Source: Bacteroidota bacterium (GTDB taxonomy: Bacteria > Bacteroidota > Ignavibacteria > Kryptoniales > JAKASW01). Taken from it: a stretch of DNA of 64,000 bases. The translations under genes and the position numbers were made by a program. Of this stretch, positions 1 to 64,000 are shown one piece after another (position 1 is the stretch's first letter; each line of letters starts with the position of its first letter). Under the pieces are notes generated by a model that searched no databases, had not been told where the DNA came from, and saw only the letters and a list, made by a program, of their open reading frames with translations. Location: NCBI GenBank assembly GCA_021825585.1, contig JAKAGT010000001.1:186001-250000 (forward strand), in the 5' to 3' direction.

Positions 1-163
1 CGTCCATCGCTTCGGCGATCTTCTCCGCGGAGAAGGTTTTCGAAACGGCAATCAGCTTTACTTCCCGGCCCGGATCGCCCGAACGAAGCAACGCCTCAGA
101 AATTCTACGGCTTATTCCGGCGACATTTCCCGTTATCGAACTTAATCCCTGCACACCCGCCAA
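1..163 (-). CDS. YggS-type PLP-binding protein, N-terminal part (cut by window edge)
   Basis: The reverse strand reads from a TTG (163) or GTG (154) start into an open frame that runs off the left edge. The peptide contains ISRRISEALL followed by VKLIAVSKTFSAEKIAEAM. The VKLIAVSKT block matches the first beta strand of the YggS/PROSC family, where the lysine carries pyridoxal phosphate. Family members are small cytosolic proteins that help keep PLP and amino-acid pools in balance; they have no firmly established enzymatic reaction. A stop codon lies just upstream of the TTG, so the N-terminus is complete. AGAGG about 12 bases upstream of the TTG is a possible ribosome site. Only about 54 codons are visible, so the family call rests on this one block. 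Confidence 0.72.
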   Translation of the reverse strand, partial: MAGVQGLSSITGNVAGISRRISEALLRSGDPGREVKLIAVSKTFSAEKIAEAMD

Positions 164-200
164 CGCTATCTAACCTCTAAACCTTCCCGGCCCTTTGCCT

Positions 201-1193
201 TCAGTCCCGGCTGAATTTCTTTGAAAGATAGACCGAAATACCGATTATCTTTTCCTCTTCATCGCCCTGTCGAGTCTTCAAATCGTATGTCTTGCAGATG
301 CTCTCAAGCTGGCGCAGTACCTTCCTCGCCGAATAGTGCGGCACGTTCAGTTCATCGGACATCTTCGATACGATAAGAGGAGAGAATTTGTGCACCAGTT
401 TCCAGGCATCGCGCAGGTTTCTCCTGCTGTGAAAGCCGTTCGGGAATATTCTTTTCATCGCATCTACGTCTTCAATCAGCTGCTCGGAAGGACTGACATC
501 TTCGTAATCCGCACCGTAGAACTCTCGTACGGTCATCTTCACTTTCTCAATCGGGACGTCGCGCTTGGTCCTAATGTTGACCGGGGATTCGCGTCCGATG
601 CCCTTCATCTTCTTATCCACGTAAAGAAGTTTCTCGAGCGCGGGTGTCTTCGCGTAAACGCGCCGCCAATTACTTCCCGGGGTCAGCCACACGGCAAATG
701 TCTCGGCCCAGTCTTCGTCGGGATGCTTCTGCGCGTAATAGTCGGGCAAGTGCTTCACGTGCCGTTTGCTCCACGGATTGAAACGGTAGTTTTCCCTGTA
801 CTTCCTGTCGAAATCCCCGAAGAGCCTTCTCCACTCGGGTTCCAGATACAACTTGTAGGCGTAATTGATCGCGTGGCCGAACTCGTGGCGCAGACCCATC
901 TTTATCTCGCCTTCGTCTTCCACGCCATCGTATGCCATCTCATCTTCGATCCCCATCAATGTCTCGTTTTGAAACCAAAACGGAATCTCTATGGAAATGC
1001 TCTTGTTGACGCATCCCCAACCGGTACCGAAATAGTATTCGGGCCTGAACCTGATGTGCTTGTGTGATACTTCAGCTTCGACTTGTCTTATTAGTTTTGA
1101 GAAAGCACCGTTTATTTTAGGCTGTAATTCGCAAATTGGAACGTCCAAATACCTTAATTTCTCGAGTGTTTCCTGCAGTTCAACCTTCGTCAT
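201..1193 (-). CDS. Putative zinc-binding metallopeptidase (Peptidase_Mx-like)
   Basis: A 330-residue protein without a signal peptide. HEFGH at residues 103-107 is a zincin HExxH motif: two zinc-ligand histidines and a general-base glutamate. A second conserved-looking block, HPDEDWAETFAVWL (157-170), probably supplies the third ligand (E164). The combination of HEFGH with a downstream HPxEDWAETFA block is what I associate with the putative zinc-binding metallopeptidase family PF15887. The N-terminal residues 1-80 and the basic C-terminal 130 residues show no motif I recognise. Substrate and role are unknown. It ends 37 bases upstream (in its own direction) of the YggS-type start, so the two could be co-transcribed. 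It diverges from the gene at 1427. Confidence 0.82.
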   Translation of the reverse strand: MTKVELQETLEKLRYLDVPICELQPKINGAFSKLIRQVEAEVSHKHIRFRPEYYFGTGWGCVNKSISIEIPFWFQNETLMGIEDEMAYDGVEDEGEIKMGLRHEFGHAINYAYKLYLEPEWRRLFGDFDRKYRENYRFNPWSKRHVKHLPDYYAQKHPDEDWAETFAVWLTPGSNWRRVYAKTPALEKLLYVDKKMKGIGRESPVNIRTKRDVPIEKVKMTVREFYGADYEDVSPSEQLIEDVDAMKRIFPNGFHSRRNLRDAWKLVHKFSPLIVSKMSDELNVPHYSARKVLRQLESICKTYDLKTRQGDEEEKIIGISVYLSKKFSRD

Positions 1194-1426
1194 TTACTAA
1201 GAATCCTTCCAAAAAATCCTAATTGGGCCTTTTGGGGCCCACAGTTTCTCATTTGTGCCGAGTAAATAACACCACCTCAGGGGAAAAAGCAAGTCATTTT
1301 TCGTCGGCTCATTTTCCCTTCTCCCACCCATCACAGCCTCTGGAACTTTAGGACAGCAGAATCCATTTGTATTTCCAACTCCCCATTGGAATATTACTGG
1401 ACGAACTAAAGCCGGACGCAATTATA

Positions 1427-1821
1427 ATGAATCTTCTGATCGCTGTTCTTGTTCTGTTTTCATCCCCCAAAGGGCCGGAGGCTTATTACTATAACGGGAA
1501 ATATATCGTGAAGCTCGGTATAATCGAGTGTCCTAATACGGGCAGCGCGACATTCAGACTGCTTATCAAGTCGCCTTATGAGCTATTCGATGCAACCGTA
1601 GATTCGAATGCTGTCCGGATGTGCTTGCCGGATGCCTCCTTGAGAAAGGTCCTCGGACTGGCCGGGAGATGGTACATCATCACGTTCGATGCGAAACTGA
1701 AAGTCGGGTCAACGCGGCATCTTCTCAGCCTGGAGAGTTACACCAGAAGAATTCACAAGAGACATTTCATTATAGATGTTGAAGGAACGGAACGATTACA
1801 AAAGCCCCTTGGAGTGAAGAG

Positions 1822-1825
<4 letters not shown>
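1427..1825 (+). CDS. Hypothetical protein, translationally coupled to the T9SS protein
   Basis: A 132-residue protein that I do not recognise. The first 12 residues (MNLLIAVLVLFS) are hydrophobic and could be a short membrane anchor or export signal. The rest is mixed beta-like sequence, ending in a basic stretch (RIHKRHF). I chose the ATG at 1427 because an in-frame start further upstream (1367) would place 20 ordinary residues before the hydrophobic stretch. The stop overlaps the start of the next gene by ATGA, suggesting translational coupling with the secreted propeller protein. The ribosome site is weak. Moderate confidence that the gene is real. Confidence 0.55.
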
Positions 1826-4317
<2,492 letters not shown>

Positions 4318-4326
4318 ATTTCACTG

Positions 4327-4353
4327 CGGCCGCCGCCCAGCAGCCGGCGGCCG
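4327..4353 (+). terminator. Hairpin after the T9SS gene
   Basis: A perfect 9-bp inverted repeat, CGGCCGCCG / CGGCGGCCG, with a 9-base loop lies 10 bases past the stop codon. It is followed by a moderately T-rich stretch (TTGGTGTTAATT). The position and stem strength fit a transcription terminator, although the U-tract is poor. Confidence 0.5.
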
Positions 4354-4385
4354 TTGGTGTTAATTAAACTGCCGCAGGTTATCTT

Positions 4386-5228
4386 GTGACCATGCAACTT
4401 TTCAGGAAGCACATAAAACCTGCATGGACCTTCAAGAGCGGAAAGAAAATCTGGCGTCTCCTGCCCGGTCAGGGCGTTCTCGCCGTTGAACTACGTGACA
4501 CGGACAACAAGGAGACCGAATTTGCCGCACTCGACATCACAACCGGCTCCCCCCTCTGGCAGAATCTGCAATTCGAGGAGAGGTGGTGGATAACCGTAAA
4601 CAAGTTCCACCGCGACGTTCTGTTGCTCCAACAATTTGTCAAACCCGACATGCCGACTCCGGGTAAAATCTTTGCAGTCGACGCCATGACCGGAAAAGTC
4701 CTCTGGCAAAACGATGAACTCGCTCTTGTGAATGTCGTCGATGACCTGGTTTATGGACTTCGAAGCACATTCACTTCAGAGGAAATTGTCGGGGTAAATT
4801 GGAGAACCGGAGAATCCGCGGTCACTTTCTCTGCCGATGACCCGCGAACCCAGGAGATAAACGTGGCGCTCACCCGGGAAGAGTATATGCTGCCCGTTTC
4901 TCTCGAAGAGCTGGAGGATAACCCCCTTTCTGCAACTCCCCCCGTTCGGGTCGAGGCATTCCCGTCAGAAGCAAAAACGCCGTCCTTAATCGAAACAGGA
5001 GCCGACCGGCGCATTATCGGTTATCATCTGGACGCCGGAACCGATGAAAAGGGCGTCCACGTATACGAATCTCACATAAAGATCATCGACAGGGGCGGGA
5101 AAGTTCACTTCGAAGATACTACCGACAGAGGGGTTTACACCACTTTGCAGGACTTCTATTTCGTCGTTGACAACATACTGCTTTACGTCAGGAATTCGAA
5201 CGAGATAGTGGCTGTAAACCTAAGCTGA
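4386..5228 (+). CDS. DUF4905-like protein
   Basis: A 280-residue soluble protein, with no signal peptide or membrane segment. Repeated beta-rich units with short motifs such as AALDITTGSPLWQ, AVDAMTGKVLWQ and GVNWRTGE resemble PQQ-type propeller blades. The N-terminal AWTFKSGKKIWRL block fits the DUF4905 family of Bacteroidota-type genomes, as I recall it. No function is established for the family. Translation could start at the GTG (4386) or the ATG two codons later (4392); neither has a strong ribosome site. The 3' end overlaps the convergent addB stop by 9 bases. Confidence 0.8.
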   Translation: MTMQLFRKHIKPAWTFKSGKKIWRLLPGQGVLAVELRDTDNKETEFAALDITTGSPLWQNLQFEERWWITVNKFHRDVLLLQQFVKPDMPTPGKIFAVDAMTGKVLWQNDELALVNVVDDLVYGLRSTFTSEEIVGVNWRTGESAVTFSADDPRTQEINVALTREEYMLPVSLEELEDNPLSATPPVRVEAFPSEAKTPSLIETGADRRIIGYHLDAGTDEKGVHVYESHIKIIDRGGKVHFEDTTDRGVYTTLQDFYFVVDNILLYVRNSNEIVAVNLS

Positions 5229-8200
5229 TTCAGGCTGCTCCAGGCTCTCTCCTGTCAGGGCTATCCTGCAAGCCTCTTTATAAGGACAGAAGACGCAGAC
5301 CTTCTCGCGCGGGTACGTGGTGAGATTGAACCTGCCCGACCTGGCCTCGCGGACTTCTTCGTTTACGAACGATTCAGTTTCCCCAAGGAGCCCGGGCATC
5401 GTCTTCGGATACTCAGATGTGCTCGGGGTCTTCCTGTCGCTCTCGAAGCTCCTGTTATACCGCAGCTCTCCGTTATCGTCGCGCACGATGAAGTCGATTA
5501 AATCCCTTCCGTCCCCGGCACTGATCAACCTGTCTCTGTTCAACGAGACGAACGCCGCTCCCGCTACAATTCTGTTCTCTCCGCCTGTCTTCATCACTTC
5601 GTCAAATGCCCTGAGATAAAGGAGCAGCTGAGGATTTATCTTCTCGCGTATCACATCCTGATGATAGGGATTCAGGTAGGATGTCTTGTAATCGAAGATC
5701 GTCAGGCCGTTGGAATTGGAATCGATGCGATCTATTTTTCCCCGGAGCGAGACTTCACCGATCTTTACCGGGCCGACCGCCTCTTCGCCGCTTCCGCTCC
5801 GCATTCCGAATCCGAATTCGAATTTCTCAGGCATGAAGCCGTATTCCGAAAGTTTGGTCTGAACTTTAGAAAGGAAAAGCGTCAGAGTGCCTGGGACCGA
5901 TTCCGTGCCAAGTATCGCGTTCCTTTCGACCTCGAAGAGATCGTGCTTGATGCCGAGTTCGTCCAAAACCCGGCGGCCGATGTCGAGCAGGAGCGCAATC
6001 TCGTCTTTGCTCCTGTCGAGCTTTCCCTGTCTCGCGAGTTCATCGTAAAACTTATAAAGAATCTTGTGGAGCACTGCCCCGCGCTCGATTGCACTCATAG
6101 AAGTCTCGATGTCAGCTACTTCCGCAATCTGCAAAATCCTCCGGACGAAGTATTGGAAACCGCACCTTGTCAGAGATTCTATTTGCGCCGCCGAGAAAGT
6201 CCTCGCACCCATACCGGCGCCAATTCTGTCGATAAGCTCCTTTTCCGTCAGCTTTCCCGCAAATTCGCTGTCTTTCGCCCCCTTATACCTTGCAGATTCG
6301 GCAGACTTGCATTTCGCCAGATTCGGCGGGAGGAGTCTTGACGCTTCCACTCCCGAAAATTTTTCGTGAAAATCCGGACAAAGTGACTCCGCCTCTATGA
6401 GGTCCTGCACGTTATAAATGTCGACGGCATGTCCTTCGGCCGATGCCGCGTCGAGGTGAGACACCTCGGCGGCATCTTCAAAAGCATCAATGAAAGACGA
6501 CCTGATCAATCGAACTTCGTCACGCTGGACAGGGTAAACCAGGTAAAGCGACTTAGTGAACGAACTAACGGCCTGGTAAAACAGATGTCTCTGAAGATAC
6601 GGCTGCATCTCGCGGTTTTCTTTCTGTACAGTCAGCGGCAGAAATATTTCCGGCACATATTTGGTCGGCAGCTCGCCTTCGGTAAGACCTACGATAAACA
6701 GATGATCGAACTCCAGTCCGCGTATTTCTTCGAGCGCCGTCACATAGACGCCGTAACCGTATTTCTGCCTGATATTGTACCGCGTCAGTGAAAGTGCGGC
6801 CCGGAGGTTCTCCATCCAAATTGTTACCGGAAGCAGACCGCTCCCTTTCACGGTCTCGACTTCCACAACCTCATCGAGCACCTCCAGTAACGAAGTCAGC
6901 GCGCGGGCATCCCTCTCCACAATCTCCGCCGCGAGGCCGCCGACATTAAGCCTTGCGACATTCTCATAGGCTCTCAAATTGGAGATCAGCAGGCCGACGG
7001 CTTCTCTAAATTCATCCGGTGACAGATTACGATTGAAAGGCGACAGCAGACGTTCAATAGAGTCGATCAGTCGACGTGCTTTTGACAGTATTGCGATGTC
7101 GTGGGCAATTTGTCCGGAGTTTTCGTCGGTTTCCTCCTGACTCAGTCCCCTTAGCATACTTAGCCGTGCGTCTATGGATTCTTTGAAGTTCTTCAATCCG
7201 CGCTCAAACCTGCAAAGCGCGGCGGCCGCGTACATCACGCTTCCCGCTTCGCGGGCATCGGTGTTCCCCCCTATCGTCAGGACTCTGTTTGTCACTGCCC
7301 TGAGAAGAGCAACGCGCTCGTAATCGGTTATCTTGATATCTATGAAAGAAAGGACGGCGTTGACCACCGTATTTGTTTCCAGCGTATACCTGTCGGTGAT
7401 GTTTGCCGGGATCCCGTATTTTGGAAAGACTTCCCTGAAGATGCTCGAATAGTTTTGCGGCAGATAGGACGCGACGCAGATCCTGTCCAGGTTCTGCCCC
7501 GGATCCTTCTTCAGAATTTCCTTTATCTTCTTTGCCACGAACTCCGCTTCGCGGAGGTTGTCTCGCGTGCTTACGAGGTACACTTTGTCCCTGAGGTCGA
7601 GTCTGCTTTTCGGGTTCTCCTCGGAGAAGAGGTTCAAAGCCAGGTAGTCTCTGATTGCCAATGGAACATCGCGGTCGCTGTCGGATTCTCCCTTTTGGCG
7701 TCTGAATCCACGGCTGACCAGCTCGCCGGATGTCGACAGCATTGTCCTGAATATATTTTCGTTCCTGTCGCTGCTGTCGAGTTTTACGAGAAAAGAGAAG
7801 TCTTTTCGTGACGACAAGTGCCGCAGAAATTCGAGTTCCGGTTTCTTGAAGCTGTAAAATCCTTCGACGTAAAAAGCACATTTCTCCCGGTGAATCTCTC
7901 CAAGGACTTCGTTCGAGGCTGCAAGTCGCGAATTGAGATGCGACATCACCCCCGCACTGTCGATGAACTCGCGGCCGAGACTGTTCTCATAGTCCGAATA
8001 AATCTTCACGAACTCTTCCAGCTTGGGACGCTCGGACTCGTCTGATGCCGAGACGAGGTACTTATAATCTTCCGGCGTTATGCCGTTCTCTTTCAGATAA
8101 TCTATCTGATCGACGATCCTCTTTATCGTCCCGATAGGTGCGACGCCTTTGCGGGCGCCGGCACGAAACGAGGCGTATTTGAAAAATCTGAACTCGCCTC

Positions 8201-8498
8201 CCGAAATCACCTCGCTCACGAACATTCCCTGCATCGAGGGAGAAATTATTCGCTTGCCGTCATTCAGGCGGGAAAAGATCTCGTGGGCATACAGCTCGAG
8301 AGTGTAGACGGGAAGCTTTCCGAAGACCAGGTCGTCGACCAGTTCACGCTGCAGCTCCCGGACTCGCCGGCGCGTCGGCACGATATAGACGAAGTTGTAA
8401 TTTCCGGTACGCGAGTTCGCCGCGACTGCCGCACGAATGGAAGCGGCGAAGTCTTCCTCTACGGTTCCCTGGTAGTTCTTTGATAGAATAACCGCCAT
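5220..8498 (-). CDS. addB: ATP-dependent nuclease subunit B (AddB-like, PD-(D/E)XK nuclease)
   Basis: A 1092-residue protein with the layout of AddB, the partner of AddA in double-strand break resection. The N-terminal half is an inactivated UvrD-like helicase: YIVPTRRRVREL stands where a Walker A loop would be, and I see no GKT motif. The C-terminal part carries a RecB-type nuclease (GKIDRID ... IFDYKTSY). Cysteine spacing supports the 4Fe-4S clasp: one cysteine in LTRCGFQYF before the nuclease core and C-x2-C-x5-C (CVFCPYKEAC) near the C-terminus, the same spacing as Bacillus AddB. The start codon shares one base with the rmuC stop (TAATG), so the two are translated together. The partner addA lies 6.4 kb away on the same strand. 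Confidence 0.9.
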   Translation of the reverse strand: MAVILSKNYQGTVEEDFAASIRAAVAANSRTGNYNFVYIVPTRRRVRELQRELVDDLVFGKLPVYTLELYAHEIFSRLNDGKRIISPSMQGMFVSEVISGGEFRFFKYASFRAGARKGVAPIGTIKRIVDQIDYLKENGITPEDYKYLVSASDESERPKLEEFVKIYSDYENSLGREFIDSAGVMSHLNSRLAASNEVLGEIHREKCAFYVEGFYSFKKPELEFLRHLSSRKDFSFLVKLDSSDRNENIFRTMLSTSGELVSRGFRRQKGESDSDRDVPLAIRDYLALNLFSEENPKSRLDLRDKVYLVSTRDNLREAEFVAKKIKEILKKDPGQNLDRICVASYLPQNYSSIFREVFPKYGIPANITDRYTLETNTVVNAVLSFIDIKITDYERVALLRAVTNRVLTIGGNTDAREAGSVMYAAAALCRFERGLKNFKESIDARLSMLRGLSQEETDENSGQIAHDIAILSKARRLIDSIERLLSPFNRNLSPDEFREAVGLLISNLRAYENVARLNVGGLAAEIVERDARALTSLLEVLDEVVEVETVKGSGLLPVTIWMENLRAALSLTRYNIRQKYGYGVYVTALEEIRGLEFDHLFIVGLTEGELPTKYVPEIFLPLTVQKENREMQPYLQRHLFYQAVSSFTKSLYLVYPVQRDEVRLIRSSFIDAFEDAAEVSHLDAASAEGHAVDIYNVQDLIEAESLCPDFHEKFSGVEASRLLPPNLAKCKSAESARYKGAKDSEFAGKLTEKELIDRIGAGMGARTFSAAQIESLTRCGFQYFVRRILQIAEVADIETSMSAIERGAVLHKILYKFYDELARQGKLDRSKDEIALLLDIGRRVLDELGIKHDLFEVERNAILGTESVPGTLTLFLSKVQTKLSEYGFMPEKFEFGFGMRSGSGEEAVGPVKIGEVSLRGKIDRIDSNSNGLTIFDYKTSYLNPYHQDVIREKINPQLLLYLRAFDEVMKTGGENRIVAGAAFVSLNRDRLISAGDGRDLIDFIVRDDNGELRYNRSFESDRKTPSTSEYPKTMPGLLGETESFVNEEVREARSGRFNLTTYPREKVCVFCPYKEACRIALTGESLEQPESA

Positions 8499-9817
8499 TA
8501 CTCTATTTTCGGTTGTTCATCGTCGATTTTTGCAATCCCCTGGAGCCTCTCTTTGAATCTGCCGAGCGCCTCATGGGAGTCGCCGTATTTGTTGGCAGCA
8601 TTCCGCAAATGCGTCCCGAGCGTGTCGAAGTGATCGCTGAACTTGACGAGCGAGTTCTCCAGCTGTGCAAGCTGGTCACGGACACGCTCCGCATTCTTCT
8701 CGATCTGCATTCCCTTGAGTCCTATCGCAATCGCCTGTATGTATGCATAGAAACTGTTCGGCGATGCCGGTACGACGTGCTTCTTCATCGCGTGCCTGTA
8801 CGCGCCGTTCTCGTCGTTGTCCTGCATCAGAAGCTCGTAATACATGCTCTCGGAAGGGATGAACATTATCGCGAAGTCGAACGTGTTCTCGGCAGGCCTG
8901 ATGTACTTCTCCGCGATGTCGTCAATCTGGGTCTTGACGACCTTTGAAAACCTCGCCAGCGCACCGTTCTTCTCTGCCTCTGTCTCGGCATTGACGTATC
9001 GCTCGAACTCATCCTTCGGAAACTTGGAGTCGATAGGGATAATCCTCTCCGAGGTTCTTATGATGGCATCGACTTTCGAACCGTCCTTGAATGTGTATTG
9101 AAACTCGTAGAAACCCTGCGGGATAACCTGCTTGATCAGTTCTTCCAGCAGCGTCTCACCGAGATTGCCGCGCAGCTTCGGCGAACTCAGAATATTCTGA
9201 AGCTCGTTTATCTGCTTTCCGATCTGCAGCATGTTGTTGCTCGACTCCTTCAATTCGCCGAAATCCTGTTTGAGCGATGAGAAGAGTTTATTCGCCTCGG
9301 AAAGCTGTCCGCCCAGCTGCCCTTCGAAACTCGACAGGCGCTTCTCGACCGAACCGCGAAGCTCCTCGACCTGTCCGCCGACAATCCGCGAGAGCTCGGA
9401 AATCTGCTGGGCAAGCTGGCTTATCTGCTTATCTGTCGCCGCCATCGACTGGCCGAGCCGCTGGTCGACGGAAGTCGTAAGCTGTTCAACCTGTTTCCCC
9501 ACAATGGTCGTCAGCTGGGACATCTGGCCGGCAAGCTGGTTCACCTGCGAGTTCGTACCGGCACGATTCTCATCCATCCCCTTGGAAAGAGAATTGCTGA
9601 CAAGCTGAAGGGTACTCGCCAGCGATTCGCTGTTGGAGCGGGTCGTGTCGGCAACCGACTTCACTGCCGACTCGACGTCCGACTTGAACACCGTGAAGAG
9701 CTGCATAGTCTGGTCGGAGGACAAATGCTGTCTGAAAGATAAGCTCTTGAATTGCACGAAAAGAAGGACAATCACGACGAGAATAGCGGCAATTATTATT
9801 AATGTAACCAATTCCAT
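8498..9817 (-). CDS. rmuC: DNA recombination protein RmuC
   Basis: A 439-residue protein. Residues 3-24 form a single N-terminal membrane anchor (LVTLIIIAAILVVIVLLF). Residues about 35-200 are a long coiled coil rich in Q, S and L heptads. The C-terminal half is the RmuC domain, with KLRGNLGETLLEELI, IPIDSKFPKDEFERYV and IMFIPSESMYYELL. RmuC proteins belong to the PD-(D/E)XK nuclease fold and limit recombination at inverted repeats in E. coli; the biochemical activity here is inferred. It is immediately upstream of addB with a one-base overlap, which argues for a shared role in DNA-end processing. Confidence 0.93.
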   Translation of the reverse strand: MELVTLIIIAAILVVIVLLFVQFKSLSFRQHLSSDQTMQLFTVFKSDVESAVKSVADTTRSNSESLASTLQLVSNSLSKGMDENRAGTNSQVNQLAGQMSQLTTIVGKQVEQLTTSVDQRLGQSMAATDKQISQLAQQISELSRIVGGQVEELRGSVEKRLSSFEGQLGGQLSEANKLFSSLKQDFGELKESSNNMLQIGKQINELQNILSSPKLRGNLGETLLEELIKQVIPQGFYEFQYTFKDGSKVDAIIRTSERIIPIDSKFPKDEFERYVNAETEAEKNGALARFSKVVKTQIDDIAEKYIRPAENTFDFAIMFIPSESMYYELLMQDNDENGAYRHAMKKHVVPASPNSFYAYIQAIAIGLKGMQIEKNAERVRDQLAQLENSLVKFSDHFDTLGTHLRNAANKYGDSHEALGRFKERLQGIAKIDDEQPKIE

Positions 9818-9989
9818 TAGTCGGTCTTTCCTCGATGATTTCAGCGTAACTTAATTTAGAGGGACGAAGGCAGAAAGGTCCAAAGGGACAAAGTCGGGCA
9901 ACAGCGCCGGCTCAGAAGAGCTCAGGCGCGACTATAGAAAACAGAACCGATGCCCCCAGCGCTTTGTGCCTTTGCCACCCTGAACTTTT

Positions 9990-10889
9990 TCAAAACATCT
10001 TCTTCCTTCTCATGAGATACGCCGTCAGCCCCTTGTCGAACGGAGTCGAGGTGCTGAGAAGTGAATAATCGATGTCGTTTTCAAAACACCTGCTTTTCAA
10101 ATCGTGAATGAAGCTCTCCACCCTCTTCTTGTAGGCGGACTTCAACGCGGAGGCCTGTGTGGAGATCCGCTCGCCCGTTTCGAGGTCTGCGAAGACCGAA
10201 TCTCCCGGAAAATCGAGGTCTATCTCGGAGTCGTCCAGGACCTGAAAGGCGATCACCTCATTTTTCCTGTGCCTGAAATGTTTCAGTGCAGTTATGACGC
10301 TCTTCGTATCATCGAGAAAATCGCTTATCACGATAATGAGACCGCGCCTCTTTATCCGCTCCGCAAGAGTCGAGAGCGCGCTGGCAGTCGACGTCTTCGA
10401 ATCCGGTTGAAGGTTGGACAGCTCGGTGAGAAGCAGCTTCATATATGAATAAGTGAGATGAGGCTCGTAGAATTTTCTGACCGATTCGTCATAAATCGCG
10501 AGGCCAGTCGCGTCCTGCTGTTTTGTCATCAGGTATGTGAGGCCGGCAGCGAGATACGCGGCATATTCCAGCTTGGAGACCGTCCCGCTCCGCTTGAAAC
10601 CCATCGACCTGCTCGCGTCGATCAGGATGTAAGCCTTGAGGTTCGTCTCTTCCTCGTATTGCTTGATATAGAGCCGGTCGCTCCGACCGTAAACCTTCCA
10701 GTCGATGTTGCCGATGTCGTCGCCGGGGAAATACTGCCTGTGCTCGGCGAACTCCACGCTGAACCCGTGGTACGGACTCCTGTGCATTCCCACCATGAAG
10801 CCTTCGACAATCAGCCTCGCGCGGAGCTCCATATTCGAAAGCTCGGAAATGAATTTGGGGGTCAACAACCTCAGTGCGTTTTCGCTCAT
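9990..10889 (-). CDS. DUF58 domain protein (vWA-like)
   Basis: A 299-residue cytosolic protein. It has the hallmark DUF58 block: the region around residues 40-80 reads GFSVEFAEHRQY, PGDDIGNIDWKVYGRSD and LYIKQYEEE. This is followed by a von Willebrand-A-like metal-site segment, ILIDASRSMGFK. DUF58 proteins usually sit beside a MoxR AAA+ ATPase and may act as adaptors in a chaperone-like complex. No MoxR gene is adjacent here, so the partner must be elsewhere. The gene is first in a leftward series ahead of rmuC (172-base gap). Confidence 0.9.
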   Translation of the reverse strand: MSENALRLLTPKFISELSNMELRARLIVEGFMVGMHRSPYHGFSVEFAEHRQYFPGDDIGNIDWKVYGRSDRLYIKQYEEETNLKAYILIDASRSMGFKRSGTVSKLEYAAYLAAGLTYLMTKQQDATGLAIYDESVRKFYEPHLTYSYMKLLLTELSNLQPDSKTSTASALSTLAERIKRRGLIIVISDFLDDTKSVITALKHFRHRKNEVIAFQVLDDSEIDLDFPGDSVFADLETGERISTQASALKSAYKKRVESFIHDLKSRCFENDIDYSLLSTSTPFDKGLTAYLMRRKKMF

Positions 10890-10951
10890 ATCTAACAGAA
10901 TTTACTGAACTCGCCTGCCAAAACCACCTGCAAATTTTCTCAATTTACTCC

Positions 10952-10982
10952 TTGACATTCCGTTCGGATAGCAGTAATTTAG
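10952..10982 (+). promoter_or_regulatory. Predicted promoter of the outer-membrane protein/fur/feo unit
   Basis: TTGACA at 10952-10957 and TAATTTAG at 10975-10982 are separated by 17 bases. This is both a good sigma-70 -35 box and a close match to the Bacteroidota TTG-N20-TAnnTTTG pattern. It implies a leader of roughly 60 bases before the ATG at 11052. Confidence 0.55.
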
Positions 10983-11051
10983 ACGTGGTCTTAATAACGA
11001 TAAGCGAAGTGCAATGCGTGTCTTAATTACTGAAAATGTTGCGGAGTTAGA

Positions 11052-11783
11052 ATGAAGAGTTTCATATTGCTATTGCCTTTCTTCACCGTTTCTTCCCTCT
11101 CAATTGCATCTGCCCAGGACAAATACTATGTCTGGACGTACCCTTACCAGACCACTGAGGCAAACGAATTCGAACTCGAAAGCAATTCATGCTTCCTTAC
11201 ACCTTCCCTCTCAAGTAACAATCACACACTCGTCCAGCAGTTTGAACTTGAGTATGGAGTCACCGACAGATTCCAGCTGGGATTTTACCAGGTATTCAGC
11301 CGTGATTATCCATCCGGCGAATTATCGGCAGAGTCGTTTATGGTGGAAGCTCTCTACAAGCTTGCAGCGAAGGATAGATGGATAGTGGACCCAATGATCT
11401 ATCTGGAATATGAGCGGGGGTGGAATTTCAAAACACCGAATCATGGAGAGGCTAAGCTGATCCTCTCAAGGGATTTCGGACGTCTGAACGGCACCATCAA
11501 CGGCATTGCGGAGTTCGAGTTCGGAGGGAGAAGCGACTTCGCACCTGAATTCAGCGCGGGCGCCAGTTATGAAATAGTGAAGGGTTTGAGAGCCGGAGTT
11601 GAGACCTTCATGACGCTAAGCGATGCAGATGAGGCAGCCGACGAAGACTTGAGTGGTACCGGCATAGGTCCGACAATATCCGTAGCGACCCCCTGGTTCG
11701 ACATCGCTTCCGGCGTGACGTTTGGGGTCTCAAGGAACTCGAATGCCTTAAATTTCCGCATAAATATCGATTTTGAACTATGA
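11052..11783 (+). CDS. Exported beta-barrel-like protein ahead of fur/feo
   Basis: A 243-residue protein with a clear signal peptide (about residues 1-21, ending SIASAQ). The mature part consists of alternating, aromatic-rich strands (QFELEYGVTDRFQLGFYQVF, WIVDPMIYLEYERGWNF, FRINIDFEL), as in small outer-membrane barrels, and no other domain is visible. The stop overlaps an in-frame ATG that extends the fur frame, and the gene shares orientation with fur-feoA-feoB. An outer-membrane role linked to iron is plausible but inferred only from position. It could equally be an unrelated lineage-specific barrel. Confidence 0.75.
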   Translation: MKSFILLLPFFTVSSLSIASAQDKYYVWTYPYQTTEANEFELESNSCFLTPSLSSNNHTLVQQFELEYGVTDRFQLGFYQVFSRDYPSGELSAESFMVEALYKLAAKDRWIVDPMIYLEYERGWNFKTPNHGEAKLILSRDFGRLNGTINGIAEFEFGGRSDFAPEFSAGASYEIVKGLRAGVETFMTLSDADEAADEDLSGTGIGPTISVATPWFDIASGVTFGVSRNSNALNFRINIDFEL

Positions 11784-11883
11784 AAACCGAGTTACCCGAG
11801 CCGAAGAATGGCATGCCGCCCAAAAGCAAACCGGATGCGGGCAGCGTTGAAATTGCCGTCGACTTGAATCACAGCCGCCGGAA

Positions 11884-11900
11884 GTCTAACTTATTTAGAC
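11884..11900 (+). promoter_or_regulatory. Candidate Fur/PerR-type operator upstream of fur
   Basis: GTCTAA-CTTAT-TTAGAC is a perfect 6-bp inverted repeat. Read as a 15-mer it has the 7-1-7 architecture (TCTAACT-T-ATTTAGA, one mismatch) typical of Fur-family boxes. It ends 23 bases before the proposed fur ATG at 11924, a fitting place for autoregulation of fur and the downstream feo genes. Its position inside the longer possible fur frame argues for the shorter fur start. Confidence 0.5.
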
Positions 11901-11923
11901 TTAGTTTAAACAACACGAAAACC

Positions 11924-12358
11924 ATGGAAACGGCAAGGCAGAAGTTCGAGGACTACCTGCGCGAGGAAAACTATCGCGTCACTCCTGAACGATTTGAGGT
12001 TCTGGATGCGGTCATGGCCACGAGCGGGCATTTCGATGCCGACGAGCTCTTCCTGACATTGAAAAAGACCGGGAGCAAGGTCTCAAGGGCCACGGTCTAC
12101 AATACGCTCGACATCCTTGAAGAATGCGAGCTGGTGTTCAAGACCCGGCTGAAGGACCACGGCTCAAGATTCGAGAAGGCGTTCGGCCGGTCACACCACG
12201 ACCACCTTGTGTGCGTTAAGTGCGGGAAGATTGTCGAGTTCGTGGATGATGGGATCGAACAGGCACAACAGGCGATTGCGAAGAGGTTCAAGTTCACGCT
12301 CATCAGCCACTCTCACCAGATTTTCGGATTGTGCCCGGACTGTAAGAACGTAGAGTAG
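11924..12358 (+). CDS. fur: Fur family transcriptional regulator
   Basis: A 144-residue regulator. The N-terminal winged helix contains RVTPERFEVLDAV and SRATVYNTLDIL, the DNA-recognition helix of the Fur family. Metal-binding features follow: GRSHHDHLVC, then two C-x2-C pairs (CVKCG and CPDC) forming a structural zinc site. The family uses Fe(II), Mn(II), Zn(II) or peroxide sensing. The neighbouring feoA-feoB genes make iron the likely signal. I chose the ATG at 11924 over the in-frame ATG at 11780. It gives normal family length and starts just before the conserved region, and the 48-codon extension would cover a candidate operator. Confidence 0.9.
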   Translation: METARQKFEDYLREENYRVTPERFEVLDAVMATSGHFDADELFLTLKKTGSKVSRATVYNTLDILEECELVFKTRLKDHGSRFEKAFGRSHHDHLVCVKCGKIVEFVDDGIEQAQQAIAKRFKFTLISHSHQIFGLCPDCKNVE

Positions 12359-12414
12359 CGGAGGGTTCCGATTTCAAAATGACGACTTTCAGAGATTACT
12401 CCGGAGAAAAAAAG

Positions 12415-12675
12415 ATGACTGACACACCTGACGGGACCGCGTCACGATCCGCCGCTCAGACAAAAACCTTGAAGGACCTACTAGTCGGTGACTCGGCACA
12501 AATTGTGGATTTCCTCAAAGAGAACGATGCCGTCCGGAAGATCGAAGCGATGGGTCTGAGACGCGGCAAGAAAATCACGATCATGCAGAAGATGGGACGG
12601 GGCATCGTCGTAAAAACCAGCAATTCGAGGATCGTGATCACGTCCGATGTGGCGAAGGACATAGAGGTAAAATGA
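12415..12675 (+). CDS. feoA: Ferrous iron transport protein A (FeoA)
   Basis: A small SH3-like protein of 86 residues. TLKDLLVGDSAQIV, EAMGLRRGKKITIMQKMG and RIVITSDVAKDIEV are typical FeoA segments. FeoA is a cytosolic accessory of the FeoB ferrous-iron importer. The ATG at 12415 has GGAG eight bases upstream. An alternative in-frame ATG at 12379 would add 12 residues and has GGAGGG at a longer distance. The stop overlaps the feoB start by ATGA. Confidence 0.9.
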   Translation: MTDTPDGTASRSAAQTKTLKDLLVGDSAQIVDFLKENDAVRKIEAMGLRRGKKITIMQKMGRGIVVKTSNSRIVITSDVAKDIEVK

Positions 12676-14789
12676 CGAAGAGCATCAAGGTAGCCATCGC
12701 GGGGAATCCGAACGTCGGGAAGACCACGTTGCTGAACCAGGCCGCGAAGACTAACCTCAAGGTCGGCAACTGGGCGGGCGTGACCGTCGAGAAGAAAGAG
12801 GGATTTCTCAATTACAAAGGCTGCGATATCCATTTCATAGATCTCCCGGGAATATATACGCTCGAGCCGCTTTCGGAAGACGAATGGATCGCATATAAGT
12901 TCATCGTTGAGGAGGAACCGGACGTAATCGTCAACGTAATCGAGACGACCAACGCGGAGCGGGACCTCCTTCTTACAACGGAGCTGCTGGAATTCGGGCG
13001 GCCGATGATAATTGCACTTAATATGTCCGATGAGGCCCGCAGGCTCGGAATCGAAGTAGACATAAGACATACCATCGAGCTCCTCGACGTTCGGGTCGTA
13101 GAAACCAACGGACGTAACGGCGAGGGGGTACAGGAGCTTCTCGATTCCATCATAGAAACCGCGAAAGCTCCGCATACGCCCAAAGCACCCACGTACAGCA
13201 CGGAGATCGAACAACTGCTGGAGAAAGTCCGGGAGGAAAATCCGAAGACACCGAACGTTCCGACGAACGGAAATCCGGCGGAGGCATCCCCGTGGACGAG
13301 CAACAAGCGGGCTCTGCTCAAACTCCTGACCGACAGCGACGGCCGATTCGAGGAGAAGGTCAGGCTTGAAAGGTCGTACAAGAAGAACATGGGCGACATC
13401 ATAAAGAACGAACGTTACGCGTTCGCCCACGGATTCTACAAGGAGGTCTTCAGGAAAAGGAGGCTCACCAACCGGGATATCACTGATAAGATCGACAAAG
13501 TCGCCCTGCATCCCGTATTGGGCTTTTTCGTCTTCCTTCTCGTCATATTCCTCCTGTTCAAAATATCATTCGATTTTTCGATGCCGTTCATGAACTGGAC
13601 GGAGGGCTTCATGACCGATTTCCTTTCGCCGCTCGCACTTTCGCTTTTGTCGCATGTCGGTGCCGGGAAGTGGCTTCCGGAATTTTTCTCGCAGGCAATC
13701 GTCGGAGGGGTGGGCTTCGTAATTACCTTCGTTCCGCTAATCGCGTTGATTTATTTCTTCCTCGCCCTGCTCGAAATGTCCGGCTACATGCCGAGGATCG
13801 CGTTCATCATGGACCGGTTCATGCACAAACTTGGCTTGCACGGCAAAGGAATGATCCCGCTGCTTCTAGGTTTCGGATGCAACGTTCCCGCGGTGATGGC
13901 GACAAGGACGCTGGAGAATAAACGAGACAAGCTCCTCGTGATGGCGATGATACCGTTCATGAGCTGCCCTGCCAGGCTCGTCGTCTTTTCATTCTTCGCG
14001 ATTCTCTTTTTCGCGCACCCGGCGGTGGTGATATTCGGCCTCTACTTTCTCGGAATCGCGATCGGACTCCTGACCGCATTCTTCCTGAGAAAGACGGCTT
14101 ACAGAGGAAAACTGTCTCACTTCGTGATGGAGCTGCCGCCTTACAGGGCACCGAGAATCAGGACTGTCCTTCAGATCGTCTGGGTACAGATCAAGAGTTT
14201 CCTTTACAGGGCCGGGACCGTGATTTTTGCGGCTTCCGTCGTGATCTGGATCCTGCTCAACACTCCGCCTAACATAAAGAGCCAATCGGACAGCGTCGCC
14301 GCTTACATCGGAAAGGCGATAACGCCGATCCTGGCACCGATAGGGATAAACGATTGGAGAATCTCCACGTCGCTCATCCCGGCATTTCTTGCCAGAGAAA
14401 TCGTCCTGAGTTCGATGGGGACAATCTATTCGGTGGACGTTCAGCAGAAAAACACCGAATTCCATTTCCTGCCCGCTCTGGAGCAGCAGGTGGAAGGGCT
14501 GGGTCAAGCGACCAAAGAGAGCTTCATGTCGCTTCTCACCCCGAGGATCGAGACGATGCAGACGACCGAGGGAGACCAGGGCCTGCGGAACGTAATCCGG
14601 TCGAGCTTCACGCCGGCGTCGGCCCTGTCATTCATGATATTTCTGTTGTTATATACTTCGTGTCTGGCAACCGTCGCCGTGATAGCACGAGAGGGAGGGA
14701 AAAAGTTTGCATTCCTTTTCCTCGCGTACAGTTTCGTCGCGGCGTGGGGAGTTGCCTTTATTGTGTACCATATCGGAGTCTTGTTATGA
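12672..14789 (+). CDS. feoB: Ferrous iron transport protein B (FeoB)
   Basis: A 705-residue inner-membrane Fe(II) importer. The N-terminal G domain has GNPNVGKTT (G1, residues 11-19), DLPG (G3) and NMSD (G4, the N-x-x-D form usual in FeoB). A linker of about 100 charged residues precedes the membrane part. The core includes two Gate segments with GFGCNVPAVMATR and later ALSFMIFLLLYTSCLATVAV; these repeated cysteine-containing motifs are known in the family. It overlaps feoA (ATGA) at the start and a tiny downstream gene (ATGA) at the end, forming one tightly packed unit under probable Fur control. Confidence 0.96.
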   Translation: MTKSIKVAIAGNPNVGKTTLLNQAAKTNLKVGNWAGVTVEKKEGFLNYKGCDIHFIDLPGIYTLEPLSEDEWIAYKFIVEEEPDVIVNVIETTNAERDLLLTTELLEFGRPMIIALNMSDEARRLGIEVDIRHTIELLDVRVVETNGRNGEGVQELLDSIIETAKAPHTPKAPTYSTEIEQLLEKVREENPKTPNVPTNGNPAEASPWTSNKRALLKLLTDSDGRFEEKVRLERSYKKNMGDIIKNERYAFAHGFYKEVFRKRRLTNRDITDKIDKVALHPVLGFFVFLLVIFLLFKISFDFSMPFMNWTEGFMTDFLSPLALSLLSHVGAGKWLPEFFSQAIVGGVGFVITFVPLIALIYFFLALLEMSGYMPRIAFIMDRFMHKLGLHGKGMIPLLLGFGCNVPAVMATRTLENKRDKLLVMAMIPFMSCPARLVVFSFFAILFFAHPAVVIFGLYFLGIAIGLLTAFFLRKTAYRGKLSHFVMELPPYRAPRIRTVLQIVWVQIKSFLYRAGTVIFAASVVIWILLNTPPNIKSQSDSVAAYIGKAITPILAPIGINDWRISTSLIPAFLAREIVLSSMGTIYSVDVQQKNTEFHFLPALEQQVEGLGQATKESFMSLLTPRIETMQTTEGDQGLRNVIRSSFTPASALSFMIFLLLYTSCLATVAVIAREGGKKFAFLFLAYSFVAAWGVAFIVYHIGVLL

Positions 14790-14887
14790 TTGGACAATTG
14801 GTATTCATGGCATCGCTGGCGATCGTCGCGGGGGCGGTTCTTTGGAGAGCCGTCAGGAAGAAGAGCAAGAAGAGCTGCTGCGAGTAA
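14786..14887 (+). CDS. FeoB-associated Cys-rich small membrane protein
   Basis: A 33-residue gene, easily missed, that starts with the ATGA overlapping the feoB stop. The peptide is one hydrophobic segment (LVFMASLAIVAGAVLW) followed by a very basic tail (RKKSKK) and a terminal CCE. This matches the layout of the FeoB-associated Cys-rich membrane proteins (PF12669), which take the FeoC position in many Feo operons. Only two cysteines are present, fewer than in many family members. The role is probably assisting FeoB at the membrane, inferred from family and position. Confidence 0.75.
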   Translation: MIGQLVFMASLAIVAGAVLWRAVRKKSKKSCCE

Positions 14888-14938
14888 AAGGCGAGGCCGG
14901 AAGCTGGAATTCGGCGATTGACCAGCCGACATTGTCTC

Positions 14939-17900
14939 TCATTTCCTGCTCCTGTTCTTCATAAGACATTCCCTCGTCCCGTTTCCTGCGAAGTACTCAC
15001 ACTCACCGCAATGAAGCGACTTATCCGGCAGGGTTCCTGCCTCAACTTCCGCGGACTTTATCCCCTGTACCATCAACCGGAGTTCTTCCTCGAAATCCGA
15101 CAAGTCCCCTCCCGAGTAGACCTTTCGAAGATAGTTACCGGGTTCGCGGGTGAATATTATCGTCACGTCGAATTCATTCTGCCCGGGCTTTAGATCGCGG
15201 CAGAGAAGCGCGTACAGCTTCATCTGTATTTCATAACCGGCATAGATTTCCTCTCGGGGCTTGTCCAGTCGATTCGTCTTGTAATCGAAAACATGAAATC
15301 CTTTTTCGTCCTCGACGAGAAGGTCGAGCGTGCCCGTTAGAAAGTCCTGCCCGAATCTGCGGGTTATAGTCTGCTCAAGATACTTCTTTCCATCTGCCCC
15401 GACTGCTTCGAGCGTCTTTAGCGCATTGCCGACGTCCTCGAATATCTCCGCCTTAAGAGCAACGGCATCCGCTTCGGAGAGATGCCGTCCAAATCCGGCA
15501 GACATTGCCAGTTTCACTGCATCCGCCACCGCTCCCTCGTCGCTACGGCCAACCGCTAAAATCCGCTCGAGTACGGAATGCACGAGACTGCCCTTCGCGG
15601 TCGAGAGAATTGTGTCGTCATACTCCTCCGACTTGAAATCGGATCCCGAAGATCTGAGATCGCGACCCGGAGTTCCTTCTTCTGTCCCATGATTTCCCCC
15701 GGAATGCCCCTTCGGGACACTTTCCATCTCGATTGATGGCATACCGAGCCGGTACCTCAGGAAATATTTTGTCGGACAGAGCTTGAAAGTCTGTAACAGA
15801 GTGGCGGAGTAGAATTCTCCCCCCGTGCCGGCAGGTATCTGTGTCAGCAACACTTCGCCCACTTCCCGTTTCCTGTCAGCCTCCTCAACCGCCCGAACCG
15901 GCACTACCGGAACGCCGCGGCGCATCAGAATCTTCCCTGATGGGAATTCGAGGTAGCCTGATGCGGGAGGCATAGAGAGATCGAACGTCCTGCTCAATAC
16001 ATCGGTGAATGAGTTGATACCGGAGATGCTTCCGGGTTTCTTAGACGATGTTGTCAGGATGAGTTTATCCATCGCCCTCGTGCACGCGACATAAAACAGC
16101 CTCGTAATCTCCGCCTGTTCGTTCATGCTCTCCAGTCTTTTGTAAAGAGAGAGAGAAGGGGGCACTTCGCTTCTTACGAAAGGCAGGATCCCGACGGCAT
16201 CGTTTATAACCATCTGTCTGCTTCTGTTGGATGTCGCATCGCAGAACGGCACGAATACCACGGGAAACTCGAGACCCTTCGCCGTGTGCACGGTCATAAT
16301 CTTCACTGCGTCGACTGCCTCTTCCACCGGCGCCTGTCCTTCACGCGCAGTTTCCTTCAAATATTTGATCCGTTCGACAAAATCGAAAAGATTGTTGAAA
16401 CCTCGCCCTTCGAATTCCCGGGCAATGCCGAGTAGTTTCCTGAGATTAGCGATTCGCTGATTAGCTGTCGGTGAGAGACGATAAGCGCCGAGCCAGCCGG
16501 TTCTCTCCAGGATCCTGTTTATCAGCTGAGGTATAGTCAATCTCTGCGCGAGCTGGATCTCTTCGCTGAGAATGTTCGCCGCATACCTGACGCTGTCGCC
16601 GGCGTCGTGCGATTCAGAGAGGCTGAGCAGTCTCCTAAAAAGTGTTGCCCCTTCGGACAGCGACATCCTGTACAGCTCGTTTTCCGATATTCCGAAGAAA
16701 GGCGAACGCAGAACCGTCAGCAGCGATATATCGGAATCATTATCGAGGAGGAACTTCAGGTAGTTTGTCAGGTCGAATATCTCTTGTGAGGAATAGAAAC
16801 CTATTCCCGATGACACGACGTACGGCACGCCGTACTTCGATAGGGCCTCTTCAAGCAGTGGAAGTCTCGAGCGCGTTCTGAGTAGTATCGCTATGTCGCC
16901 GTATGCGACCGGACGCGGCTGTTCGTTCGTTTTGACGGTCTTCACTGTTTCCCCGGAGTCGATCATAGCGCGGATTCTCGATGCCGTAAAGACTGCCTGG
17001 AGCTCGTTTGCACTTAGGCCGCCTTCATCCGCGCTCGCTTCCTCTTCGGCTTCAGATTCAGACCGCCCTGATTTTTGCGAAATGAAGATCTCAATCGAAT
17101 CCGCCGCTCCTCCAGGCCTGTGCGGGATTAGCGGTTTGTACGCAGTCTGGCTTGTAACGGGGAGGTCGATCGCCCCAAATATGTTGTCACCGGACATGGC
17201 CTTTTCGAAGACCGCGTTCACAAACCCCGCTATGTCGGAGTTCATGCGGAAACTTTCCAGGAGCGATACCGAAGCTCCGCTGGCAAGCTTCAGAAGATCT
17301 TCCTCAGCCTTTTTCGATACCTCAACCTGTGCGTTCCTGAACCGGTAGATCGACTGTTTCGGGTCGCCTACGACGAACAGCCTGGCGTCCCCGGCAAAAT
17401 TACCGAGAAGGCTCGTGAATATATCGTACTGCAGGAAGTTCGTGTCCTGGAACTCGTCTACCATGACATGAGTGAACCGTGAACGGAGTGTGTTTCTCAC
17501 AGACTCCTTTTCCCGCAGGAGGCGGAGCGTGAGTATCTGAAGGTCGTCGAAGTCGACCGCGCCGACTGAATATTTCTTCCTCGCATAGTTGTGGTCGCTT
17601 AGTTCGTAGAGAGCCAGAAGAGTCTTCAGCAGGTCGACGTAATCACTGAGAGCAGCCCCGTTCTCCTTCGAGTCTTTGACCACGGTGGAGACAGCGCGCA
17701 GGACGGACAAGGTTTCGGCCGCAGACCGCGACGCGCCATCTTCGACCGAGACTTCCCTCTTCCGGGGTGTCCCATCCTGCGTGAGTATCCTCTGGAGGAG
17801 ACCACTGAGTATTTCAAGAAGATCATCAGGCTTCACCCTGTCATCCGCAGCTGCGTCCTTCAAAGTCTCAAGATCACTACTGATATCGGCCTTCCTGAAT

Positions 17901-18592
17901 TTGACATTCTCCTGTACAGCTGCCGCTACGGCCCGGGCTAAACTAACCCAATGCTCTCTCACGGATTCCTCGTCGATGACGAGTCCTCTGCCGCTCAGTT
18001 TAATATGCTCGATCTTCTCGCGGTCGTCCAGCAGCCTCACCAGTATACCGAGCGTTTTCCTGTAGCCGATTCTGACCAGGAGATCGTTCACTCTCTTCAT
18101 CCCACCTGCCGGCAATCCAGTCCCGGCAGATCCGGGCCGCTCATCCGCAAGAGACTCTCTTATGGCCTCGTCACAAGCCTCTTCCTTCAAGGAAGACGCG
18201 TCGAAATCCTCGAGCACCTTGAAGTTCGCATCTATCTCCGCTTCGACCGGAAACTCACGCAGTACCTGGGAGCAAAATGAATGGATGGTGCTGATGTTCG
18301 CATCGAGCATCTGCTTTTTTGCATTTCTCAGGGACATGAGGACTTCGGGGCCCGTATTTCCTGCAGGAGAGAGTTCGGAGTTGATCCGCTGGACGATCTT
18401 CTGGCGCAGTTCGAGTGCGGCTTTCTCCGTAAAAGTCAGACACAGGATCCGGTCGACACCGGCGCCGCTCCTGACAGACTCAACATACCGCTCCACAAGC
18501 ACCCTGGTCTTTCCGGAACCCGCGCTAGCCGTTACGGAGATGTGTTTGTCGAGCGCGAGGGCCTTCTTCTGCTGTTCGGTCAACCCTGCCAT
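14939..18592 (-). CDS. addA: ATP-dependent nuclease subunit A (AddA-like helicase-nuclease)
   Basis: About 1217 residues. The N-terminus is a UvrD/PcrA superfamily 1A helicase: TEQQKKAL Q-motif, Walker A TASAGSGKT (residues 21-29), DEQ-box-like VMVDEFQDTN and VMTVHTAKGLEFPVVFV-type motif V. The C-terminus is a RecB-like nuclease (GTLDLLVEDEKG ... VFDYKTNRL). With AddB it would form the bacterial end-resection complex that prepares breaks for RecA. The ATG at 18592 opens directly on the Q-motif and overlaps the end of the upstream exonuclease gene by 13 bases. A longer frame (to 18661) would lie entirely within that gene. Confidence 0.92.
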   Translation of the reverse strand: MAGLTEQQKKALALDKHISVTASAGSGKTRVLVERYVESVRSGAGVDRILCLTFTEKAALELRQKIVQRINSELSPAGNTGPEVLMSLRNAKKQMLDANISTIHSFCSQVLREFPVEAEIDANFKVLEDFDASSLKEEACDEAIRESLADERPGSAGTGLPAGGMKRVNDLLVRIGYRKTLGILVRLLDDREKIEHIKLSGRGLVIDEESVREHWVSLARAVAAAVQENVKFRKADISSDLETLKDAAADDRVKPDDLLEILSGLLQRILTQDGTPRKREVSVEDGASRSAAETLSVLRAVSTVVKDSKENGAALSDYVDLLKTLLALYELSDHNYARKKYSVGAVDFDDLQILTLRLLREKESVRNTLRSRFTHVMVDEFQDTNFLQYDIFTSLLGNFAGDARLFVVGDPKQSIYRFRNAQVEVSKKAEEDLLKLASGASVSLLESFRMNSDIAGFVNAVFEKAMSGDNIFGAIDLPVTSQTAYKPLIPHRPGGAADSIEIFISQKSGRSESEAEEEASADEGGLSANELQAVFTASRIRAMIDSGETVKTVKTNEQPRPVAYGDIAILLRTRSRLPLLEEALSKYGVPYVVSSGIGFYSSQEIFDLTNYLKFLLDNDSDISLLTVLRSPFFGISENELYRMSLSEGATLFRRLLSLSESHDAGDSVRYAANILSEEIQLAQRLTIPQLINRILERTGWLGAYRLSPTANQRIANLRKLLGIAREFEGRGFNNLFDFVERIKYLKETAREGQAPVEEAVDAVKIMTVHTAKGLEFPVVFVPFCDATSNRSRQMVINDAVGILPFVRSEVPPSLSLYKRLESMNEQAEITRLFYVACTRAMDKLILTTSSKKPGSISGINSFTDVLSRTFDLSMPPASGYLEFPSGKILMRRGVPVVPVRAVEEADRKREVGEVLLTQIPAGTGGEFYSATLLQTFKLCPTKYFLRYRLGMPSIEMESVPKGHSGGNHGTEEGTPGRDLRSSGSDFKSEEYDDTILSTAKGSLVHSVLERILAVGRSDEGAVADAVKLAMSAGFGRHLSEADAVALKAEIFEDVGNALKTLEAVGADGKKYLEQTITRRFGQDFLTGTLDLLVEDEKGFHVFDYKTNRLDKPREEIYAGYEIQMKLYALLCRDLKPGQNEFDVTIIFTREPGNYLRKVYSGGDLSDFEEELRLMVQGIKSAEVEAGTLPDKSLHCGECEYFAGNGTRECLMKNRSRK

Positions 18593-19293
18593 TTTATTCC
18601 GGAGAGGAGTTCCTTCCATTTTCTGTAAAGCTGCGCCGTCGCGACGACATCGCCCATACAATAATCCGCTATCTCGGTATAACGCTTTGCCCTGAAATAA
18701 TCGTTAATGTCGTATCCCGTGATGCCGTGCGACTTCGGGCTCTCGATGCCGAACGATTTGCAGTAGAAATCAAGATTGAATTTCCGCGTGGTCCCGTGAT
18801 AAGTCAGCTCCTCGAGCAGGTCGACATGATGGGGCGACTGGTATCTTGTCCCCGCCATCAGGTCGCGCGACGGCCGTATGCCGAGTATAGCAGAGCGGAG
18901 CATTACAAAAGGGCAGTCGAAACTTCGCCCGTTAAACGTGACGAAATCGTCGAACTTCACGATATATTCCCAGAATTTCTCGAGTACCCTCTTCTCGTCG
19001 CCGCTTATGAAGAGATATGTCTTGTCACCTTCCTTCTTCTCCATTTCCGACTCTTCATCCGCGCAGTACAAAGATATGCCGTTTCCCGAATCGACGTTCA
19101 GGAGAGCGATCGCCACGACCTGAGCCGTCAGCGGCCAGAGATTCAACTGTTTGATAAGCTCATCTCTTACTTGTTGTCGCTTCTCTTCACTTTCCTCCTT
19201 CTCGGCATTTTTCATCAGGTAATCAATCTGCGCCTTGTCGAAGAGCTCAGGCGGAATGCCTGAAGTCTCGATGTCAAAAACAACCGCCGCCAT
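18580..19293 (-). CDS. Predicted DnaQ-like 3'-5' exonuclease (PolB exo2 type)
   Basis: A 237-residue RNase H-fold nuclease. Its acidic DEDD-type motifs are visible: VVFDIETSG (D7, E9; ExoI), FVTFNGRSFDCPF (ExoII) and YCMGDVVAT (ExoIII, Y-x3-D). The long spacing between motifs I and II matches predicted exonucleases related to the PolB exonuclease domain. The start at 19293 is supported by AGGAGG six bases upstream; an ATG-less extension to 19338 is unlikely. It overlaps addA by 13 bases, implying coupled translation and a role in the same repair process. Confidence 0.85.
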   Translation of the reverse strand: MAAVVFDIETSGIPPELFDKAQIDYLMKNAEKEESEEKRQQVRDELIKQLNLWPLTAQVVAIALLNVDSGNGISLYCADEESEMEKKEGDKTYLFISGDEKRVLEKFWEYIVKFDDFVTFNGRSFDCPFVMLRSAILGIRPSRDLMAGTRYQSPHHVDLLEELTYHGTTRKFNLDFYCKSFGIESPKSHGITGYDINDYFRAKRYTEIADYCMGDVVATAQLYRKWKELLSGIKWQG

Positions 19294-19350
19294 TTCCTGC
19301 CTCCTGACTTTTTGTGAGTTGAGATGAGATACAGCCAATGAAACGCACGA

Positions 19351-19839
19351 TTAATCTTCCGCGTCGATTTCCAGTTCAACAATGTTAAAACCCTTTCTCG
19401 ATTCGAGAACGCCGAAGACGACGCCCGCAAATACCATCACCATACCGGCGAGAAAAGCGGCAGTCGAGAGATAATGAAGTCCGACGAGCCCCTGGAACAA
19501 TGCCGCGCCTATAAGGAGCGAACTCAGGACGAACAATGCTGCAGCAGTGGTGTAACTCAGAACCGAATTCCTCACCAGTTTCGCCCGAATCCGCAGATGC
19601 TTCAACTGCCTCGCGGTGCTTTCCAGCCGGAGGTTTTCTTCCGGGGTGAACTCTCTCTCGCTTGTTTTCATGACAAGTCGACGCTTCTCGTCGTTTATCA
19701 GCCGAATTCGATTCACAACGCTGGAGTATTTATTGTTAGCCCCTAGCAGTAGCAGTCCGCACGCGCTGATCATGACTGCGGGCGAAAGCATAAGCTGAAT
19801 TAGTTTTGACGCATCGATAGTTTGATCTAGTAGAAACAT
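19351..19839 (-). CDS. DUF2721 family membrane protein
   Basis: A 162-residue integral membrane protein. It has an N-terminal hydrophobic segment (MLSPAVMISACGLLLLG), a charged cytosolic stretch (residues about 40-85, rich in R/K/E) and two C-terminal membrane segments (TTAAALFVLSSLLIGAAL and TAAFLAGMVMVFAGVVFG). The architecture fits DUF2721; function unknown. I placed the start at the ATG just before the first conserved segment. The frame is open further upstream, but that part has no membrane-protein character. AGGAGA lies rather far (about 24 bases) upstream, so the start is not certain. Confidence 0.8.
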   Translation of the reverse strand: MFLLDQTIDASKLIQLMLSPAVMISACGLLLLGANNKYSSVVNRIRLINDEKRRLVMKTSEREFTPEENLRLESTARQLKHLRIRAKLVRNSVLSYTTAAALFVLSSLLIGAALFQGLVGLHYLSTAAFLAGMVMVFAGVVFGVLESRKGFNIVELEIDAED

Positions 19840-20178
19840 ACTCAAAAGCCCATTTCGTGTTGGTTCTCCTTCACAATGCTGGTAATAATATAATGAATGT
19901 GGGGATATCCGTGGACAGGCGGCGGGCACAGTTTGCGGAGGCTCAGTCACGGCGCAATTTTCCGGCAAATTTGCGGGACGTGGGAAGGAAGAACGAATAT
20001 TTCGATCTTTCTTTGCCTCCTTCTCGGCTTCACTGGGACCACAACCCATCGATTATCGCCATGGTATGACTCACAATCGAGCTTTTGGCGAACCTCGGAC
20101 GAATGCTGAGAGAGTCAAGCTAACCCGCCAAAATAATATCCCGAAGGTCTGAGACCTTCGGGAGACTAAACCACAGAC
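19840..20178. other. Intergenic region, no gene seen
   Basis: 339 bases between the DUF2721 start and the S9 peptidase stop, both leftward. It holds the hairpin at 20140-20162 and presumably the DUF2721 promoter. No convincing coding sequence was found on either strand. Confidence 0.5.
20140..20162 (-). terminator. Terminator hairpin of the S9 peptidase gene
   Basis: CCCGAAGGTCT and AGACCTTCGGG form a near-perfect palindrome just downstream of the leftward S9 gene. On the minus strand it is followed by ATATTATTTTGG, a usable U-rich tail. Confidence 0.65.
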
Positions 20179-22221
20179 TCAGTCTCCTACATATTTTCCA
20201 ATCCAGCCCAGCACCGTATTCCACCATAAGCGTGCATCCTGCGGTTTCACCACAAAATGAAATTCGTTCGGGAAGTAAAGCATCTCCGAAGGAACGTGCA
20301 TCATCTGAAGAGCAGTAAACAGCTGGTACCCCTGACTGACATCGAGCCTGAAATCCTGCTGGCCGTGTATCACAAGCATGGGCGTCTTGAAATTCTTCAC
20401 ATAGGAACTCGGAGACCATTTGTGATAGAGAGCCGGATTCGTCCACGGCGTTCCTTTGAATTCCCAGATCGGGAACCAGAGCTCCTCCGTGGAGCCGAAC
20501 ATGCTGACTGCATCGTAAACCCCGTCGTGGCTCACGAGGCACTTGAAAATCCCCTCGTTATTATGCCCCTCCATCCAATTCATCATATAACCTCCGAACG
20601 AGGCGCCTGCGGCGGCAATCCGGTTCTTATCGATGTAGGAGTAATGAGAGGTCACATACTTCACCCCGTCCATCAGATCGACATACACCTTGCCGCCCCA
20701 GTCTCCGCTTATCTCGTCAGTGAACTTCTGCCCGTAGCCAGTCGAGCCCCGCGGATTCACCATCACCGCAACGTAGCCAGGAGCCGCAAACATTTCCGCA
20801 TTCCACCTGTAATGAAATTCATCCAGCCACTGTCCCTGCGGACCGCCATGGACCAGATACACCATCGGATATTTCTTGTGAGGATCGAAATTCGGCGGTT
20901 TGACTATGAAACCTTCAACCATCGCTCCGTCCGCGCCTTTGAACCAGAACGGTTCCCACGGGCTCATGTCGAGCTGCGCCAGGAGTGAACCATTAGTATG
21001 GGTGAGCTGTGTAACCTCATGAGTGGCTATATCCATCTTGTAGATGTCGTTCGGATGAGTCACAGACTGTCGAAGGAATACGAGATACTTCCCATCGGGG
21101 GTTGTCGTCAAGTCTTCATTCGTCGAATGGCGGGTGATCTGCTCGACTTTCCCCGAGGCGGTGCTTACTTCAAAAATATTGTGATAGCCCTCGTCGTCGG
21201 CGTTGAAATAAAGCGTCCTGGAGTCCGGAGACCAAACGACTTCGTCGACAGAACGGTCGTAGTTCTCCGTCAGATCCACGAACCGTCCCTCTTTTCTATC
21301 GTAAAGCATCAGTCTTGAACGGTCGGATTCAAATCCTGGAATCATCTGTGCCCGGTAAGCGATGTAACGGCCGTCCGGAGAATAGAGCGGCTGATTGTCA
21401 TTGGACAGGTTGGTCGTGATCCTCTTCGATTCACCGCCGTTTACACTGACGGTAAACAGGTCGTTGTTCGTGCTGACGGCGACCATCTTGTCGGTGTTCT
21501 TCACGTAGCAGACTTCCTTGCTGTCGGGCGAGAACGCATAATCCATTTTTCCACCGAGATCGATCGGAGGAGTGTCGTAATCTCCTGGCGTGAGGTCGAC
21601 CGGCTTTCCGCCATCCGCGCTGACGACAAAAAGGTGGCTCCTTTTCCCGTCTTTCCAGTAGTTCCAGACCCTGTACGGAAGGTTAGTGAAAAACTTCGCC
21701 TTAACTTTTCCGTTCTCGAGCTCGTTTTCGCGAGCGGCATTACAGGAATCCGATGCACATTGCGGAAACACGTCCGACACGAACGCGATATGCCTCCCGT
21801 CCGGGGACCACAATAGACCGCTTGCGCCAAGGGAGATACTCGTCAGCCTTCTCGCCGTTCCGCCTGCAGCGTCTTCCACATACACTTGCGGCGTGCCCTC
21901 CTTGTCGTCGGCAATGAAGGCAATCCGTCTGCCGTCGGGCGACCATACCGGTTCGCTGCTCGACTTCATTCCCGTAATGAATTCACGCACGTCCTTGCCG
22001 TCGATGGAGACAAGGTAAATCGTGCTCCATCCTCTGTTCTGTTCCATGCTGTAGAAAGTAACCTGGTAGGCAATCGTCCTCCCGTCCGGTGAGACCTGCG
22101 GGTCGGACACTCTCCCAACTTTCCACATGTCCTCGACAGTGATAGGATGCCTTTGCTGTGCAATACCAATGAACGGAAGCAAGCATACCGCAACCGTGAA
22201 CAGGACAATGACCTTTCGCAT
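20179..22221 (-). CDS. Exported S9 family peptidase (acylaminoacyl/dipeptidyl peptidase type)
   Basis: A 680-residue serine peptidase with a signal peptide (VIVLFTVAVCLLPFIGIAQ). The N-terminal half is a WD40/TolB-like propeller with repeated WSPDGRxIAF units. The C-terminal alpha/beta hydrolase has the nucleophile in GASFGGY (S541), and Asp and His at MLVIHGQQDF (about D623) and NEFHF (about H655). Such enzymes release dipeptides or acylated amino acids from oligopeptides, probably in the periplasm here. The ATG at 22221 has AAGGAG six bases upstream; the frame continues upstream without a ribosome site. Lone gene, divergent from the suf unit. Confidence 0.93.
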   Translation of the reverse strand: MRKVIVLFTVAVCLLPFIGIAQQRHPITVEDMWKVGRVSDPQVSPDGRTIAYQVTFYSMEQNRGWSTIYLVSIDGKDVREFITGMKSSSEPVWSPDGRRIAFIADDKEGTPQVYVEDAAGGTARRLTSISLGASGLLWSPDGRHIAFVSDVFPQCASDSCNAARENELENGKVKAKFFTNLPYRVWNYWKDGKRSHLFVVSADGGKPVDLTPGDYDTPPIDLGGKMDYAFSPDSKEVCYVKNTDKMVAVSTNNDLFTVSVNGGESKRITTNLSNDNQPLYSPDGRYIAYRAQMIPGFESDRSRLMLYDRKEGRFVDLTENYDRSVDEVVWSPDSRTLYFNADDEGYHNIFEVSTASGKVEQITRHSTNEDLTTTPDGKYLVFLRQSVTHPNDIYKMDIATHEVTQLTHTNGSLLAQLDMSPWEPFWFKGADGAMVEGFIVKPPNFDPHKKYPMVYLVHGGPQGQWLDEFHYRWNAEMFAAPGYVAVMVNPRGSTGYGQKFTDEISGDWGGKVYVDLMDGVKYVTSHYSYIDKNRIAAAGASFGGYMMNWMEGHNNEGIFKCLVSHDGVYDAVSMFGSTEELWFPIWEFKGTPWTNPALYHKWSPSSYVKNFKTPMLVIHGQQDFRLDVSQGYQLFTALQMMHVPSEMLYFPNEFHFVVKPQDARLWWNTVLGWIGKYVGD

Positions 22222-22672
22222 CTTGAGCTCCTTTAGTGTTTTGTCCCGACGAAGGCGGGATCGCGAATGAGATATGAAACCTGAACATGCCACCAGCGAA
22301 TTACTGGTCTAATTTAACTCCTGCCAAGAATAATTCCCCACGCAACTTCGGAGGTGTAGATCCATTTGCGCGACTCGTCATCGGCTACAAGCGGCGCGGC
22401 GCAGCCCCCCGAAAATATCTCAGGACGAGGAGGGGGCTCTTTGTTGTTAGCGTCGCGCCCGAAGCCTCCGGATCGACTGTCGAATTTGGACGGCAGTTCC
22501 CATCAATGATCCGTGCGACATTTCCTTTCCGTAGGAAACAGGCTCCCAGAATCACCGAAAAGGAGACCTTCACGAACCCCCGGTCAATCTTGACTTTAAA
22601 ATCCAGATTAGCTAAACTATTAGCGTCTTTAATAAAGAGTCAGTCAATAGGCGAAAGTTCCTGGAGTTCTAA
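22222..22672. other. Divergent intergenic region between the S9 peptidase and sufB
   Basis: 451 bases. An open frame crosses it on the plus strand but shows no ribosome site or protein-like composition. The right end holds the predicted suf promoter. The middle (about 22380-22560) is GC-rich without recognisable structure. Confidence 0.45.
22590..22618 (+). promoter_or_regulatory. Predicted suf promoter
   Basis: TTGACT (22590-22595) and TAAACT (22613-22618) are spaced by 17 bases, a good sigma-70 layout. The hexamer ATTAGC occurs twice around the -10 (about 22607 and 22619). A repeat over the -10 would be a suitable site for the Rrf2 regulator encoded at the end of the unit, but that link is inference. 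Confidence 0.5.
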
Positions 22673-24118
22673 ATGAGTAATTCCGACTTAACGGTTGAGA
22701 AATTAGCTAGCGAAGAGTACAAGTACGGCTTTGTGACCGACATCGAGACCGACAAACTACCGAAGGGTCTCAATGAAGATGTAATTAAACTCATTTCGGA
22801 AAAGAAGAATGAGCCTGGATGGATGACCGACTGGCGGCTGAAGGCATACCGCCACTGGCTGACGATGAACGAGCCGCACTGGTCGAACGTGAAGTACGGT
22901 CCCATCGACTACCAGGACATCATCTATTATGCCGCCCCGAAGAAAAAGCCGAAGCTCAACAATTTGAACGAAGCCGACCCGGAGCTTGTCAAAGCATTTG
23001 AGAAGCTCGGCATCCCAATCGAGGAACAGAAGAGGCTGGCCGGAGTTGCGGTCGACGCAGTGTTCGACAGCGTCTCTGTCGCGACAACTTTCAAGGAGAA
23101 ACTCAGCGAGCTTGGAATCATTTTTTGCTCGATGTCCGAAGCGCTGCAGAATCATCCGGAGCTTGTAAGAAAGTACTTGGGTACAGTTGTTCCATACACG
23201 GACAATTTTTTCGCGTCACTAAACTCCGCGGTATTCAGCGACGGTTCATTTGCGTATGTACCGAAGGGTGTTCGCTGCCCGATGGAGCTCTCCACTTACT
23301 TCCGGATAAACGCATCCGAGACTGGACAATTTGAGCGAACGTTGATTGTGGCGGAAGAGGGTGCATATGTCAGCTACCTGGAAGGCTGCACGGCTCCAAT
23401 CCGCGACACGAACCAGCTTCATGCGGCCGTCGTTGAACTTGTTGCGCTAGATAACGCTGAAATAAAATACTCGACTGTTCAGAACTGGTATCCCGGCGAC
23501 AAGGACGGCAAAGGCGGGATTTACAACTTCGTCACGAAGCGTGGCGCCTGCCGCGGTGTCAACTCGAAAATTTCATGGACGCAGGTCGAAACCGGATCGG
23601 CTATCACCTGGAAATATCCCAGCTGCATTCTGCAAGGTGACAATTCTGTCGGAGAATTTTATTCTGTCGCGATGACAAACAATTTGCAGCAAGCCGACAC
23701 CGGCACAAAGATGATCCATATCGGGAAGAACACCAGAAGCACGATTATCTCGAAAGGCATCTCCGCCGGAAGGAGCAACAACAGTTATCGTGGTCAGGTA
23801 AGAATCACCAGTAAAGCCGAGAACGCCCGAAACTATTCCCAGTGCGATTCCCTCCTCATCGGCGATAAATGCGGCGCTCACACCTTCCCCTATCTTGAGA
23901 CGAACAATCCGACCGCACAGGTGGAACATGAGGCAACAACCTCAAAGATCGGCGCCGATCAGATCTTCTACCTGAATCAGAGAGGTATATCCACGGAGGA
24001 CGCGGTGAGACTGATCGTCAACGGCTACTGCAAGGAAGTCTTCAGGCAGCTCCCGATGGAATTCGCGGTCGAAGCGACCAGGCTCCTGAGCATGAGCCTG
24101 GAAGGAAGCGTAGGATAA
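22673..24118 (+). CDS. sufB: Fe-S cluster assembly protein SufB
   Basis: A 481-residue scaffold subunit of the SufBCD complex, in which Fe-S clusters are built in the cytosol. Recognisable segments include [16 protein letters not shown] near the N-terminus, [40 protein letters not shown] and the C-terminal [20 protein letters not shown]. Length is normal for the family. It is the first gene of a unit containing sufC, sufD, a DUF59 protein and an Rrf2 regulator. No cysteine desulfurase (sufS) or sulfur carrier (sufE/sufU) is adjacent. Confidence 0.96.
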
Positions 24119-24228
24119 GACGGGAATGATGGAATATTGGATTAGTGGATTGATGGAAATAGACTGGGGTGCGTCATGCACCATGCGCTCTGTGCACAAG
24201 TGTGAACCACAAAATTCTGGAAAGCCAA

Positions 24229-24996
24229 ATGTTAGAAATCAAGAATTTACATGCATCAGTTGAAGAAAAAGAGATTCTGAAGGGAATCGACCTCAAGGTA
24301 AACGCGGGCGAAGTACACGCCATAATGGGACCGAACGGTTCCGGCAAGAGCACTCTCGCAAACGTACTGGCCGGACGGCCCGAGTACCGAGTGACCAGCG
24401 GCGAGGCGCTTTATGAGGGAAAGAACCTGCTGGCGATGGCACCCGAAATAAGGGCAAGGGAGGGCGTTTTCCTCGCTTTTCAGTACCCCGTGGAGCTTCC
24501 CGGCGTCAACAACACGACTTTTCTGCGTACCGCCCTGAACGAGGCACGCAAATACAGGGGACAGCCCGAGATGAGCGCGGGAGCCTTTCTGGCGCTGCTC
24601 AAGAAGAGAATGCAGCTCGTCGAGATGGCAGACACACTGTTAAGCCGTGCCGTCAACGAGGGCTTCTCCGGCGGCGAGAAGAAAAGAAACGAGATACTCC
24701 AGATGGCCGTCCTCGAACCCAGGCTGGCAATACTCGACGAGACCGACTCCGGGCTCGACATCGACGCGCTGCGTATCGTGGCGAACGGCGTCAACAAGCT
24801 GCGCTCAAAAGACAACGCAGTCATACTCGTCACTCATTATCAGCGCCTGCTCAACTATATAGTCCCCGATTTTGTTCACGTGCTATACAACGGGAAAATC
24901 GTCAGATCGGGCGGCAAGGATCTTGCAATGGAACTCGAAGAGAAGGGTTACGACTCGATCAAAGAAAAAGAGGAAGCGGCCTCCGCAATTCAATAA
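24229..24996 (+). CDS. sufC: Fe-S cluster assembly ATPase SufC
   Basis: A 255-residue ABC-type ATPase. It has Walker A GPNGSGKST, the signature motif FSGGEKKRNEI, Walker B LAILDETDSGLD and H-loop ILVTHYQRLL. SufC drives conformational change in the SufB-SufD scaffold. The ATG at 24229 begins directly on the conserved MLEIKNL block. An upstream in-frame ATG would add 20 residues not typical for the family. The gap of 110 bases after sufB contains no obvious terminator. Confidence 0.96.
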   Translation: MLEIKNLHASVEEKEILKGIDLKVNAGEVHAIMGPNGSGKSTLANVLAGRPEYRVTSGEALYEGKNLLAMAPEIRAREGVFLAFQYPVELPGVNNTTFLRTALNEARKYRGQPEMSAGAFLALLKKRMQLVEMADTLLSRAVNEGFSGGEKKRNEILQMAVLEPRLAILDETDSGLDIDALRIVANGVNKLRSKDNAVILVTHYQRLLNYIVPDFVHVLYNGKIVRSGGKDLAMELEEKGYDSIKEKEEAASAIQ

Positions 24997-25052
24997 GACG
25001 AACAACATCCCAATCACAAGACTGACTAATGACCACACCTAACGAGGGCACA

Positions 25053-26381
25053 ATGGCTGACACCTCTCAAATAAAAGGCTGGTATCTCTCGCTCTTCAAG
25101 GATTTCGAAAATCATTTGAACGGTGAAAAGTCTTCCTCTTTCCACAGTGTAAGGAAGCAGGCAATAGACAGATTCGCCCAGATAGATTTTCCCGACACAC
25201 ACCAGGAGGATTGGCGGTTCACCGACATCAGCCCGATTCTGAGACATACATTCTCGCGCGCCGACAAAGAAGCGACCGCCATACAGACAAAAGGTCAACT
25301 CTCCAGGTTCCAATTCAACGGCATGAAAAGCAGGCTTGTGACTTTCGTAAACGGATCATATCTCCCCGAGCTTTCCATCCAGCTTCCCCTGCCTGAAGGG
25401 GCCGTCATCGGGAGTCTCGCCGATGCCTTGAAGAACCGGAACGACGCCGTGAGCGGACACATCTCCAATGATGCGTCCGTCGGGGAAAATGCGTTCACGG
25501 CCCTCAATCTCGCGTTCACCGCCGACGGAGCTTTTGTATATATTCCCGACGGCACCGAGATCGAAGAGCCTTTGCATCTTCTTTTCATATCAACAGGGCC
25601 GGGCGAATTCATTTCACAACCCAGGAATATCATTATTGCGGGGACGAACTCCAGGGTCAGGATTGTCGAACATTATGTGAGTCTCGACGGAGGCACTTAT
25701 TTCACAAATGCGGTGACACAAATTCACGCAGGAGAAAACTCCAGCGTCAACCTGGTAAAGATTCAGTCCGAGAGCCTGAATGCTTATCACATCGCCACTA
25801 CCGATGCTTCTCTCAGCGGCAATGCCAGCTTCGTATCGCACAGTCTTTCATTCGGCGCCAGCATAAACCGCCACGATCTGAACGTGGGACTTAAAGGCGA
25901 GGGAAGCGACGCGACGCTCGAAGGGCTGTATCTCCTCTCCGGCAACCAGCTCTCCGATACTCACTCGATGATCGATCATGTATCGCCGCATTGCACCAGC
26001 CAGGAGCACTACAAAGGAGTACTCGACGGAAAATCGCACGGTGTGTTTAACGGCAAGATAATGGTGCGCAAAGGCGCACAGCAGACCAATTCGTACCAGG
26101 AAAACAGGAACATCATTCTCTCCAGCGAAGCGAAGGTAGACACCAAGCCGCAATTGGAGATTTTCGCAGACGACGTGAAGTGTTCGCACGGTGCCACGGT
26201 CGGACAGCTCAACCGCGAATCGATGTTTTACCTGAGGTCGCGCGGGATAAGCGAAGAACAGGCGAAGCTGATTTTGATCTATGCATTTGCCAGTGATGTT
26301 TTAAAAGACATCAAGGAAGAAGAAGTACGTACCCAATTAGAGAATGACCTGTCGGAAAGATTTCTGGCCCCTCTAAAATGA
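25053..26381 (+). CDS. sufD: Fe-S cluster assembly protein SufD
   Basis: A 442-residue partner of SufB. Typical segments are HQEDWRFTDISPI near the N-terminus, the beta-helical middle (VRIVEHYVSLDGGTYFTNAV) and the conserved C-terminal KCSHGATVGQLN block, followed by FYLRSRGI. The ATG at 25053 has GAGGG four bases upstream and is preferred over the ATG at 25029. The gene ends 164 bases before the DUF59 gene; no clear terminator or small gene was seen in that gap. Confidence 0.93.
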   Translation: MADTSQIKGWYLSLFKDFENHLNGEKSSSFHSVRKQAIDRFAQIDFPDTHQEDWRFTDISPILRHTFSRADKEATAIQTKGQLSRFQFNGMKSRLVTFVNGSYLPELSIQLPLPEGAVIGSLADALKNRNDAVSGHISNDASVGENAFTALNLAFTADGAFVYIPDGTEIEEPLHLLFISTGPGEFISQPRNIIIAGTNSRVRIVEHYVSLDGGTYFTNAVTQIHAGENSSVNLVKIQSESLNAYHIATTDASLSGNASFVSHSLSFGASINRHDLNVGLKGEGSDATLEGLYLLSGNQLSDTHSMIDHVSPHCTSQEHYKGVLDGKSHGVFNGKIMVRKGAQQTNSYQENRNIILSSEAKVDTKPQLEIFADDVKCSHGATVGQLNRESMFYLRSRGISEEQAKLILIYAFASDVLKDIKEEEVRTQLENDLSERFLAPLK

Positions 26382-26544
26382 CGCGAGACAGGACGATTCG
26401 AATGAACCGCAGTCCATTCAATAGCAGCAAGGATTGGCGACAATGATGACACAAGCGGGAAATGAGGCTTTCTCGCCCTTATTCGCCCCGTATGGCAGGG
26501 GTTGTCCCTGGCCTGTTGTTTTATTCTAAACCTGAGAGGGTAAG

Positions 26545-26865
26545 ATGGAAGTGATGGACAAGAAGCTTATTGAAGATAAAGTGATCGACGCCATAAAAGA
26601 GTGCTACGACCCGGAAATCCCGGTCAACATCTGGGAGCTGGGTTTGATCTACGAGATAAGCGTCGACGACGATCCGGTTGTTCACGTCAAGATGACGCTT
26701 ACTGCGCCAGGCTGTCCCGCGGCGAGATCGCTGCCTATCGAAGTTCACGAGCGAGTTGCGCAAATACAGGAAATCAAGGACGTGCAGGTGGAAGTCGTAT
26801 GGGAGCCGCCATGGACGCCGGAAATGATGTCTCAGGAAGCGAAACTAGAATTAGGGTTCATGTAG
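26545..26865 (+). CDS. DUF59/MIP18 family Fe-S assembly protein (SufT-like)
   Basis: A 106-residue cytosolic protein with the MIP18/DUF59 signature: IKECYDPEIPVNIWELGLIYEI and MTLTAPGCPAARSLP, including the conserved cysteine of the TxPGC-type loop. Members associated with Suf (SufT, and eukaryotic CIA2) help cluster assembly or delivery. AGGG lies four bases before the ATG; a second ATG three codons in is possible. It is followed by the Rrf2 regulator after one base. Confidence 0.9.
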   Translation: MEVMDKKLIEDKVIDAIKECYDPEIPVNIWELGLIYEISVDDDPVVHVKMTLTAPGCPAARSLPIEVHERVAQIQEIKDVQVEVVWEPPWTPEMMSQEAKLELGFM

Positions 26866-26866
26866 A

Positions 26867-27346
26867 ATGAAGATCGGTGCACAGGAAGAATATGGCATGC
26901 GCTGTCTCTTGCGCATAGGAAGTTCCAATCTGCCCGAAGGTCTGACGATACCCGACATAAGTCAGATGGAAGGGCTTACCCCGGCAAACGTCGCGAAACT
27001 CCTGCGGATACTGCGCCTGGGCGGGTTCATTGAGAGCGCCCGCGGCCGCTCCGGCGGTTACAAGCTCGCCAAGCCGACGGACCAGATAGTCATCGGCGAA
27101 GTGCTTGCGGTTCTGGGAGGAAGGATCTACAACCCGACATTCTGCGACTCGCATTCAGGCGTGAGCTCGGTATGCAATCACATAATCGACTGCTCGATGC
27201 GGTCGTTATGGCGTGCAGTACAAAACGCCGTGGACATAGTCCTCAGCAGAATCACGCTCAAGGACATGCTGGCCGACGAGAAAGTAGTCACGGAACTAGT
27301 CTCCACGCTTAGCGCCGGGCTGACGGCAGATCAACCTCTAAACTGA
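26867..27346 (+). CDS. Rrf2 family transcriptional regulator with cysteine cluster
   Basis: A 159-residue regulator. The N-terminal winged helix shows EEYGMRCLLRI, LTPANVAKLLRILRLGGFI and the wing RGRSGGYKLAKP, the Rrf2 fold shared by IscR, NsrR and SufR-type repressors. Three cysteines (C93-x9-C103-x5-C109) sit where family members bind an Fe-S cluster, although IscR uses different spacing. Its place at the end of the suf unit suggests feedback control by Fe-S status. The start is one base after the DUF59 stop, so they are co-transcribed. No other reading fits as well. Confidence 0.88.
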   Translation: MKIGAQEEYGMRCLLRIGSSNLPEGLTIPDISQMEGLTPANVAKLLRILRLGGFIESARGRSGGYKLAKPTDQIVIGEVLAVLGGRIYNPTFCDSHSGVSSVCNHIIDCSMRSLWRAVQNAVDIVLSRITLKDMLADEKVVTELVSTLSAGLTADQPLN

Positions 27347-27469
27347 CGTATCCATCGCCCGGTCTGCGGGTCTGTGCCGTCGGACGGTACTTCCCTTTCA
27401 TCCGGCTCTCTCTGCCCTGTCGTTTTCCCACGTCCAACCAGAGAGACCTTCGGTCGTCAGCATCCATCT

Positions 27470-27670
27470 TCAATCATCATCGTCCTGCTTCTCCGCGGCA
27501 TTATTGTCGTTCCCGGCAGCCTTCTTGAGCCGTCCTGCTTTTCTTGCCGCATCGGTGAGGATATATTCGACCTGCGCATTGACGCTGCGCAAGTCGTCGG
27601 CAGCCCACTTCTCAAGTGCTGCATAAAGCTCCCCGCTGATTCTCAGCAGGAATTTCTTTTTCTCCGCCAT
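27470..27670 (-). CDS. Arc-like ribbon-helix-helix protein
   Basis: A 66-residue protein with a ribbon-helix-helix: strand [11 protein letters not shown], helices [14 protein letters not shown] and [18 protein letters not shown]. The tail is acidic and low-complexity ([11 protein letters not shown]). This small DNA-binding type is often encoded directly after an SPFH/band-7 gene, as here with a gap of four bases. It probably dimerises to bind an operator; whether it controls its own unit is unknown. There is no partner toxin, so a toxin-antitoxin role is unlikely. Confidence 0.8.
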
Positions 27671-27674
27671 GACA

Positions 27675-28553
27675 TCAGGTATAGAGCGATCCGGTGTTTA
27701 TCACCGGACTGACTTCCTGCTCAGAGACCAGCGCCACGAGGAGGTTGTTGACCATGGTCGCTTTTCTTTCCTCATCGAGGTCAATTACCTTCTGATCGGC
27801 CAGCATCTTGATTGCCATGTCCACCATGCCGACGGCGCCTTCGACAATCTTCTGTCTTGCAGCGATCACGGCTTGCGCCTGCTGGCGCCTCAACATCGCC
27901 TGGGCGATCTCTGGCGCGTAAGCGAGATGGTTGATCCGGGCTTCCATCACCTCCACACCCGCGACCTGAAGCCGGTTCTGCACTTCCTGACGAAGTTTGT
28001 CGGCAATTTCGTCCGGACTTCCGCGCAGCGATGTCCCCGCCTCATCGTGTGAATCATACGGATATGCCGTGGCAAGTGCCCTGATCGCAGTTTCGCTCTG
28101 TATCGCAACAAACGTCTCGTAGCTCTCGACGTCGAAGAGCGCCCGCGCTGAATCAACCACCCGCCACACTACAACGGCCGCAATCTCTATCGGATTACCC
28201 TGTGAGTCGTTCACCTTCAGCTTATCGCTGTTGAAGTTCCTAATCCTGAGAAGTACATGCTTCCTGATGGTGAGCGGATTAGACCACCAGAAGCCGGGGG
28301 ACCTGAGGCTCCCGACATAAGTGCCGAAGAAAGTTAGCACCCGCGCTTCGTTTGGCTGTACGACATAGAACCCATTCACAAATAGACCGAACAGCAGAAG
28401 AAGGACAACTACCGCTACGAGATCTGTGGCCGAGCCATTCGACCTTACTGCAGCATACACGAAATAAGCCGAAAGAGCCAGCAATGCCAGCTCGACAACA
28501 AACATCAGGAAACCGCTGACACGCCACGTTTTGCGTTCAGATATTTGATCCAT
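27675..28553 (-). CDS. SPFH/Band 7 domain membrane protein
   Basis: A 292-residue protein with two closely spaced N-terminal hydrophobic segments ([21 protein letters not shown] and [21 protein letters not shown]). They are followed by the SPFH domain ([66 protein letters not shown]). SPFH proteins form ring-like assemblies that organise membrane proteases and lipids. The start has AAGGAGG five bases upstream, and a strong sigma-70 promoter lies just ahead. It forms a two-gene unit with the Arc-like protein. Confidence 0.93.
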
Positions 28554-28576
28554 GACATCCTCCTTTTGATAGCGTC

Positions 28577-28605
28577 ATGATATCATTTTAATATCTCAAT
28601 GTCAA
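28577..28605 (-). promoter_or_regulatory. Strong predicted promoter of the SPFH/Arc unit
   Basis: On the minus strand TTGACA (28605-28600) and TATCAT (28582-28577) are 17 bases apart, nearly consensus. The -10 overlaps the perfect palindrome ATGATATCAT, a possible operator for the Arc-like protein. Confidence 0.65.
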
Positions 28606-28704
28606 GCAAAAACGGAGAATTCCGGGAATTGGGGCGAATCGAGGCGCTTCCCGCGGGATTGGCAAGGAGACCTGACGAAGCGAACGCATATGATAAGGAT
28701 ACGC

Positions 28705-29718
28705 CTAGGACAGCTCGAACTTTTCCCTGAAGAGATTAATGATAGTCGGGGTGACGTCGAGAATTGACTTCAGTTTTCCCCTGAAGAACTCCGCGTGTTC
28801 ACCGGCAACCGCGGTGAGTGAAGGGTTTAGTGTGTGTGTCTTTACCGAGAGGTCTTCGACATTTCCGTGATCGCTGGAGATGAGTAAGGTAAGGTTATCT
28901 ATCCCTTCCGCCGTCAGACCTGCCAGCAGCCCGTCAAGATTCTTCAGCACGCTTTCGGCAAGTTCCTTGTTCCTGTCATGTCCGGCCTTGTCCGTCAGGA
29001 AATACTCGAACATGGTGAAGTCATGTTTCAGCGCTATGTTCTTCAGCCTCTTCCCCGCATCGAAGGGACTCAGCGGCTCGATATCCGTGTAGCCAAGGTC
29101 CGACCTCCACCTTTCTGCCGTAATGTCGGCAGAAATTCCGTCGCCGTTCCTCAATGAGTCGTCGTTGCAGATGGGTATCCCGGTCATCATGCAGGACATC
29201 GTCGTCGCGCTCAGTTTCCGGTGGCCTCCTTCGACATACTCAAAGAACTGTTTGGGAAATGCGTTTGCGAAGTGGACATCCGCGCCGAGTGTCTTCAGCA
29301 CTCTGAAAATATTTTTCTCTTCCAGGAGCGGCCTTATTTGAGAATGCGGATACGGACCGAAGTGCATGCCGATGAGCCGGGCGGCGTTCTCTCCGGTAAA
29401 TAAGGAAGTCTGACCGGTCCCGCTTTGAGGCAGTCCCTCCACGCCGAGCAACGCGTCGCTCGGTTGCACTGACGAAGAGGCGTTTTCAATGACGCTTCGC
29501 TCACTTGACGGAATGCCGCCGAAGATTCTGCGGAAGTACGACAGGTCGACGGAGAAAAATGGGTTTATGTCGGGATCGCCCTTACCGATACCGACGCCGT
29601 CCAGGAAAAGGAACAGGAAGTGATTTCTCCGGCGTCTCAGAATATCAGCACCGGCTGAACTGCCGCCCTTGGTCGGGCTTCTAGGCAATGCCGCACCACG
29701 ATGTTGATTGACCATCAT
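28705..29718 (-). CDS. Phosphoglycerate mutase/alkaline phosphatase-type metalloenzyme
   Basis: A 337-residue member of the binuclear-metal superfamily that includes cofactor-independent phosphoglycerate mutase and alkaline phosphatase (PF01676 type). Metal and catalytic motifs appear in order: FLDGVGIG (metal Asp), QSGTGQTSLF (nucleophile region), FLTDKAGHD, LISSDHGNVED and HTLNPS. The substrate is unknown; the protein is much shorter than true iPGM (about 510 residues) and lacks its phosphotransferase insert. The N-terminal 30 residues before NHFLFLFLDG are basic and unlike the family, and there is no clear ribosome site, so the real start may be internal. Confidence 0.82.
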   Translation of the reverse strand: MMVNQHRGAALPRSPTKGGSSAGADILRRRRNHFLFLFLDGVGIGKGDPDINPFFSVDLSYFRRIFGGIPSSERSVIENASSSVQPSDALLGVEGLPQSGTGQTSLFTGENAARLIGMHFGPYPHSQIRPLLEEKNIFRVLKTLGADVHFANAFPKQFFEYVEGGHRKLSATTMSCMMTGIPICNDDSLRNGDGISADITAERWRSDLGYTDIEPLSPFDAGKRLKNIALKHDFTMFEYFLTDKAGHDRNKELAESVLKNLDGLLAGLTAEGIDNLTLLISSDHGNVEDLSVKTHTLNPSLTAVAGEHAEFFRGKLKSILDVTPTIINLFREKFELS

Positions 29719-29769
29719 GCAGCCCGCGAATATGCCGGCTGCCCGTCCGGCTCTCTGGAGTCCTGAGTT

Positions 29770-30486
29770 TCATTCGCTTTTGATCTGTCTGGCGAGAAAT
29801 TCGCGCCACTCCCTCTCTACCTGGCTGCCCGTCATATGAAAGAGATTTTTCACTGCCGCGTCGAAGCTGGTTTCTCTTCTAAATTCCTTCACCAGCTTCA
29901 CGAAAGCGCCCACGCCGAACTTCAAGTCGAAGAATTTTCCCGTGTTGCCGAGATAGAAATACAGATCGGCAAGATTGTCCGGTGTGTTCGCCTCCTGGAT
30001 CTTCTCGTCCAAATCAGAAAAATATTTGACGGATTCCACCGGCGGTGCCGTGTACTCCTCGTACTCTCCGCTTTCGTAAACTGCAGCAGCGTAGATAAGC
30101 CACCGGGGCGCTCCGTTGATGCGGAGTTGATCCAGGATCCCGTGTAGAATTCCGGCCTCAAGCGCGGCTCTGAATTCCGGGTCGTCCGGACTGCCCCGGG
30201 CAATTACATACAACTCTTTGTTCCTCCAGAGTGGTGAAAGGCTCGAATCCGCACCGGTCAGGTTCGAGAAATCGTAGGCGCTGCGGCACAACCTCACGCC
30301 GAGCCTGCCCACGGTTTCAAGGCCGAATTTATCGGCATCGGCAGAATACATGCCGCTCAGAAGAGTGAGATAATCGTGGGCGGTAGTCGTGTCGATACTC
30401 GCAGGATGGTAAACCACTAGATGCGCGTCGGAGACGTAATGCACCGGCATCTGGAACAGCGCAAAGAGCAAGAACAGTTTAATCAT
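29770..30486 (-). CDS. Exported gluzincin-like protein with degenerate active site
   Basis: A 238-residue protein with a signal peptide (IKLFLLFALFQMPVHYVSDA). The middle resembles peptidase-MA-like gluzincins: a segment ending ILHGILDQ, then APRWLIYAAAVYESGEYE. In active relatives these positions read HELTHxxxDQ and PxWLxEGLAxYES, so the HExxH motif and the glutamate ligand both appear to be lost. A non-catalytic binding role is inferred. The ATG at 30486 overlaps the dtd stop region by 8 bases. An upstream in-frame TTG is less likely. Confident as a gene, less so as to fold. Confidence 0.68.
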   Translation of the reverse strand: MIKLFLLFALFQMPVHYVSDAHLVVYHPASIDTTTAHDYLTLLSGMYSADADKFGLETVGRLGVRLCRSAYDFSNLTGADSSLSPLWRNKELYVIARGSPDDPEFRAALEAGILHGILDQLRINGAPRWLIYAAAVYESGEYEEYTAPPVESVKYFSDLDEKIQEANTPDNLADLYFYLGNTGKFFDLKFGVGAFVKLVKEFRRETSFDAAVKNLFHMTGSQVEREWREFLARQIKSE

Positions 30487-30934
30487 GTTCCCTCGTGTCA
30501 ATTATGATTGTCACCGGTCCGTCATTCACCAGCTCGACTTCCATCTCCTCCCTGAAGACGCCGGTGGCTACTCTGTCTTTTCCGAGACTCACTTCAAGCC
30601 GTTCGACGAAGCGGCGATACAGCTTCCCGGCGGGCTCGGGTTTTGCAGCCTGCATGTAATTGGGCCTGTTTCCCCGTCGCGCGTCGCCGTACAATGTGAA
30701 CTGCGAGACTACCAAAGCCGAGCCGGATATGTCCTTAACGGAGAGGTTCATCTTTCCGTTCTCATCGTCGAAAATGCGAAGAGCGGCACATTTATCGGCC
30801 AGAAGGTCCGAGTCGCTTTCGTTATCCTCCTCGTGGACTCCGAGCAGTATCAGCATTCCAATCCCGATTTCACCGTTCGTCTCACCGCCGATCCTCACGG
30901 CGCTCCGCTTAACTCGCTGGACGACGGCTTTCAT
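30479..30934 (-). CDS. dtd: D-aminoacyl-tRNA deacylase
   Basis: A 151-residue enzyme that hydrolyses D-amino acids from mischarged tRNA in the cytosol. Family motifs are present: MKAVVQRVKRSAV, VSQFTLYGDARRGNRP (the SQFTL active-site block) and FGVF-like ATGVFREEMEVELVNDGPVT with the GP motif at NDGPVT. Length is standard. It overlaps prmC by ATGA upstream and the gluzincin-like gene downstream, so the three form one unit. Confidence 0.96.
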   Translation of the reverse strand: MKAVVQRVKRSAVRIGGETNGEIGIGMLILLGVHEEDNESDSDLLADKCAALRIFDDENGKMNLSVKDISGSALVVSQFTLYGDARRGNRPNYMQAAKPEPAGKLYRRFVERLEVSLGKDRVATGVFREEMEVELVNDGPVTIIIDTREHD

Positions 30935-31821
30935 TTGAAGAACCGCACTCTTACTACCCTATCGATGCCCGATAGATCTTTCTTGACGGACAACTCGCAC
31001 CCGCCGTGCTCCAGGAAAAGCTTCTCCACCTGTCTCGCCTGACCAAAGCCCGTCTCGACAAACACCCACCCGCCGTCGCGGAGAAAAACCGGCGCTATTT
31101 CCGCAAGCCGTTTGAAGAAGGTCAGGCCGTCGGAATTGTCGGTGACGGCAGCGGCCGGCTCGAACTTTCTTATTTCCGGCGCAAGAGACGCAAACTCGGA
31201 AACCGAGACATAAGGAGGATTAGAGACAATTATGTCAAATCCCTTATCGAAGATGTTCTTGTCGAGCCTGAGGATGTCGGCCCTCGCAAATGTAATCTTC
31301 TTGTCGGGCAGGGCGGACCCGGCATTTTCCCCGGCGAGATCGAGCGCATCCTGGCTCTGGTCGACGGCCACGACTACGGAATTCTTGACGAACTTCGCAA
31401 CCGCGATTGCTATGCACCCCGACCCGGTACCCACGTCGAGGATGCGAACCTCGTCCTTCTGTGAAAGGAAGGATCTGCAATATCCGATCACGTTTTCCGC
31501 GAGGATCTCGGTCTCGGGCCTCGGGATGAGCGCCCGCGGATCGATCTTAAGCTCGATTGAGTAGAAATTGGTCTTCCCGATGATGTACTGCACCGGTTCG
31601 TGAGCCAGCCGTCTTTTCAGAAGGACTTTGAACTTCTCCAGTTCGTTCTTCTTCAGAGGCTGGTCGTGTTTCACATAGAGGTCAAACCGCTTCTTGTCCA
31701 GCGCGGCGCCGAGGAGGAGCTCCGTCGTCAGTCGCGCTTCATCAAAACCCTTTTCCGAGAGATAGGTCGTTCCCCATTTGATTATGTCTAGGACTGTCCA
31801 GGTCTTTTCTTTAACAGGCAT
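30931..31821 (-). CDS. prmC: Release factor glutamine methyltransferase PrmC
   Basis: A 296-residue SAM-dependent enzyme that methylates the GGQ glutamine of peptide-release factors. It has the N-terminal helical domain (ELLLGAALDKKRFDLYV), RALIPRPETEILAE, the SAM-binding ILDVGTGSGCIAIAVA and the catalytic NPPYVSVSE. The start of dtd overlaps its end by four bases (ATGA). The upstream thioredoxin-like gene ends 63 bases away in the same orientation. Confidence 0.96.
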   Translation of the reverse strand: MPVKEKTWTVLDIIKWGTTYLSEKGFDEARLTTELLLGAALDKKRFDLYVKHDQPLKKNELEKFKVLLKRRLAHEPVQYIIGKTNFYSIELKIDPRALIPRPETEILAENVIGYCRSFLSQKDEVRILDVGTGSGCIAIAVAKFVKNSVVVAVDQSQDALDLAGENAGSALPDKKITFARADILRLDKNIFDKGFDIIVSNPPYVSVSEFASLAPEIRKFEPAAAVTDNSDGLTFFKRLAEIAPVFLRDGGWVFVETGFGQARQVEKLFLEHGGCELSVKKDLSGIDRVVRVRFFK

Positions 31822-31884
31822 TCAATTGTCGGTTTTTTCATTCTAACGAATCGAGTAAGACTAAAGTGCCTCTGCGGCAGGCAA

Positions 31885-32382
31885 TCATCTTGCGCCGGCC
31901 TTCAGTATATCGACGATATTCTTTCCTATGTCCCCCTTGGGTTCCTCGATAATCCTTCCTATTTCCGTTCCGTTATGGTAGAAAATAAACGTAGGAACCC
32001 GTTTGATGTGCAGACCGGGAGTCAGTTCATCTCTCCAGCCGGACGATTCCGGCACTGCAATGTAACCGATCTTGTGGGCCAGCGACGTCCTGTCCATGAT
32101 GCTGAGGAACATCGGAACCCACATGTGGCTGTCCGGGCACCATGAGCCGAACACAACGGAGACAGAGTCGCCAGGGCTCAGAGAATCAATTTGATGAATC
32201 AGCTCCGCCTCGGGATTGTAAAGAGAATAATTGCTCCTGAACCAGGACGAATCCTGGAACGCGGACAACTCTACCGGTCCGATCAAAACCCGCTCATGCG
32301 ATATCGAATCGATTGCAACGTTCTGCGCCCGTGCCTGCGAGCCCAACAAGGCGATGGCTAAGAACAAAAATGACAGTTTCAT
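31885..32382 (-). CDS. Exported thioredoxin-like protein with single active-site cysteine
   Basis: A 165-residue thioredoxin-fold protein. Signal peptide residues 1-19 end in SQARAQ. The redox site reads FGSWCPDSHMWVPMF: tryptophan-cysteine-proline is kept but the second cysteine of CxxC is replaced by serine. The cis-proline is present in KRVPTFIFY. A single-cysteine site suggests a non-disulfide or mixed-disulfide role, or a binding role, in the periplasm. The ATG at 32382 overlaps the nadK stop by ATGA. The frame extends upstream only as antisense-like sequence inside nadK. Confidence 0.8.
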   Translation of the reverse strand: MKLSFLFLAIALLGSQARAQNVAIDSISHERVLIGPVELSAFQDSSWFRSNYSLYNPEAELIHQIDSLSPGDSVSVVFGSWCPDSHMWVPMFLSIMDRTSLAHKIGYIAVPESSGWRDELTPGLHIKRVPTFIFYHNGTEIGRIIEEPKGDIGKNIVDILKAGAR

Positions 32383-33320
32383 TCCTTCTCTTCTCCGGTT
32401 CTGTATTCTTCGGACGACCTGATGTCGACGCCCCACATCAATTTCGATCTCAACAGGCCGAAGAATCCGTTCGTGCTTTTTCTCAGGAGTGTAATCCTGT
32501 GCGGGGCAAGCGAGACGGCAAACTCGGCAGGGGGCGCCTGCACGCTCGAAACCTGGCCGTCGGCAGCAAGCATAACGTGTTTGTAAGCCGAACGAACGAC
32601 GATTCGGATCTCCGAGCTGTCGGGTACGATGACCGGACGCGCCGAAAGCGTGTGAGGTGAGATCGGACTGATCGCGATTACCCGGGTCTCCATGGTGATA
32701 ATCGGTCCGCCTGTCGACAGGCAATATCCGGTCGAGCCCGTAGGTGTACTTATCACGATTCCGTCTGCACGATAAGTGATGAGATATTCCGAATCGACAT
32801 ATGTCTCGAGGTCGATCATGCGGGGAGAGCCTGCCTTGTCGATTACAACATCGTTTAATGCGAAGACCGAAGAGGCCTTCTTTCCACGTCCGAACGAGGC
32901 CTTCAGAACCGTCCTTTCCTCAAGGTTGAATTCCCCCTTCAGAAGTCCGTCAATGCTCTTCCTGAGTTCATCGAAATTTAGTTCGGCTAGAAAGCCAAGT
33001 TTTCCCAGGTTGACACCGAGAATCGGTTTACCCGATTCGCCCACGGTTTTCGCGGTTCGCAGGATCGTACCATCACCACCGAGCGAGACTATCACGTCAG
33101 ATTTCCCGGGAACATCGGAGGCCTGCACAGACGATTTCCCGGCGTTGAGCCCGCACCTGATCCTCATTTGTTCCGAGATTTCCTTCTGTACATAGAAATT
33201 AATCCCGCGTTCCTCAAGAATCCTGATGAGTTCCAACGCGGTCTCGCACGTCGAGATTTTCTCGACGTTTCCCAGAATTCCGATCGTAAAATTCTTAGGC
33301 GGCGTGAATTTGTTTTTCAT
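32379..33320 (-). CDS. nadK: NAD(+)/NADH kinase
   Basis: A 313-residue kinase that makes NADP(H). It has the family motifs VSLGGDGTILRTAK (GGDG), VNLGKLGFLAEL, FALNDVVIDK (NE/D motif) and DGIVISTPTGSTGYCLS. The longer N-terminus before FTIGILGN is short and basic. I take the ATG at 33320; a GTG three codons earlier (33329) is possible, and neither has a strong ribosome site. Translation is coupled to the downstream thioredoxin-like gene by ATGA. Confidence 0.94.
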   Translation of the reverse strand: MKNKFTPPKNFTIGILGNVEKISTCETALELIRILEERGINFYVQKEISEQMRIRCGLNAGKSSVQASDVPGKSDVIVSLGGDGTILRTAKTVGESGKPILGVNLGKLGFLAELNFDELRKSIDGLLKGEFNLEERTVLKASFGRGKKASSVFALNDVVIDKAGSPRMIDLETYVDSEYLITYRADGIVISTPTGSTGYCLSTGGPIITMETRVIAISPISPHTLSARPVIVPDSSEIRIVVRSAYKHVMLAADGQVSSVQAPPAEFAVSLAPHRITLLRKSTNGFFGLLRSKLMWGVDIRSSEEYRTGEEKE

Positions 33321-33344
33321 TGCAGGCACTGCGTTTATTCTAGT

Positions 33345-33361
33345 TGAGTTTATGGTAAACT
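33345..33361 (-). other. Short perfect hairpin upstream of nadK
   Basis: GAGTTTA-TGG-TAAACTC is a 7-bp inverted repeat with a 3-base loop, 25 bases upstream of nadK. It could be an operator or a weak terminator for the aldolase gene behind it. The rest of 33321-33564 shows no gene I can support. Confidence 0.35.
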
Positions 33362-33564
33362 CGATAAATTTTCAATTGCGAAAGAACTTCGAAAGCATGC
33401 GGAGAAGACCCGTTTCCTCCGCCATCATGGAGTGTTCCCGCGCGGCCGTTCTCACATGATGACCGGAGGTTCAGTTCGCCGGCGGTGAAGAAGGCAGACA
33501 TCCCGGGTCGGCCGGCATCAGACGCGGAATTGTCAGGCCGAAAGAGCCCACAAAACAGATGACT

Positions 33565-34233
33565 TCAGCGATAGATCTTGTTGAGATCCACTTTCTTTCC
33601 GTAGCTCCTCTCGCTGACCGACGCAAGCCGCTGTACTTCATCCACGGTCAGCTCCTTAGCACCTCCCAGCTGCATCGCGATGAAATTCACGGCTGCCGTG
33701 TGCTCCACCTTCTCCATCTTGTTGTATGCGTCGTCCAGATCCGGACCGCACGTCACCACGCCATGATTGGCAAGGAGAATCGCATCGAAATCCACGACGA
33801 GGGGTTCGATGGCTGCGGCGACCTCGGCCGTGGAAGGAGTGGAGTAATCTGCCAACGGTATTCTCCCCAGAGTGACAATCACCTCCGGAAAGATCAGCTT
33901 ATCGAGTGCGAGCCTTGCGGCCGCAAACGCGGTCGCGTGCACGGGATGGGCATGAACAATTGCCCTTACGTCCGGGCGTTTTCGGTAGATGAGGGTGTGC
34001 ATTCCGAATTCCGTCGACGGCCTGCCGATCCCTCCGACGACGCGGCCGTCCAGACCGACGACGATCAATTCGTCCTCATCGATATCGGCCTTGCTCCTGC
34101 CGCTCGGAGTGACCAGAATCGTGCCGTCGTCAAGCCTGAGACTGACATTACCGTCAGTAGCGGCGACGAAACCGCGTTCCGCCAGTTTCCGGCACGCCTT
34201 CACCAGGTTTTGCTTCTGAGCTGTTAACTCCAT
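33565..34233 (-). CDS. Class II aldolase/adducin family protein
   Basis: A 222-residue zinc enzyme of the fuculose-phosphate/ribulose-phosphate aldolase type. It shows GNVSLRLDDGTILVTPSG, the catalytic glutamate in PSTEFGMH, the zinc-ligand pair in IVHAHPVH and the third histidine in LANHGVVTCG. The exact sugar-phosphate substrate, or methylthioribulose-phosphate dehydratase-like activity, cannot be told from sequence. The ATG at 34233 has AAGG at a good distance. Confidence 0.9.
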   Translation of the reverse strand: MELTAQKQNLVKACRKLAERGFVAATDGNVSLRLDDGTILVTPSGRSKADIDEDELIVVGLDGRVVGGIGRPSTEFGMHTLIYRKRPDVRAIVHAHPVHATAFAAARLALDKLIFPEVIVTLGRIPLADYSTPSTAEVAAAIEPLVVDFDAILLANHGVVTCGPDLDDAYNKMEKVEHTAAVNFIAMQLGGAKELTVDEVQRLASVSERSYGKKVDLNKIYR

Positions 34234-34258
34234 AGACACCTTACCTTGCTCCGAAAGA

Positions 34259-34759
34259 TCACCTCAGGAGTGGGAGTGCGCTCTTCCAGATTCTGTTTTC
34301 AGATTCAGGATTGATCCCGTTTATGGTTGCTTTCCGAAGCTCCCGGACAATTTCCTCGACCTTCGATTTCCTGATCTGGGCATTCTGCAGTCTGATGATG
34401 AGCACCGCATCGACGATGGGAACTTGCAGGTTCTTGTCATCGGCATAAAACGAGTCAAGTCCGTCACGGATCTCGCCGACGTTCAGCCCGATGAAAGCAT
34501 CATTATAATTGACCGCACCCGGTCCGAGTGAACTGTGCTGTGACCAGAACACGCACATGTTGTACAATCCATCGACATAGAAAGTCTTCCGCGTCACCGT
34601 CTCGGCTTGCGTCCCTATCACAAGACTCCTCCACGTTTCGCCGTTCTGAGCCCCGATCGCGGGCTCCTGGGCAAAAACTCGAGTGATGCCGAGCAGCAAA
34701 GACATCACAATCACACCCACCGAAATCGCATATCGTCCTGGGCTTCCACTGGACCTCAT
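34259..34759 (-). CDS. Exported protein of unknown function
   Basis: A 166-residue protein I do not recognise. A signal peptide spans about residues 1-31 (GVIVMSLLLGITRVFAQ). The mature part has alpha/beta character, with GLYNMCVFWSQHS and DAVLIIRLQNAQIRKSKVEEIVRELRKATI. The start at 34759 is backed by AAGGAG eight bases upstream. The gene sits between an oxidoreductase and an aldolase on the same strand, but no functional link is evident. Confidence 0.75.
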   Translation of the reverse strand: MRSSGSPGRYAISVGVIVMSLLLGITRVFAQEPAIGAQNGETWRSLVIGTQAETVTRKTFYVDGLYNMCVFWSQHSSLGPGAVNYNDAFIGLNVGEIRDGLDSFYADDKNLQVPIVDAVLIIRLQNAQIRKSKVEEIVRELRKATINGINPESENRIWKSALPLLR

Positions 34760-34815
34760 TTGATTTTCTCCTTTATTTCCTGCAGTCTTCTTATTGCCTG
34801 GAATCAGACGACCGA

Positions 34816-35808
34816 TTATCCTTCCAGCGCGAGTTCCGGCCATTTTTTTGCCGAATTCAAGGCGGAGACCATCGTCTGAAAATCTCTGTACGCCTTATAG
34901 AAGGTACTCACCGGCTCTTTATCATTCACGATAGCATCGTAAAAATCTTCGAACTCTGCGCGATATCCCCAATCGGTTTCCATCTTTTCCTCGATGTCGG
35001 GTTTGCCGCCGGGTTTCAGGAGTATTCTGCTCCCCTCGACCTGTATCGCCCCTTTATCACCCAGGATGGTGAGCCGATTCCCGTTGAACCCGTTTGCACT
35101 GTAGTATATGTTCAGGACTCCGTTCACGCCGTCTCCGATTGTGAACTGGAAAGTCATCGAATCGACTTTTCCTATGTGCGGATTTACGCTTCTTGTATAT
35201 GCAACCCCCGATCCGATCTCACCGAAAATATCGCGAAGTGCGGCAATTTGATGCACTCCGCCGTCGGTTATGAACCCGCCTGGATACTGGTGCCCCAGCC
35301 TCCATTGTGTTTTCGCGTACTTGTTGGTCGAGTCCATCATGTTGAAATTATCCCAGAAGACCGCGTAGGGCTTCCCGATCTTCGATTCGCCGACCAGTGT
35401 TTTAACTCTCTTGAAGACCGGATTGTACCTGTAATTCTCGGCGACCATCATGACCCTTTCATACCGGTCTTCGAACGAAGTCATGAGTTCGGCATCGAAT
35501 ACGTTTGAAGCGATCGGCTTCTCCACTATAACATGCTTGCCCGCATCGAGCGAGTCCTTGGTGACGACAAAATTAAGATGGATAGGCAGGACGATATCCA
35601 CCGCTTCGACTTCCGAATTTGCGAGCAAATCCTTATAACTCAGATAATACGGAACGCCGCCGACGAGTTTCGCAAACTCCTTCGCTTTCCTCTCCGTGTG
35701 ATTGCATACGCAGACTATTTCAAATTCATTCTTCAGCTTCTCAAGCGCGGGGAGATGGAGATCCCTGGCCGCGATTCCCGCTCCTATGATTCCCAATTTG
35801 ATGGTCAT
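34816..35808 (-). CDS. Gfo/Idh/MocA family oxidoreductase
   Basis: A 330-residue NAD(P)-dependent dehydrogenase. The Rossmann dinucleotide motif is KLGIIGAGIAARDLHLPAL, with KHVIVEKPIASN as the conserved EKP block and LGHQYPGGFITDGGVHQIAAL as the C-terminal active-site region with D-G-x-x-H. The family oxidises or reduces sugars and cyclitols; the substrate is not predictable. Standard length and intact motifs. Confidence 0.93.
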   Translation of the reverse strand: MTIKLGIIGAGIAARDLHLPALEKLKNEFEIVCVCNHTERKAKEFAKLVGGVPYYLSYKDLLANSEVEAVDIVLPIHLNFVVTKDSLDAGKHVIVEKPIASNVFDAELMTSFEDRYERVMMVAENYRYNPVFKRVKTLVGESKIGKPYAVFWDNFNMMDSTNKYAKTQWRLGHQYPGGFITDGGVHQIAALRDIFGEIGSGVAYTRSVNPHIGKVDSMTFQFTIGDGVNGVLNIYYSANGFNGNRLTILGDKGAIQVEGSRILLKPGGKPDIEEKMETDWGYRAEFEDFYDAIVNDKEPVSTFYKAYRDFQTMVSALNSAKKWPELALEG

Positions 35809-35976
35809 TAAAAATTCCTTTTGTGGGTGGGTGAGCTCAGCTAAACAACCTTTGTAAAAGAAATCTAAACCATGTTAGGCTATCTTCAAAGGGAAAAAGG
35901 TTACCACAGGCTTGCCACAACACGCGCCCTCACACGAGCGCATCCATCTTCGGCTTCAAAGAGAAGCGGAGGCCGG

Positions 35977-36426
35977 TCACTTCCACTTCTGCAGTTCTAT
36001 GATGTTTCCTTCCGGATCGCGCGCGTAGACGAACTCTATCTTCCCCGCTCCTTCGATCGTAGTCTGCACCACCTTCCCCGCCATGCCGCCGCCATGGCTC
36101 AGGACTTTTTCGAGCGCCCTGGCGACGTTGTTCACAGCGAAGGCAATATGTGCGAAACCGGGCCGGTTTATCGTTTTGGCGTTCCATCCGATTATCCTCT
36201 CGTACTCGAATATTTCCAGCGTCGGCCCGTCCGATCCGTAGCCGGGCAACAGCAGATGGACTCCGTGGACGGCCGCACCCTTGATTGAAGTAGCGCTGTC
36301 CAGCCAATCCCCTTTCAGATTTCTAATGGGCGGTTTCGGCTTGCAGCCGAAGACCTTCACATAAAAATCGGCGAGGGACTTCCAATCCCGCGCCACAATA
36401 TTCGTGTGGACGAATTTTACCTTCAT
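35977..36426 (-). CDS. VOC family (glyoxalase-like) protein
   Basis: A 149-residue vicinal-oxygen-chelate protein. It carries two beta-alpha-beta-beta-beta modules: VKFVHTNIVARDWKSLADFYVKVFG at the N-terminus and RPGFAHIAFAVNN ... VYARDPEGNIIELQ at the C-terminus. Candidate metal ligands are H9 and the E of NIIELQ. The substrate is unknown (glyoxalase, dioxygenase or resistance-protein relatives). I chose the ATG at 36426 because AGGG is nine bases upstream; the ATG three codons earlier sits too close to it. Confidence 0.86.
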   Translation of the reverse strand: MKVKFVHTNIVARDWKSLADFYVKVFGCKPKPPIRNLKGDWLDSATSIKGAAVHGVHLLLPGYGSDGPTLEIFEYERIIGWNAKTINRPGFAHIAFAVNNVARALEKVLSHGGGMAGKVVQTTIEGAGKIEFVYARDPEGNIIELQKWK

Positions 36427-36558
36427 AATATTCATTTCCCTTTTGTGCAACAGTCCTGGAGCGCGTCAAAAAGTAATTCCTTAGTCTGCGACTGTCAAGC
36501 TCGGCACGGAACCGGTTCCGAGATTTGATTTTCATTCCCGTCATCTTTATTTTAACAA

Positions 36559-37728
36559 GTGCAAAGTGAAATATCATTCTCAAGACGAGAACTTTTCAGC
36601 TTTACACCCCCGCTGTCTCTTGACCAAAACCCGTCGCCCGACGCCTATCTCAAGAAGAAAATATCTCTCTCGCTGATAAATCTGGCGATTACGCTTGCCT
36701 ATCTCGGGGGGCTGGCGTTCACACACTTCAAGGACCCGTTCATCAAAGTGGCATGGCTGGCGCACAACAGTTACGTGCAATTCCTGATATTCATCGTTCT
36801 GGCTGAATTAGTCCTCTCGGGCGTCAGGTTCTCTTTCGATTTTTATGCGGACTATGTGATCGAACATCGCTTCAATCTGTCCAACCAGACTTTCATGCAG
36901 TGGGTTTTCAGAAAGTTGAAGGGAACGCTCATCGGGGGAATAATCGGCATTGTTCTCCTTCTCGTTTTCTACTTCCTGCTCATGAATTTCCACAGGATGT
37001 GGTGGCTCCTCTTCGCGGCCTTTTTCTTCATTTTTCAGGTGCTGACTGCTCAACTGTTCCCGACACTGATACTTCCAATGTTCTACAAGCTCAAACCCAT
37101 ATCGGACGAAGGACTTCGATCCAGGCTGAGTGCGCTGGTTGAGAAGTTCGGATACAAGATGAGCGGCGTCTTCTCTTTCGACCTGAGCCGCGAGACCCGG
37201 AAGGCCAACGCCGCGCTTACGGGACTCGGGAAGTCCCGCAAAATCATAATAAGCGACACGCTCCTCAAGAATTTCACGAATGAGGAGATCGAGGTCGTGC
37301 TCGCTCACGAGCTGGGCCACCTGGTGAAGCACCACATGATTAAGGGAATAATCCTCAGCGCTATAATGAGTCTCGTCGGTTTCTTCATCATGGCACAGGT
37401 GTACCTGAGCTACAGGCTCTGGTACCATCTCGCCGCATACGACCTGTTCGCCATACCATTCCTTGCATTTATGATGGCAGTATTCGGAGTCCTTGTCATG
37501 CCGCTCGGAAATTTCTTCTCGCGGAAGATCGAGCACGAGGCCGATATGTTTGCGCTGGATACTACCGGGATGAGAAGAGAGTTCGCCGAATCGATGAGAA
37601 AGCTCGGAGAGCTCAATCTCACGCCCGAGAATCCGCCTGCCTGGATCGAGAAGATATTTTTCAGCCATCCGTCCATCGGGGCAAGAATAAAGGCCGCTCT
37701 GCCCGACGGGCTCGGGGAGGCAGCATGA
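36559..37728 (+). CDS. M48 family zinc metalloprotease (Ste24/CAAX protease-like)
   Basis: A 389-residue membrane protease. Hydrophobic segments lie at about 38-55, 73-90, 125-143, 148-172, 261-280 and 293-316. The zinc site is VVLAHELGHLVKHH (H250, H254) with the third ligand in EHEAD (about E325). SFDLSRETRKANAALTGLG is typical of the Ste24 branch. These enzymes degrade or process membrane-associated proteins. The start is a GTG at 36559, with no ATG in frame until about residue 113. The stop overlaps plsC by ATGA. Confidence 0.92.
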   Translation: MQSEISFSRRELFSFTPPLSLDQNPSPDAYLKKKISLSLINLAITLAYLGGLAFTHFKDPFIKVAWLAHNSYVQFLIFIVLAELVLSGVRFSFDFYADYVIEHRFNLSNQTFMQWVFRKLKGTLIGGIIGIVLLLVFYFLLMNFHRMWWLLFAAFFFIFQVLTAQLFPTLILPMFYKLKPISDEGLRSRLSALVEKFGYKMSGVFSFDLSRETRKANAALTGLGKSRKIIISDTLLKNFTNEEIEVVLAHELGHLVKHHMIKGIILSAIMSLVGFFIMAQVYLSYRLWYHLAAYDLFAIPFLAFMMAVFGVLVMPLGNFFSRKIEHEADMFALDTTGMRREFAESMRKLGELNLTPENPPAWIEKIFFSHPSIGARIKAALPDGLGEAA

Positions 37729-38471
37729 CAAGATTCATCCTCGGCGCAGCGGCGGCGGCAATTATGACGATTATTCTGGCGGCGCTGTACATGGTTACGT
37801 TCCCCTTCGACAGCCGAAACAGGGTGTTTTCTTTCGTTGCTTATTACTGGTCCAGGGCCGTCTTCACGGCGACCGGAATAAAGGTCAGGACGGTCGGCCG
37901 GGAAAAAATCGACCTGTCGAGGGCGTACGTATATGTTTCGAACCATGCAAGCCTCTTCGACATAATTGCAGTTGTGGTTGGAATCAGCAGGGACATAAGG
38001 TTCGTGTCGAAGAAGGAAGTCAAGAGGATACCGATTTTTGGGCTGGCCGTCTCGAGGGCGAATATTATGGTTGACAGGAGAAGCGGACTCGACGGCGCGC
38101 GAAGCCTGAAAGAGGCGGCGCGGAGGATATCACTCGGCGAAAGCTTTATCCTGTTTGCCGAAGGGACGAGGACAAAAGACGGCAGACTCCTTCCGTTCAA
38201 GCGCGGCGCTTTCTCACTTGCAATCGCGACGGGCGCTCCCGTCGTCCCGCTGACAATTGTGGGGAGTTACGATATCATGCCAAAAGGAAGGCTCAGTGTT
38301 CATGGGGGAACTATCACCTTAATCGTGGATTCACCAATTGACGTTTCGGAATACCAGGGGAGGCAGGGAGCGTTCGCTCTGATGAGGCGGGTACGAGATA
38401 TTATCGAGAAGAATTATACGACGGTAAAAACTGTCGGCATCCGGCCGTCGCCGATCAATGCCGGCTGCTGA
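37725..38471 (+). CDS. 1-acyl-glycerol-3-phosphate acyltransferase family protein
   Basis: A 248-residue PlsC-type acyltransferase, probably making phosphatidic acid at the inner membrane. An N-terminal membrane segment (AAAAAIMTIILAALYMVTF) is followed by the catalytic HX4D block SNHASLFDI, then VSKKEVKRIPIFG, FAEGTRTKDGRLLPFKRGAF and APVVPLTIVG. These are the four conserved motifs of the family. It overlaps the M48 protease gene by four bases. gatC starts 20 bases downstream. Confidence 0.92.
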   Translation: MTRFILGAAAAAIMTIILAALYMVTFPFDSRNRVFSFVAYYWSRAVFTATGIKVRTVGREKIDLSRAYVYVSNHASLFDIIAVVVGISRDIRFVSKKEVKRIPIFGLAVSRANIMVDRRSGLDGARSLKEAARRISLGESFILFAEGTRTKDGRLLPFKRGAFSLAIATGAPVVPLTIVGSYDIMPKGRLSVHGGTITLIVDSPIDVSEYQGRQGAFALMRRVRDIIEKNYTTVKTVGIRPSPINAGC

Positions 38472-38491
38472 ACGCCGTAAAGGAGATGTAA

Positions 38492-38782
38492 ATGGCAGTA
38501 ACCATAAAGGACGTGGAACATATCGCAAAGCTCGCGAAGCTGGACTTCAGCGAGGAAGAAAAATCGAAATTCACCGAGGAGTTCAACGAGATACTCGTCT
38601 TCATGGAAAAGCTGAACGAACTGGATACTTCGAAGGTGGAGCCGCTGTCTCACGTAATCGAGCTGCAGAATGTGTTCCGGGAGGACTCAGTGAGGTCTTC
38701 CCTTCCCACACAGGACGCGCTGAAGAACGCGCCAGCGAAGACCGAGCAGTTCTTCAAAGTCCCAAAGGTGATCGACAGATAG
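38492..38782 (+). CDS. gatC: Asp-tRNA(Asn)/Glu-tRNA(Gln) amidotransferase subunit C
   Basis: A 96-residue subunit that stabilises GatA in the tRNA-dependent amidation complex. VTIKDVEHIAKLAKLDFSEEE, LDTSKVEPLSHV and the C-terminal FKVPKVID block are typical of GatC. AGGAG lies seven bases upstream of the ATG. gatA and gatB are not in the window. Confidence 0.95.
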   Translation: MAVTIKDVEHIAKLAKLDFSEEEKSKFTEEFNEILVFMEKLNELDTSKVEPLSHVIELQNVFREDSVRSSLPTQDALKNAPAKTEQFFKVPKVIDR

Positions 38783-38785
38783 AAA

Positions 38786-39556
38786 TTGACTTCCAACAAA
38801 CCTAAAATAGTGGCAATAATTCCGGCCCGTTACGCCTCGACGCGCTTTCCCGGAAAGCCGCTCGCTCTGATCGCGGGAAAACCGATGATACAGCATGTGT
38901 ACGAGCGCGTCGCCCGCGCCGGAAAAATCGACGAAGTGTACGTCGCAACGGATGACAGCAGAATCGTCGAAGCGGTGGAAGAATTCGGCGGGAAGTCGAT
39001 CATGACATCGTCAAAACTGAAGAGCGGAACGGATCGATGTGCAGCAGCGGCGAGAAAGGTCGGGGCGGAGATAGTTGTGAACGTGCAGGGTGACGAGCCG
39101 GTAATCTCCCCAAAAACGATCGATGCCGCCGTGTCTGTCCTCAAATCATCCCGCGCCAGCCTCATGTCGACGGCGGCGGTTCCGATTGATGATCCGGCTA
39201 TCCTCTTTTCGGAAAACGCGGTAAAGGTTGTAATTGACAAAACAGGCAGAGCTCTTTACTTCACGAGATCTACGATACCCTTCCTGCGGGGGGTGTCCAG
39301 TGATAATTATCTCGAAAGTTTCGGCTTCCTCAAACATCTCGGAATATACGTCTACAGGAACAGTTTCCTCCAGAAGCTCAAGAAGATGAGAGAGACCCCA
39401 CTGGAAAGAGCGGAGAAACTCGAGCAGCTAAGGGTTCTGGAAAACGGCTACTCCATTCAGGTGGCCGTGGTTGAAGGCGATACAATATCGGTTGATGTTC
39501 CGTCGGATATAGATGCGGTGGAGACATATCTGGCGAAGTTAAATCTAAAAAAGTAA
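38786..39556 (+). CDS. kdsB: 3-deoxy-manno-octulosonate cytidylyltransferase
   Basis: A 256-residue enzyme that activates Kdo with CTP for lipopolysaccharide synthesis. Motifs include IIPARYASTRFPGKPL, VYVATDDSRI, MTSSKLKSGTDRCA, NVQGDEPVI and FTRSTIPFLR. The start is a TTG three bases after the gatC stop, with only a weak ribosome site, so coupling to gatC translation is likely. Its presence shows a Gram-negative outer membrane with Kdo-containing LPS. Confidence 0.95.
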   Translation: MTSNKPKIVAIIPARYASTRFPGKPLALIAGKPMIQHVYERVARAGKIDEVYVATDDSRIVEAVEEFGGKSIMTSSKLKSGTDRCAAAARKVGAEIVVNVQGDEPVISPKTIDAAVSVLKSSRASLMSTAAVPIDDPAILFSENAVKVVIDKTGRALYFTRSTIPFLRGVSSDNYLESFGFLKHLGIYVYRNSFLQKLKKMRETPLERAEKLEQLRVLENGYSIQVAVVEGDTISVDVPSDIDAVETYLAKLNLKK

Positions 39557-39567
39557 GGGAATAGGAA

Positions 39568-41184
39568 TTGGCGAAACATAACACAAAGTATATTTTTGTA
39601 ACGGGCGGTGTCGTATCATCGCTCGGCAAGGGGATAGCGGCGGCATCGCTCGGTCTGCTTCTGAAAGCCCGCGGGCTGAACGTCGCGCTGCAGAAATTCG
39701 ACCCGTATATAAACGTGGATGCGGGGACAATGAATCCGTTTCAACACGGCGAGGTCTATGTCACCGACGACGGCGCGGAGACAGACCTGGACCTCGGTCA
39801 TTACGAGCGTTTCCTGGACGTCACAACCACACGGTCGAGCAACACGACCACCGGGCAGGTTTACTATGAAGTGATATCCAAGGAAAGACGCGGCGATTAC
39901 CTTGGGGCTTGCGTCCAGGTAGTTCCGCACGTCACGGATGAAATCAAGAGACGCTTTTCGGCGCCATACGAGGGAAAAGATTACGATGTGGTGATTACCG
40001 AAATCGGCGGAACCGTAGGCGACATTGAAGGCCTGCCGTTCCTCGAGGCGATGAGACAGTTTATGCTCAAGATCGGCAAAAAGAACGCGATTAACATACA
40101 CGTCACGCTTGTTCCGTACATAGAGGCCGCCGGTGAAATTAAGACAAAGCCGACGCAGCATAGCGTGAAAAATCTGCTTGAAATCGGAGTCCAACCCGAG
40201 ATCCTGATTTGCCGCACGGCAAAACGGATCAGCCGTGAGATAAAGGAAAAGATCGCGATGTTCACGAACATCGAACCTGACGCGGTTATTGAGGGACGCG
40301 ATGTCGACACTATTTACGAGATGCCGCTTATCCTGCGAAAACAGAGACTGGATCAAATCGTACTCAAGAAATTGAATCTCCAGGCAAAAGAACCCGATTT
40401 ATCGGATTGGGAAGAGATGGTCCAGCGGGTGAAGAATCCCAAGCATACACTCAAGATAGGAATATGCGGCAAGTACACCGAGCTTCTCGATGCTTACAAG
40501 AGCATTCGCGAGTCATTCATCCATGCCGGAGCGGAGAACGACGCCCGGATCGAGTTGAAGTGGATTTCGGCGGAGGAGGTCGAGAAGGACGGACCTGAGA
40601 CCCATCTCGACAACATCGACGGTCTGCTGGTGCCGGGCGGCTTTGGAGAACGCGGCATTGAAGGAATGATAGAAGCAATTCGTTATGCACGTGAAAAGAA
40701 ACTCCCTTATTTCGGCATCTGCCTTGGGATGCAAACTGCAATAATAGAGTTTGCAAGGCATGTACTCGGATGGAAAGATGCTAACTCGTCCGAATTCAAG
40801 AAGACATCTCACAACGTGATCGACATTATGCCCGGCCAGAAAAACGTGAAAGAAAAGGGCGGTACCATGCGCGTCGGCGCCTATATTTGCATGCTGCAAA
40901 AAGGCACTAAAGTGCACGAGGCCTACGCGACAGAAGTAATTAGCGAACGTCACCGCCACCGATTCGAGGTGAATAATAAATTCAGGAGGCGCCTGTCGGA
41001 TGCGGGGATGAAGTTCAGCGGTCTTTCACCGGATGGCGAGCTTGTCGAAATGGCAGAGCTCCCCGATCATCCCTGGTTTGTCGGGTGTCAGTTCCATCCT
41101 GAGCTGAAGTCGCGCGCGACCAAGGCACATCCTCTGTTCAGGGAGTTTGTGAAGGCGGCGCTGGAACACAAGCTGCAGGACTAG
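39568..41184 (+). CDS. pyrG: CTP synthase
   Basis: A 538-residue enzyme converting UTP to CTP with glutamine as nitrogen donor. The N-terminal synthase domain has [16 protein letters not shown] and [18 protein letters not shown]. The C-terminal class I glutaminase has [10 protein letters not shown], the nucleophile in FGICLGMQ and the His/Glu pair in [10 protein letters not shown]. The start is a TTG at 39568 preceded by GGAATAGGAA. It follows kdsB by 11 bases, a sensible pairing since KdsB consumes CTP. Confidence 0.97.
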
Positions 41185-41230
41185 CCGTTCAGGAGGTCCT
41201 CACTTTTCAAGGAAGCGGGCCAGGCTGACG

Positions 41231-41272
41231 AAGGCACAGAGCGATGGGCCTAAATGCGCTGCTTTGTGCCTT
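41231..41272 (+). terminator. Hairpin downstream of pyrG
   Basis: AAGGCACA / TGTGCCTT with an inner AGCG / CGCT pair forms an imperfect stem-loop 46 bases after the pyrG stop. It may be a terminator. A similar half-motif (CGCTTTGTGCCTTTG) occurs near 9960, so it could also be one of the dispersed palindromes seen in this genome. Confidence 0.4.
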
Positions 41273-41415
41273 CTGTTCTCCGTTCCTACCTTTCATCTTT
41301 CATGGGGGTTTACTAATTTTTTAAAAGTCACTAAAAGAGACGAAAGACGCAGTCCGCATCACCGGTTCTGGTCGTTTCTATCGCGTAAAAAGCATATGCC
41401 CAGGAGAATATAAAA

Positions 41416-42069
41416 ATGAAGTTCTTCATCGATACCGCAAATCTTGACGAAATTAAAGAAGCTGCCGAGCTCGGCGTACTCGACGGGGTCACTACCAACC
41501 CGAGTCTGGTTGCAAAAGAGAAATATGACATTACCTTCAAAGAGCTAATCGCAGAAATATGCAGAACGGTGCCCGGCCCGGTCAGCGCCGAGGTCGTCTC
41601 CACCGACACGGATGGGATGCTGAGGGAAGCCCACGAGCTTGTGAAGATCGCCGACAATGTCGTCGTGAAGATTCCGCTGTTGAAGGATGGACTGAAGGCC
41701 GTAAGGAAATTGAAGTCAGAGGGGATCAAGACGAATGTCACGCTCTGTTTCTCGGCGACACAGGCCCTTCTTGCCGCAAAGGCGGGGGCTTCATATATCA
41801 GTCCGTTTGTCGGAAGGCTTGATGACATAAGCGAGGACGGGATGGAGCTCGTGGAACAGATTATTGCCATTTACCATAATTACGGTTATGATACAGAGGT
41901 GCTCGTTGCGAGCGTCAGGCATCCGATGCACGTCGTCCAGGCGGCACTGATGGGAGCAGACATCGCAACCATGCCTTTCAAGGTTATCGAGCAACTGGCC
42001 AAACATCCGCTGACCGATATGGGTCTCGAGAGATTCTTGGCAGATTGGAAGAAAGCCAACGTAAAATGA
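41416..42069 (+). CDS. Transaldolase-like fructose-6-phosphate aldolase
   Basis: A 217-residue TIM-barrel enzyme of the short transaldolase (TalC/FSA) group. It has [28 protein letters not shown], the Schiff-base lysine in [12 protein letters not shown] and [19 protein letters not shown] with SPFVGRLDD. It acts on fructose 6-phosphate or as a transaldolase; sequence alone does not separate the two. GGAG precedes the ATG. The stop overlaps gcvT by ATGA. Confidence 0.92.
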
Positions 42070-43151
42070 AGAAGACACCGTTCAATGAAATTCACCGTTC
42101 CCTCGGCGGCAAAATGGTTGAGTTTGCCGGATACGAAATGCCGGTGCAATATTCGGGTATCGTCAATGAGCACAGGACAGTCCGCAAGAGTGTAGGAGTT
42201 TTTGATGTATCGCACATGGGCGAGTTTTACGTCCGCGGCAAGGACGCCGAGGTTTTCCTGCAGAGAAACACGATAAACGACGTAACCAAGCTGACGCCCG
42301 GAAAGGCGCAATATACGGCACTGGTGAACGAGAGCGGGCTTCTACTCGACGACCTCATAGTGTATAAAATGGACGGCGAGTTCATGATCGTAGCCAACGC
42401 CTCGAATATCGAGAAGGACTTCAAGTCCTTTTCGTCGAGAATTTCAGGCAATGTGCAGATGGAAGATGCCAGCGACACGACGGCTTTATTGTCCGTCCAG
42501 GGGCCTTCATCCAGGGCAACGATGAAGAAGTTGACCGGCACCGACCTTGATACGATTCCCTATTATCATTTCATCAGGGGGAAGGTGGCCGGAATCGATG
42601 CGATAATATCCAGGACCGGCTACACGGGCGAGTACGGATTCGAAGTCTTCTTCGATGCGAATGGCGGCAAGCCTGAGAAAATGTGGCATTCGATCTTCGA
42701 TGCGGGGAAGGAATTCGGAATTCTGCCGATCGGCCTCGGCGCGAGAGATACTCTTCGACTCGAGATGGGATACTGTCTCTACGGGAATGATATCGATGAG
42801 ACGACAAACCCGATCGAAGCGGGCCTGGGATGGATCACCAGGGTTGATAAGGGCGAATTTGTCGGACGAGATTCAATTTTGAAAGCAAAGCAATCCGTCA
42901 CCCGTAAATTGGTCGGGTTCAAGATGGATGAAACTTCAATACCGCGCCACGGTTATGAGATCTATTCCCGGAACGGCAAGGCAGGCAACGTCACGAGCGG
43001 AACCTTTTCGCCGTCGCTCGAAGTTGGAATAGGCATGGGTTACGTTGAGACTCCATATGCGACGGAGAACAGCGAAATAATCATCGACGTTAGGGGAAAG
43101 AAGGCTCGTGCTCACGTCGTGAAGCTTCCGTTTGTCGCAAAGAAAAACTGA
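42066..43151 (+). CDS. gcvT: Aminomethyltransferase (glycine cleavage T protein)
   Basis: A 361-residue tetrahydrofolate-dependent enzyme that completes glycine cleavage. Characteristic segments are [62 protein letters not shown] and [16 protein letters not shown], with the catalytic aspartate expected in the FDVSHMGE region. I place the start at 42066 (ATGA overlap with the aldolase). gcvH and gcvP are not in the window. Confidence 0.95.
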
Positions 43152-43159
43152 GGTGGTGA

Positions 43160-43924
43160 ATGAAGATTGAAGTTTTCTTTTCACCCGCGGGTGTGGATGA
43201 GCTCAATATGCGCGGCAGGAACGTCGTGATTATAGATGTGCTGCGCGCATCTACGACAATTTGCACGGCGCTCCGCAACGGAGCCAGGGAAATCATCCCC
43301 GTGCCCGATATAGAAAACGCGACGAAGATTTCGGCTAATCTCAGCAGCGATTCGCGCCTGCTCGGCGGCGAGAGGCAGGGGAAGCGCATCGACGGATTCG
43401 ATCTCGGAAATTCCCCTTTGGAGTATACGCCTGAGAGGGTCCATAACAAGACGATTATTTTCACCACGACAAACGGCGCGGGCGCAATGTACAAATGCCG
43501 TTATGCAGCCCTTGCGCTGGTAGGAACGTTCGTGAACGTCTCTTCTATAGTTAAGATGATCAAGGAGGTCGGCGGCACATGGACAATCCTCTGCTCGGGC
43601 AGACAGGGAGCCTTCTCAGTAGAGGATGCAACTTGTGCAGGAATGATAATATCCAGCGTACAGCAAACCATCGATGTCGAGACGGACGATGCCGGCATGA
43701 CGGCAGTCATACTGTATAGAAATTACAAGCGAAGCATTCTGGGCATGCTGAAGAAGGCCGAACACGGCAAGTACCTCGCCTCCATCGGATTCGATGAGGA
43801 CTTGAAATTCTGCGCGGAGGTCGACAGCGTTCCGGTAATACCGGTATCCGATGGCGTTGCGTTAAGGCTAAAGCCTTCCCCTGCCGAGCTTCGCGAAAAG
43901 TCATCGAAACAAATCAGCGATTGA
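43160..43924 (+). CDS. comB: 2-phosphosulfolactate phosphatase family protein
   Basis: A 254-residue ComB-type phosphatase. VVIIDVLRASTTICTALRNGA, LGGERQGKRIDGFDLGNSP and IIFTTTNGAGAM are typical of the family, whose named reaction is dephosphorylation of 2-phosphosulfolactate in coenzyme M synthesis. In bacteria without coenzyme M the true substrate is unclear, so the name is by homology only. Its stop overlaps the ftsK start by one base (TGATG). Confidence 0.88.
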   Translation: MKIEVFFSPAGVDELNMRGRNVVIIDVLRASTTICTALRNGAREIIPVPDIENATKISANLSSDSRLLGGERQGKRIDGFDLGNSPLEYTPERVHNKTIIFTTTNGAGAMYKCRYAALALVGTFVNVSSIVKMIKEVGGTWTILCSGRQGAFSVEDATCAGMIISSVQQTIDVETDDAGMTAVILYRNYKRSILGMLKKAEHGKYLASIGFDEDLKFCAEVDSVPVIPVSDGVALRLKPSPAELREKSSKQISD

Positions 43925-46398
43925 TGGCCGAGACAAAAGAAAACAAAGAGACAAACGGAAAGCGGAAGAAGCAGCCAAAGTCCCTCCGGTCGGAAGTCGT
44001 AAATTTTTCCCTGATCATTATTTCTATCCTGATCGGCCTCAGCATTTTCTCCTATTCGCCCGCCGACGATGCAGGATCGGAGATAAGTTTCTTCGACTTC
44101 TTCAAGGTCTTCCTGGGCGACGAGAGCGTACGGGCAAAAGCGGACACGATTCACAACTGGCTCGGCATCTTCGGCGCATATGTCGCACACTTCTTCGTGA
44201 ATTCCACGCTTGGATATTTCTCCATAGCTTTCCCCATTGTGCTTCTGATATTCAGCTGGACCACTCTTCTCAGGAGGGAATACAAGGGAGCTGCACGTGC
44301 AAGCACCATGGTGCTTCTCTACGCACTGGGAATTTCAATCCTGTCCGGGTATCTGAAAACGCTCTTCGGGACGGACCAATTCGGGAAGGAATGGTACGGG
44401 TTAATAGGACAATTTTCGGCTCTCGCGCTCGTCCGCGCCTTCGGGGCGGTCGGCGCCGGCGGACTTATTTTCATCTTGTTTTTTGCGCTGGTGGTCTTCA
44501 CGTTGAAAATCTCGCCTAAGGAGCTTGTAGGTGCCTTCGGCTTCGTTCTTAGCTGGATTTTTAATTCCATCAAGAATCTCGGCGGCTCGGTCCTGTCCGG
44601 AAAAAGCGGAGAAGCAGCTGTGAAGATCTCGAGACCGCAGGAAACTGCCGGCAAATCCAAAGAAGGTGCGGCGCCGGTCAAGATCGTCCGTGAGGATGCG
44701 AAGCCGAGGCAGGATGCGGCGCTGATCGACGAGGCGAAGGAGCTTGTGAAGCGGGCGATGACGAAACCGGAGCTTCCGGAAGACGAGCAGGTTGAAGAGG
44801 AAGAGCCGGAAATCGGCGATGAGCTCGAGGCCCCGCCGCGTCCCAGGCGAGCCGCACAAGTTGCACCCCCCTCCGGCGACCTGGCAGACGTTGAAAACAT
44901 CGATGAAGAGATAAAGTACGCATTCCCCCCGCACGATCTGCTGGAAGTACCGATGGAAGTGGACAAGGTGTCGGACGAGGAGCTTCGTGCAAATGCGGAC
45001 CTGCTTCGTTCGAAGCTCGAAGTCTTCGACATACAGATCGAATCGGTGAGCGTGATTCCGGGACCGGTCGTCACGTTGTATGAGCTCGTGCCGGCACAGG
45101 GGGTTAAGATCAGCCGCATCACGAGCCTTGCGGACGACCTCGCACTCGCGCTGCAGGCGCGCGGGATAAGAATTATCGCCCCGATCCCCGGCAAGGGCGC
45201 AGTGGGAGTCGAAATACCCAACAAGAAGCCGCAGGTTGTCAGGTTCCGGAGCATAGTCTCTTCGCCGAAATTCAAGGACATGAGGTTCAACCTTCCCATC
45301 GCAATGGGGAAGACGACAACCGGCGAGGTGGTCGTCGACGATCTGTCCAAGATGCCTCATCTGTTGATAGCCGGCGCCACCGGTTCCGGCAAGAGCGTCG
45401 GCATAAACACGATAATGATGAGCATGATCTACAAGCTCCATCCGAAGGACATCAAATTCATCATCATCGACCCGAAGAAGATCGAGCTGTCGCTTTACAA
45501 GAAGCTGAACAAGCACTTTCTCGCTGTGTCCCCGGATGTGGAAGAGGAGATCATCACCGAATCGGGAAACGCCGTCATCGCACTCAAATGCGCCGAAGCG
45601 GAGATGGACAAGAGATACACAATTCTCGCCAGGGCGGGCGTCCGGAACATTCAGGATTACGACAAGAAATTCAACGAAGGCAGGCTTACCGATAGCGAGG
45701 AAATGAAATTCACTAGGCTGCCGTACATAGTAATATTCATTGACGAGCTTGCCGACCTCATGCTGACCGCCGCGCGCGAAGTCGAGGATCCCATAACGCG
45801 CCTGGCACAGCTCGCCAGGGCTGTAGGCATTCACCTGGTCCTCGCGACACAGCGGCCGTCCGTCGATGTCATTACGGGTTTAATCAAGGCGAACTTCCCG
45901 GCCCGGATCGCCTACCAGGTCGCCTCGCGGATAGATTCGCGGACGATACTCGACCAGAACGGTGCCGAGCAGCTCCTCGGCAACGGCGACATGCTTTACA
46001 TGGCGGCGGGAAGCTCGAAGCCGGAGAGAATTCAGAACTCCTTCCTCTCAACCGAGGAAGTGGAGAAGGTGGTCGACCACATAGCAAGCCAGCAGGGCTT
46101 CTCGAGGCCGTACCAGCTTCCGTCGATCCTGAACAGAAAGAAGAACGGAGGCGGACTGGCGTCCGAGTTCGACGAGATGTTCGAAGAGGCAGCGAGACTC
46201 GTCGTCAGGCACCAGCAGGCTTCGACATCGTTCCTGCAGAGAAGGCTCAAACTCGGCTACGGCAGGGCGGCGAGGGTGATCGACGAGCTCGAAGAGGCGG
46301 GAATCATCGGGCCGTTTGAAGGGAGCAAGGGACGCGAAGTCCTGATGGAAAGCGAAGCCGAGCTCGACGCAAGGCTCACCGAAATGGGGATGATGTAG
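43924..46398 (+). CDS. ftsK: DNA translocase FtsK/SpoIIIE
   Basis: An 824-residue membrane-anchored DNA pump that clears chromosome DNA from the division septum. The N-terminus has four or five membrane segments within residues about 25-205. A proline/glutamate-rich linker covers about 230-320. The motor has the alpha/beta domains, Walker A GATGSGKSVG and Walker B IVIFIDELADLML. The C-terminal gamma winged helix (TSFLQRRLKLGYGRAARVID) reads polar DNA motifs. ATG 43924 overlaps the comB stop. Confidence 0.96.
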   Translation: MAETKENKETNGKRKKQPKSLRSEVVNFSLIIISILIGLSIFSYSPADDAGSEISFFDFFKVFLGDESVRAKADTIHNWLGIFGAYVAHFFVNSTLGYFSIAFPIVLLIFSWTTLLRREYKGAARASTMVLLYALGISILSGYLKTLFGTDQFGKEWYGLIGQFSALALVRAFGAVGAGGLIFILFFALVVFTLKISPKELVGAFGFVLSWIFNSIKNLGGSVLSGKSGEAAVKISRPQETAGKSKEGAAPVKIVREDAKPRQDAALIDEAKELVKRAMTKPELPEDEQVEEEEPEIGDELEAPPRPRRAAQVAPPSGDLADVENIDEEIKYAFPPHDLLEVPMEVDKVSDEELRANADLLRSKLEVFDIQIESVSVIPGPVVTLYELVPAQGVKISRITSLADDLALALQARGIRIIAPIPGKGAVGVEIPNKKPQVVRFRSIVSSPKFKDMRFNLPIAMGKTTTGEVVVDDLSKMPHLLIAGATGSGKSVGINTIMMSMIYKLHPKDIKFIIIDPKKIELSLYKKLNKHFLAVSPDVEEEIITESGNAVIALKCAEAEMDKRYTILARAGVRNIQDYDKKFNEGRLTDSEEMKFTRLPYIVIFIDELADLMLTAAREVEDPITRLAQLARAVGIHLVLATQRPSVDVITGLIKANFPARIAYQVASRIDSRTILDQNGAEQLLGNGDMLYMAAGSSKPERIQNSFLSTEEVEKVVDHIASQQGFSRPYQLPSILNRKKNGGGLASEFDEMFEEAARLVVRHQQASTSFLQRRLKLGYGRAARVIDELEEAGIIGPFEGSKGREVLMESEAELDARLTEMGMM

Positions 46399-46783
46399 CC
46401 GCAGGGTCTGCGATTGACATCCAGTCAATTGGACGGCCTAATATGTAGAACGATTTCATGTTTGAGCGCGTAAACTGCTTCAATTTCCACGATGCAATGC
46501 TCCCTCTTACGCTCTGCACGGCGTGTATTCTAGCCGGGGTCCATCATTGGATCGGGGAAAAAGTCCAAGAAGGGAAAAACATCAAACCCAACCTGTCATT
46601 CCCGCATGCTTCAAGCGGGAATCCGGTCATTTCGCAACATGGATTCCCGATAAGAGCATTCGGGAATGACACAGGGTGTCTCTTTGCGGGGCGAACGAGG
46701 AGGCCTTCTTTGGGCAAATGTTCGAATTGAGTCACCACTGACTTACCTTCTCCGCCGCCATGCCACTCAGTAGTAACCGAAAC
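46399..46783. other. Intergenic region after ftsK, holds a REP-like element
   Basis: 385 bases between convergent ftsK and the secreted-family gene at 46784. The only clear structure is the double hairpin at 46594-46671. A 90-codon frame on the plus strand crosses the hairpins and looks accidental. Confidence 0.5.
46594..46671. repeat. REP/BIME-like double hairpin
   Basis: Outer arms TGTCATTCCCG (46594-46604) and CGGGAATGACA (46661-46671) enclose two separate stem-loops: ATTCCCGC/GCGGGAAT on the left and ATTCCCGA/TCGGGAAT on the right, each with a loop of nine bases. This nested layout is that of bacterial REP/BIME or MITE-like elements; the TGTCATTCCCGC...GCGGGAATCC wording is common to many genomes. 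Confidence 0.65.
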
Positions 46784-47464
46784 TTAACGATTGGAGCCAA
46801 ATCCCATTCCCACTTTTGCGGTTAGTGCGAAGAACAAATCCCGCAGTCCGCAATTATCCGTAGCAACGGTGGTATCGTAGCCGGGATAGCCGTATGAGCC
46901 AGGTATATTTTCATGGTAATAATATGTAGCAACGACAGGAAACATGAACTTGATCTCCGGTTCGAAGAAGAATCCGGAGCCGTAGCGCCTGCCAATCCCG
47001 GCGAAATAACTCTTGTAGACCGAAAGCGGCGGTGAGATAGGGTCCCAATCGCTGGTCTCGCCGTACACCCTTCCTAATTCGATCCGGTACCCCCTGATGT
47101 TGAATCCGGCGTATAACGATGAGAAATAAAACTCGGATGGCGGACGCGGTATCTCGTTTCCTGATTCACCGATTATCCCCCCGATAAAAACAGGGGCTAC
47201 CCGAAACTCGGCTCCCAGCCCAAATCCTCCCGACATGGAGAAGAGGCCGACCTTGCTGAAGTGAAGAGAATATGCTTCTCCCTGCGCAAAAAAGTCACCT
47301 CCGACATGACTCACGAAATAATTCCAGCCTTCAGCGAGATAGACACCGCCGCAGGTTACGGAGTCGAGAGTTACAACCTGGATCGAGTCCGACCGGGCTA
47401 ACACCCTCCCGTTATACAACAGATAAGCGACGATAAAGAGAAAACAAAATCGCGAAAGTCTCAT
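46784..47464 (-). CDS. Secreted tandem-family protein, copy 1
   Basis: A 226-residue exported protein, first of four related tandem genes (46784, 47502, 48170, 48885). Signal peptide residues 1-23. The mature protein has YLAEGWNYFVSHVGGDFFAQGEAYSLHFSKVG-type strands, SSLYAGFNIRGYRIELGRVYG, YFAGIGRRYGSGFFFEPEIK and LRDLFFALTAKVG at the C-terminus. Aromatic-rich alternation suggests a beta-barrel or beta-sandwich, but I recognise no family. The C-terminal half is almost the same as in copy 4 (48885). The ATG at 47464 has GGAGG nine bases upstream. Confidence 0.8.
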   Translation of the reverse strand: MRLSRFCFLFIVAYLLYNGRVLARSDSIQVVTLDSVTCGGVYLAEGWNYFVSHVGGDFFAQGEAYSLHFSKVGLFSMSGGFGLGAEFRVAPVFIGGIIGESGNEIPRPPSEFYFSSLYAGFNIRGYRIELGRVYGETSDWDPISPPLSVYKSYFAGIGRRYGSGFFFEPEIKFMFPVVATYYYHENIPGSYGYPGYDTTVATDNCGLRDLFFALTAKVGMGFGSNR

Positions 47465-47501
47465 CCCGCATGCCTCCAATTGAATTTCAGATTAACGAGA
47501 A

Positions 47502-48173
47502 TCAGTTGGCTCCTATTCCCAATTTCAAACCAATCGAGAAGAACAGATCCCTCAGATGGTAATGGCCGACGCCCGGGACGAATCCCTCCAGGGTGTTACC
47601 GGTCGAGTAATGGGAGACGATCGGGAGCATCAGTTTCACATCGGGCTCAAGAAAGAAATAAGAACCGATCCTTCTGCTCACGCCGATGAAAGCGCTTGTG
47701 TAGGTCTGATGAGGCACTTCCATTTCCGTCCAAGCGGTGTTATCACCAAGGACCTCGCCAACCTCCAGGCGATAACCGTGAACGATCGCCCCGCCGTAAA
47801 ATGCGGCGAAGGAGAACATCCCCCAGGGGCCCTGGATTCCCTCGTTACCGCAGAACCCGACATAACTCCCAACGAACACCGGCCGCACCCTTATCTCAAT
47901 ACCCGGCCCGCCGCCGGATGTCGGCGGAGAGAAGGTGTTGAGATTGAATCCGTATATCTCATACGTGATGAACAAATCGCCTCCGACCTGTTTCGATATC
48001 CAGTTCCAGCCTGTGGTGATTTGCTCCCAGCCGTAGGTTATGGAATCTTTGGGTGCCACGCGGCTCGTGTCTGATTGTGCTCGCACGTTACCCGCACACA
48101 AGGGAAAAACGACGGATAGAGTCAACAATAACGCGCTCCGCGATGTCTTATGTTTTTCAGTCTCGATTATCAT
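47502..48173 (-). CDS. Secreted tandem-family protein, copy 2
   Basis: A 223-residue relative of the gene at 46784, more diverged. It has a signal peptide followed by QSDTSRVAPKDSITYG, then GWNWISKQVGGDLFITYEIYGFNL, VFVGSYVGFCGNEG, HGYRLEVGEVLGD, IGSYFFLEPDVKLMLPIV and LRDLFFSIGLKLG. The ATG at 48173 overlaps the stop of copy 3 by ATGA, so copies 3 and 2 are translated in series. Likely outer-membrane or periplasmic; function unknown. Confidence 0.8.
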   Translation of the reverse strand: MIIETEKHKTSRSALLLTLSVVFPLCAGNVRAQSDTSRVAPKDSITYGWEQITTGWNWISKQVGGDLFITYEIYGFNLNTFSPPTSGGGPGIEIRVRPVFVGSYVGFCGNEGIQGPWGMFSFAAFYGGAIVHGYRLEVGEVLGDNTAWTEMEVPHQTYTSAFIGVSRRIGSYFFLEPDVKLMLPIVSHYSTGNTLEGFVPGVGHYHLRDLFFSIGLKLGIGAN

Positions 48174-48853
48174 CGACAATAGCCAAGTCCCAGACCCACT
48201 TTGACGCTGAAAGAGATGAACAGGTCACTCACCCTGTAATGTTCGATCTTGACGACATTGTAACTCGGCGGTCCGACAGTGTAATAACCCGCATCGACCG
48301 GGAACATCAACCTCACTTCGGGTTCTATGAAGGCGTTAGTGCCGTACCGCCGGCTTAAACCTGCGAAGTAGGTCTTGAAGGTCACTTCTGGTGAACCCAT
48401 ATCGGTACCAAGAAAATAGCCATAGATTTCTCCGGCTTCGGCACGGTAACCACCAGTAATTACACCGGCGTATAATGATGAACAAACAAAAGGTCCCGGT
48501 GGTCTGGGGCGCATTTCATTGCTCGACCAGGTATAAACATAACCGGCGAAGACCGGCTTGAACCGCACCTCTACACCATACCCACCGCCCCCCGTCAGGG
48601 AGAGAAAGCCGACTCTTCCAAAGTGAAATGTGTACGCCTCGCCGGTGAGGTACAGATCGGCCCCGACATTATTCCATAGAAAATTCGCAAACGCCCTCTG
48701 CCCTTTCGCAATCGCGTTCGGGTTGTAGCCGCTGGAATCTGCGGCTGCGACGCGGCTCGAATCGGACTGCGCCATCGCGGTACCGCCGAGCAATGTAAGG
48801 GCAACCATGACCGTCAAAAAGTGAGTCTTTCGATTTGCAGCTTGATTCCGCAT
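48170..48853 (-). CDS. Secreted tandem-family protein, copy 3
   Basis: A 227-residue member of the same family. The signal peptide (FLTVMVALTLLGGTAMAQ) precedes SDSSRVAAADSSGYNPNAIAKG, nearly the same leader as copy 4. Shared blocks are GADLYLTGEAYTFHFGRVGF, SSLYAGVITGGYRAEAGEIYG, YFAGLSRRYGTNAFIEPEVRLMFPV and VSDLFISFSVKVG. It lies 31 bases downstream of copy 4 and overlaps copy 2. Confidence 0.8.
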   Translation of the reverse strand: MRNQAANRKTHFLTVMVALTLLGGTAMAQSDSSRVAAADSSGYNPNAIAKGQRAFANFLWNNVGADLYLTGEAYTFHFGRVGFLSLTGGGGYGVEVRFKPVFAGYVYTWSSNEMRPRPPGPFVCSSLYAGVITGGYRAEAGEIYGYFLGTDMGSPEVTFKTYFAGLSRRYGTNAFIEPEVRLMFPVDAGYYTVGPPSYNVVKIEHYRVSDLFISFSVKVGLGLGYCR

Positions 48854-48884
48854 ACGTAATCCTCTTGTTGTTAGCGATTTAGCG

Positions 48885-49580
48885 TCAATGATCGGAGACC
48901 AAACATACTCCCACTTTTACGCTCAATGCGAAGAACAGATCCCGCAGGCCGGAATTATCCGTACCAACGGCGGTATCGTAGCCGGGATAGCCGTATGAGC
49001 CGGGTATGTTTTCATGGTAATAATATGTAGCAACGACAGGGAACATGAACTTGATCTCCGGTTCGAAGAAAAAGCCGGAGCCGTACCGCCTACCGATCCC
49101 CGCGAAATAACTCTTGTAGGCCGCTAGCGGAGGCGGGTGCGTTGATAATAGGGTGTTGGTCACGCCATAGACGTTTCCGAATTCGATACGGTAGCCGTCG
49201 ATCATAAATCCTGCGTATAGCGATGAGTAGTAGAAAACAGAGGGCTGACGCGGTATCTCGTTGCCGGATGTTCCAATAATGCCCCCAATGAACACGGGAG
49301 CAACCCGGACCTCGGTTCCGAGCCCGACAGCACCCGACATGGAGAAGAAACCGACCCTCCTGAAGTGAAGCGAATACGCTTCACCCGTCGCGAAGAGATC
49401 GAATCCGAAGTGGTTTGCGAGATAATCCGCGATCTGCTCCTGCCCTTCCGCGATCGCGTCGGGGTTGTACCCGCTCGAATCCGCCGGCGCAACGCGGGTC
49501 GTATCCGACTGTGTGCGCGCAGCGATTGGAACCAGTAAAATACCGATTACACCAATCATTAGAACGAGTCTGTCTCTCAC
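48885..49580 (-). CDS. Secreted tandem-family protein, copy 4
   Basis: A 231-residue member, the most upstream of the four on the minus strand. I take the GTG at 49580 as start: AAGGAG lies eight bases upstream and the product then begins with a clean signal peptide (RLVLMIGVIGILLVPIAARTQ). A longer frame upstream lacks protein character. Residues about 160-210 (YFAGIGRRYGSG ... YYYHENIPGSYGYPGYDT) are nearly identical to copy 1, while copies 2 and 3 differ there. Confidence 0.78.
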   Translation of the reverse strand: MRDRLVLMIGVIGILLVPIAARTQSDTTRVAPADSSGYNPDAIAEGQEQIADYLANHFGFDLFATGEAYSLHFRRVGFFSMSGAVGLGTEVRVAPVFIGGIIGTSGNEIPRQPSVFYYSSLYAGFMIDGYRIEFGNVYGVTNTLLSTHPPPLAAYKSYFAGIGRRYGSGFFFEPEIKFMFPVVATYYYHENIPGSYGYPGYDTAVGTDNSGLRDLFFALSVKVGVCLVSDH

Positions 49581-49632
49581 TCGTAATTCTCCTTCGTTTT
49601 CACCTGTCATGAGTTCAATCCGCCTTCCGCCC

Positions 49633-50109
49633 TCAAAAAGTTCTTCCCATGGAGACTCCTCCCCACTCAACAACTCCGCCGTTCCAGAACAAGGGGGTGA
49701 AATCAACTCTGAACACGATGCCTCCGGAATCGGGCTGATATCTGAAACCTAACGTGCCGACCCACATGTCCGGACCCGGATTCGCGTAGCTTGAGAAGAA
49801 CGGCTTACCTTCAGGCGTGGTGAATCCGATGAGAGCACCGAACCCTATTTCGACATAATCAGGATTGGATCCGAGAAGAAGATTCGCCATCACGGGAAAA
49901 CCGGTAATTAAGGACCATGTCGTGAACCCGACCCTGAACCCCAACTGCCTTGTAATCCGGCGGTCGTAGTTTATCTAATACAACCCTGCAACACCAAAGC
50001 CTTCGACATATACCGCGTTCTGCTCGAAATGTACCGTTTTGTCCGCAGTTGATTGAGCTCTCGCAGTGAGCGAGGCGAGCAACACAACGAGGATAACGGG
50101 TCTGGCCAT
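49633..50109 (-). pseudogene. Secreted two-member-family protein interrupted by in-frame TAG
   Basis: The frame starts at the ATG at 50109, with AAGGTG upstream, and encodes a signal peptide (RPVILVVLLASLTARAQ) followed by NAVYVEGFGVAGLY. It then meets TAG at 49977-49975 (codon 45) and continues in the same frame with INYDRRITRQLGFRVGFTTW to FWNGGVVEWGGVSMGRTF. The intact paralogue at 50243 reads GMLYSVNYDHRITKEIGFRVGFTTW, so TAG replaces a TCG serine codon. This is the only lesion. It may be a recent nonsense mutation, a base error or a read-through site. Confidence 0.75.
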
Positions 50110-50242
50110 TGATCACCTTCTTTTGGGGACGCTCATTACTCCTTTCTCACAATTTCGTTCCGCAGGCACCACCATCTTTGCTAAAAGACTGCAAGATGTT
50201 CTTCTCGGATATCGGTTCCAGATTCTATCAGTTCTCCCTCAT

Positions 50243-50755
50243 TCAAAACGCATACCCGAATGAGATCCCGCCATACGGTTGAAACTTGTCATAGGCCCAA
50301 AAAGGCGTGAAACCTATTCTGAATAAGAAGCCACCGTTTTCTGGTTGGTACCTATAAGCGAGTGTGCCGGTGCCCCAGAGCGCGCCCTTACTCGGACCAC
50401 CCGCAAAGAAGGAATGCGTGGGACGCGTTGATCCCGGTAGAGTAAGGTAACCGGGAACCACACCTATTCCTATTTCAATGAAGTTGTTCGGTCCACCGAC
50501 AAGGTAATTCACCGTAAGAGGAAGCGCCGTGAACCAGGCCCATGTTGTGAAGCCAACCCTGAAGCCTATCTCTTTCGTAATCCGGTGGTCGTAATTAACC
50601 GAGTACAGCATTCCTGGTCCCAGAAGCTCCAGATATACCGCGTTGCGCGAAAAACGGCTGTCTTCCTCCTTTGCCGGGTGAGCTCTCGCGGGTACGGATA
50701 CCAACATCAGCATCAGGAGAACAACAAGAATCTTTGAATATCCTTTCTTTTGCAT
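50243..50755 (-). CDS. Secreted two-member-family protein (intact copy)
   Basis: A 170-residue exported protein of unknown family. Signal peptide residues about 1-25 (ILVVLLMLMLVSVPARA). The mature protein has NAVYLELLGPGMLYSVNYDHR, IGFRVGFTTWAWF, FIEIGIGVVPGYL, LAYRYQPENGGFLFRIGFTPFW and GGISFGYAF. The pattern, including the aromatic last residue, is that of a small outer-membrane beta barrel. It is the intact relative of the interrupted gene at 49633. AAAGGTG precedes the ATG. Confidence 0.8.
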   Translation of the reverse strand: MQKKGYSKILVVLLMLMLVSVPARAHPAKEEDSRFSRNAVYLELLGPGMLYSVNYDHRITKEIGFRVGFTTWAWFTALPLTVNYLVGGPNNFIEIGIGVVPGYLTLPGSTRPTHSFFAGGPSKGALWGTGTLAYRYQPENGGFLFRIGFTPFWAYDKFQPYGGISFGYAF

Positions 50756-51079
50756 TGTGCATCACCTTTCTTTCAGAACATTGTTGTTTTGAAGAATCAA
50801 TCTTTACGTAGCGCCTGCCTGAATTCATGCGAGGGCTGAAAGCCCTCGTATGAATTTCGTCGCGGGCAAAGATCCCCCCGTCAAAACATCAAGCTGCGAG
50901 CCAGAACCGGCCTCTGCACGGAGCATTGGCGCAAAGGAGAGACCTGCAATGCTGGAATGTCTTGACGAAAATGGTCTCCAGTGGTTTTTCAGCGAGAATG
51001 CTTGAACCATCCTGGAAAAGCAGGGACATAGACACATCAAACGAAATCTCCATTTCCCATTTACCGCCCGCATATGCAA

Positions 51080-52228
51080 TCAATATGCATAGACGGTTTG
51101 GTATTGATTCTGCGACACCCAGGTTTGAATTGACCAGCAAGCTGTCGCACCGGATGTCGATGGGTCAACAGGGCCTGTGTAAACTCCGTTATTCAACACG
51201 CCGTAATATGTTCCCTCAACGTCAGATGAGGTCGGCACGAACGTAACGTTATTCTGCAGACACACGTACTTGGCCTGTTCGAGTAATTGATACTGTCCTA
51301 AGAAGCCAGCCTGGTAAGCATACTGTGCAAAACCGTCCACTTCCGCCCAACTCCATCCACTTGGGAGGTAAAGCGCAAAATTCGTTATCGGAGTCCCTAT
51401 ATGCCCATTGGTGATCCAGTCGACCACAGTTTGAACATTTCGTTCAGAGTATGTCGGCATTACGAATATCGTGTTAAACTTAGGGGTTCCAGAAAACCAA
51501 TTAAGAAACTCATCGTAGTCTTGTCCGACATAACAGCCAATTCCTGCCATCCCATCAAGATTTTCTGAATTGTCGGCGTCACACATTGTGTAATCAGCAT
51601 TGTCGAGCATCGGTACGTCTGCAAGATGATAATTATGAGCAGCGAAATAGAGTACGTCTGAAATTACCCCCGTATCGTAATCATCCAACCAGAGTTGGTC
51701 ACCGTAAGAATGGACTTCTTGTGCCACTTTTTGCATAGTCGCCCCAGTGACAAAGCCGGAGGGTTCATCGACCATAAACCCGAGAAACCGCACTGGGGCA
51801 GGAGGACCATAGTTTAATATCTCGTCTTGCCAATTCAAATCGAGACCCTGGTATCCGATCAGCAGGATAATCTGATTCTGAGCAAAACCGGCATTAACGT
51901 AGTCCGCCCAGCTGCCAGGTGTACAAATAATCCTCGTAAAGCCGTAATGGTTATGCAATTCCGCAAGCTGGTCCGAGGTGTAACTTCCAGCTTCAAGCAT
52001 AGTATACGTGCCGTTGTGAGACGTTGCCGGCACCCAGTTCACGAGAAACCACTCAGTCCCTCCGTACGCAATTGCCCCTTGCTGATATGATGGTATCAAT
52101 GGAATGACGCCGGAAACCGCTTTGCGCTTACCTGTGCCGGCCGCGGATGTTGAATCCGCCCTGGCCGACGCGCTCGGTGCCGTCGGCGACTCTGAAACAC
52201 TGAGCTTCTGACTGCATGACTGGAGCAA
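51080..52228 (-). CDS. Putative surface lipoprotein, frame held off its start by a CAAG tract
   Basis: The long frame encodes about 382 residues from LLQSCSQK onward. LLQSC is a lipobox with the cysteine for lipid attachment. A Ser/Ala-rich linker and a globular domain with AYGGTEWFLVNWVPA, HYGFTRIICTPG and VRFLGFMVDEPSG follow; the last resembles a glycoside-hydrolase barrel strand, though no family is certain. The only in-frame start nearby is a TTG at 52228, too late for an export signal. A well-placed ATG at 52298 (GGAGGG four bases upstream) is one base out of frame. With four instead of five CAAG units (52258-52277) it would read directly into the signal peptide. Confidence 0.75.
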   Translation of the reverse strand: MLQSCSQKLSVSESPTAPSASARADSTSAAGTGKRKAVSGVIPLIPSYQQGAIAYGGTEWFLVNWVPATSHNGTYTMLEAGSYTSDQLAELHNHYGFTRIICTPGSWADYVNAGFAQNQIILLIGYQGLDLNWQDEILNYGPPAPVRFLGFMVDEPSGFVTGATMQKVAQEVHSYGDQLWLDDYDTGVISDVLYFAAHNYHLADVPMLDNADYTMCDADNSENLDGMAGIGCYVGQDYDEFLNWFSGTPKFNTIFVMPTYSERNVQTVVDWITNGHIGTPITNFALYLPSGWSWAEVDGFAQYAYQAGFLGQYQLLEQAKYVCLQNNVTFVPTSSDVEGTYYGVLNNGVYTGPVDPSTSGATACWSIQTWVSQNQYQTVYAY

Positions 52229-52257
52229 CGCAAGGCTGAGAATTAAGAAGAATATTC

Positions 52258-52277
52258 CTTGCTTGCTTGCTTGCTTG
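52258..52277 (-). repeat. Tetranucleotide tract (CAAG)5
   Basis: Five uninterrupted CTTG units on the plus strand (CAAG on the coding strand) lie between an ATG with a strong ribosome site (52298) and the lipoprotein frame. The tract length sets the reading frame: 4 or 7 units would be in frame, 5 is out. Confidence 0.9.
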
Positions 52278-52309
52278 CTTGCCTACCTGTAACGTACTTC
52301 ATTTTACCC

Positions 52310-52947
52310 TCCGTTTGGTTTAGAGCACGTGCTGGAACAAGGGATGAAACAATCCTGACCCGATGCCGGGACTATTCCCTGTTGGATCCTGGTTTCTGCA
52401 CCCGCTCCTTAGATAGTTGTACTTTTGGGGAGGCACCCTTGTGACGCACAAAGTGCGTATCCGTTGTCACAACTGCATCCCTTTTACCCTGAAGCATTTA
52501 TTTGTCCGTTACTTTGTGCCCTTCGCTATCTAAACCCACTCCCGGCTTCCACAATGTATCCACCAAAGCCGGGTTACGATACCACATTATAACGATGCCC
52601 ACGGTTTAATGCAACTTACTAATCTCGTCAGGGTGTGCGACAAATTTGTAAAAAGCAATAGATTAACCACATAGGCACATTAGAAAACATAGATTTATTC
52701 GCTAATGTGCCCTATGTGCCTATGTGTTTTATATTTTTGTCGCAGACCGTAACCCCTCACTTATGGTTTCTGGCCAAGCCGTAAAGATCGCAAAGCGAAC
52801 CGCTCGTCAACATTTCTTTGCGTTCTTGGCGCCTTTGCGAGAGAAATAACCCTTTCAGTGAGGCATTACCGCAGACCCATCTCGTCAGTTGTTGTTTTCG
52901 TCTCCAGGCCTTAAGTTTTCAGAAGACAGAACAGGATAAATAAAAGA
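52310..52947. other. Intergenic region rich in palindromic repeats
   Basis: About 640 bases with no supportable gene. It holds the CACATAGGCACATTAG inverted repeat (52668-52726) and, near 52790-52850, a further imperfect repeat of the type AAAGATCGCAAAGCG ... TTTGCGTTCTTGGCGCCTTTGCG. The stretch 52440-52520 has GACGCACAAAGTGCGTATC-like short palindromes. Confidence 0.5.
52668..52726. repeat. Inverted repeat CACATAGGCACATTAG
   Basis: The left arm CACATAGGCACATTAG (52668-52683) is complementary to the right arm CTAATGTGCC...TATGTG (52702-52726), which carries a 9-base internal duplication (CTATGTGCC). The 18-base loop is AT-rich. It is a hairpin-forming dispersed element rather than a terminator, as no gene ends here. 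Confidence 0.6.
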
Positions 52948-53715
52948 ATGCGACCTCCAGAAGTACGGCAAAAGAGTCCAAACACAGAGACACGGAGACA
53001 CAGAGTTTCAATATCAGGATTATTCCCTCCGTGTCTCTGTGTCTCCAGTGGTTTAATTCCCACTCGCAGACGGTTTTCGGCCACGTCCCTTGTATTGCTG
53101 TTGTTGTTCGCCGCGGCGACAACCGCCTTTGCGTCGGAGCCGACGGCGTCGCAGATAGTAAAGAACGTCCAGGAGAACTATGACAGGACCAGCGACGCCA
53201 CCATTCAGTTCACCCAGACTGTCGTCTATCCGCTCTCAAAGCTGTCAAAGACGATTTCGGGGACCCTCTACATCGCGAAGGGTAACAAGTACCGGATCGA
53301 AACCGGGGACAAGGTTATAGTCACCGACGGCAAGACTTCGTGGGTTTACATGCCCGGCTCGAAACAGGTCGTAATAGACAACTTCCGGAACGATAAGAAC
53401 ACGATAACTCCCGAGAAATTCCTGCTCGACGTCCCGTCGGACTACTTTGCGGTGCTGTTATCGACACAGAAAGGGCGAGATGGAAACAGCTATACGCTGC
53501 GTCTTACACCGAAGAGCGACAACTCTTTCATCCGCTCCATAACCATCGTCATCAACCCGGACTGGACCGTGAAGAGCGCCGTGGTCTCCGACATGAACGA
53601 CACGAAATATACATATACCGTGAACGATCTCAAGGTAAATACGGGTTTGCCCGGTACCGAGTTCGAATTCGTTCCTCCCAAGGGCACGCAAGTAGTCGAC
53701 TTACGCCAGCATTGA
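52948..53715 (+). CDS. lolA: Outer-membrane lipoprotein carrier protein LolA-like
   Basis: A periplasmic carrier that ferries lipoproteins to the outer membrane. The LolA core runs from ASQIVKNVQENYDRTSD through GTLYIAKGNKYRIETGDK, VTDGKTSWVYMPGSKQVVI and LLDVPSDYFAVLL to LKVNTGLPGTEFEFVPPKGTQVVDL. A normal signal peptide (SLVLLLLFAAATTAFA) begins only near residue 48. The ATG at 52948 is the only in-frame ATG, and the 40 residues before the signal are encoded largely by a palindromic repeat (52982-53042). The natural start probably lies closer to RRRFSATSL or was lost when the repeat inserted. Confidence 0.85.
   Translation: MRPPEVRQKSPNTETRRHRVSISGLFPPCLCVSSGLIPTRRRFSATSLVLLLLFAAATTAFASEPTASQIVKNVQENYDRTSDATIQFTQTVVYPLSKLSKTISGTLYIAKGNKYRIETGDKVIVTDGKTSWVYMPGSKQVVIDNFRNDKNTITPEKFLLDVPSDYFAVLLSTQKGRDGNSYTLRLTPKSDNSFIRSITIVINPDWTVKSAVVSDMNDTKYTYTVNDLKVNTGLPGTEFEFVPPKGTQVVDLRQH
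52982..53042. repeat. Inverted repeat ACACAGAGACACGGAG at the lolA 5' end
   Basis: A perfect 16-bp inverted repeat: ACACAGAGACACGGAG (52982-52997) and CTCCGTGTCTCTGTGT (53027-53042) around a 29-base spacer. This ACACAGAGACACGGAG-type element is widespread in unrelated bacterial genomes, as I recall. Here it overlaps the 5' end of the lolA frame. Confidence 0.65.
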
Positions 53716-53755
53716 TTCGTTCATCCGTCATTTACTCCCATTCCAAGGTAGGTAC

Positions 53756-54811
53756 TTGAGACAATCCCGCATTCTGCGTGCACTCGCCGGGCTGCTTATA
53801 GCCGGGCTCTTCGTCTTCTTCGCTTTCAGGGGAATATCCTTTTCCTCGCTTCTTCACGACGCGCTTCGTGCTAACTACCTGATCCTCACGATTGCCACGC
53901 TCGTCGTTCTTTTCAGCCATTTCCTCCGCGCGTTACGCTGGCGCGTCATACTCCAGGAAGTCAAGGGAGACATCTCCCTCGTCGATACGTGGGGGAGCAT
54001 AATGGTCGGCTATCTCGTCAACAACTTCATACCGCGGCTCGGGGAGATCGTCCGCGCATACACGACGGGCCGGCTGGAGAAGATCAGCGTCAGCAGCGTA
54101 ATCGGCACGATCGTTCTGGAGAGGCTGTTCGACATGCTCTCGGCCGGGATTTTGTTCGGGCTGGCGCTCTTCATGTATCACGGCGACCTGACGGCGTCGT
54201 TCCCGTTTCTCCGCATCGCGGGCATTATCCTGGTCGCAGGTTCGATCATCCTCGGCGGAATATTGTATATAGCGTCGATATCCGAGAAGGTCCAGAACAT
54301 TCTGCTGAAAATCGTCGAATCGATCCTTCCCAGGAAGATCGCCCACAAGGCGGAATCGATCATCCTCTCCTTCCTCGAGTCCTTCAAGATTCTCCGGTCG
54401 GGAAAGCGTCTCGGCCTCATTGCCTTCTACACGGCGCTCATCTGGATCGCATACATATACAGCATGTACATACCGTTTTTCGCCTTCGGGTTCGGAGCAA
54501 GGCTGCACCTGACGCTCTACGATGCATTCCTCCTCATCCTCGTCACTACGATCGCCTGGATTATCCCGAGTCCCGGCGCCACGGGGGTCTACCATCTTTT
54601 CGTCTCCGAAGCTCTCGTGGTCATCTCAGGCGTTCCGAAAGTCGAGGCGCTTGCCTACGCGACGCTCACACAGCTCTTCAGCTATGTCGCGATAACAATC
54701 GTGGGAACCATCTTCGCCATAATCTTCACACAGAGGCTGCGTGTGAAATCGATCGGGAAGCTGGTTGACGCCGGCGAAGAAGTAGCGCAAAGGGAAAAAG
54801 GGAAAAAGTAA
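53756..54811 (+). CDS. UPF0104/lysylphosphatidylglycerol-synthase-type membrane protein
   Basis: A 351-residue polytopic membrane protein with about eight hydrophobic segments. It has the conserved FLRALRWRVILQE, VGYLVNNFIPRLGEIVRAY and IVLERLFDMLSAG blocks and a late WIIPSPGATGVYHLFVSEALV. This is the AglD/MprF flippase-like family (LPG_synthase_TM), which moves or modifies membrane lipids, but no synthetase domain is attached. The start is a TTG at 53756 with AAGGTAGG just upstream. It follows lolA by 40 bases. Confidence 0.9.
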   Translation: MRQSRILRALAGLLIAGLFVFFAFRGISFSSLLHDALRANYLILTIATLVVLFSHFLRALRWRVILQEVKGDISLVDTWGSIMVGYLVNNFIPRLGEIVRAYTTGRLEKISVSSVIGTIVLERLFDMLSAGILFGLALFMYHGDLTASFPFLRIAGIILVAGSIILGGILYIASISEKVQNILLKIVESILPRKIAHKAESIILSFLESFKILRSGKRLGLIAFYTALIWIAYIYSMYIPFFAFGFGARLHLTLYDAFLLILVTTIAWIIPSPGATGVYHLFVSEALVVISGVPKVEALAYATLTQLFSYVAITIVGTIFAIIFTQRLRVKSIGKLVDAGEEVAQREKGKK

Positions 54812-55019
54812 CATGGGCACGGAGCAGGATACAGGCATCCGTTATCTTCATGCCTTTGTGAGATAACAAATTGCCTCGCCGCGATCTCCGCGGTAGATAA
54901 TTCCCCGGGGGGCCGAACCGGCGGAAGTGATTACGGATTGTTCGCGGGTAATGTGGACGGACAGTTCGACAAAATCTTACCAATCCTCCTTCGATCATCC
55001 GGATCGCCGGGGTTCGCAG

Positions 55020-55051
55020 TTGACTTTTCAAACATATCAGGGTACCTTTTG
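55020..55051 (+). promoter_or_regulatory. Predicted promoter facing the cassette-like array
   Basis: TTGACT (55020-55025) and TACCTTTTG (55043-55051) with 17 bases between; read as TTG-N20-TAnnTTT it also fits the Bacteroidota pattern. It is the only good promoter seen before the run of same-strand accessory genes, about 310 bases upstream of the first of them. Confidence 0.4.
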
Positions 55052-55267
55052 CCACAGTGCGATAGCGATACTAATGGGTTAGGTTAGATGTTGTTCGCTT
55101 CAGCGTGAAAACGATAGTCAGGGAAAGAAAATCAGGCTCAACTCGCGCATTCAGTAGTTCCGGGGGACCGGACAATCAGAGTCTGTATTATTGCACGCTC
55201 TTGCTGCATATGCGGAAGGCACTTCGACAATTGGGAAAAACGAAATACGCATTTCGTACCACCGTGG

Positions 55268-55302
55268 CAGGAAAAACGCAATACGTTTTTCCTGTTATCT
55301 GC
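55268..55302 (+). repeat. attC-like right end (site A)
   Basis: The hairpin CAGGAAAAACG-CAATA-CGTTTTTCCTG runs directly into GTTATCTGC, the same nine bases that end site B at 56233. I found no matching ATAAC left arm nearby, so this may be a truncated or terminal site. Confidence 0.45.
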
Positions 55303-55358
55303 AATGCGCGCGATATTCATTGCCCTGAAAATGCTAAATTATATAAAAAGGAGATTAA

Positions 55359-55595
55359 ATGATTGACGCAAAGCAGGCTGCGAAAACTGCCGCTGATTAT
55401 CTCACACAGATAGTGGGGACAGTGCACAACGTAAGAATCGAGGAGGTTGAGCTTTCGCAAAACGAGCTAGAATGGACTATCACACTGAGCTACAGCGAGG
55501 ATCCATATAGCTTTGGCGGGAAGCAGTACAAGGTCTTCCGCATCAATACCAACGACGGTAAAGTCATGTCGATGAAGATACGTCCTCTGAAATAA
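55359..55595 (+). CDS. Small PepSY-like protein paired with a PIN nuclease
   Basis: A 78-residue soluble protein, not assigned to a family with certainty. A helix (AAKTAADYLTQIVG) is followed by three strands: VRIEEVELSQNELEWTITLSY, GGKQYKVFRINTNDG and VMSMKIRPL. The alpha-beta-beta-beta order resembles a PepSY-like unit. AAGGAG lies five bases before the ATG. The stop is two bases from the start of the PIN gene, so the two are co-translated, an arrangement typical of antitoxin plus toxin. Antitoxin function is inference from order and size. Confidence 0.72.
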   Translation: MIDAKQAAKTAADYLTQIVGTVHNVRIEEVELSQNELEWTITLSYSEDPYSFGGKQYKVFRINTNDGKVMSMKIRPLK

Positions 55596-55597
55596 CT

Positions 55598-56089
55598 GTG
55601 ACTTATCCAGAATATATTGTATCAAAGTACGGAACCTCGGGGATTCTTTTGGATACAAATGTCCTGTTGCTGCTCTTGGTTGGTGAACAGGATGTTTCTA
55701 TAATCCCAAAATTTAAAAGAACAAAGATATACTCAACCGATGATTTCGCTTCGCTAAAAAAGTACGTCAATGCTTTTTCAGCCATAGTCACAACACCCAA
55801 CATTCTCACCGAGGTGTCAAATCTTGCTGACTCAATGCTCGATGACGTTCGGACACGCTTCTTTGAAGGCACCCAAACTAGATTCCTCTCACTTGAAGAG
55901 CATTACTTCCCAAGCCGTGCCCTTACTGCGTCGAAGTTCTATCTCAGGTTCGGCCTCTCTGATTCAAGTGTCTATGAGTTGGTGAAAGCAAAATATCCCG
56001 TTGTGACTGACGACTTGGAGTTGTACAACGCTCTTATCCACGATCAAATAGATGCTTTGAACATAAATCATTTTCGCAGCCTTGCGTGA
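55598..56089 (+). CDS. PIN domain protein (putative RNase toxin)
   Basis: A 163-residue protein with the acidic residues of a PIN nuclease in order: D19 in GILLDTNVLLLLLVG, E72 in NILTEVSNL, D122 in LSDSSVYELV and D138/D139 in VVTDDLEL. PIN enzymes cut RNA and are the commonest VapC-type toxins. The protein is somewhat longer than VapC (about 130-140). The start is a GTG two bases after the 78-codon gene, with no ribosome site of its own. Base composition is visibly more AT-rich than the core genes. Confidence 0.78.
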   Translation: MTYPEYIVSKYGTSGILLDTNVLLLLLVGEQDVSIIPKFKRTKIYSTDDFASLKKYVNAFSAIVTTPNILTEVSNLADSMLDDVRTRFFEGTQTRFLSLEEHYFPSRALTASKFYLRFGLSDSSVYELVKAKYPVVTDDLELYNALIHDQIDALNINHFRSLA

Positions 56090-56106
56090 ACTTGTTCGCG
56101 CGCACA

Positions 56107-56241
56107 GCAGATAACAGAAAGAAGACGCTCATCATTGTATATATAGAGTTCGCTTCACGCCGCGCTCATAGGAATAACCACGCGAAACGCGTGGGAGCCG
56201 TGGATGCGCGGCGCGACTTCTTTCTGGCACACGTTATCTGC
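56107..56241 (+). repeat. attC-like site B, long nested palindrome
   Basis: Four nested inverted repeats lie within 135 bases: GCAGATAAC / GTTATCTGC at the ends, AGAAAGAAG / CTTCTTTCT next, then CGCCGCGC / GCGCGGCG, and CCACGCG / CGCGTGG at the tip. The right arm has seven extra bases (GGCACAC) between the first two pairs, giving the asymmetric fold expected of an integron attC site. Its ATAAC...GTTAT ends recall Vibrio-type sites. Confidence 0.65.
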
Positions 56242-56279
56242 CATTTGCGCAACACAAACGAACTAGAACGAGGAGAACC

Positions 56280-56720
56280 ATGAACAGCAACGCGAGTTTC
56301 AGACCAAAGCCCGACATCGACCTCGCCCAAATGCGGCGACTTCACTATTGGCTTTCCTACAACCGCTATAGCATCTTCATCTATGGCGGTGGTTTCTTCC
56401 TGCCGGCGGTACCAATACTCCTTGCTTTGATCTTACTCGCCATCGTCTTCGCTCCATATATGCTCTACGTGCTTTATAAAAATCGGAAGCATGGCTGGCT
56501 CGTTGCCTTTGCAATTATGGTGGGCATTCCGCTTCCCTTTGCCTTCTTATCGACTGGCAGCGTTATTATTGACACCGGATTACATTTTCTACCCTTGCTG
56601 ACGTTCTATTTCTATTGCTACCTTCTCCGGTTCTCAGTGGGCGAATGGATCAGCGACGCGAGTCCGATCGACGAGCTATGGACTGAGGAAGAAAACACTC
56701 AAAACAGACTCGGCCAATAG
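56280..56720 (+). CDS. Hypothetical four-helix membrane protein
   Basis: A 146-residue membrane protein I do not recognise. Hydrophobic segments cover about residues 33-48, 48-66, 74-92 and 100-118, with an acidic C-terminus (SPIDELWTEEENTQ). GAGGAG lies four bases before the ATG. It follows attC-like site B by 38 bases, as the first gene of its putative cassette. Function unknown. Confidence 0.72.
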   Translation: MNSNASFRPKPDIDLAQMRRLHYWLSYNRYSIFIYGGGFFLPAVPILLALILLAIVFAPYMLYVLYKNRKHGWLVAFAIMVGIPLPFAFLSTGSVIIDTGLHFLPLLTFYFYCYLLRFSVGEWISDASPIDELWTEEENTQNRLGQ

Positions 56721-56842
56721 ACATGGAATCCTTAATTTGGGAGTTTTGGAGGAGGCCGCAACCTTGCGCCAACGGCAGGACCATTCTTAACACAATTTTA
56801 TTGCGGTTACCGCCGCGACGCATTAAATGAAAGGAGAATACA

Positions 56843-57436
56843 ATGGAACGTAAGATGGCTCGATATTTGACCAGTGTGGTTCTGGAAGTAATATGCTTTC
56901 TCGCACTCGGCGCTCTGGTCTTCACGCCGCAGATATTGAATCCTCACACGACCGATTTCACTTTCACTATCTTCGGCATCTGCGCTGTCTTTATGTTCAA
57001 CGCTTTGCTGTTTGAGCCTCGAAAGACACCCATGTTCGTCGCAGCTATAGTTGTACTCGCAAGCTTCTTCCTTTGGTTCAGGAATTCCACTGCGGCTGTG
57101 ACGATACGAAATCTTCTATGGTTCCTATTCATTGCCGGGGGTGCTTACCTCACGAGCAAAGTCGTTGATCATCCTATAAAGGGCAATTCTTCGATTCTCG
57201 GCCTTGCTATGTGGACCGGTTGTTTTGCGCTCGTCTACCTCGTCATGACATTCCTCAATATTTTCGTGTTCGGATTCTATCACATTGGTTTCCAGTACGA
57301 ACGAATAAACATCGGTGCGGCCTGGTACTTGGGTCGCGCACTTGTAATCGGCGGTTTGCTCGGCTTTGGAATCGGGATTGGATTTGTGCTCAGTTCCTTG
57401 GTAGAGAAAGCGAGCCACGCGGCACACCCCGCTTAA
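56843..57436 (+). CDS. Hypothetical multi-pass membrane protein
   Basis: A 197-residue protein with about six hydrophobic segments, for example VVLEVICFLALGALVFTPQIL, FTIFGICAVFMFNALLF, MFVAAIVVLASFFLWF and LVIGGLLGFGIGIGFVL. No family motif is recognised. AAGGAG lies six bases before the ATG. It follows the other membrane protein by 122 bases, without a recognisable attC-like site between them, so the two may share one cassette. Confidence 0.75.
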   Translation: MERKMARYLTSVVLEVICFLALGALVFTPQILNPHTTDFTFTIFGICAVFMFNALLFEPRKTPMFVAAIVVLASFFLWFRNSTAAVTIRNLLWFLFIAGGAYLTSKVVDHPIKGNSSILGLAMWTGCFALVYLVMTFLNIFVFGFYHIGFQYERINIGAAWYLGRALVIGGLLGFGIGIGFVLSSLVEKASHAAHPA

Positions 57437-57480
57437 TTCTTGTTTGGTTGTTGTGCCATGATACAAAGCAAACCAACTCC

Positions 57481-57660
57481 GGCTGACAACGGGAATCAAC
57501 GACGCTTCCCGATCAGGAGGTGTCCCGTCCACATTATAAATATGACGGGATGGCGCAAAGCGCTCATCGGGACAGGCTGAGAGGGAGGCTCGCTCCACGG
57601 CGTGCACATTACATGAAGAAGGAACGCGCCGCAACTTTGTCCCGCAAGACGTCATCTGCC
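57481..57660 (+). repeat. attC-like site C (divergent)
   Basis: The left end GGCTGACAAC followed by AACGACGCTTCCCG and the right end GACGTCATCTGCC bracket 180 bases with internal pairs (TCCCGTC / GACGGGA; GGCGCAAAGCGCTC). It keeps the AAC-N10-GACGCT left-arm pattern, but the two ends pair poorly, so this assignment is weaker than for site B. Confidence 0.4.
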
Positions 57661-57685
57661 ACCGCCTTTTGTTATATAAGACTTT

Positions 57686-57877
57686 ATGAATAAACCGGAT
57701 TATTCCGAATACGCGATACGCCTTTATCTCGATCAAAAGTACTGGAGCAGTGAGAAAATATCCCGGTTGTTCGGCAGGATGGACAAGAAACTCGACGAGT
57801 CGTACATGGGCAGAGATTACCATGTACAGGCTTTTTGTTATGACTCCCCCGGCAACACAAAAGAAAAACGCTATTGA
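57686..57877 (+). CDS. Short hypothetical ORF after site C
   Basis: A 63-residue frame (begins MNKPDYSEYAIRLYLDQKY, ends GNTKEKRY) 25 bases past attC-like site C, where a cassette gene would be expected. No good ribosome site or family is visible. A second overlapping frame runs to 57941. This cassette may be degenerate. Confidence 0.35.
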   Translation: MNKPDYSEYAIRLYLDQKYWSSEKISRLFGRMDKKLDESYMGRDYHVQAFCYDSPGNTKEKRY

Positions 57878-58148
57878 CGATTCGGATGAAAAGGACCAAG
57901 CAGAGTTGTTGGAATTCAATTACGCCCTAAATTCAAGTTAACTCCCTGCAGCGAGTTAATTCTTGTGCATGTCATGATTAAGTTCCCTGTCTTCGTTAGT
58001 CATTATGGCGGGTAAGAAATGAGCAGGAACATTGCTTTCAACAATCTCATTGCCAAAAGGTCGTCACCTCACAAGTGCACTTAAAACCATTCACAAATCC
58101 TTTGCGGACTATGTGATCGCACAAAACCAAAACCGCTCTGCGGGCCAC

Positions 58149-58213
58149 GGCAGATAACTTGCGGACAAAGACGCTCCCCGAATACGCGTACCGCTTTTCG
58201 GGGCGGGTTGTCA
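58149..58213 (+). repeat. attC-like site D
   Basis: The left arm GGCAGATAACTTGCGGACAA, then AGACGCTCCCCGAA, pairs with TTCGGGG and TTGTC of the right arm. CCCCGAA/TTCGGGG gives 7 bp and GACAA/TTGTC gives 5 bp with a bulge between. It ends in GTTGTCATTTG, identical to site E. Confidence 0.5.
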
Positions 58214-58361
58214 TTTGTATATGGCGCTCAATTATTCTATATGGGTATGCGCCATGTTGAGCTCGCCCGTCTCTCTTCGTTCGACGACGTCTTCGACCCG
58301 TCTCGTTACTTCGTCGCGGACTTCATTCCGACTTCGACGAGCGCAGTCGGGACGAGTTTTT
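58198..58361 (+). repeat. 164-bp direct repeat, copy 1
   Basis: Matches 59141-59304 at 160 of 164 positions without gaps (offset 943). It covers the right half of attC-like site D and the first codons of the methyltransferase (MGMRHVELARLSSFDD...). Here the frame is not followed by the catalytic domain. Confidence 0.9.
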
Positions 58362-58446
58362 CTCGACACACGCTATACAGCATCGCCGCCGGGGCATCTT
58401 TCAAAAGTTCACAAACAATATTATCTTTCTCTAAAAGGTTTAGAAG

Positions 58447-58752
58447 ATGGAACGTGAAGGCATGCTGGATTTGGAGAAAATCAAGCGGACGCTGACAAAG
58501 CGGAAAGCCTTTTACGCGCAGGAATACGGGGTTTCACGGATGGCAATCTTCGGCTCCTACTCCAGGGGGGAGCAGTCTCGATCCAGTGACGTTGATATCA
58601 TGGTTGAATTCGATAGGCCAATTGGCCTTAGGTTTGTCGACCTGGCTGACGACCTGGAGAGTCTGTTGAATACCAAGGTGGACTTGGTTTCAAAGAAAGC
58701 GATTAAGCCTCGTCTGCTCCGGATGATTGAACCAGAGTTTGTCTATGTCTAA
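58447..58752 (+). CDS. MNT-type nucleotidyltransferase (antitoxin of MNT/HEPN pair)
   Basis: A 101-residue minimal nucleotidyltransferase. The signature is FGSYSRGEQSRSSDVDIMVEF, with G36-S37 and the metal aspartates D48 and D50; a third acidic residue falls near D79 (TKVDLV). Such MntA proteins pair with HEPN toxins and neutralise them, in known cases by AMP transfer to the toxin. The stop overlaps the HEPN start by 8 bases. The ATG at 58447 is used; a second in-frame ATG lies five codons later. Confidence 0.9.
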   Translation: MEREGMLDLEKIKRTLTKRKAFYAQEYGVSRMAIFGSYSRGEQSRSSDVDIMVEFDRPIGLRFVDLADDLESLLNTKVDLVSKKAIKPRLLRMIEPEFVYV

Positions 58753-59104
58753 ACGCGATGCCTCTTTGCTGCTGCAGGATATTCTTGACTGCGTCAAGAA
58801 CATTGATAGATATACCAACGGACTTGACCACGAGGCGTTTGAGAAAGACCGAAAGACCATAGATGCTGTCGTCAGGAATCTCGAGATCATCGGTGAGGCT
58901 GCGAACAGCTTGCCGACCTCATATCGCGAGGGCCATGGGGAGATTGAATGGCCGCAGATTGTAGGTTTGCGAAATAGAATTATTCATGAATACTTCGACG
59001 TTGACCTCGACATCATCTGGTTCATTATCGAAAATGAGCTGGCTCAGCTGAAGACTAAGATTGAGAAGCTGCTTGCCGGCGAAGGCGGCGACGCCGCCGC
59101 ATAA
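58745..59104 (+). CDS. HEPN (DUF86) domain toxin
   Basis: A 119-residue all-helical HEPN/DUF86 protein. The RNase motif is R76-x4-H81 in VGLRNRIIHEYFD, with the usual NLEIIGEAAN helix before it. HEPN toxins cleave RNA and are held in check by the adjacent MNT protein. Start ATG 58745 overlaps the mnt stop. The HEPN stop codon TAA (59102-59104) lies inside the left arm of attC-like site E, as is common for cassette genes. Confidence 0.9.
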   Translation: MSKRDASLLLQDILDCVKNIDRYTNGLDHEAFEKDRKTIDAVVRNLEIIGEAANSLPTSYREGHGEIEWPQIVGLRNRIIHEYFDVDLDIIWFIIENELAQLKTKIEKLLAGEGGDAAA

Positions 59105-59156
59105 CAAGCCGCACAAAGATGCTCCCCGATTAAGAACATATCGGGGCGGGTTGTCA
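59099..59156 (+). repeat. attC-like site E
   Basis: The left arm GCATAACAAGCCGCACAAAGATGCTCCCCGAT, the loop and the right arm ATCGGGGCGGGTTGTCA make a 58-base imperfect hairpin (CCCCGAT/ATCGGGG 7 bp, ACAA/TTGT 4 bp, bulged). Right half identical to site D. Confidence 0.55.
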
Positions 59157-59304
59157 TTTGTATATGGCGCTCAATTATTCTATATGGGTATGCGCCATGT
59201 TGAGCTCGCCCGTCTCTCTTCGTTCGACGACGTCTTCGACCCGTCTCGTTACTTCGTCGCGGACTTCGTCCCGACTGCGACGAGCGCAGTCGGGACGACT
59301 TTTT
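59141..59304 (+). repeat. 164-bp direct repeat, copy 2
   Basis: Second copy of the repeat at 58198. It includes the methyltransferase start and a perfect hairpin GTCCCGACTGCG/CGCAGTCGGGAC (59268-59296) that is imperfect in copy 1 because of base changes. Confidence 0.9.
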
Positions 59305-60215
59305 GCCGCAGGACTACGCACCGCCTGATTCAAGGTGATGCAAGGAACGTCTCCTTCATCAAGAACGAGTCCGTTCACCTCGTACTCACCTCGCCTCCTT
59401 ACTGGACGCTCAAACGGTACAACGAGAACCCAAACCAACTGGGACACGTGGCCGACTACGAAGAGTTTGTGAGTGAGCTGGCAAAAGTCTGGAAGGAAAT
59501 GTATCGTATCCTGGTGCCAGGCGGTCGGCTGGTGTGCGTCGTCGGAGACGTGTGCCTGTCGCGCAGGAACTTTGGCCGTCACGTCGTTTTTCCACTGCAC
59601 TCGGATATCGCTGTGACGTGCCGCAAGGTTGGATTCGACAATCTCAACCCGATCATCTGGCACAAAATCGCAAACGCCAGTTACGAGGTAAATAACGGAT
59701 CGAAATTCCTCGGTAAGCCATACGAACCAAACGCGATCATAAAGAATGATATGGAATTCATTCTGATGCAAAGAAAGTCTGGAGGGTACCGTCAGCCGAC
59801 TGAGCGTCAACGTAAACTGAGTATGATCTCCAAGGAAGAGTATAATAAGTGGTTCCAGCAATTTTGGAAAATCACCGGGGCATCGACGCGCGAGCACCCT
59901 GCTCCCTATCCTTTGGAACTGGCATATAGGCTTGTCAGGATGTTTTCATTTGTTGGCGATACAGTTGTCGATCCATTCTGCGGAACAGGGACAACTATGG
60001 TGGCTGCGTTGAAGACGGGCAGGAATAGTGTTGGAATTGAAATTGATCCCGAATACTGCAAGATGACGGAGAATCGCTTGCGAAAGGAGAACGATGATAT
60101 GTTCTCTTCAGCCAATTTGGAGTTCATTTATCCGGCCCGGGAGACTGAAGTTAAGTCGGTTGTGAGTGAGAGACGAGGAAAATACGGGAGCAGAGCAAAG
60201 AAAACACCAAAATAA
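59184..60215 (+). CDS. Orphan site-specific DNA methyltransferase
   Basis: A 343-residue amino-methyltransferase. Catalytic motif IV is LTSPPYWTLKRYN (TSPPYW at 69-74). The SAM-binding motif I, VVDPFCGTGTTMVAALKTGRNSVGIEID, lies near the C-terminus, so the order is permuted (beta-like class). TSPPY favours N4-cytosine methylation, but N6-adenine is possible. No restriction endonuclease is adjacent. The first 40 residues come from the 164-bp repeat and are unlike other methyltransferases; similarity begins around HRLIQGDARNV. The start at ATG 59184 has no strong ribosome site. Confidence 0.88.
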   Translation: MGMRHVELARLSSFDDVFDPSRYFVADFVPTATSAVGTTFCRRTTHRLIQGDARNVSFIKNESVHLVLTSPPYWTLKRYNENPNQLGHVADYEEFVSELAKVWKEMYRILVPGGRLVCVVGDVCLSRRNFGRHVVFPLHSDIAVTCRKVGFDNLNPIIWHKIANASYEVNNGSKFLGKPYEPNAIIKNDMEFILMQRKSGGYRQPTERQRKLSMISKEEYNKWFQQFWKITGASTREHPAPYPLELAYRLVRMFSFVGDTVVDPFCGTGTTMVAALKTGRNSVGIEIDPEYCKMTENRLRKENDDMFSSANLEFIYPARETEVKSVVSERRGKYGSRAKKTPK

Positions 60216-60242
60216 TTCCTGCCGCCGCTTCACATAACAGGC

Positions 60243-60527
60243 AGGAGGAAGACGCTTAGGACGTTCAGGGAGCAATCTCAATATCAGGATTCCCGGATCC
60301 CGCCACAGGAGTGGTTTACCGAAGCGAAAGCCTCCTGGACAAGTCCAAGCGACGTCAAAGCGACATACGGAAGCGCGAGCATTTTGAAGAACAACAGAGT
60401 GGTTTTTAACGTCAAAGGTAATGATTATCGGCTTGTTGCGGCCATAAATTACAGAAAGAAGATGCTGATTGTTCGTTTCATCGGTACTCACAGGCAATTT
60501 GATGAGATTGATGCGGAGCAGATATGA
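60243..60527 (+). pseudogene. HigB-type toxin lacking its start
   Basis: From 60246 the frame reads RKTLRTFREQ, QEWFTEAKASWTSPSDVKATYG, SASILKNNRVVFNVKGNDYRLVAAINY and VRFIGTHRQFDEIDAEQI, a complete HigB-family RNase toxin apart from the first few residues. Going upstream, the frame reaches a TAA (the methyltransferase stop) with no ATG, GTG or TTG. An ATAAC-N12-GACGCT motif like the attC-like left arms (60234-60255) covers the place where the start should be. The stop overlaps higA by ATGA. Either the 5' end was lost by recombination or an unusual start is used. Confidence 0.75.
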
Positions 60528-60880
60528 ATATCAGACCTATTAAGACTGAGGCGGATTACAACCTGGCTCTCAAGCGTGTTGAAGAGTTGTGGAATGCTGA
60601 ACCTGGAAGTGTGGAAGAGGATGGGCTTGATGTTCTGGCTACACTTGTAGATGCTTACGAAAAAGAGCACTTTCCTATTCATCCGCCGGATCCTGGCTCG
60701 GCTATTGAATTTCGGATGGAGCAGATGGGACTTAAGCAGGCGGATTTAGCGAAGTTTCTTGGTGGCCAGAACCGGGCCAGCGAAATCATGAACCGCAAGA
60801 GACGCCTGACCCTAAAAATGATCAGAGCCCTCCGTAGAGAGTTGAAGATACCGGTCGAGTCGCTGATTGGACCCGGCTGA
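60524..60880 (+). CDS. higA: HigA-type antitoxin (XRE helix-turn-helix)
   Basis: A 118-residue protein. The N-terminal part (MNIRPIKTEADYNLALKRVEELW ... LATLVDAYEKEHFPI) is typical of HigA partners of this toxin type. The C-terminal helix-turn-helix is FRMEQMGLKQADLAKFLGG with NRASEIMNRKRRLT. It binds the toxin and represses its own operon. It overlaps the truncated higB by four bases. Complete and apparently intact, so it may persist without toxin. Confidence 0.9.
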   Translation: MNIRPIKTEADYNLALKRVEELWNAEPGSVEEDGLDVLATLVDAYEKEHFPIHPPDPGSAIEFRMEQMGLKQADLAKFLGGQNRASEIMNRKRRLTLKMIRALRRELKIPVESLIGPG

Positions 60881-60936
60881 TATTTCGGCAATCCGGCATT
60901 TTTCCCACCAACTCCCCGCGTCGATGTAAAGTTTAC

Positions 60937-60964
60937 GCGTTCCCCGTTGCGCGGGGATGAACCG
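60937..60964 (+). repeat. Single type I-E-like CRISPR repeat
   Basis: GCGTTCCCCG-TTG-CGCGGGGATGAACCG: the stem CCCCG/CGGGG and the GGGGATGAACCG tail match the well-known type I-E repeat pattern (GnGTTCCCCGC...GCGGGGATGAACCG), one base shorter. There is only one full copy; a TTCCCCGCG fragment follows 53 bases later. No cas gene is in the window. Confidence 0.45.
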
Positions 60965-61092
60965 AACAATGAGCACAGAGCATAGAGCAATATTCCCCGC
61001 GTCCTGCAACATTAAATTAGAATCGATTCTTTCCGTCCACCTCCTTATTTTCCAATTAAGAGTAACGCACGAACCAAACGAGGAGAAGCACG

Positions 61093-62454
61093 ATGAACGA
61101 TGGACTGTCAAATCTACAAGGCTACATCCAGTCTTCACGCAAAGAGTTCGAGAAGGTCCTGAAAGAAATCGTTGAGATTCCGACTATCTCGATGGTTCCG
61201 TCCCACAAGGACGACATGCTTCGCGGAGCCAGGAAGGCGAAGCAGCTCGTCGAGTCGATGGGCGGGAAGGCAGAGATAGTGGAAACCGGCGGCAACCGCG
61301 GCGTTATCGCGAAGTTTCACCATTCCGCTTCAAGCCCCACGATATCGATTTACAACCACCTCGACGTCCAACCCGCAAACGAACCGGAATGGACGAGGGA
61401 GCCATTCAAATTCCAGTCACAGAAGAATACATACTACGGCCGCGGCACGACGGACGACAAGGGTCCGGCCATGACTGCGCTTTTCGCCGCCCGCTACGCG
61501 AGGAAGAACGATATTCCGGTGAATATCAACTTCATCTGGGAATTCGAAGAAGAGATAGGGAGCCTCCACTTCGAGATGCTGATCCGGAGGAAGAAAAACG
61601 AGCTGAAGTCGGACGTCATCGTTATTTCTGATACACTCTGGCTCGACAGGACGAAACCGGCCATCACCTACGGTCTCAGGGGCCTGCAGGGCGTCACACT
61701 ACACCTTGAAACCGGAACGAACGACGCGCATTCCGGAGTGACCGGCGGTGCTGCGAGGAACCCGATCGGTGAACTCGCGCAGGTGATATCGCAGCTCTAC
61801 GACGCGAAGACCGGTAAGGTCAAGATACCCGGCTTTTACGACGACGTCGTCCCGTTGACAAAGAAAGAGCTGGAGAACTTCATGTCCAGCGGATTCAGCG
61901 TTGCTAAGTTCGCGCAGATACACGGACTCAAGAAAATGCGGACCAGGGACCTGTCGGAGGTCGTGAAGAGAATCTGGGCGATGCCGACGCTTGAAGTACA
62001 CGGAATTGTGGGGGGATACACCGGACCCGGCGTAAAGACGGTCGTCCCGCCGCGCGCTGAAGCGAAGATCAGCATGAGGCTCGTTCCCAATCAGAAACCC
62101 GAAAAGATCGTCAGGCTCCTCGCCGCTTACGTGAAGAAGCTGAATCCCGATGTGAAGATTGCTCCCGCGAGCTCGCTCGGGCCTTTCCTCGGAGAGTTTT
62201 CAGGCCGGTTTGCGGACGCCGCCTCCGACGCGCTTCAGTTTGCGTTCGGCAGGAGGCCGTCGTTCATTCGGGAAGGCGGCTCGATAGGCGCGGTCCTTTC
62301 GATGAGGCAAATTCTGAAATCGCCGATCGTTTTCATCGGACTCAGCCTCTCGGAACACGGCTACCACGCGCCGAATGAGAATTTCGACTTCGGCCAGTTT
62401 ACCGTCGGCGTGAAGACCTTTTCAAAGTTCTTCGACTCGGTAAGCAAGATATAA
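61093..62454 (+). CDS. M20 family metallopeptidase (dipeptidase-like)
   Basis: A 453-residue cytosolic enzyme of the M20/M25/M40 family. The di-zinc site shows IYNHLDVQPA (His and the following catalytic Asp), GRGTTDDKGPA (bridging Asp), FEEEIGS (catalytic Glu pair), ISDTLWLDRTKPAI (Asp) and SEHGYHAPNE (His). The dimerisation lid contains DAHSGVTGGAARNP. The length and these motifs fit CNDP-like dipeptidases, which cleave peptides or acylated amino acids. GAGGAG precedes the ATG. Confidence 0.93.
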   Translation: MNDGLSNLQGYIQSSRKEFEKVLKEIVEIPTISMVPSHKDDMLRGARKAKQLVESMGGKAEIVETGGNRGVIAKFHHSASSPTISIYNHLDVQPANEPEWTREPFKFQSQKNTYYGRGTTDDKGPAMTALFAARYARKNDIPVNINFIWEFEEEIGSLHFEMLIRRKKNELKSDVIVISDTLWLDRTKPAITYGLRGLQGVTLHLETGTNDAHSGVTGGAARNPIGELAQVISQLYDAKTGKVKIPGFYDDVVPLTKKELENFMSSGFSVAKFAQIHGLKKMRTRDLSEVVKRIWAMPTLEVHGIVGGYTGPGVKTVVPPRAEAKISMRLVPNQKPEKIVRLLAAYVKKLNPDVKIAPASSLGPFLGEFSGRFADAASDALQFAFGRRPSFIREGGSIGAVLSMRQILKSPIVFIGLSLSEHGYHAPNENFDFGQFTVGVKTFSKFFDSVSKI

Positions 62455-62548
62455 ACGGCACGAAATTCCGGGTCGGAGGAGCGACCAGTCCGATCCGGCA
62501 ATCCTGCTCGCCGCTGCTGGAAGCGTCCGGGCAATCCCTCCGCTTTTC

Positions 62549-62580
62549 GGAAGGCTGACTTCATCCGTGGTCAGCCTTCC
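62549..62580 (+). terminator. Hairpin downstream of the M20 peptidase
   Basis: Perfect 11-bp stem GGAAGGCTGAC / GTCAGCCTTCC with a 10-base loop, 94 bases past the stop. There is no U-tract, but the position before the phosphate genes fits a boundary element. Confidence 0.5.
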
Positions 62581-62656
62581 TGCTCCAGCTCGGATAACGA
62601 TCCGGGCGCCGGCGACCATCCCGAAGACGAGTCCCCTCAAAACCGGTTCACAAATC

Positions 62657-62700
62657 CTTAACACTCCTTTAATAGTCAGGTTACACCCTCCGAGTATTTT
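62657..62700 (+). promoter_or_regulatory. Candidate Pho box and promoter of the porin gene
   Basis: Three 7-base units at exact 11-base spacing, CTTAACA (62657), TTTAATA (62668) and GGTTACA (62679), have the direct-repeat geometry of PhoB sites (7-4-7). A TATTTT -10-like box starts at 62695, ten bases after the last unit, the distance seen in PhoB-activated promoters. AAGGAG precedes the ATG at 62727. Confidence 0.5.
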
Positions 62701-62726
62701 TAAACAAAAAGGAGTGGAGAGGATAT

Positions 62727-63770
62727 ATGCGACCCATTTACGTTCTCGCGGCACTTCTGCTATTCGAGGGAGCTTCCTTCGGACAGAATCTGCCCAAATT
62801 CTCAGGTTTGATGTTCGGCGACTATTACTACGTAGCGCAGAACCACGATCAGACACAGAAAAACATGCAGGCGATAGACTACAGAAGGATATATCTGACT
62901 GCAGACTATACAATTGCCGACGGTTTCTGGGCAAGGTTCCGCCTGGAATCGGATCCTACCGGATCCAATCTGGGAAACGGAAAGCTGTCGACGTGGGTTA
63001 AGGATGCCTTCATAGACTGGAAGAATCCTCTCGGGAACAGCGACCTCGTGATCGGTCTGCAGGGCACATGGAATATCAACATGGCAGAGGGGATCTTCGG
63101 ATACCGCCCGCTTGAAAAGACGATCCAGGACCTGCACGGCATCAGCGCTTCGAGAGACCTTGGCATTTCGCTGACAGAGAGATTTTCAGATCAGTTTTCC
63201 GCGGGGCTTCTCGTGGGGAACAACAGCGGCAACAGCGGCGGCCTTTACCCTTCCAACGCGAACGGCCTGGGAACCAACGTGAATCTTGCTTACAGGTACA
63301 AGACCGGTTACCTTTTCCTGCAGTTTGTGCCGGTTAAAGGATTCACGATACTTCTGGACGGCCAATATTCCGGAGCGCCGAAGCAGCAGGACATCACGAC
63401 CGGCGACGTCATCGTGAACTACACCAACAAAGATTTCAGCCTCGGCGCGCAGGGATTCGTGAACTCAGTCAAGAACGGCGAGCCGGACGGCTCGACGCTC
63501 AGCAGGAACGGCATCAGCTTCAACGGCTGGGTTGCTCTCGCCAAAGACATCCACCTGGTCGGCAGATACGACTATTACGTCGGCGCGACGGATGCTGCTT
63601 TGAAGAACACCACCTATCCGTTCAGTACACAGAGCTTCGTCCTTGGCGCGCTCGATTTCGCCGTCAGAAACAACGTTCACTTCATGCCGAACGTGGAATA
63701 CACGTCCTACGGCGTGGCCGATTCCAAGCCGGATGTACTTTACAGAGTCACGTATTACTTCAGTTTCTAA
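62727..63770 (+). CDS. Porin-like outer-membrane beta-barrel protein
   Basis: A 347-residue outer-membrane protein. Signal peptide residues 1-19 (VLAALLLFEGASFGQ). The mature chain alternates long strands and turns: KFSGLMFGDYYYVAQN, RRIYLTADYTIADGFWARFRLE, LGISLTERFSDQFSAGLLVG and VLYRVTYYFSF. The last residue is phenylalanine, as in barrel proteins recognised by BamA. A phosphate-selective or general porin role is suggested by the Pho-like box upstream and pstS downstream, by analogy with PhoE/OprP. Confidence 0.85.
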   Translation: MRPIYVLAALLLFEGASFGQNLPKFSGLMFGDYYYVAQNHDQTQKNMQAIDYRRIYLTADYTIADGFWARFRLESDPTGSNLGNGKLSTWVKDAFIDWKNPLGNSDLVIGLQGTWNINMAEGIFGYRPLEKTIQDLHGISASRDLGISLTERFSDQFSAGLLVGNNSGNSGGLYPSNANGLGTNVNLAYRYKTGYLFLQFVPVKGFTILLDGQYSGAPKQQDITTGDVIVNYTNKDFSLGAQGFVNSVKNGEPDGSTLSRNGISFNGWVALAKDIHLVGRYDYYVGATDAALKNTTYPFSTQSFVLGALDFAVRNNVHFMPNVEYTSYGVADSKPDVLYRVTYYFSF

Positions 63771-63822
63771 TTACCAGTACAATATGTGCACACAATCATC
63801 AAAAGAAGAAAGGAGCACAGGG

Positions 63823-64000
63823 ATGCTTAAGAGAGTTTTCATAGCCATGATCGCTGTACTTATGTCGACCGCCCTCGTTCAGGCGCAGACGATCATCAAC
63901 GCAGCAGGTTCGACATTCATCTACCCGATGTTTTCAACATGGTCGAACACCTACCACAAGATGCACCCGGACATCGAAATCAACTACCAGTCGATAGGCA
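63823..64000 (+). CDS. pstS: Phosphate-binding protein PstS, N-terminal part (cut by window edge)
   Basis: The first 59 residues of a periplasmic phosphate-binding protein. A signal peptide (MLKRVFIAMIAVLMSTALVQAQ) is followed by INAAGSTFIYPMFSTWSNTY and INYQSIG, the conserved start of PstS, where GST-F and the GxxxG-like strand bind phosphate. AGGAG lies seven bases before the ATG. The gene continues past the right edge, probably into pstCAB. It lies 52 bases after the porin and is likely co-transcribed with it. Confidence 0.9.
   Translation, partial: MLKRVFIAMIAVLMSTALVQAQTIINAAGSTFIYPMFSTWSNTYHKMHPDIEINYQSIG

Follow-up and report, generated by a model that had tools for sequence, protein, structure and literature searches.

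Contingency loci built on repeat tracts have been described chiefly in bacteria adapted to a host, among them Neisseria and Haemophilus. The Opa proteins of Neisseria are outer-membrane barrels. In Neisseria gonorrhoeae, each of about 11 opa copies has a CTCTT tract of its own in the part coding for the leader (PMC3745409). The autB/autA genes of Neisseria meningitidis contain an AAGC repeat in the region coding for the signal sequence; phase-dependent expression has been shown for autB, and 2-22 units have been observed (PMC5118866). The Mycoplasma vlhA genes, which encode variable lipoproteins, are reported to have GAA repeats in their promoters (PMC6258824).

We analysed a 64-kb stretch of DNA, hereafter the window (G000:C26:186001-250000), which belongs to a 4.97-Mb Bacteroidota assembly of 88 contigs and contains a predicted lipoprotein gene with a CAAG tract close behind its start codon. 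The sequence makes it very probable that this tract switches translation ON and OFF as a contingency locus, and that it is one of several such switches in a multi-copy lipoprotein family. AAGC is CAAG in another register, and the likeness to autB extends to the position of the repeat (directly behind the start codon and within the region coding for the signal sequence), to low unit numbers, to ON and OFF states set by frame, with switching in our case a prediction, and to OFF genes that are otherwise mostly intact. AutB, however, is an autotransporter from a species that lives in humans as commensal and as pathogen, whereas the genes described here encode multi-copy Bacteroidota lipoproteins, with no sequence relation found. 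The likeness to opa lies in the several copies of one family, each with its own leader-region tract and its own ON/OFF state. It differs in that the repeat is a pentamer there and a tetramer here, that a single array contains six of our eight tract copies, and that switching would here affect a predicted lipoprotein, with barrels encoded alongside, rather than a barrel itself. The vlhA system shares with our family the multi-gene lipoproteins and the repeat-associated expression, but its repeat is in the promoter, while the CAAG tract is in the coding sequence and would act on translation. The CAAG family resembles Neisseria Opa and AutB in anatomy and is a member of neither protein family; Pfam, NCBIfam and PDB searches and a low-confidence alpha/beta model of the switched protein gave no homology to autotransporters or Opa barrels.

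Searches of the open-access literature for Bacteroidetes lipoproteins with repeat-tract phase variation turned up no published counterpart, which is weak evidence of absence. We consider it possible, at slightly less than even chances, that a Bacteroidota lineage independently evolved an Opa-like system of at least eight lipoprotein genes, each with its own CAAG switch, six of them arrayed with barrels and their middle segments diversified by cassette exchange. A clone with such a system could take up to 2^8 states, presumably as a defence against phages or predators and not against host immunity. The set of contingency loci would be a whole one, confined to one gene family, in a Bacteroidota genus whose two named relatives are metagenome bins. 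If these genes do switch, the family offers a direct way to test whether varying envelope proteins in combination also pays where host immunity plays no part, for instance against phages.

Proposed switch region of the window copy

All features of the window copy lie on the minus strand. A Shine-Dalgarno sequence, GGAGGG (52307..52312), stands 4 nt ahead of the ATG start codon (52300..52302), whose translation begins MKYVTGRQASK..., and the sequence CGGAGGSTRAWATGAA around this ribosome-binding site is common to nine family copies in the source genome and two in genome G006. The proposed switch follows as a perfect (CAAG)6 tract (52258..52281). Tandem Repeats Finder reported it as CTTG, with 6.2 perfect copies at 52258-52282, the top-scoring array in the window, and it is the sole tetranucleotide array within these 64 kb. 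On the minus strand the region reads ...AAACCAAACGGAGGGTAAAATGAAGTACGTTACAGGTAGG(CAAG)6GAATATTCTTCTTAATTCTCAGCCTTGCGTTGCTCCAGTCATGCAGT.... The predicted signal-peptide core and lipobox, GIFFLILSLALLQSC (52214..52258, Cys codon at 52216-52214), open a lipoprotein frame of 392 codons from GGA plus a stop (51080..52258), which belongs to no Pfam or NCBIfam family. After GIFFLILSLALLQSC, the lipoprotein runs about 377 residues in a frame that differs from that of the ATG.

The sequenced window copy is OFF. In its six-unit state the product ends after 19 codons at a TAA (52243..52245), and losing two units or gaining one restores the frame. With 4, 7 or 10 units, the ATG is in frame and yields 404, 408 or 412 residues, respectively; with 5, 6 or 8 units, the lipoprotein is not read from the ATG, and a five-unit allele would stop at a TAA at 52130-52128, after 56 codons. 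We found no usable start in the lipoprotein frame of the window copy. Directly 5' of the tract, a TAG in that frame (52283..52285) blocks starts further upstream, and the sole candidate, a TTG at 52228, omits the signal core, its translation beginning with MLQSC.

An earlier, sequence-only reading of this locus had recognized its layout and erred in the count. The elements that it named are all present: an ATG preceded by a good ribosome-binding site, a CAAG tract without imperfections, and, in a frame other than that of the ATG, a signal sequence with lipobox that leads into a long ORF. Its logic stands, with the arithmetic moved by one unit. It put the ATG at 52298 and counted five units instead of six, and three further values had to be revised: the distance from the ATG to the TTG at 52228 is 74 nt, not 70; the frame is regained by a change of -2 or +1 units, not -1 or +2; and the current state stops at 52245-52243, not at 52130-52128.

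Scans of the region for sigma-70 promoters and terminators gave counts no higher than in shuffles, and an Rfam scan for a leader RNA or riboswitch returned only a chance mir-999 match, located on an inverted repeat. Two inverted repeats, REP- or MITE-like, are sited between the lipoprotein gene and lolA (52985-53047 and 52640-52730 of the window), with the arms ACACAGAG / CTCTGTGT and cacataggcacat / atgtgcctatgtg.

CAAG tracts in paralogues and related genomes

A translated search of the source genome gave 13 matches to the protein, including about eleven full-length members (the window copy among them). The copy on contig C57 is truncated. Apart from one weak match in the order, the family was found only in the genus. 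A genome-wide repeat search, covering the CAAG unit only, retrieved eight tracts with the pattern CAAGCAAGCAAGCAAG (15 overlapping matches) and none with the reversed control pattern. All eight tracts of at least four units in the 4.97-Mb genome are located directly after the ATG of a lipoprotein-family member, and each starts 18-21 nt from the start of that ATG. They are perfect short repeats, with a unit that is not a multiple of three, between the start codon and the remaining ORF. No tract of at least four units was found in 12 other genomes of the genus. The tract is more than chance, because all eight occupy the same place in one family, while the control pattern gave 0 matches and the 12 genomes none.

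In the assembly, four of the eight tract copies are ON, namely C63:62137, C63:65213 and C6:37937 with four units each and C63:55808 with six, whose distal sequence requires 0 modulo 3. The other four are OFF: C63:53747, C63:58654 and C63:68774, with five units each, and the window copy with six. By inspection, the ON copies read MKYHLKQASKQGVFFLILSLALFQSC and similar, with a basic n-region, a hydrophobic core and a lipobox with its Cys. Contig C63 carries six of the eight tract copies in one array, in which genes for small predicted outer-membrane barrels are interspersed. On one side of this array is a complete radC-like gene and on the other a radC-like copy that lacks its 5' end (L009:2075-2800 and L010:10808-11198); the two are 85% identical over 391 bp, and the array may have originated at a duplicated radC or been inserted into one.

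Unit number differs between copies whose surroundings are otherwise the same. C63:58654 (five units, OFF) and C63:62137 (four units, ON) have the same sequence over the 312 bp that precede the ATG and the 82 bp that follow the tract, so that one CAAG is their sole difference there and separates the ON from the OFF copy. Likewise, C63:55808 (six units, ON) and C63:68774 (five units, OFF) share 248 identical bp downstream. A positional relative of the window copy is present on JAMCXB010000016.1, from a second MAG (Bacteroidetes bacterium FK_Sedi_B_Bin.45). Its ATG, ribosome-binding site and signal core are nearly the same as in the window, with two units against six, and the lipoprotein is out of frame in both. 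The locus flank that carries the LolA and LPG_synthase_TM genes is 94.8% identical over 2,454 bp between the two genomes, and the opposite flank, with barrel genes, is 99.5% identical over 2,423 bp. Between paralogues and between genomes, the unit number shifts while the flanks stay, and among paralogues the frame moves with it.

Short tracts occur in relatives, with two units on G006:C70, CAAGCAAAGG on C77 and G006:C17, and one unit in the truncated G011:C27 copy. All of them are out of frame, and they may be locked OFF, decayed or dead ends. The copy with the degenerate tract CAAGCAAAGG (L053/L038; G000:C77 and G006:C17), out of frame with its own ATG, is identical in the two genomes over 384 codons and 99.0% identical over 4,155 bp. 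This copy may be locked OFF or using another start.

In the mechanism that we propose, each tract copy has a ribosome-binding site, an ATG and a short basic leader (MKYHLKQASKQ...), with the CAAG tract within the n-region of the signal peptide and, 3' of it, the hydrophobic core, the lipobox and about 380 residues. One CAAG gained or lost during replication, presumably by slipped-strand mispairing, would shift the frame, and the change would probably be reversible. In most copies, unit numbers of 1 modulo 3 put the ATG in frame with the lipoprotein and its entire signal peptide, and in the two IVQLILAV copies numbers of 0 modulo 3 do so; other numbers would yield a peptide of 13-43 residues. 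The benefit would most likely be escape from phages or grazers, or altered surface binding. With four of the eight tract copies ON and four OFF, a population could display many combinations. For a contingency locus with a tetranucleotide unit, 4-6 units make a short tract, and switching may therefore be infrequent.

Selection on the OFF copies and alternative explanations

The sequence-only reading had also proposed a contingency switch, caught in its OFF state in the sequenced clone. Its proposal gains support from eight paralogues with 4-6 units, in and out of frame, from the paralogue pair with identical flanks and one unit of difference, from the positional relative with two units against six, and from OFF copies that retain open, constrained frames. 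Unit number, which it proposed to count in related genomes, varies among the paralogues and between the window and JAMCXB010000016.1; none of the genus's 12 other genomes has a tract of at least four units.

Beyond the tract, all four OFF copies are intact to the conserved C-terminus, without any other lesion. They have about 370-415 open codons, and changes are concentrated at third codon positions. Between the window copy and C63:58654, both OFF, mismatches number 98, 80 and 203 at codon positions 1, 2 and 3, and amino-acid identity is 0.65, compared with 0.41 in a neutral simulation (maximum 0.45 of 300). The same number of changes introduced a mean of 13 stop codons in that simulation. For the copy pairs that allowed an estimate of dS, dN/dS was 0.09-0.31. 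The OFF copies thus show selection on protein sequence, which is evidence for use of the frame behind the tract. The purifying selection is a long-time average, in keeping with a gene that spends part of its time ON.

This constraint bears directly on the possibility that the window copy, like the other copies read out of frame, is a pseudogene in decay, the tract being a relic of duplication that has lost its switching. Such decay would account for the short-tract relatives, all of them out of frame, and for the truncation of the G011:C27 and C57 copies. It is nonetheless improbable, since the four OFF tract copies are all intact, their codon-position pattern and amino-acid conservation exceed the neutral expectation, and a difference of one unit separates ON from OFF copies that share their flanks. 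Under the contingency switch, annotation pipelines would call half of the lipoprotein family pseudogenes or assign it wrong starts.

Less probable still is that the lipoprotein is made in every tract state, through ribosomal frameshifting on the repeat or a rare start in the lipoprotein frame. The out-of-frame state does recur among relatives, and ATA and ATT codons and one CTG are present in that frame, but the OFF copies have no ATG, GTG or TTG ahead of the hydrophobic core, and the only TTG, at 52228, gives a product without the signal core. A programmed frameshift was rejected, given that offsets 0, 1 and 2 all occur among copies and no single programmed shift would serve them. Finally, that the unit numbers are assembly errors masking one fixed in-frame number is scarcely credible: although identical stretches among paralogues could be mis-joined in a draft of 88 contigs, the tract spans at most 24 nt, well within any read, the numbers vary at eight loci, and the independent JAMCXB010000016.1 is also changed and out of frame.

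Predicted lipoprotein, predicted neighbouring barrels and probable cassette exchange

Sequence searches of Pfam, NCBIfam and PDB with the lipoprotein gave nothing significant. An AlphaFold2 model built from a three-row alignment has a mean pLDDT of 41 and alternating strands and helices, and Foldseek lists TIM-barrel enzymes for it, which suggests, at low confidence, a TIM-barrel-like fold. Naming the protein an enzyme from this model was rejected, as the evidence is too weak. The protein is presumably lipidated and surface-exposed, and we infer an outer-membrane lipoprotein whose presence or absence would matter to phages, predators or binding.

Two genes for predicted outer-membrane proteins lie downstream of the lipoprotein gene, on the same minus strand. 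The first (50243..50755) encodes a small protein, and similar genes follow the C63 paralogues. The second (48885..49706) belongs to a family that accompanies the lipoprotein paralogues, and its product is predicted, with moderate confidence, to be an 8-strand beta-barrel of the OmpA, NspA or Ail kind; a fold search gave OmpA/NspA-like structures. Alongside the lipoprotein clusters (window 46786-50755; L009, L010, L013-L015) lie small outer-membrane barrels, also predicted, from several families. These families have multiple copies as well, and K(V/L)G(I/L)G motifs are conserved at their C-termini.

Family copies resemble one another at both ends of the gene and diverge in the middle. In 30-codon blocks, the identity of C63:55808 and C63:68774 is 100, 100 and 98%, then 39-53% and then 79-87%. 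Compared with JAMCXB010000016.1, a block of the window at about 52461-49506, comprising the lipoprotein and the first barrel, is diverged or replaced, between flanks that are 95-99.5% identical. As judged from these alignments, cassette exchange is likely behind both the divergent middles and the replaced block, and would have moved the lipoprotein and the first barrel together.
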